Shown here: positions 1 to 21,921 of the stretch, piece by piece
Numbering within the stretch: the first letter of the stretch is position 1
Layout of the letters: every line of letters begins with the position of its first letter
IMG/VR virus record: IMGVR_UViG_3300004805_000040
Coordinates: 1-21,921 of that record
Origin: a virus
Reading direction: 5' to 3' (one strand)
DNA length: 21,921 nucleotides
Made by a program: the position numbers and the translations under genes
Notes under the pieces: generated by a model
What the model saw: the letters and a program-made list of their open reading frames with translations, nothing else
Database searches by the model: none
What the model was told of the DNA's origin: nothing

Positions 1-59
1 CTGAATTTATAACCTTATCCGTCATTATAACAAGAACTGGATTTACGATTACAACTTAG
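1..59 (+). CDS. C-terminal end of an upstream protein, probably tail sheath (partial)
   Basis: Only the last 18 codons are present. The frame that begins at base 3 stays open to a TAG at 57-59, and the other two forward frames stop at once. The visible tail is EFITLSVIITRTGFTITT. An alternating hydrophobic strand ending in TRTGF is reminiscent of the C-termini of T4 gp18-like sheath proteins. In T4-like tails the sheath gene sits directly before the tube gene, as here. The sheath assignment is mainly inferred from gene order, because too little of the protein is visible for a family match. Confidence 0.5.
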   Translation, partial: EFITLSVIITRTGFTITT

Positions 60-81
60 ATTAGTTATAGGAGATAAAAAT

Positions 82-594
82 ATGTCTGATATCAGACCAA
101 GTATTACAGATGTAGTAGGAATACAGGATTTCGCAGTTCTATACAAGTGGAAAATTGTATTCTCTAAGGTGCCAGCAGGACTGGATAAGTATCTAGGAGG
201 GCTTTTAAATCTATACGCCCTCTCCTCGGAATACCCTAAATTTTCCGAAGAAGAGATAGAGACCACAATGCATGGTAAGAAGGTCTATCAAGCTGGCATG
301 AGAACGTATGATCCAATAACTATAACTTTTATAGAAAATAATAGTGCAATTATACAGAAGTTTATAAAAGCTTGGGCAGCTCTCATAAATACTCCCAACG
401 AAGAAGGTCAAAAAGCTAAGAAAGATTACGTATGCCAGATACAACTTTCCCCGTTAAAGGCTGACGGAGGTAATCTGGCTTCATACAACCTTGTGAATTG
501 TTGGATGCAGACTCACACGATAGGAAACCCAGATGGTAGTGCGAATGAGACTATCAAACCAGAAATTACTTTGAGATTTGATTATTTTGATTAA
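82..594 (+). CDS. tail tube protein, T4 gp19-like
   Basis: A 170-residue protein of the size and pattern of T4 gp19-like tube proteins, which stack as hexamers to form the inner tube of a contractile tail. An N-terminal beta segment (KWKIVFSKVP) is followed by a loop with a Ser-Glu-Tyr-Pro element. Next comes the family-typical stretch where a basic GKKVYQAG strand leads to Tyr-Asp-Pro-Ile-Thr-Ile-Thr-Phe and then a helix with a Trp (KFIKAWAALI). The C-terminus is another beta strand ending FDYFD. AGGAGA at 69-74, 7 nt before the ATG, supports this start. It follows the presumed sheath gene, the usual order in T4-like tails. A related but distinct tube-fold gene lies at 1335-1880. Confidence 0.82.
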   Translation: MSDIRPSITDVVGIQDFAVLYKWKIVFSKVPAGLDKYLGGLLNLYALSSEYPKFSEEEIETTMHGKKVYQAGMRTYDPITITFIENNSAIIQKFIKAWAALINTPNEEGQKAKKDYVCQIQLSPLKADGGNLASYNLVNCWMQTHTIGNPDGSANETIKPEITLRFDYFD

Positions 595-634
595 CATTCT
601 AACCTAGTAAGGTAACAATATCTTAATAAAATAG

Positions 635-664
635 AGAGACAGACTTGTAAAAGAGTCTGTCTCT
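635..664 (+). repeat. 11-bp perfect inverted repeat (hairpin or operator)
   Basis: AGAGACAGACT and its exact reverse complement AGTCTGTCTCT flank an 8-nt loop. A U-tract is missing downstream, so it is a poor match to an intrinsic terminator. The right arm lies inside the 17-bp spacer of the candidate promoter at 645-673, and the first T of its -35 element is the last base of the left arm. It could therefore be an operator, or an RNA hairpin after the tube gene. Confidence 0.65.
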
Positions 665-673
665 TGGTATAGT
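645..673 (+). promoter_or_regulatory. candidate sigma70-type promoter for the membrane protein gene
   Basis: TTGTAA (4 of 6 consensus positions), a 17-nt spacer, then TATAGT (5 of 6). The predicted start is near 680, about 24 nt before the ATG at 704. The -35 element and spacer overlap a perfect palindrome. The weak -35 keeps confidence moderate. Confidence 0.45.
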
Positions 674-703
674 GTTAATATAACAAATATAAGGAATAAT
701 CCC

Positions 704-1279
704 ATGTTGAATTACGATTATGGATATTATACGGAAGAGCAAGAAGTGTCCTCAAAACATATATATTACTTAGAAAAACTATATGTTTTATACACTAAGC
801 CCATGACATATGCCATTTTATTTGTACTATGTTTAACATGTTTATTAATAAAATCCCCCGTATTTTACGAAATAATCACTAACTTAGGAACAGTCTTTAT
901 GTCTATTATATCATTAGTATTCCAGATAGGTTTGGTAATATTAATAATATTATTTATAGTTTGGGTAGACTCTGTATCCCCGAATACTGAAAACTACATT
1001 CCAGTATACCGAGATAGATTATCAGATATTTTAAAAAGAGATATAGAGTACCAAGAGAGGCAGATAAAAGAAGCTAAGTATCAAAATGATTTAGAACTAT
1101 CTCGAGAAAAATTTAGAAAATCCCAAGAACCTCCCAAGTATAGAGTAGACTTTCTAACCTACAACCATGGATGTACTATAACTGAAATAGTACAAGCCCG
1201 AAATACTATGGAAGTAAGAGCTAGATACAACTCCGACTCTAGGGTCAGATCACTATTAAGAATATCCTGTGCTTATTAA
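704..1279 (+). CDS. predicted membrane protein with a charged cytoplasmic-type tail; function unknown
   Basis: 191 residues, family not recognised. Two strongly hydrophobic segments (about 33-50 and 60-90) are separated by a short polar loop, followed by a charged helix-prone stretch (about 100-145, rich in Arg, Lys, Glu) that may form a coiled coil. The C-terminal 45 residues contain four cysteine/histidine-type positions but no clear metal motif. AAGGA lies upstream of the ATG. It splits the tail-tube genes, has a candidate promoter of its own at 645-673, and a 14-bp terminator-like stem straddles its stop codon. That cassette structure resembles a moron: an accessory gene inserted in a structural operon. 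A role in host-envelope modification or exclusion of other phages is possible but unsupported. It lacks the compact size of a typical holin. Confidence 0.8.
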   Translation: MLNYDYGYYTEEQEVSSKHIYYLEKLYVLYTKPMTYAILFVLCLTCLLIKSPVFYEIITNLGTVFMSIISLVFQIGLVILIILFIVWVDSVSPNTENYIPVYRDRLSDILKRDIEYQERQIKEAKYQNDLELSREKFRKSQEPPKYRVDFLTYNHGCTITEIVQARNTMEVRARYNSDSRVRSLLRISCAY

Positions 1280-1301
1280 CGAGTATAGGATATTTTATAT
1301 T
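1259..1301 (+). terminator. terminator-like hairpin over the membrane protein stop codon
   Basis: Bases 1261-1274 can pair with 1281-1294 over 14 bp, including three G-U pairs; the outer 8 bp (AATATCCT with AGGATATT) are perfect. The 6-nt loop is ATTAAC and the tail is TTATATTATATTT. The stop codon TAA is in the loop. The U-rich tail is interrupted by A residues, so strength is uncertain. Confidence 0.5.
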
Positions 1302-1334
1302 ATATTTAGGAGTAACTAACTAGGGATTTTAAAA

Positions 1335-1880
1335 TTGGCAAACGGTTTTACATCTAATAATCTCAAAGGCCAATCTATATCTGATATAGGTTCCGTAGCT
1401 TGGGGTTTAGGGTTTAATTATCTAGTAACTATTGATAGGATAAAATCACCATTTACGGGGAATGTTGCTCTTGGGAATGTCATACCTTGTTATCAAGTAC
1501 AAGAGAAGATCCCATTAATGAAGTCTATGCAAGTAAAGTTACCCATGTACGGAAACTTTAATATTCCCATTGGGATAGAGTTACCTACATTAACAGTATC
1601 TTTATATGATGACGAGAATTGTATTGTCGAGAAATCTATAAAAGACTGGATAAATGACATATTTTACACGGGAACTTCTATAAGAACCTTAGATGAAAAT
1701 ACCACGAAGCTAACGGTATTTAAACTATCATCAAATAAGAAGATAACACTAATGACGAGTTATGAAGTATACCCAGAAGGGGATTGTCAAGTAACAATGG
1801 GTTCCAATATTACATTAAAAGAGTTGAATGTAAATTTCAATGTTGTTTATATATATCCTAGGGAGGATTTTACCGTTTAA
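1335..1880 (+). CDS. second tail-tube-like structural protein
   Basis: 181 residues starting at TTG, with AGGGA at 1322-1326 and no in-frame ATG that would keep the conserved start. The layout resembles the tube fold of gp19-like proteins. A strand near VTIDRIKSPF is followed by a loop with basic and proline residues (KLPMYGNFNIPIGIELP). Then come TLTVSLYDDEN and a helix with a Trp (KSIKDWINDIF). The C-terminal half is strand-rich and ends in a region rich in Asn and Val. Sequence identity to the tube protein at 82-594 looks low. It could be a tube-terminator, a tube-initiator (gp48/gp54 type) or a minor tube subunit; the position before the chaperone and tape-measure genes does not decide this. 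It shares its first four residues (MANG) with the tape measure. Confidence 0.6.
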   Translation: MANGFTSNNLKGQSISDIGSVAWGLGFNYLVTIDRIKSPFTGNVALGNVIPCYQVQEKIPLMKSMQVKLPMYGNFNIPIGIELPTLTVSLYDDENCIVEKSIKDWINDIFYTGTSIRTLDENTTKLTVFKLSSNKKITLMTSYEVYPEGDCQVTMGSNITLKELNVNFNVVYIYPREDFTV

Positions 1881-1903
1881 TTGGGGGAAAAGGGGTTTAA
1901 GGG

Positions 1904-2638
1904 ATGGAAAATTCAAGAAAGTATTTACCTAAATATCAAGAAAAATGGCTACCTTCGGGAAACTTGCAATACCCCGATGGAGTTAACATACATTACTATC
2001 CTTTTTCTTTTGGAGAAATTCTAAAGATAAATCAATCAAATCTGGATGAGATAGCTATGTATAATATGATGTTAGAAGGTGTTGAAATAATAGGTATGCC
2101 AGTAGAGGATTTAACTTTCTACGACGCTTTATACTTAGGGTGGAGACGAAAGACAGCTAGTCTAGGCGTGTCCATGTTAGACATAAAATCATACTGCCCC
2201 AACTGTGATACAACCAACATAACTGTTTTTGATTTAACAGAGTTAAAGTATATAGATGTTGAGATGAAGGCGATGCCCGCTAAAACTGTGATATGTGGAG
2301 AAGAATTACATTTTGGATTTATTACGATAAAAGACTATATGGAGTTACAATCTAAAGATCTACATAAAGACGTACTAGCTGTGTATGCTAAATCAGTAAC
2401 CAATAGGAGTTACGAGGAAGCCTATGAGATTATATCCAGTGCTATGGGGAATGACGTAGATAAGTTAGAGACACTTAATAGAATTCTATATCATGGAGTA
2501 AAGCCCATAAATGTGACATGTAGAGGTTGTGGTCAAGAGTATGCTATAAGAATAACAGACTCCTCGGAGGTAGAGATTCTCAAACCCTTTCGTGGAGAAG
2601 AAGTCATTATACGAGATGAAATTTCTTTTGGCGACTAA
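1904..2638 (+). CDS. T4 gp26/gp51-like baseplate/tail assembly chaperone with split zinc knuckles
   Basis: 244 residues. The N-terminus (LPSGNLQYPDG followed by YPFSFGEIL) matches the pattern of the T4_baseplate family (gp26/gp51), small proteins needed for hub and tail assembly. Two CxxC pairs, C98-C101 (CPNC) and C206-C209 (CRGC), lie about 105 residues apart and could together bind one zinc ion. Between them is a mostly helical region. The gene sits immediately before the tape measure, the standard place for a tail assembly chaperone. Its 3' end overlaps a second open frame (2574-2735) with a CCC-T sequence suited to +1 frameshifting, so a longer form of about 277 residues is likely. Start supported by AAGGGAT upstream of the ATG. 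Confidence 0.68.
   Translation: MENSRKYLPKYQEKWLPSGNLQYPDGVNIHYYPFSFGEILKINQSNLDEIAMYNMMLEGVEIIGMPVEDLTFYDALYLGWRRKTASLGVSMLDIKSYCPNCDTTNITVFDLTELKYIDVEMKAMPAKTVICGEELHFGFITIKDYMELQSKDLHKDVLAVYAKSVTNRSYEEAYEIISSAMGNDVDKLETLNRILYHGVKPINVTCRGCGQEYAIRITDSSEVEILKPFRGEEVIIRDEISFGD
2585..2590 (+). promoter_or_regulatory. candidate +1 translational frameshift site (CCC-T)
   Basis: In the chaperone frame the ribosome reads AAA CCC TTT CGT. A proline tRNA on CCC can re-pair one base forward on CCT; CGT is probably a slow codon in this AGA-rich genome. The new frame then reads TTC GTG GAG and stays open to 2735. The window that allows a shift is 2574-2638, bounded by a TAG at 2571-2573 in the new frame and by the chaperone stop. 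Confidence 0.45.
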
Positions 2639-2738
2639 CGGGGTAGTAGATGCTTGGCATGTTAATGAGCTTCTGTATAGTGAAGTCAGAGTACATTACG
2701 GATCTTTAATTAAAAAACTAAAAGAAGAGAATAGATAA
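2616..2738 (+). CDS. small overlapping frame: frameshift extension of the chaperone, or a separate 40-residue protein
   Basis: From the ATG at 2616 this frame encodes 40 residues, with a helix-rich end containing WHVNELLYSEV and a Lys/Glu-rich C-terminus. It overlaps the last 23 nt of the chaperone gene and its stop TAA shares one base with the tape-measure ATG (TAATG). The frame is +1 relative to the chaperone and is open back to 2574. No well-spaced ribosome site precedes the ATG: GGAG at 2594-2597 is 18 nt away. That argues for expression as a fusion, joined near proline 228 of the chaperone to make about 277 residues. Many phage tail assembly chaperones come in such short and frameshifted long forms. 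The alternative is translational coupling. Confidence 0.55.
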   Translation: MKFLLATNGVVDAWHVNELLYSEVRVHYGSLIKKLKEENR

Positions 2739-5218
2739 TGGCTAACGGTCAACCTGAAAATCCGAATATTAAAAACCCATTCTTAGAATTTTCTAAGAAC
2801 TTTACTAACTTCATGAAATATTCTGAGTCTGTAGACAGAAGTAGGAATGTAAACACGGAAAAACTTATGAAGGAAATGGCTATTCAGTATAAACTCCTGA
2901 GGACTGCTTATGAGAAAGGGAATATTACAGCTAAGAAGGGGAAAGAAGAAGACTTATATAATGATAAGGGATTCTTTAAACTTCTTGAGCTCATGGACGG
3001 GGTTGACTCTAAGTTAGAGAAGGTTATAGATAAATATTTAAAGGGTAAGAATTTAGTTAAGGGTGAGAAAGTAGACCTATCTAAATTTTTGGAAGGAATG
3101 CAGGAATCTCTTAGAGAAACTAAAGAGAAAGTTGGCATTCCTACCAAGGATGTCCTCAATAATTTCAAAACATTATTAAATAGTAGTGATGCTAGTGTGA
3201 ATTATCAACTAGATCTATTAGACTTTTTAAGGGAATATGCTAAGGAAGATATAGCAGTATCTGAGGATTTAAAAACCCTGATATCCGAAGTTTTGAGATC
3301 CAATAAAATATCTGATGAGGATAGGGTCAGGTTAAATCAAGAATTATCAAATACTATAGAGGAATATAGTCGAAATCAGTCCACAGCTTTCTCTCCTTTT
3401 GCGAGACTGAGAAGAACCTTAGATACTACTAACCTTACTATGCAAGGTATGGTAACTTCCTTAACGTCTAACCAACAAAGACAAGGTGGAAATCAAGGTG
3501 GAAATCAAGGTGGAAATCAAGGTGGAGGAGGGCATGGATTTGCAGAAAGAATACAACGATTTGTTACTGAAAGAACTGGGGAAGCCACTACAGCTTCTGT
3601 AAGAAATCTTGCAGTGGGTGCTTCAGAGATGCTACCTGAACCCCTAAAGCCAGTGGCTGCCATAACAGCTTCATCTGCACCTTTAATATCTGAGGCTGTC
3701 ATGACAGCCTTAACAGCTAATGCAGGTTGGGCTACCTTTAAGAATTTGGGCAGTGCCATAGGACCTCTAGCTAAGACAATGACAGTTCTAAAGGGGGTAG
3801 GCATGGTAGCTAAACCACTAGCGTTAGGTTTAGCTGGTATTGAAGGAGTTACAAGAGCTACTGAGGAAATCAATAGGGGTAAGGGGAATGTTTTAGATAA
3901 AACTTTAAGTGTTCCTACAAAATTTGCGGAAGGTTTCACATCTTCCATGACTTTAGGACTATCTGATAAACTATTTGGAGCTTTAAAGCCATCTAAAGAA
4001 TTTCAAAAGAGATTAGAATCTGGTCAAGTTAAAAAAATGTGGGATTTTAATTCAGGTGTTAAAAATAACAAGGCAGATGGCACCAACAACATCTTGGGAG
4101 GCATGGGTAATGATACATTAGGGGATGTGATAAAAGAGGAAAATAGAAAAATATACGGTCCTAACTTAGATTTAGGTCAAATTTTTACAAATAGCCTTAA
4201 GACTCTTTTTCCTTTTCTAGGTGAGGGTAAATCAACTGAACAAATTAAAATAGACTATGCTAATGAACAAGCTGGACTTGCTAAGAAGGATAAGGAATTC
4301 GTGAATACGATTAAAAAGAAAGAAACTTACACTGAGGCAGGGGGGGGAGTAGGTGGATTTCTAGGTGGCTTAGTAGGTAAGAAAAAAGAAGGTGAGAAAC
4401 TAGGAACGGAAGTAGGAGCTAAGGTATACGATATAGGCAAAACTGGATTTCATAGAGGAAAAGAAATAATAGACCAATACGGGAATAGGAGAGTTTTATC
4501 TACGAACCCAGAAGATAAAGCTCAAAGAACTACTTTTGGAAAAAATTCTAGGGGAGAGGACATTACCTCAGGAGACATAGAGAGGGGTAAATTAGCTAAG
4601 TCTCTCAACAAGAATAAAGAATTTGAAAGTTTAGGGGGTAAAAGTTCTTGGTATCGTCCTAGTCAGTTTAGTCAAGATATAGCCTACGGTAAAAAAGGAA
4701 CCTCCACAGTATTAAATGAATTCGCAGGGCAAGGAGCTAAATTTACACTTTCTGGAGCTATGGGTACGTCTGCAAGTAAGCATACTGGAAAAGGTTCTGG
4801 AAAAGGTCATGAGTCTGGTTCTAAATTCGATATAGTCCCTAAGACTGGAGAAACTCTTGAAGGTCTTTATGAGAAAGCATTAAAGAATCCAAGATTCTCA
4901 GAAGTAAGTATAGAGAATAAGGGAACCGATAACGCACATGTTGACGTTCAGATTGCAAAGTCAGTGTATGAGAATGTTAAGAAAAATGAAGAGTTAGTAG
5001 CTAATGCTAAGAAAAAAGAAGTATTAGTAGCTAAAGCAAGACCAGATGTTATAGTAGCCCCCCCTAAAACACCGCCAAAAGAACAGGGAACTAAAATAGC
5101 TCCAGCACCTAGTCCAGTAGTAGCGAGTGCTCCTCCAGATAGACAAAAGTCTGAAAGAAAAACAAAGTCGGATCATGCAATGGTAGATATGTATAATGTA
5201 CACGGAGTTTTAGGATAA
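2738..5218 (+). CDS. tape measure protein with C-terminal M15-type peptidase domain
   Basis: 826 residues, the usual size range for a protein that spans the tail lumen and sets its length. Residues 1-230 are charged and helical. A Gln/Asn/Gly linker made of 12-bp repeats follows (about 249-264). A hydrophobic alanine-rich region lies at about 285-370, as in many tape measures, then a charged helical middle. Residues about 665-750 resemble M15 D-Ala-D-Ala peptidases: H691 and D698 in the pattern GHESGSKFD, and D731-N-A-H734 for the last base and zinc ligand. A Pro-rich tail (about 760-800) follows. The peptidase would open the cell wall during DNA injection. It begins 1 nt into the preceding stop and ends in TAATG with the next gene. 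At about 1.5 angstrom per residue, it would predict a tail around 120 nm (inference). Confidence 0.82.
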   Translation: MANGQPENPNIKNPFLEFSKNFTNFMKYSESVDRSRNVNTEKLMKEMAIQYKLLRTAYEKGNITAKKGKEEDLYNDKGFFKLLELMDGVDSKLEKVIDKYLKGKNLVKGEKVDLSKFLEGMQESLRETKEKVGIPTKDVLNNFKTLLNSSDASVNYQLDLLDFLREYAKEDIAVSEDLKTLISEVLRSNKISDEDRVRLNQELSNTIEEYSRNQSTAFSPFARLRRTLDTTNLTMQGMVTSLTSNQQRQGGNQGGNQGGNQGGGGHGFAERIQRFVTERTGEATTASVRNLAVGASEMLPEPLKPVAAITASSAPLISEAVMTALTANAGWATFKNLGSAIGPLAKTMTVLKGVGMVAKPLALGLAGIEGVTRATEEINRGKGNVLDKTLSVPTKFAEGFTSSMTLGLSDKLFGALKPSKEFQKRLESGQVKKMWDFNSGVKNNKADGTNNILGGMGNDTLGDVIKEENRKIYGPNLDLGQIFTNSLKTLFPFLGEGKSTEQIKIDYANEQAGLAKKDKEFVNTIKKKETYTEAGGGVGGFLGGLVGKKKEGEKLGTEVGAKVYDIGKTGFHRGKEIIDQYGNRRVLSTNPEDKAQRTTFGKNSRGEDITSGDIERGKLAKSLNKNKEFESLGGKSSWYRPSQFSQDIAYGKKGTSTVLNEFAGQGAKFTLSGAMGTSASKHTGKGSGKGHESGSKFDIVPKTGETLEGLYEKALKNPRFSEVSIENKGTDNAHVDVQIAKSVYENVKKNEELVANAKKKEVLVAKARPDVIVAPPKTPPKEQGTKIAPAPSPVVASAPPDRQKSERKTKSDHAMVDMYNVHGVLG
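3482..3529 (+). repeat. 12-bp tandem repeat encoding a Gln-Gly-Gly-Asn linker
   Basis: Three exact copies of CAAGGTGGAAAT and a fourth that diverges at its last three bases (CAAGGTGGAGGA), in frame inside the tape-measure gene. Each unit encodes Gln-Gly-Gly-Asn. This is a flexible linker between the N-terminal helical part and the hydrophobic region, and copy number could vary by slippage without breaking the frame. Confidence 0.95.
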
Positions 5219-5883
5219 TGAATATATACGATTCAGTTATAAATAATGAGAGTTTGAGGGTTATGTTAATAATCCCCCCCGAATCTGGAAAATCTCCAGA
5301 TGAGAAGTCAGCTAAGAACGACTCTGTTATCTATGGGTATCTTGAAAATCCTTTTGAGGTAAATACCTCCTTAGAGTGGTCGGATAAGCTATTTGGAAGA
5401 GACTATGCTACAAATTTGAACAAGTTAGTAGGGCAATTAGGGGGAGATATACAAGTCCTCAATATATTAGATACTATGCAAACACCCATAGCAACAAGGA
5501 TACCCGAATTTAAACTTGAATTTTATGTAATAGCTACTAAAAAAGACGACAATCCTATGAAAAAAGTATTACGTCTTTATGAGTCTACGTTTCCAGAAAG
5601 AGTAAGTGTAGGTACAGTGAAATACCACTGGGGGTTTGTTCCAAACGCTCTTGCAGAGTCAGGAGGTAGTTCCCTAACACAGCAACCCACTAAAGGAACA
5701 GTTATAGTTACCATAGGTAAATGGTTCAGGGCTATAAATATGATTTTAAAGAACCCAGTTTTAACATACTCAGATACTGTGGGTACTAATGGAAAGCCTC
5801 TATGGGTAAAAGTGAGTGTTATAGTAATGCCAAGAAGACTTCCATACGCGGATGAGTTTGCAAGTATGTTTTTAGTTGATTAG
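5218..5883 (+). CDS. probable baseplate hub/tube-initiator protein (gp48/gp54 position)
   Basis: 221 residues, starting inside the tape-measure stop codon (TAATG), so the two genes are translationally coupled. The protein has mixed strands and helices: a strand with MLIIPPESG near residue 20, a central LEWSDKLFG motif, and a C-terminal half rich in beta strands (KGTVIVTIGKWFRAI; LWVKVSVIVMPRR) ending in a helix near ADEFASMFL. A tube-like fold is plausible. It stands directly after the tape measure and before the gp53-like gene, where T4-like phages place the proteins that cap the hub and start tube growth. The name rests mainly on position and general pattern, as I do not see a diagnostic motif. 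A run of seven C bases occurs at 5274-5280. Confidence 0.5.
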   Translation: MNIYDSVINNESLRVMLIIPPESGKSPDEKSAKNDSVIYGYLENPFEVNTSLEWSDKLFGRDYATNLNKLVGQLGGDIQVLNILDTMQTPIATRIPEFKLEFYVIATKKDDNPMKKVLRLYESTFPERVSVGTVKYHWGFVPNALAESGGSSLTQQPTKGTVIVTIGKWFRAINMILKNPVLTYSDTVGTNGKPLWVKVSVIVMPRRLPYADEFASMFLVD

Positions 5884-5896
5884 ATGGAGTTAGTAA

Positions 5897-6238
5897 ATGT
5901 TTTACGTTAATTCAGACTACATAAGTAACGAGAAATACGATTTAGGTAAGTTCATGCCTTTCGAGTTAGATAATTTTGACGTACTAAACTCCTACTTTCT
6001 AGAGAATTTTATAAAACTCCCCCAAGTTGGAACTTTCACTATAAGTACTGAAGAATACAGACCTGACCTAATATCGTATAAAATATATGAAAATGTATAT
6101 TACTGGTCTTTAATATTAATGTACAATGACATAATAGACTTAGAAGATTTGATTACAGGAACTTCTTTAAAATACTTTGGGGTTATGGATTTAGAAAATT
6201 TATTTTTTAATCTTCGATCATTTGAAAACAAATCTTAA
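5897..6238 (+). CDS. baseplate wedge protein, T4 gp53-like
   Basis: 113 residues. The central signature YRPDLISYKIYENVYYWSL, followed by an acidic DIIDLEDLITGT stretch and a final helix starting at the DLENLFF element, is the pattern of the gp53 wedge family (gp53 binds wedge complexes and triggers their joining to the hub). T4 gp53 is longer, so this is a short form covering the core. GGAG upstream of the ATG gives a normal start. It lies between the tube-initiator candidate and the hub protein, within the compact baseplate cluster. Confidence 0.75.
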   Translation: MFYVNSDYISNEKYDLGKFMPFELDNFDVLNSYFLENFIKLPQVGTFTISTEEYRPDLISYKIYENVYYWSLILMYNDIIDLEDLITGTSLKYFGVMDLENLFFNLRSFENKS

Positions 6239-6250
6239 GAGAGGAATACT

Positions 6251-8275
6251 ATGACAATTGAAATAGTGGGACAATATGTATTTTCAGTCTCCATAGGAAA
6301 ATATAAGGACTTCATACAAGATAGTGATCTCACAGAGTTTGCTTTATTTGAAGAGGCTGGATGCGTGCTACCCTATTTTGACTTAATATTTAAGTTTGCT
6401 ATACCTGATCTAAGAAACTACTTAGTGGAAGATAACGTGTTGTCTATCACTTTTGGCTCTAGCAGAGACGATATGAGGACACTACCTTTTCGTATAAAAG
6501 TTAAGAATATAGTTGAATTTGGTCATGGGGCATGGAGAGCTTCCATAGGAGGAGTCTACGATGCGGTATCCTTTCTAGAAGAGACAGGGACTGAATGTAT
6601 AAAAGGGGATAGTGGAGAAAATATCTCAGCAACAGAAGCGTTGAGTAAAGTAACTTCTAGATATTTTAAATTTGATACTAATGTTACTAAGGATACAAGT
6701 AATCAAAAATGGCTAAGATGTAAAAAAACTACTAGAGATTTTGCTATGGATATGTGGTTACATTCTACACTCAATGATTCATTTCCAGCAGTAGCTATAA
6801 CCAAAGATGGTAAGTTTCTATTCAAAGACATAGCTAAGTCAGTGTCAGAGGAACCTAAGTGGGTATTTACTGACGTATCAAGTAATTTAAGCAATAGCGT
6901 TAAAACATCAGGACATCCAGAAATAATAAATGACTCTGGAATAGTTAGCCTTCTAATTCAGAATAAGAAGAACAATGTATATGACATGGATTCAGGAAGT
7001 AAGGATGAATTTACATTTGAAGGTAAATCAATGTTAGCCAACACTGCTATGGTAGAAGAGTCATCGTCTCAACTTAAAGATAGTATAAATTACATTACTA
7101 ATGGAAATGTACATACTAGTTATTGGAATTCCTATATACATAACTTAGGATTCCTCACACTGTTCTCAGGGGCTAGGGCGATACTATCTTACACTGATAG
7201 GCTTATAGATACTATGCAAGTTCTAGACGTAGCTAGTTATCTTCCCACTAAACTTGATAGATCTGGAGAGACTGAAAGTGTATATTCAGGTAAGTACTTA
7301 ATATCTCAAATAGTCAGGATAATAGGAGCAGGTAGAAATCTTAAGACACATGTAACACTTAGCAGGGAATCATTCAACGAGGTTAGAGATTATATGAGTG
7401 AACTGGAATCACAACAACCACAGATGATAACTGAGGATACGGAATACACAGATGCCATGCAGAAACTTCAAGACGCAATTACAAATATCAAAGCTTTCTT
7501 TGATATCCTAGGTATTAAGTTAGATATTCCGTCTATGAGAATACTTGCACAAAATTTAATTGATGTATTTAAGGGTATGTTCGGTTACGACGAACAGGGT
7601 ATTTGGATTAAACAAGATTATCTTAAAACAGTAAAAGAAGCTAATCTTAACGATTCTATACTTAGGCAAATATTCTCATTCCTGTCTGAGCGGGGAGAGA
7701 CTGTCATATTAGCAGCAGACAGTAGTATAATGACGAGACTTCTTAGTGGGGATTTTAGTGAGTATATTACTAATAGCGTATTAAGAATTCCGAATCTAGG
7801 AAATACTGGACTGCTCCCAGATAGTTTTACATCCAGTGTTTTCTCATGGTACTCTTCTGGATTAATAGATGAAGATAATGCTAATACAGGTAATACAGAT
7901 CTAGACGGCATATTAAAGGATACAGTTACTTACTTAAAGACTACTGGAATCGTATCACAAGTGGACAATTCAATGTCTAGAAGATATTGGGGATGCTTAG
8001 ATAAGGATATTATAAATGAATTAGATATTAAGAATTTATATAGTGACGAAACTAAGAGAAGATACTTGAATAAAATGATAACAGTTAAGAAGGGTTATAT
8101 TTATTTAATATATTCTACAAACTTAGGCGAAGCCACCATCAAGATAAACGGAAAAGTATATACTAATTTAGAAATGAAGACTAGAAGTTTAAAATTAGAC
8201 GGTACATTTAGAAATTATTTCGTATATCGTACTAAGGATCTATTTTCTAGTAAAACGCTAATTGAGGTATTGTGA
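6251..8275 (+). CDS. baseplate hub protein, gp27/gpD-like, with a long C-terminal extension
   Basis: 674 residues, clearly longer than T4 gp27 (about 390). Residues 1-390 have the hub pattern: an N-terminal beta-barrel segment (YVFSVSIGKYKDFIQDSDLTEF region), a middle domain with the basic and aromatic KWLRCKKTTRDFAMDMW stretch, and a second barrel near 295-385 (SGKYLISQIVRIIGAGRN). In contractile tails this trimer joins the tube to the spike. The remaining 285 residues begin with a helical part rich in charged residues. They end in a small strand-rich domain (about 600-674: KGYIYLIYS, then FRNYFVYRT) that resembles beta domains at the ends of other phage baseplate proteins. AGAGGAA precedes the ATG. 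The spike gene follows with a 1-nt overlap, consistent with a gp27-gp5 complex. Confidence 0.72.
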   Translation: MTIEIVGQYVFSVSIGKYKDFIQDSDLTEFALFEEAGCVLPYFDLIFKFAIPDLRNYLVEDNVLSITFGSSRDDMRTLPFRIKVKNIVEFGHGAWRASIGGVYDAVSFLEETGTECIKGDSGENISATEALSKVTSRYFKFDTNVTKDTSNQKWLRCKKTTRDFAMDMWLHSTLNDSFPAVAITKDGKFLFKDIAKSVSEEPKWVFTDVSSNLSNSVKTSGHPEIINDSGIVSLLIQNKKNNVYDMDSGSKDEFTFEGKSMLANTAMVEESSSQLKDSINYITNGNVHTSYWNSYIHNLGFLTLFSGARAILSYTDRLIDTMQVLDVASYLPTKLDRSGETESVYSGKYLISQIVRIIGAGRNLKTHVTLSRESFNEVRDYMSELESQQPQMITEDTEYTDAMQKLQDAITNIKAFFDILGIKLDIPSMRILAQNLIDVFKGMFGYDEQGIWIKQDYLKTVKEANLNDSILRQIFSFLSERGETVILAADSSIMTRLLSGDFSEYITNSVLRIPNLGNTGLLPDSFTSSVFSWYSSGLIDEDNANTGNTDLDGILKDTVTYLKTTGIVSQVDNSMSRRYWGCLDKDIINELDIKNLYSDETKRRYLNKMITVKKGYIYLIYSTNLGEATIKINGKVYTNLEMKTRSLKLDGTFRNYFVYRTKDLFSSKTLIEVL

Positions 8276-8976
8276 TGTTAGCAAATCCAACAAAATGGCT
8301 CAGGGAATCGACTTTGACCAAACCAATAACATACTCTGGAACTATTATAGACAACAATGATCCTCTTAAAATAGGAAGAGTTACTGTAAGAGTTAAAGAG
8401 ATGTATGGGGGTTATGGAGAAGATCACATATTAGACGAAGACTTACCATGGATAAACCAACAACCCGCTAGTTTTCTAGGAAATAGTATAGAGACTTCAT
8501 CATTTGCAGTGCCTGAAATAGGAACTGAAGTATCCGTAGAATTTCCCACATCTGACTCATATTTCGGATATTATAAGGGTGGAAGTAATACGATTTTGAA
8601 TAGAAACGATGCTTTTGATGAGGATTACCCAAACTCCTATGGATTCACAGACAGTACTGGTAATATTTTCAAGGTGAATAAAACTAAAGGCACATGGGAG
8701 TTTAAACATCCCTCAGGAAACTATGTCAAGATGAACCAAGATGAGACAATAGACATCTATCAGGCTTCTGGGAACACCTTAAAGATGAATCCAGACGGAA
8801 CGGTGGATTTAATAACTACAACTCTCAACATAACTGCAACGACTACGAATATATCTGGAGATCTAAACGTAACTGGGATAATAACAACTCCAGACTGTCT
8901 ATCAAGTGGAAAATCTGGAGCTACTCATACCCATACCGTTCCAGAACACGCAGGTATCTCATCAGCACCTCTATAA
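8275..8976 (+). CDS. central spike protein, gp5/gpV-like, without lysozyme domain
   Basis: 233 residues. I start it at the ATG at 8275, which shares one base with the hub stop (TGATG) and is 7 nt after GAGG at 8264-8267; a GTG directly before it would leave only 4 nt. Residues about 15-105 form an OB-fold (TYSGTIIDNNDPLKIGRVTV, then FAVPEIGTEVSVEF), as in T4 gp5 and P2 gpV. From about 120 the sequence turns into short strands (FKVNKTKGTWEFKHPSGNYV type), expected for the triple-stranded beta-helix needle. The end contains THTHTVPEH, comparable to the iron-binding HxH apex of gpV. T4 gp5 carries a lysozyme domain between OB-fold and needle; none is here. Confidence 0.82.
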   Translation: MLANPTKWLRESTLTKPITYSGTIIDNNDPLKIGRVTVRVKEMYGGYGEDHILDEDLPWINQQPASFLGNSIETSSFAVPEIGTEVSVEFPTSDSYFGYYKGGSNTILNRNDAFDEDYPNSYGFTDSTGNIFKVNKTKGTWEFKHPSGNYVKMNQDETIDIYQASGNTLKMNPDGTVDLITTTLNITATTTNISGDLNVTGIITTPDCLSSGKSGATHTHTVPEHAGISSAPL

Positions 8977-8991
8977 AGAAAGGATATTAGA

Positions 8992-9348
8992 ATGTTATAC
9001 TCAGATATAAATAGTAATAACGCTTATGACAATCCCATAGTGGAGGATCTAGACTCTATAATGCAAAGTGTTACAAATATAATGACATGTACTAAGGGCG
9101 AAATGCCATTCCTACCTGAATTTGGGGGTAAAGAAGAAAGTTATATATTTGAAATAGTCGATGTCGTAGGGTCTCTTCTAATGTTTCAATCAATAATAAA
9201 CAATATTAATGCGTATGAACCACGAGTAACTTTAAACTTAGCACAGTCCTCAGTCACCCCAGACTATGATAATAACTCATACAACGCTGTGATAGCTTTT
9301 CAAATAAAAGGAATGACTGGTAATTTTTCAGTGAATAGAGTTATCTAA
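8992..9348 (+). CDS. baseplate wedge protein, gp25-like
   Basis: 118 residues, the usual length of T4 gp25/P2 gpW-like wedge proteins. Features are the N-terminal Ile-Val-Glu-Asp-Leu-Asp-Ser-Ile helix, the middle segment that ends in LPEFG, and the characteristic Glu-Pro-Arg (NINAYEPRVTL) before a final beta strand pair. The EPR element contacts the sheath in related structures. AAAGGA precedes the ATG by a normal distance. It follows the spike gene by 15 nt and ends the first part of the baseplate cluster; the endonuclease gene downstream separates it from the gp6-like gene, its functional partner. Confidence 0.85.
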   Translation: MLYSDINSNNAYDNPIVEDLDSIMQSVTNIMTCTKGEMPFLPEFGGKEESYIFEIVDVVGSLLMFQSIINNINAYEPRVTLNLAQSSVTPDYDNNSYNAVIAFQIKGMTGNFSVNRVI

Positions 9349-9351
9349 CTA

Positions 9352-9380
9352 TTGACTTTTCTTTATTAGTATGTTATACT
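9352..9380 (+). promoter_or_regulatory. sigma70-type promoter of the endonuclease gene
   Basis: TTGACT (5 of 6), a 17-nt spacer, TATACT (5 of 6). Predicted start near 9387, which lies upstream of the ATG at 9407 and downstream of the ATG at 9371, so it fixes the translation start. It begins 4 nt after the gp25-like stop. Confidence 0.75.
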
Positions 9381-9406
9381 ATGTATTATTAATAGTATGG
9401 AGAATT

Positions 9407-11254
9407 ATGTTGAAGAAAACTGGAACTAACTTTATAATATCAAAGACAGGTCTTATTTATCTCAAAGATAGTATAGAATGTTGGAAACCTGCATATCTAG
9501 AATACTTAGATGGAAAATCATTAAAGGTATTGGAAGGGTTACTGGGCATTAGTGAGGGAACTTTTAAAAAGTATTTCTTAAAATTTGGGTTTTCCTTAAG
9601 AAACGCAGAAGAGAGTAAAGAACAGAGAGTAAAAACAAATATACTTAAATATGGAGTTCCATATGTGTTACAATCTAAAGAGATTAAAGATAAAGGCATA
9701 ACTACCAATAGAGAGAAATATGGAACCGACTATGCCTCACAAGCCGAAGAGATTAGAGACAAAATAAAGGATACTAATCTCGAAAGGTATGGATTTTCAT
9801 CAGCTACCAAATCTGAAAAAGTCAAAGATAAGATAAAGGCTACTTGCATTCATAAATATGGGGTTGAGTATGCTGTTCAGTCTAAAGAATCTGTAGCTAA
9901 AAAAGAGTCTACTAATTTAGAAAGGTACGGAGTAATCAACCCGTTCCAATCAGAAGATATTAAGAATAAAATAAAGAAAACTAATCTAGATAAGTATGGA
10001 TTTTCATCAGCTACCCAATCCGAATTGATAAAAAGTAGGATAAGAAAAACTAATTTAGAGAAATATGGCTGTATTCATGCTCTCCAAACAGAAGAATCCA
10101 TGAGTAAATTGAGAAGTACAAATATATTTAAATATGGATATCCATACGCTATGCAATCTTCTAAGATAGCCAGTAAAGTAAGAAAATTTAAGAAAGAGTC
10201 CGTATTAGAGAGTATTAAAAATAGATTTAATTCGAAGGAATCCGAGTACACGTTATTAGATAGCTATAAAGGCGTATTCTACAACGTAGGTAATAAACTA
10301 AAATGGGTTAAATATAGCGTAAAGCATAGGGTATGTGGTTCTGTTTTTAAAAGTGCCATGAAAGCTGATATAAAATGTCCAATATGTTTTCCTCAGATGA
10401 GGGGAGAATCTCAGAGTAAAATACAAGAATTTATAAATTCTTTAAATATTGACACTGTAGTTAATGATAGGGGGACTATATATCCCCTAGAGATAGATAT
10501 TTTAATACCTAAGTTGGGCATTGGATTTGAGTATAACGGGAGTTACTACCATAGTTCTAAGTTTAAGGTATCTAGCTCTTACCACAAAGTAAAAACGGAG
10601 TCTTCACTAGCGAAAGAGATTAAGTTATATCATATATGGGAACATGACAACGAAGATATAATAAAGAGCATGATCAGATCAACATTGGGGAGATGTGAGT
10701 GTAGGTATCATGCTCGTAAACTTAAAGTTAAAGAAGTAAGCATTAGAGAACGTAGAGACTTCTTTAACAATAATCATCTTCACGGGGATGTAAGTAGTAA
10801 CTTGGCTTTAGGATTATACGAGGGTTCTAAATTAGTAAGTTGTATATCTTTCAGGAAGTGTAGGGAAATCATTGAGATAGCTAGGTTCGCCACACTCTTA
10901 AACTCATCATGTGTAGGAGGATTTTCAAGATTATTAAAAAGTAGTATCCATGAATATAAAATGCAAGGTTATACTAAAATAATAACGTATTGTGATCGAG
11001 ACTGGACACCTAATTATAAAGATTCAGTATATTTTAAAAATGGTTTTAGATTTATAGGGGATACTGGAGTTCAATTAAAATATTACAATGAACGTAGGGA
11101 AGTAGTTAGTAGAGAGAAATATCAGAAACATAAACTTAAAAAAATGTTTCCAAAGTCATATTCAGATACCAAAACAGCAGATCAGATATTGGAAGAAAAT
11201 AGTATCTATTCAATACATAATAGTGGTAATTGGAAATTCGAAATGGATATTTAG
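9407..11254 (+). CDS. Hef-like homing endonuclease: 23-residue repeats, Vsr-like nuclease, GNAT-like C-terminus
   Basis: 615 residues. An upstream in-frame ATG at 9371 lies inside the promoter, so I use the ATG at 9407, with GGAG at 9399-9402. Residues about 77-260 are eight units of exactly 23 residues with the pattern TNxxKYG...QSxxIKxKI, probably DNA-binding modules. Cysteines near 300-325 (CGS; CPICF) may hold a zinc ion. Residues about 335-430 resemble a Vsr/PD-(D/E)XK nuclease: D364 in LEID, E375 in FEYNG, YYH, and WEHD. The C-terminal part (about 440-600) looks like a GNAT acyltransferase fold (GGFSRLLKSSI, FKNGFRFIG), also seen attached to other phage nucleases. It stands alone between two wedge genes, as expected of a selfish invader of the tail operon. 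Confidence 0.72.
   Translation: MLKKTGTNFIISKTGLIYLKDSIECWKPAYLEYLDGKSLKVLEGLLGISEGTFKKYFLKFGFSLRNAEESKEQRVKTNILKYGVPYVLQSKEIKDKGITTNREKYGTDYASQAEEIRDKIKDTNLERYGFSSATKSEKVKDKIKATCIHKYGVEYAVQSKESVAKKESTNLERYGVINPFQSEDIKNKIKKTNLDKYGFSSATQSELIKSRIRKTNLEKYGCIHALQTEESMSKLRSTNIFKYGYPYAMQSSKIASKVRKFKKESVLESIKNRFNSKESEYTLLDSYKGVFYNVGNKLKWVKYSVKHRVCGSVFKSAMKADIKCPICFPQMRGESQSKIQEFINSLNIDTVVNDRGTIYPLEIDILIPKLGIGFEYNGSYYHSSKFKVSSSYHKVKTESSLAKEIKLYHIWEHDNEDIIKSMIRSTLGRCECRYHARKLKVKEVSIRERRDFFNNNHLHGDVSSNLALGLYEGSKLVSCISFRKCREIIEIARFATLLNSSCVGGFSRLLKSSIHEYKMQGYTKIITYCDRDWTPNYKDSVYFKNGFRFIGDTGVQLKYYNERREVVSREKYQKHKLKKMFPKSYSDTKTADQILEENSIYSIHNSGNWKFEMDI
9635..10186 (+). repeat. eight in-frame 69-bp repeats (23 residues each)
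   Basis: The protein units start TNILKYG, TNREKYG, TNLERYG, TCIHKYG, TNLERYG, TNLDKYG, TNLEKYG, TNIFKYG, all spaced exactly 23 residues. DNA copies have diverged, but units 3 and 6 still share 21 identical bases (9788-9808 and 9995-10015), 207 bp apart, which is three repeat lengths. Confidence 0.93.
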
Positions 11255-11267
11255 TTGCTAAACACTT

Positions 11268-11302
11268 ATTTTATATTCTATATAGGTAGAATGTAGAATA
11301 TA
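11268..11302 (+). promoter_or_regulatory. AT-rich leader of the gp6-like gene with 9-bp inverted repeat
   Basis: TATATTCTA at 11272-11280 and its reverse complement TAGAATATA at 11294-11302 flank 13 nt. GTAGAAT is also directly repeated at 11286-11299. The segment contains ATTTTATATT at 11268-11277, also found before the genes at 1335 and 13476. A phage-specific promoter or an RNA structure is possible; no sigma70 promoter is visible. Confidence 0.4.
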
Positions 11303-11316
11303 TAGGGTGTTTTATA

Positions 11317-13425
11317 ATGGCTTTAAAATTAGATAGTTTATCATTTAGCCAAGTACAGTTAAGTTTAACAAATTACTTCAACTCACAGACGGATAGTGGT
11401 AAGTGGAAAGATTTCTATGCCAGCTCAACAGGTAGCATATTTATTAGACTTCTTTCTACGTTTGGGAGTTTCATAAGCTATTTAGTCACGGTGGCTAGAA
11501 GAGAAGTATATTTATCGTATGCACAGAATCGTACAAGTTTAATAGGGATAGCACAGAACTTAGGATATTCAGTATCTAGGGGTAAAAATGAAGTAGTTCA
11601 GTTAGTAATAACTCCAAATATGACTGGACTAATTCCTGCATATACAAGTATAGGTACTGTTAAGAACTATGAAATAGTCACGGTAGAAGGTACTCAACTT
11701 AACAAAGGGGTTTCTTCCACTATTAGCGTCTATCTCGGCAACTTAATGAGCGAAAGTATTACAATAGATACAGAAGGATTAAAAATATTTAGATTTATAT
11801 CTTCTAATGTCAGTGACTATGTGAGATTAAAATTAAATGATATAGTTATTCCGTCATCCATAAACTCTAAAGACCTGTGGAATGACATGTATCTTACTAT
11901 ATCTAATCCATTAGGGGCAGTAGATGTAGCTTATATCCAAGAGGGTGTATATAAGTATAAACCTACCGACATCTTAACTCTGGAGTATATAGAATTATCA
12001 AATGTATCTTATAAAATAACCGATCTTATTATTGATAAGGGGACTATAACCTCCGTAAATAAAGTACTATCTTACATAACTCCAGAACCTAATGACAGTA
12101 TAAGAATAAAAGCACCTTTATGTCATGAAACTCAAGTTCTCGTAAGAGCTAGAAATGACTACTTAAAAGAATTCAAAAACTTAGGATATAACTTTTCAGA
12201 TACAAATAGTAGGGATTTCACACCTGCCATAGTCGATCTTAGTTATGTAAGGAATGATTATACTATCATGACTTCATCCGAAGAAACTAGCATTGTGAGT
12301 CAACTAGATAACATGAGAGCCATGGGAGTTCCTATCCCTATAATAAAGGAACCCGTCCATTTCAAGTTAGAGATAGACTTTGATATAAAAAGAAACTCAA
12401 ATAGTATTGTGAATATTATAGATGTTGAAGCTGACGTGGCAAGTATTACTGAATCCTATGAAAAGACCATGAGACCTTCCATAGATTTAGAACTTCTTGA
12501 AAAGAATATAGATGATTTTTCATACGTTAAGAGAACTAGAATAAGCGTACACGCTACCAATAGGATAAATAGCACAAAGTATAGGTTAGGAGATTTTATA
12601 GCTTCTCCTTTGTCAGGTAGTAAGGTGTACATGGCTTATGATTTTATTAGAAACTCTGATACTTTAGAACCTTCTTGGGTGTATACTGATGGAAGTTTAA
12701 TAGTAGATAATGGATTAGTGTGGCAGTGTATCCCGAGATACGGAAAAAATCCACCTACTTGGTATGCTTCGAGGAGTTATAAACTTGGGGATCTAGTTAG
12801 AAGTACTTCAATAGTTGATCCGTCTATAGAGTTTATGTTTGAATGTATAGCTATTCAGAAATATTCAGGTACTATAATACCTAGTTTTACGACAGTACTC
12901 CAAGACTTTACTGAGGATAACGGATTGATATGGGTATGTAAGTCTAAGATAGCTAGTGGTTTAGCTTGGACTCCTAGCACTATGTATAATATTGGGGACT
13001 CTATATTAGAGGGAGAATTTTCCTATGAAGTAGTCGGATTTAGAGGAACCTCTTCTGGATCACTACCCGTATTTAAGGATATAGAATACTACGAATTAAT
13101 CTGGGTAGACATTCCTAACTATACTTTTAGAATAGCTGGGGATAAAACACAACATATATTAGTTAACGATACAATACAAGTTCAAGAGTCTACTGGAAAT
13201 GATGGATATTATACAGTAGTCAGTTCTACCTTTTCGGGAGGAAATACTGACGTGGTAGTTAGTCAAGTTATTCCTTCAAGTGTTATAGATGGAAAACTCT
13301 ACCTTGAAGATACATTAACTAGAGACGGAGATATTCTTTGGAAATATTTCGATGAGAATGAAGTCTTGTTCAATTATGGCTGGAATAATTATATAAAAAT
13401 AAAGAATAATGTAATACTGTCTTAG
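11317..13425 (+). CDS. baseplate wedge protein, T4 gp6-like, with carbohydrate-binding-like repeats
   Basis: 702 residues. The N-terminus follows the gp6 pattern: LSFSQVQLSLTNYF, a KWKDF element, GSIFIRLLSTFGSFISYL, and then SLIGIAQNLGYSVSRGKNE. gp6-like proteins form the ring that joins wedges into a baseplate. Residues about 300-415 contain the C-terminal gp6/J-like region. From about 416 to 600 three units occur with the pattern Y-x-x-G-D, an aromatic strand, P-S-F/P-V-F, and closing W (W469, W539, W596), like the short chitin- or sugar-binding repeats in other tail proteins. Residues about 601-662 are a beta domain that also occurs in the fibre protein at 14174-18367. The start is supported by AGGGTG upstream, a weak ribosome site. 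No other gene in this window has this combination. Confidence 0.75.
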   Translation: MALKLDSLSFSQVQLSLTNYFNSQTDSGKWKDFYASSTGSIFIRLLSTFGSFISYLVTVARREVYLSYAQNRTSLIGIAQNLGYSVSRGKNEVVQLVITPNMTGLIPAYTSIGTVKNYEIVTVEGTQLNKGVSSTISVYLGNLMSESITIDTEGLKIFRFISSNVSDYVRLKLNDIVIPSSINSKDLWNDMYLTISNPLGAVDVAYIQEGVYKYKPTDILTLEYIELSNVSYKITDLIIDKGTITSVNKVLSYITPEPNDSIRIKAPLCHETQVLVRARNDYLKEFKNLGYNFSDTNSRDFTPAIVDLSYVRNDYTIMTSSEETSIVSQLDNMRAMGVPIPIIKEPVHFKLEIDFDIKRNSNSIVNIIDVEADVASITESYEKTMRPSIDLELLEKNIDDFSYVKRTRISVHATNRINSTKYRLGDFIASPLSGSKVYMAYDFIRNSDTLEPSWVYTDGSLIVDNGLVWQCIPRYGKNPPTWYASRSYKLGDLVRSTSIVDPSIEFMFECIAIQKYSGTIIPSFTTVLQDFTEDNGLIWVCKSKIASGLAWTPSTMYNIGDSILEGEFSYEVVGFRGTSSGSLPVFKDIEYYELIWVDIPNYTFRIAGDKTQHILVNDTIQVQESTGNDGYYTVVSSTFSGGNTDVVVSQVIPSSVIDGKLYLEDTLTRDGDILWKYFDENEVLFNYGWNNYIKIKNNVILS

Positions 13426-13450
13426 ATTTTATATTATATTATATGTAGGG
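13426..13450 (+). promoter_or_regulatory. AT-rich leader motif before the gpI-like gene
   Basis: ATTTTATATTATATTATATG begins directly after the gp6-like stop codon, 50 nt before the next ATG. Its first ten bases match the leaders at 1292 and 11268, and TAGGGTGTT occurs downstream here and at 11303. It is a candidate phage late-promoter element or transcript processing site. Confidence 0.3.
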
Positions 13451-13475
13451 TGTTAGAAGTAGTGGGATTTAGAGA

Positions 13476-14132
13476 ATGTTCAACCATTCAGTAAGACGTT
13501 GGATACCACAAAGTTTCTCGGAAAGAGAACTTGTAAAGCAGTTTGCGGATTCCGTAGACTGGCTTTTAAGTGTTGATTATCCGTACTCTGATAAAATGTC
13601 AGCTAGGTTTGACTCTGTTAAGAATAAATATAGAAGCATGCAAGATATTCCTTTAGAGGACGTATATGAAATAATAAGTGAATTCGGATATCAACACATG
13701 ACGGAGATTCTAAACTCAGATGAGGACTCTATAAGAACTTTTCTAGGATTTCTAAACTTTATTCATATGAATAAAGGAACTAGAAAAGGTATGGAATTTG
13801 TATTTAGACTTCTAAATATGGATTATGAAGTATCTGAATGGTGGGAGCAGTCCCCTATGGGAGAACAACATACATTCAATATAGACCTATTAAGTTTTTC
13901 TCCCAATGATATAAGGGGTTTTGAAGTAATAAATAAGATAATAGATTTCACCAGGAACTATGTATACCCCATACTAAATAATTTAACAATACAATTCGTA
14001 TTAGATGATCTTTTCTTAAACTGGGCTATAGTGAGTCAACAGGCTGTATATATAACACTACAACCAGATACAGATATTCCATCTACATTAATATGGAATG
14101 AGGGAAACTGGAATCAAAAAAATTGGGCTTAA
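13476..14132 (+). CDS. tail protein I-like baseplate component
   Basis: 218 residues, similar in length and pattern to P2 gpI-type proteins, which connect the wedge to the tail fibres. Visible features are an N-terminal aromatic segment (RRWIPQSF), helices with a DIPLEDVYEIISEFGY segment, and the family-typical NKGTRKGMEFVFRLL helix, then WWEQS and a strand-rich, Asn/Trp-rich C-terminus. It is placed between the gp6-like wedge and the fibre gene, the position of gene I in P2-like phages. The ribosome site is weak (GGGATTTAGAGA). A 17-nt palindrome covers its stop codon. Confidence 0.65.
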   Translation: MFNHSVRRWIPQSFSERELVKQFADSVDWLLSVDYPYSDKMSARFDSVKNKYRSMQDIPLEDVYEIISEFGYQHMTEILNSDEDSIRTFLGFLNFIHMNKGTRKGMEFVFRLLNMDYEVSEWWEQSPMGEQHTFNIDLLSFSPNDIRGFEVINKIIDFTRNYVYPILNNLTIQFVLDDLFLNWAIVSQQAVYITLQPDTDIPSTLIWNEGNWNQKNWA

Positions 14133-14145
14133 TTACAGTAATTAA
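14129..14145 (+). repeat. 17-nt palindrome at the stop codon before the fibre gene
   Basis: TTAATTACAGTAATTAA: two perfect 8-bp arms around a single A. A 1-nt centre cannot form an RNA hairpin without opening the inner pairs, so a protein-binding operator is as likely as an RNA element. It contains the TAA at 14130-14132 and lies 28 nt upstream of the fibre ATG. Confidence 0.6.
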
Positions 14146-14173
14146 TATAAGATAAAGTTGGAGGAATATAGAT

Positions 14174-17100
14174 ATGAGTAGGTATACACCCATACTCACC
14201 GAGTTAGGAAGTCAGTTAATTTTAGATAGTTTAGCAAACGGTACCAATATAACATTGAAGTATTTTGCTTGGGGGGATAGTAACGGATTTCAGACTCCTC
14301 CTAATCCTATACAGACTGCCTTAAATCATGAAGTGTATAGAAAAGAAATAGACTATGTTTTTCTGGATCCAAACATGATTAACTGGTTAGATGTTCTAAC
14401 TATAATTCCAAGTGACGTTGGGGGATTTACTGTAAGAGAAGTTGGGATATTTACTCAAGATGGTAGTCTGTTCGCAGTAGCGGAACACCCTGAATTTTAT
14501 AAGTCAATACCTATCGATGGAACCACCATAGAATTTAAAGAAAAATTTATAATTAAGATAGGAAACCTTACAGAGGTAAATATAACCCTGAATCCTATGT
14601 CGACTCTGGATGCTACCAGCATAGGCAACGGTTCTGTAAGTAATGAAGAGTTCCAGTGTCTTGACGGAGTAACTTCACCTATCCAACCCCAGTTAGACGG
14701 TAAAGTTAATAGAGTCGGAGATACCATGACTGGAAATTTAACCATTCCAGAAGGTACTTTAAGTGGACATGCTGTGAATAAGGGACAATTAGACGCAAAA
14801 GTTGATAGAGCTGGAGATACCATGACTGGAAATTTAACTATTCCAGATGGTACTTTAAGCGGGCATGCTGTGAATCTAGGTCAATTGGGGAGTATACTTG
14901 AGGCAAAACTACCCCCAACTTTCTTGTCAGGATTAACATTATCTAATAGTAATTCTTCAGGAGCGACTGAGATAATAGCTGTAGGTACTACTTCTAATAC
15001 AGCTTATAGATCCCTTGATAATGGAGCTACATGGGACCTCGGAGTTCCAATACCTACCGAAATAAGTAATTCAGCAGTAGATAGTATAACTCAGTTAATG
15101 AATGGGGACCTACTAGCTACTGGAAACGTCACACAGTTAATATATAGATCTACAGATAGGGGATACACTTGGACAAGTGGTACAAAAGTAGACCCTTCAG
15201 TAGTTATCTCATTAAGGGGAATTACTCAACTTACTAACGGGGATGTACTAGCCACAGGATTCACATCTAATAAAGTGTACAGATCCATCGATAATGGAGT
15301 TACATGGGACCCTGGAGTTTTAGTAAGAACTGGGGCGGGTCTTCAGAATATAACTCAACTAGCTAACGGATACATACTCGCTACAGGGGATACAACTAAA
15401 AAAGTTTATACTTCTAAGGATAATGGAGTAACATGGGGTGACGGGGTACTAGTACCGAGTGCTACATCATTATCCAACATAGTTCAATCAAAAGACGGTC
15501 CTATCCTAGTTTTAGCGAGGAATGATCGTAAAATATATAAATCTACGGATGTGGGAAATCTAGGAACTACCTGGGATCCTGGAACTTCAATACCCGTACC
15601 TGTTGGTACTAGCTTACACGGGTTATGCAAAACAATAACTGGAGACATACTAGTCTCTGGAAATGGAAATAAAATATTTAGATCCCTATACCCTAGTAAC
15701 GGAGCTGATTGGGATGCTGGAACTTTTATAGCGACTGGAGCTAGTGTTACAGGCTTAGTACAGGTAAGAACATCTGGAGATATATTAGCTACAGGATACC
15801 AATCTGACAGTATCCATAGATCAAGCGATCAAGGACTTAACTGGGATTCTGGCTCTTTAGTGGAATATGGATCAGGATTAGATAGCATGGTACAACTAGC
15901 CAGTAGTGAGCTACTTGTAACAGGTAATACTTCTAATAAAGTATATAAATCCATCGATAAAGGAGATACATGGGACTCGGGAGTTCTCATAACAGATGCC
16001 TCTAGTATCGGGGATATTACTCAGTTAGTAAATGGAAGTATTCTAGTAACTGATAGAGTAACAGATAAAGTATATAAATCCATCGATAAAGGAGATACAT
16101 GGGACTCAGGGGTTTTAATAGAAAATTTAATAGCCGTAACTCCAAACACGCAAGTTTCTGGATCGAATAGCTATAATTTTAGCATAAATGGAGATGTTAC
16201 ATCCCAAATACCAGACCACTCCACAGTTAAGATGCAAGGAGGTTCTGGAATAGAATATGTAGTGAGTGCTACTTATGATGGCATAAACGATATCACTAAC
16301 ATATTTAGAGATGATAGTCTCGAGATAGACCCTATTGATAGAGCCTTATATGCTGGAGGGACACTACTTAAAAAGTCTACAAGTAACTCTATTCGAGGAA
16401 TACTCCAAACATCTAACGGAAGTATACTAGTTACTGGAGAAGACTCAGGTAAAGTATACAAGTCGTTTGATAACGGGGCTACATGGGATATTGGAACTTT
16501 AATTGATTCTGGAGCAGGTATATGCGACATCATACAAACAGCTAATGGAAGTATAAGGGTACTCGGATATACTTCAAATAAAGTGTACACGTCTACAGAC
16601 AACGGGAATACATGGGACTCTGGAGTTTTAGTGGCTAGTGGGGCAGGGCTTATAGGGATAATTCAGACAGATTATGGAGATTTAGTAGTTACAGGAGCAT
16701 TATCTAAAAAAGTATATAGGTCTAGGAATAACGGACTCAACTGGAGTAGTGGAGTTTCTTCTTATGTAAATCCTCGCCCAATATCAGTTAATGTTTTAAC
16801 CAACGGAGATGTAGCTGTATGTGGTTACAGTTCTGATAGGATATACCTGTCTGAGGATAATGGATCCACTTGGGATAGTGGTTCTTTAGTATCCAATGGA
16901 ACAGGACTAATGTCAGTTATTCAGTTAGCCAATGGAGACCTCCTTGCAACTAATGAAATGTCAAATAGGGTATTTAAGTCTACAGACTATGGAGTTACTT
17001 GGGATACTGGGATTGTAGTAGCTTCTGGATTCTTTTTAGACGGAATAATACAACTAAGCAATGGAAGTATACTAGCAGTAGCCCATAATAATGATAAGGT

Positions 17101-18367
17101 CTATAAGTCCATAGATAATGGAGCTACATGGAATACTGGAACTGTCATATCCACAGGAGCTGGAATACGTAATTTAGTTCAGTCAACAATTGGGATATCT
17201 TCGGGACGTATATTTGCTACGGGAGAGCATACTAACAAAGTATACATGTCTACAGATAATGGAGTAACATGGAATGGCGGTGGAGGTAGTGGAAATCCTT
17301 GGCTTACTGGGATATTAGTATCTGCTGGGGCAGGTATTTTTGGAATAACTGAGGATACTAACGGAAACTTGTTAGTTACGGGAAGTACTTCCCACAAAGT
17401 ATACAAGTCCACCGACGATGGACTAACATGGAATGGAGGGAATGTATCTCCATGGCAAACAGGAATTCTGATAGGGGATAGTGCTACGGGCATAACCCAA
17501 ATAACAAATGGAGATATTCTAGTAGCTGGAAATTCTTCGAATAGGATATACAGGTCTACTAATGGTGGGGAGAGTTGGGACGCAGGGAGCTTCTCCTATG
17601 AGAATTTCAGCTTAGGTGATGTAATGCAACTATCCGTAGATTCTGGAGTAGGGATAGACATATCCGCAGGTAAAGCCAGATCTGATGATGACACGGCTAA
17701 TATCGAATTTACAAGTTTATCTTCATCTTTTAAAACATTAGATAGCCTTTTTATAGAAGGTACTGGGAATGGCGGATTGGATGAAGGGGTAAAAACAATA
17801 AACACTTGGTATCATGTATATGTTATCTCTAAACTAGACGGTACTAGTGATATATTATTTTCTCAAAACGCAGTATCTCCCATAATGCCTACAGACTTTG
17901 TATACCAAAGAAGGGTTGGAAGTATTCTTACAGACTTATACGGTGGAATAGTAAAATTTCAACAGAGGGGGGACAAGTTTTATTACTTAAACCCTAGAAC
18001 CGATTATTATTCAGGAACTCCTGGAACTCCTTCTGGATCTTGGACACTTTTACCCCTAGGAACTCCATACGGAGTTCGTTGTGAAGCCCTCATGAACATT
18101 TCTATTGTAGGAGGAGCTCCTGGGAATGGATTAGAAGCTCTTATATATGTAAAACCTACATTTATGAATACTCCGCAGCATTTTGTAGGAATATACCCAA
18201 GAGCAGACGGTGGAGGAGATTATGTAGGAAGTAGAGATAGTAGTGGTATTTCTATATTTACGGATACAGCATCTAGAATACATAGAAAAGAGACTACAGC
18301 TGGGCAAACTTGGGCTACTTTTGAATATGATACCTATGGTTGGATTGATACTAGGGGAAAAAATTAA
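14174..18367 (+). CDS. tail fibre protein with Asp-box beta-propeller repeats
   Basis: 1397 residues. Residues 1-145 match the tail-collar/fibre N-terminus that attaches a fibre to the baseplate (SRYTPILTELGSQLILDSL, GGFTVREVGIF). A pair of 32-residue repeats with GDTMTGNLTIP follows (about 180-240). From about 275 to 1140 there are 18 units of roughly 43 residues, each with an Asp-box such as YKSIDNGVTWDxG, as in sialidase and Vps10 propellers. An approximately 65-residue beta insert splits units 9 and 10. The last 250 residues form a receptor-binding-type tip. The start follows GGAGG. Receptor recognition is the likely role; catalytic sialidase residues are not evident. It is much larger than its neighbours and follows the gpI-like gene. 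Confidence 0.82.
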   Translation: MSRYTPILTELGSQLILDSLANGTNITLKYFAWGDSNGFQTPPNPIQTALNHEVYRKEIDYVFLDPNMINWLDVLTIIPSDVGGFTVREVGIFTQDGSLFAVAEHPEFYKSIPIDGTTIEFKEKFIIKIGNLTEVNITLNPMSTLDATSIGNGSVSNEEFQCLDGVTSPIQPQLDGKVNRVGDTMTGNLTIPEGTLSGHAVNKGQLDAKVDRAGDTMTGNLTIPDGTLSGHAVNLGQLGSILEAKLPPTFLSGLTLSNSNSSGATEIIAVGTTSNTAYRSLDNGATWDLGVPIPTEISNSAVDSITQLMNGDLLATGNVTQLIYRSTDRGYTWTSGTKVDPSVVISLRGITQLTNGDVLATGFTSNKVYRSIDNGVTWDPGVLVRTGAGLQNITQLANGYILATGDTTKKVYTSKDNGVTWGDGVLVPSATSLSNIVQSKDGPILVLARNDRKIYKSTDVGNLGTTWDPGTSIPVPVGTSLHGLCKTITGDILVSGNGNKIFRSLYPSNGADWDAGTFIATGASVTGLVQVRTSGDILATGYQSDSIHRSSDQGLNWDSGSLVEYGSGLDSMVQLASSELLVTGNTSNKVYKSIDKGDTWDSGVLITDASSIGDITQLVNGSILVTDRVTDKVYKSIDKGDTWDSGVLIENLIAVTPNTQVSGSNSYNFSINGDVTSQIPDHSTVKMQGGSGIEYVVSATYDGINDITNIFRDDSLEIDPIDRALYAGGTLLKKSTSNSIRGILQTSNGSILVTGEDSGKVYKSFDNGATWDIGTLIDSGAGICDIIQTANGSIRVLGYTSNKVYTSTDNGNTWDSGVLVASGAGLIGIIQTDYGDLVVTGALSKKVYRSRNNGLNWSSGVSSYVNPRPISVNVLTNGDVAVCGYSSDRIYLSEDNGSTWDSGSLVSNGTGLMSVIQLANGDLLATNEMSNRVFKSTDYGVTWDTGIVVASGFFLDGIIQLSNGSILAVAHNNDKVYKSIDNGATWNTGTVISTGAGIRNLVQSTIGISSGRIFATGEHTNKVYMSTDNGVTWNGGGGSGNPWLTGILVSAGAGIFGITEDTNGNLLVTGSTSHKVYKSTDDGLTWNGGNVSPWQTGILIGDSATGITQITNGDILVAGNSSNRIYRSTNGGESWDAGSFSYENFSLGDVMQLSVDSGVGIDISAGKARSDDDTANIEFTSLSSSFKTLDSLFIEGTGNGGLDEGVKTINTWYHVYVISKLDGTSDILFSQNAVSPIMPTDFVYQRRVGSILTDLYGGIVKFQQRGDKFYYLNPRTDYYSGTPGTPSGSWTLLPLGTPYGVRCEALMNISIVGGAPGNGLEALIYVKPTFMNTPQHFVGIYPRADGGGDYVGSRDSSGISIFTDTASRIHRKETTAGQTWATFEYDTYGWIDTRGKN
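14711..14890 (+). repeat. two 96-bp repeats near the start of the fibre gene
   Basis: Units begin at 14711 and 14807 and encode GDTMTGNLTIP-x-GTLSGHAVN twice. This is a common fibre-shaft or linker unit with a few base differences between copies. Confidence 0.9.
15936..16107 (+). repeat. 43-bp exact direct repeat in the fibre propeller (15936-15978 and 16065-16107)
   Basis: Asp-box units 8 and 9 share 43 identical bases exactly 129 bp (one unit) apart, including the sequence for KVYKSIDKGDTWDS. The other units are more diverged at the DNA level, which points to a recent duplication or gene conversion. Confidence 0.95.
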
Positions 18368-18385
18368 ATAGAGGAGAAAATATAT

Positions 18386-19024
18386 ATGAATGTTAATAGA
18401 TCATGTCGAATACTTGACAAAAGAACTGGAGCTAACTATTTCGGAATGATAGATACTGAATTTGAAGGTTTAGATTTCTACCATTTAGTAGAGATTTCAA
18501 ATAATGGTAAAAACTATGCCTTTAAGAACGGCATGATCGTAGAGAGTGTTTTAGACATGCCCGCAATAAGACAGCAAGGGATAGACTATCTAACAAAGAG
18601 GGTACTAGAACATAAGGCTGTAGAATTTATAATTCCTATAAATACAGCAGATAATAAAGTTATAAACATAGCTACTGATTTAAAGGATACTACCCTAGGT
18701 CAATGGCTTATTGTAAAGAATAAAATACCTAAAGACTTAAAAGATGTAGATGGGAATGTTATAGCTACTAATGTAAGATATGTACAAGTGTTAAATAAAG
18801 ATACACTTATGCAAGAGTTCGTACCATTAACAGAGGAAGAGATATTAAGACTTAATACATTCTTAACAAACTCGGTTGATGTGCTAACTTGTACTATAAT
18901 AAACTTAACTAATTCAATACTGACAGCTCCAGATGAATTAGTAGCTAGGGTCTATAATATGACTGATGCAGAGAAAGAAGCACACATACTATATCTTATA
19001 GAAGTCAATACACCTACTTTTTAG
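18386..19024 (+). CDS. unknown protein following the fibre gene; possible fibre-associated or assembly protein
   Basis: 212 residues, family not recognised. The N-terminal half is strand-rich (RILDKRTGANYFGMID) with an acidic loop. The C-terminal third is helical, with TEEEILRLNTFL and TDAEKEAHILYLIE segments. No signal peptide or membrane segment is visible. AGGAGA at 18372-18377 lies 8 nt before the ATG. The gene follows the fibre gene by 18 nt and is the last gene before a strong terminator. Many phages place a fibre assembly chaperone or fibre tip in this slot. That is positional inference only. The KRTGANYFGMID segment is vaguely like KESGTSYYRLNP in the protein at 19362, but this may be chance. 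Confidence 0.72.
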   Translation: MNVNRSCRILDKRTGANYFGMIDTEFEGLDFYHLVEISNNGKNYAFKNGMIVESVLDMPAIRQQGIDYLTKRVLEHKAVEFIIPINTADNKVINIATDLKDTTLGQWLIVKNKIPKDLKDVDGNVIATNVRYVQVLNKDTLMQEFVPLTEEEILRLNTFLTNSVDVLTCTIINLTNSILTAPDELVARVYNMTDAEKEAHILYLIEVNTPTF

Positions 19025-19048
19025 AACTTCCCTCCAACACCCTTCTTT

Positions 19049-19077
19049 GAGCTTCATGAAAATGAGGCTCTTTTTTT
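19049..19077 (+). terminator. intrinsic terminator of the late tail operon
   Basis: GAGCTTCAT pairs with ATGAGGCTC (9 bp with one T-G pair) around a GAAA tetraloop, followed by seven T bases. It is 25 nt after the last structural gene. Confidence 0.93.
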
Positions 19078-19089
19078 ATTGCAAGACTA

Positions 19090-19118
19090 TTGACTTTATA
19101 ATAGACATGTGTTATAGT
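19090..19118 (+). promoter_or_regulatory. sigma70-type promoter 1
   Basis: TTGACT, 17-nt spacer, TATAGT (5 of 6 each). Predicted start near 19125. The next terminator-like hairpin ends at about 19178, so this promoter may yield only a short RNA. Confidence 0.8.
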
Positions 19119-19124
19119 AATAAT

Positions 19125-19178
19125 GTGTTTCAAAAATTTGTCATTTGTATCCTCCCTTAAATAAGGAGGATTTTTTTT
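19125..19178 (+). ncRNA. predicted short RNA 1 (about 54 nt)
   Basis: The interval from the predicted start of promoter 1 to the T8 tract. It contains no gene. It ends in the hairpin at 19149-19171, whose two arms are ATCCTCC and GGAGGAT. The RNA is inferred from promoter and terminator positions only; read-through to the downstream operon is equally possible. Confidence 0.35.
19149..19178 (+). terminator. terminator-like hairpin with T8 tract
   Basis: ATCCTCC pairs perfectly with GGAGGAT across a 9-nt loop, and the T run at 19171-19178 follows. The 3' arm is a Shine-Dalgarno-like sequence and the 5' arm an anti-Shine-Dalgarno-like sequence. Confidence 0.8.
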
Positions 19179-19184
19179 ATCCTA

Positions 19185-19213
19185 TTGACATAGTAATTAA
19201 TATATGCTATAAT
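19185..19213 (+). promoter_or_regulatory. consensus sigma70 promoter 2
   Basis: TTGACA, 17-nt spacer, TATAAT: all 12 positions match consensus, the strongest promoter in the window. Predicted start near 19220. Confidence 0.92.
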
Positions 19214-19219
19214 GATACT

Positions 19220-19292
19220 ATAGGTATTGACGAGTACTTTGTCTCCTAGTCAACTCTACTTACATAACTCTCTCCTGACGAGGGGAGTTTTT
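19220..19292 (+). ncRNA. predicted short RNA 2 (about 73 nt)
   Basis: The interval from the predicted start of promoter 2 to the T5 tract. It has no plausible gene: the open frame at 19227 lacks a ribosome site and is only an upstream extension of the gene at 19362. It contains TCTCCT twice (19242-19247 and 19271-19276), the complement of AGGAGA found before four phage genes. Existence of the RNA is inferred. Confidence 0.35.
19266..19292 (+). terminator. terminator-like hairpin with T5 tract
   Basis: AACTC at 19266-19270 pairs with GAGTT at 19285-19289, extended either by G-U pairs or by CCT with AGG across an internal loop. TTTTT at 19288-19292 follows, partly overlapping the stem. It is weaker than the two upstream hairpins. 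Confidence 0.55.
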
Positions 19293-19301
19293 CTCTATAT
19301 A

Positions 19302-19330
19302 TTGACTTTAAGGTTTAAGTATGATAATAT
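19302..19330 (+). promoter_or_regulatory. sigma70-type promoter 3, driving the metabolism operon
   Basis: TTGACT, 17-nt spacer, TAATAT; GATAAT at 19323-19328 with a 15-nt spacer is an alternative -10. Predicted start near 19337, 25 nt before the ATG at 19362. Confidence 0.65.
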
Positions 19331-19361
19331 ATTGTTATGTCACAGTAAAAGGAGTATAACT

Positions 19362-19715
19362 ATGTTTTTCCCAGAGATAATTTTAGAAGAGGAAGACATT
19401 CAATATCTGTTACAAGAAGATGTATTTCAAGGTAGACTGTTAGATAAGGAGAGTGGAACTAGCTATTATAGATTAAATCCTAGAAAGTTTGATCGTCTTA
19501 TAGATATAGTCTATGACAGTAATCTTTTTGGGGATTCTGATAAGAACATGATAGAGTTCAACTTAAGAACAGTTGTTAAAATATTCACGAGTATTATCCA
19601 AAGAAAGGATAGTCTCATGATAACTAATGCCATCCTGAGTTACTATCTTATAAATAAGGAGAATGCCATGACTCTCATGACATATCTAAGGGGTGACTTA
19701 AAGGATGGGGAATAA
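19362..19715 (+). CDS. unknown 117-residue acidic protein, first gene of the metabolism operon
   Basis: 117 residues from the ATG at 19362, which has AAAAGGAG at 19347-19354. The frame is open back to 19227, but that stretch contains a terminator hairpin and promoter 3, so it is not coding. The protein is not recognised. It begins with an acidic helix (ILEEEDIQYLLQEDVF), followed by a short SGTSYYRLNPRK segment and helices with VVKIFTSII and TNAILSYYLI. No membrane segment or metal motif is seen. It overlaps the 5' nuclease gene by 11 nt, so it is probably co-translated with it. As the first gene behind a strong promoter cluster, it may be expressed early. Confidence 0.75.
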   Translation: MFFPEIILEEEDIQYLLQEDVFQGRLLDKESGTSYYRLNPRKFDRLIDIVYDSNLFGDSDKNMIEFNLRTVVKIFTSIIQRKDSLMITNAILSYYLINKENAMTLMTYLRGDLKDGE

Positions 19716-20622
19716 AGATTTATTGATACTTATAGACTACTCTTGGCTACTGAATCGTTGTCATTGGGGGTATTCAAAACATCCGTCTTGTCATATTAAC
19801 ATAGAAGGTGAGAAAGTTTACATAGGTTCCATACTGGGACTATCCTTATTTACTGAAAAAGTATCTAAGAAATATCCAGAAGCTAAGATAGTATTTATCA
19901 TGGACGGAAAGTGTACTAAGAAAACATTAAACGAAGACTACAAAGCTGGGAGGGTTAAGAAGGAAGATGTCCATGTTAATGATAAGGAGATAATTAACAT
20001 ACTAAGTAACGTACCTAAAGTATATTTTGCTATCAATGATAAACAGGAGGCTGATGATCTTATTGCAAGCATGGCATATAAATTTAAAGATACATTTAAG
20101 GAAGTTATCATACACTCAGGGGATTGTGATTTCTGGCAATTGAGTGATACTTTTACAGTATCGAAAGAGTATGAAAAAGGATTTAAGAAAATAAAACCTA
20201 TAGATGTTTTAAATAAGTTTGGAGTTGATACCCAATCCCTACTAGCCTTTAGGGTACTGGATGGCGACTCATCTGACAATTTACCTAAACCCGTATCTAG
20301 GGTAAAAACTGAGTTTAAAGTAGAGATATCGGATAAATGGAAAGACGATTTGACTATTGATAACTTTACTGAAATAATGTATTCTTATAGAGGGACTCCA
20401 AATGAGAAGATAGCAGATAAGTATCTAGAAGCCATCGATACAGTAGAGACAAACTTATTGATTATGGATTTGAAAAAATATTCTAATCCAGAACTTCAGC
20501 TAAGTTATAACATGACTCGGATTAAAAATCCAGATAGATCTTTGATATCCTACTATAAGCTCTCACAGTTAGAAGGCTACATGTACGATTTAAGTAGAAA
20601 AAAGGAGACTAGTATTGGTTAA
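19705..20622 (+). CDS. 5'-3' exonuclease/flap nuclease, T4 RNase H-like
   Basis: 305 residues, matching the length of T4 RNase H, which removes RNA primers and flaps during lagging-strand synthesis. The metal-binding acidic residues of the FEN family are in order: D11 in LLILIDYSW, D67 in FIMDGK, E115-A-D117-D118, D140 and D142 in HSGDCDFWQL, and D188 and D191 in GDSSDN. The basic arch region (K72-R83 with DYKAGR) is present. The C-terminal part (about 200-305) is helical and less conserved. The ATG at 19705 lies inside the preceding gene, and the 3' end overlaps the dNMP kinase by 8 nt. Confidence 0.9.
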   Translation: MGNKDLLILIDYSWLLNRCHWGYSKHPSCHINIEGEKVYIGSILGLSLFTEKVSKKYPEAKIVFIMDGKCTKKTLNEDYKAGRVKKEDVHVNDKEIINILSNVPKVYFAINDKQEADDLIASMAYKFKDTFKEVIIHSGDCDFWQLSDTFTVSKEYEKGFKKIKPIDVLNKFGVDTQSLLAFRVLDGDSSDNLPKPVSRVKTEFKVEISDKWKDDLTIDNFTEIMYSYRGTPNEKIADKYLEAIDTVETNLLIMDLKKYSNPELQLSYNMTRIKNPDRSLISYYKLSQLEGYMYDLSRKKETSIG

Positions 20623-21172
20623 TATAGGTTTATACTCCCCTTCAATGCAATCTGGGAAAACTACTACGGCAGACTATCTTATGGCTTTTTACGGATATAA
20701 GAGAATAGTATTAGCTAAGACTCTTAAAAAAATGACAGAGGCTTTCATAAGAGGGCTAGGATATAGCGAAGATATGATTCAGAGAATGGTTTACGGAGAT
20801 TTAAAAGAAACAGTTATACTCGAGATAGGAAAGACTCCTAGGTATCTACAACAAACGATCGGAACTCAGTGGGGGCGGGCTTATATAGGGGATTCAGTGT
20901 GGTTGGATATAGGTACTAACAATCTGGATAAAAATATAAATCATATTTGTGAGGATGTTAGATTCCTAAACGAAGCAGATACTTTTAGAGAAAAAGGATT
21001 TAAGCTTATAAAGATAGTAAGACCTAGTGCTGTAATCACAGAAGAACATGAGTCAGAAGGCAAACTAAATGATTACCCATGGGACTACACTATCATAAAT
21101 GATGGAACGATTGAAGATTTTTATGGTAAGATAGATAGAATAATGAAGGAGATTACAAATGAAAATCAATAA
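20615..21172 (+). CDS. deoxynucleoside monophosphate kinase
   Basis: 185 residues from a TTG start that is well supported: AGGAGA at 20603-20608 lies 6 nt upstream. dNMP kinases phosphorylate dNMPs to dNDPs using ATP, feeding phage DNA synthesis. The N-terminal P-loop is a variant (SPSMQSGKTT, G14-K15-T16). Other family features are TPRYLQQTIGTQWGR (74-88) and EDVRFLNEAD (113-122), followed by KIVRP (133-137) for the base of the lid. T4 gp1 is about 240 residues, so this is a shorter form. It overlaps the 5' nuclease by 8 nt and the next gene by 14 nt, so the operon is tightly coupled. Confidence 0.85.
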   Translation: MVNIGLYSPSMQSGKTTTADYLMAFYGYKRIVLAKTLKKMTEAFIRGLGYSEDMIQRMVYGDLKETVILEIGKTPRYLQQTIGTQWGRAYIGDSVWLDIGTNNLDKNINHICEDVRFLNEADTFREKGFKLIKIVRPSAVITEEHESEGKLNDYPWDYTIINDGTIEDFYGKIDRIMKEITNENQ

Positions 21173-21428
21173 CAACAACTTAGGTGAAAGAAGTTTAGCT
21201 CAAAGTAATGAAGTACTTTTAGAGCATTATACTAAAATAAGAGATTTGGATCCTATTAGGTTGGTAGAGTATGGGTACAAGACTTATATATTTTATAAAC
21301 GTGGAATAACTACTTACGGATATATGCACCTAGAAGGCAATCGAATTCAAGAGAGTTTTAAAATAGGGAAGAAGGATGTGCACACTAAAGGTATGACATC
21401 TAGTAGTCCTAGAAATGTAACTGAATGA
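21159..21428 (+). CDS. unknown 89-residue protein
   Basis: 89 residues, not recognised. It starts at an ATG inside the dNMP kinase gene with AGGAGA at 21147-21152 (6-nt spacing). The sequence has a helix (SNEVLLEHYTKIRDL) followed by strands (KTYIFYKRGITTYGYMHL) and a basic, Ser-rich tail. No known motif, signal or membrane segment is visible. Its place in an operon of DNA and nucleotide enzymes suggests a role there, but nothing in the sequence shows it. The 52 nt after it hold no gene, only the ribosome site of the next small gene. Confidence 0.65.
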   Translation: MKINNNNLGERSLAQSNEVLLEHYTKIRDLDPIRLVEYGYKTYIFYKRGITTYGYMHLEGNRIQESFKIGKKDVHTKGMTSSSPRNVTE

Positions 21429-21480
21429 TATGAAGATGTCTTGAGGAGATTGACTGAACTTAAGTTACAGGAGTTTAGGA

Positions 21481-21621
21481 ATGGATAGGGATGGAATAGA
21501 GCTTAATTATCTAAGAAAGAAATTAAGCATGCTCGAAGAAGAACTTAGACTTAAAGAAAAAGATTCAAAGAGAGTATTCAACAAGATACAAGAGTTGATA
21601 ATGGAGATAGTAGGGAGGTAG
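21481..21621 (+). CDS. small coiled-coil protein, 46 residues
   Basis: A 46-residue protein from ATG at 21481 to TAG at 21619-21621. Upstream, GGAG at 21470-21473 gives a 7-nt spacing. Almost the whole protein is one charged helix with leucines and isoleucines in heptad-like spacing (LRKKLSMLEEELRLKEKD, then KIQELIMEIV), so a coiled coil is likely. Its function is unknown. The next gene's ribosome site (AGGGAGG) is inside its last codons, a sign of coupling. Confidence 0.6.
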   Translation: MDRDGIELNYLRKKLSMLEEELRLKEKDSKRVFNKIQELIMEIVGR

Positions 21622-21628
21622 TCAATCT

Positions 21629-21921
21629 TTGGTAAATAAAAAAGAAAAGTGTATAATAGTAGACTTTGATGGTACTTTGAGTGACTATAAATCTCGTGCT
21701 AAATGGAGAGATATTAATTTTCAAAAGTATATAGATCTCAGCTATACAGACGTGCCTAATAAACCTGTGTTAGAAATCATGGAGAAATTCATGCTTAGTC
21801 ATAGGATAGTTATACTTTCAGCCCGTCCTGAGTCAGCAAGGCAGGAGACAGAAGACTGGTTAGTTAGATATAGAATATACTATGACAAACTCATTCTTAA
21901 GAAGACAGGAGACGATCGAGA
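21629..21921 (+). CDS. HAD-family phosphatase, polynucleotide kinase 3'-phosphatase-like (partial)
   Basis: The first 97 codons are present and the gene runs off the window. It begins at TTG (MVNKKEKC...), 10 nt after AGGGAGG at 21612-21618; no nearby in-frame ATG exists. Residues 9-17 are IIVDFDGTL, the HAD motif I with nucleophile D12 and general acid D14. Residues IVILSARPES hold motif II (the Ser), followed by TEDWL and a KKTGDDR end. This layout is like the phosphatase half of T4 polynucleotide kinase, which removes 3' phosphates during nucleic-acid repair. The rest of the domain is outside the window, and a kinase half cannot be judged. Confidence 0.75.
   Translation, partial: MVNKKEKCIIVDFDGTLSDYKSRAKWRDINFQKYIDLSYTDVPNKPVLEIMEKFMLSHRIVILSARPESARQETEDWLVRYRIYYDKLILKKTGDDR

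Follow-up and report, generated by a model that had tools for sequence, protein, structure and literature searches.

The tail assembly chaperone gene in a 21,921-nucleotide stretch of viral DNA (IMG/VR record IMGVR_UViG_3300004805_000040, positions 1 to 21,921; here called the window) very probably encodes two forms of a T4-type chaperone, produced by a conserved +1 frameshift in which tRNA-Phe would slip from UUU to UUC. Comparison with related genes makes the +1 frameshift itself, leaving aside how the slip occurs, close to certain. Both reading frames, the shift site, and a Shine-Dalgarno (SD)-like stretch ahead of it are conserved far beyond chance.

We infer that ribosomes translating this gene shift at UUU_C, a programmed +1 ribosomal frameshift through which one gene would yield two proteins. 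The majority would stop at 2638 and release a short chaperone of 244 residues. Some would hold tRNA-Phe on UUU (2588-2590) in the P site while CGU waits in the A site, and the tRNA would slip one base forward onto UUC (2589-2591). The shifted ribosomes would read the +1 frame to 2735 and complete a long form of 277 residues. If the pair works as gpG/gpGT does in lambda, the short form would coat the tape measure protein and the long one would recruit tail tube subunits.

The chaperone locus

The features of the locus are listed in Table 1. The sequence and the open reading frame (ORF) list place the open +1 frame at 2574-2735, with its TAA stop at 2736-2738. The landmarks picked out by a sequence-only reading of this DNA are all present: CCC-T at P228 (CCC at 2585-2587), then TTT (2588-2590) and CGT (2591-2593), the WHVNELLYSEV peptide, and 49 extra residues. 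The long form would thus join P228 to 49 residues read one base over. As in G/GT-type systems, the gene lies directly upstream of the presumed tape measure gene, and the TAA of the +1 frame shares its last A with the ATG of this 826-aa ORF (TAATG). Pfam and PHROGs returned no tape-measure family match for the 826-aa protein. In several relatives the gene 3' of the chaperone carries the name transglycosylase, glycoside hydrolase, chitosanase, or endolysin, and a wall-degrading domain may be fused into that gene; Pfam and PHROGs found no such domain in the window's 826-aa protein. Two tail-tube-like genes, both matching phrog_45, precede the chaperone. The window contains no tRNA gene.

Table 1. 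Features of the chaperone locus in the window, in order of position
Feature	Coordinates	Strand	Remarks
Tail tube protein, T4 gp19-like	82..594	+	phrog_45, E 8.9e-19
Second tail-tube-like protein, immediately before the chaperone	1335..1880	+	phrog_45, E 1.5e-4
Tail assembly chaperone, short form, 244 aa	1904..2638	+	gp26/gp51-like (PF12322), two CxxC pairs
SD-like GGAGGT	2566..2571	+	candidate stimulator; 13 nt before CCC, 16 nt before TTT
Shift site CCC_TTT_CGT	2585..2593	+	codon skew and conservation across kinds
Putative core slip tetranucleotide TTT_C (tRNA-Phe, UUU to UUC)	2588..2591	+	TTT_CGN in 43/47 kinds; proposed slip after PMC3498833 (extract)
+1-frame extension, 49 residues and stop; C-terminal part of the putative long form	2589..2738	+	
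TTTGGC	2627..2632	+	encodes Phe-Gly in frame 0 and, in many kinds, Leu-Ala in +1; conserved in both
Presumed tape measure protein gene, 826 aa	2738..5218	+	named from position and relatives

Relationship to T4 gp26 and gp51

The assignment to a gp26/gp51-type chaperone holds: residues 17-220 match PF12322 (T4_baseplate, gp26/gp51) with 30.3 bits against a cut-off of 24.5, and the protein also matches the phrog_150 baseplate hub family. Among relatives, 15 of 20 viral-contig members match PF12322 at E 0.01. Six of 12 chaperone records match at E 0.1, three of them above the cut-off, and the other six are tied to the family only through the A8 profile. Profile comparison aligned window residues 27-227 with T4-type gp26 (E 5e-8) and detected part of gp51 (1.2e-6). 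The gp26 alignment ends at residue 227, which adjoins P228.

T4 has two PF12322 genes, the short gp26 and the long gp51. The domain spans nearly all of gp26 but about 201 of the 249 residues of gp51, so that about 48 C-terminal residues are uncovered. The two-gene arrangement was not found in the 12 records tested; each gave a single chaperone match to the A8 profile (12/12), although the contigs may be incomplete. These records include a 170-kb contig that carries the same chaperone gene as the window. The extensions of 28 of 31 kinds, with phiLo, Carin-5, and GN1 omitted as the most divergent, were compared with the gp51 tail. The match had P 0.014 and a probability of 3%, and 3 of 100 column shuffles scored as high, a weak resemblance that is no more than suggestive of homology between the extension and the gp51 tail. 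It appears that T4 encodes the short and long forms separately where the relatives examined here shift frame. Some T4-like phages carry a short gene and a fused long gene (Vladimirov et al. 2022, as cited in extracts of PMC10885494 and PMC12846349, where the genes are unnamed). An extract of PMC5009743 lists T4 as the exception to the conserved tail-chaperone frameshift, and poly-T −1 signals are described in TAC-N genes of T4-like phages (extract of PMC12846349).

Relatives of the chaperone

A tblastn search identified 27 phage records with a divergent chaperone homologue. A separate search with the +1 peptide gave weak matches (E 0.007 to 0.8) in 14 records, 11 of which were tblastn chaperone records; the remaining three were jumbo phages. 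In one of these, phage EC001, the extension matches at E 0.4 an in-frame segment close to the C-terminal end of a protein of 412 residues (L017, 1960-3198), which may be a long chaperone encoded in a single frame. No relatives came out of three viral-contig scans.

The comparison set consists of 47 kinds (31, a holdout of 14, and L093 and L095) taken from representative phage records, viral contigs, and two genome contigs. Duplicates, including those of one contig, and near-identical copies (IME392, 1.031, Aura, Voja-6, and YerA41) were removed. Eight further Rhizobium and six further Pseudomonas tblastn records were left out, together with L091 and L092, which are cut short by their contig ends, and L094, whose site and extension equal those of IMG/VR record L065. 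L094 is contig NZ_WEHZ01000015.1 of a bacterial assembly (Pseudoalteromonas peptidolytica) and carries a chaperone of the PF12322-type family. Pairwise identity among 45 of the 47 kinds has a median of 30% and a maximum of 69%. Two relatives carry chaperone annotations that are probably wrong: "DNA methylase" in Thermus phage phiLo (L011, 2974-3720) and "peptidase domain-containing protein" in Rhizobium phage RHph_TM39 (L005, 2953-3738). In GR11A, the +1 frame and the large gene that follows it are separated by an extra 167-residue ORF (L012, 3925-4428).

Conservation of the second frame

The +1 frame crosses the chaperone stop in 47/47 kinds, whereas the −1 frame runs open from the site past that stop in 2/44, which bears out the +1 direction first read from the window alone. 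The alignment of relatives that had been proposed as a check shows both the site and the second frame conserved, and a broken second frame, which would have spoken against a shift, was found in 0/47 kinds. By sequence comparison, all 47 kinds have a conserved second frame that a shift would reach. The holdout kinds, collected with peptide patterns far upstream of the shift site, all have CCN TTT CGN and an open +1 frame (14/14). The first ORF of at least 80 aa starts within 30 nt of the +1 stop in 41/47 kinds, a count that takes whichever such ORF comes first, tape measure or not.

The overlap was compared with synonymous shuffles of its frame-0 codons, ignoring kinship. The +1 frame is open in 29/29 kinds against 18.7 expected (joint p 1.3e-8), and the −1 frame in 2 against 3.3 expected. 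Similarity of the +1 peptides is 18 s.d. above synonymous frame-0 shuffles in the 22 of 31 kinds that align free of gaps, again with kinship ignored. In the same 22 kinds frame +2 is likewise raised, by 9 s.d., and frame 0 given +1 by 14.7; these z-scores are overstated because the 22 kinds were picked for their common TTTGG spacing. Among the most constant bases are some that fall third in a frame-0 codon and second in a +1 codon, such as the T at offset 23 (22/22). The chance that the overlap is a sequencing error or a decayed gene that makes a single protein is negligible, since all 47 kinds, which come from named phages as well as metagenome contigs, show the same frame relation.

The +1 frame might instead be a separate small gene, translated by coupling from ATG 2616 (40 residues) or GTG 2592. 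Annotation goes some way with this idea: the +1 frame is its own CDS in 5 of 16 annotated records and unannotated in 11. Start codons were counted between the site and the stop in the 44 sense-site kinds, that is, the 47 minus three stop-type kinds in which this interval is nearly nil. An ATG, GTG, or TTG occurs in 41/44, often as the TTG inside TTTGGC, but 27/44 have no +1-frame ATG, and Ab1-TPeters, phiLo, and L069 (3/44) have none of the three codons. With the stop-type kinds included, 30/47 lack ATG and 6/47 lack all three. Conservation also reaches back to the Pro-Phe-Arg site and includes the third base of the Pro codon, which a separate gene would not need. The most favorable case for a separate product is L095, where the site is AAA TTT CGT and an ATG directly behind the stop has a good SD. 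The start-codon counts make separate translation unlikely as a general explanation, single phages aside, and for the window we regard it as very improbable. A frameshift remains the preferred route to the +1 frame.

Codons at the proposed shift site

UUU_CGN lies in the zero frame, inside the overlap, in 43/47 kinds, the window included. The codon before it in these 43 is CCC in 28, CCG in 7, CCT in 4, CCA in 3, and AAA in 1, and the Arg codon is CGT in 38, CGC in 4, and CGA in 1. A Pro codon is retained at the site in 46/47 kinds. Codon choice at the site was compared with other columns of the alignment, kinship being ignored in each case. Site Pro is CCC in 30/45, compared with 5/36, 11/45, 8/41, 5/45, and 4/37 at five other Pro columns. 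Site Phe is TTT in 42/42, compared with 20/36 and 21/37 at two upstream Phe columns, and site Arg is CGN in 42/42, compared with 22/43 at one other Arg column. Columns inside the overlap are likewise skewed (TTT 37/37 and GGC 32/39 in TTTGGC); the TTT of this third Phe column is fixed because +1 coding of Leu forces it. At the site itself, the need to encode Phe-Val in the +1 frame accounts for part of the constancy of TTT and CGT but puts no constraint on the third base of the Pro codon. Synonymous shuffles based on local codon usage gave an expectation of 3.6 CCC codons at the site against the 21/28 observed (kinship ignored).

The UUU_CGN core is scarce elsewhere in these loci. Phe-Arg pairs outside the site are TTT_CGN in only 18/127 cases, and TTT precedes CG- codons in 17/55 cases compared with 224/452 before other C- codons (p 0.0099, a post hoc comparison), as if the TTT-CG pair were avoided outside the site.

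The sequence-only reading had assigned the slip to tRNA-Pro, re-paired from CCC onto CCU. In this version UUU would occupy the A site during the slip, and the parallels are CCC_UGA or CCC_UAA in Listeria phage PSA and phage SPP1. The window does have CCC followed by U. The excess of CCC and the nearly universal Pro codon fit this assignment, as do the CCC codons before a stop in Yersinia GN1 and L093, CCC_UAU in Va2, and the published CCC_U +1 sites (extracts of PMC5009743 and PMC6316719). The comparison of relatives goes against it. CCC is absent from 15 of the 43 UUU_CGN kinds, one of which has AAA, while UUU_CGN stays. CCC_U alone is also unremarkable, because 8 of the 20 genes inspected have an in-frame CCC followed by T at other positions. 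Moreover, UUU is no stop codon and nothing marks it as slow. We consider a tRNA-Pro slip unlikely. CCC is over-represented yet dispensable, so UUU_C is taken as the slip and the Pro codon as a helper. The codon pattern thus makes tRNA-Phe moving from UUU to UUC, the slip published for influenza PA-X, the most likely one here, favored over CCC to CCU, with the Pro codon as a booster. Both tRNAs would be able to re-pair in the +1 frame at CCC_UUU_C, which may explain the preference for CCC. The protein product is identical whichever of the two slips.

Exceptions to the site

Four of the 47 kinds lack UUU_CGN: three stop-type kinds and Vibrio Va2. Va2 has CCC_TAT_TCA, and the codon before it is TTT, which places TTT_C one codon earlier (TTT_CCC). 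The stop-type sites read AGGGGGTAC CCT TGA in Cobetia Carin-5 (L023, 3500-3535), AGGAGTTAT CCC TAG in Yersinia GN1 (L025, 3735-3755), and GGGGGTAT CCC TAA in L093 (3225-3250). The +1 cassette of release factor 2 (RF2, prfB) has an SD about 3 nt before the slip codon and a stop codon in the A site. In sequence, Carin-5, GN1, and L093 look like this cassette (SD, 3-4 nt, CCN, stop), and they are the only kinds that do. The window and the other 43 kinds, in contrast, have no stop at the site, and their SD-like stretch, where present, is farther away. The window is not an RF2-type cassette, since UUU follows CCC and the SD-like stretch is 13 nt away.

Candidate stimulators

Anti-SD pairing of the 24 nt before the site exceeds that of synonymous shuffles in 39/43 kinds (p about 2e-8), and nine control windows along the gene show no such excess. 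This comparison indicates that the SD-like stretch upstream of the site is under selection. A review gives SD spacings of 3 nt for +1 sites and 9-14 nt for −1 sites (extract of PMC5009743). The spacing in the window (13 nt to CCC, 16 to UUU) is odd for a +1 site because it is nearer the −1 range. Two other routes to the frame would be −2 slippage and transcriptional slippage. The −2 and +1 frames are identical, and the spacing resembles that of backward shifts. However, the sequence offers no tRNA re-pairing two bases back at CCC_UUU, and the site lacks the long homopolymer run that transcriptional slippage would use. Backward slippage by two bases and transcriptional slippage are together even less probable than a separate gene, and the forward slip remains the preferred reading.

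Downstream RNA structure was not found as a stimulator in three windows (mean z −0.07 to −0.34). A slight tendency toward structure was seen in two upstream windows (mean z −0.8; 7 and 5 of 31 below −2). UUU_Ynn is described as especially +1-prone in bacteria (extract of PMC5009743). Codon rarity would not account for a pause at CGU, since E. coli uses this codon at 20.2 per 1000 (extract of PMC3498833, table).

The two predicted protein forms

AlphaFold2 modeled the 49-residue extension alone, from 20 sequences, with a pLDDT of 92.2 and helices at residues 4-16, 24-27, and 30-48. The extension is thus predicted to be a stable small helical unit. The short form was modeled with a pLDDT of 87.7 that drops to 57-66 beyond residue 220. 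Fold searches gave no match at E 0.001 for the extension against viral models and no significant match for the short form against the PDB. No consistent family emerged when 31 extensions were compared with Pfam and PHROGs. The zinc-knuckle label given to the chaperone earlier fits the window, where C98, C101, C206, and C209 are at least 90% conserved across 20 sequences of its nearer group, but it does not extend to the family, since two strict CxxC pairs are present in 14/47 kinds and none in 8/47.

Discussion

The arrangement described here resembles that of lambda gpG/gpGT and other frameshifted chaperones, in which the gene lies just before the tape measure and has short and extended forms (extract of PMC5009743). 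Lambda and most of the others shift −1, whereas the shift here would be +1, at another type of site, and in a PF12322 protein. The closest matches to the site are found elsewhere. The influenza PA-X site, UCC_UUU_CGU, shares the UUU_CGN core and a CC-containing codon before it (extract of PMC3498833), and plant amalgaviruses share the UUU_CGN +1 core (extract of PMC5052127). Those are RNA viruses on eukaryotic ribosomes, whereas the gene in the window belongs to a bacterial DNA virus and has an upstream SD-like stretch. In the HF1 group of archaeal haloviruses, TTT-CGC has been proposed as the +1 site of the tail chaperone, with the same motif, gene position, and direction; there the site is very near the stop and concerns one group of six aligned genomes (extract of PMC7230728). 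Homology between the HF2 chaperone and the window's family was not found (hmmsearch E 0.13 in a two-sequence file). An extract of PMC5009743 rates HSTV-2 as very likely +1.

Phage structural genes with CCC next to U and a +1 shift include Listeria PSA tsh/cps and SPP1 gene 17.1 (extracts of PMC5009743 and PMC6316719). In SPP1 17.1 and PSA tsh a stop follows CCC, whereas in the window the sense codon UUU does, and other codons can stand in for CCC among its relatives. The tail chaperone of SPP1 itself is classed as −1 (extract of PMC6316719).

The components of this system are already known, and the literature searched did not show them combined in this phage group. A UUU_CGN +1 site in this group was absent among the literature matches listed, a search that mostly lay outside subscription journals. 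We lean slightly toward the broader view that the whole T4-type tail lineage uses CCN_UUU_CGN with an internal SD at backward-shift spacing as a sense-codon +1 signal, and that one branch swapped it for an RF2-like stop cassette.

If this account is true, UUU_CGN would be a +1 signal common to bacterial, archaeal, and eukaryotic ribosomes. The 43 natural versions of one sense-codon +1 site offer material for testing UUU_CGN on bacterial ribosomes, and the SD spacing rules are testable on the same sites. The annotation of these genes would be corrected as well, the +1 frame being a separate CDS in 5/16 records and absent from 11/16. For these relatives of the T4 proteins, a single gene with a forward shift appears to supply both chaperone forms, and this would link the two designs.
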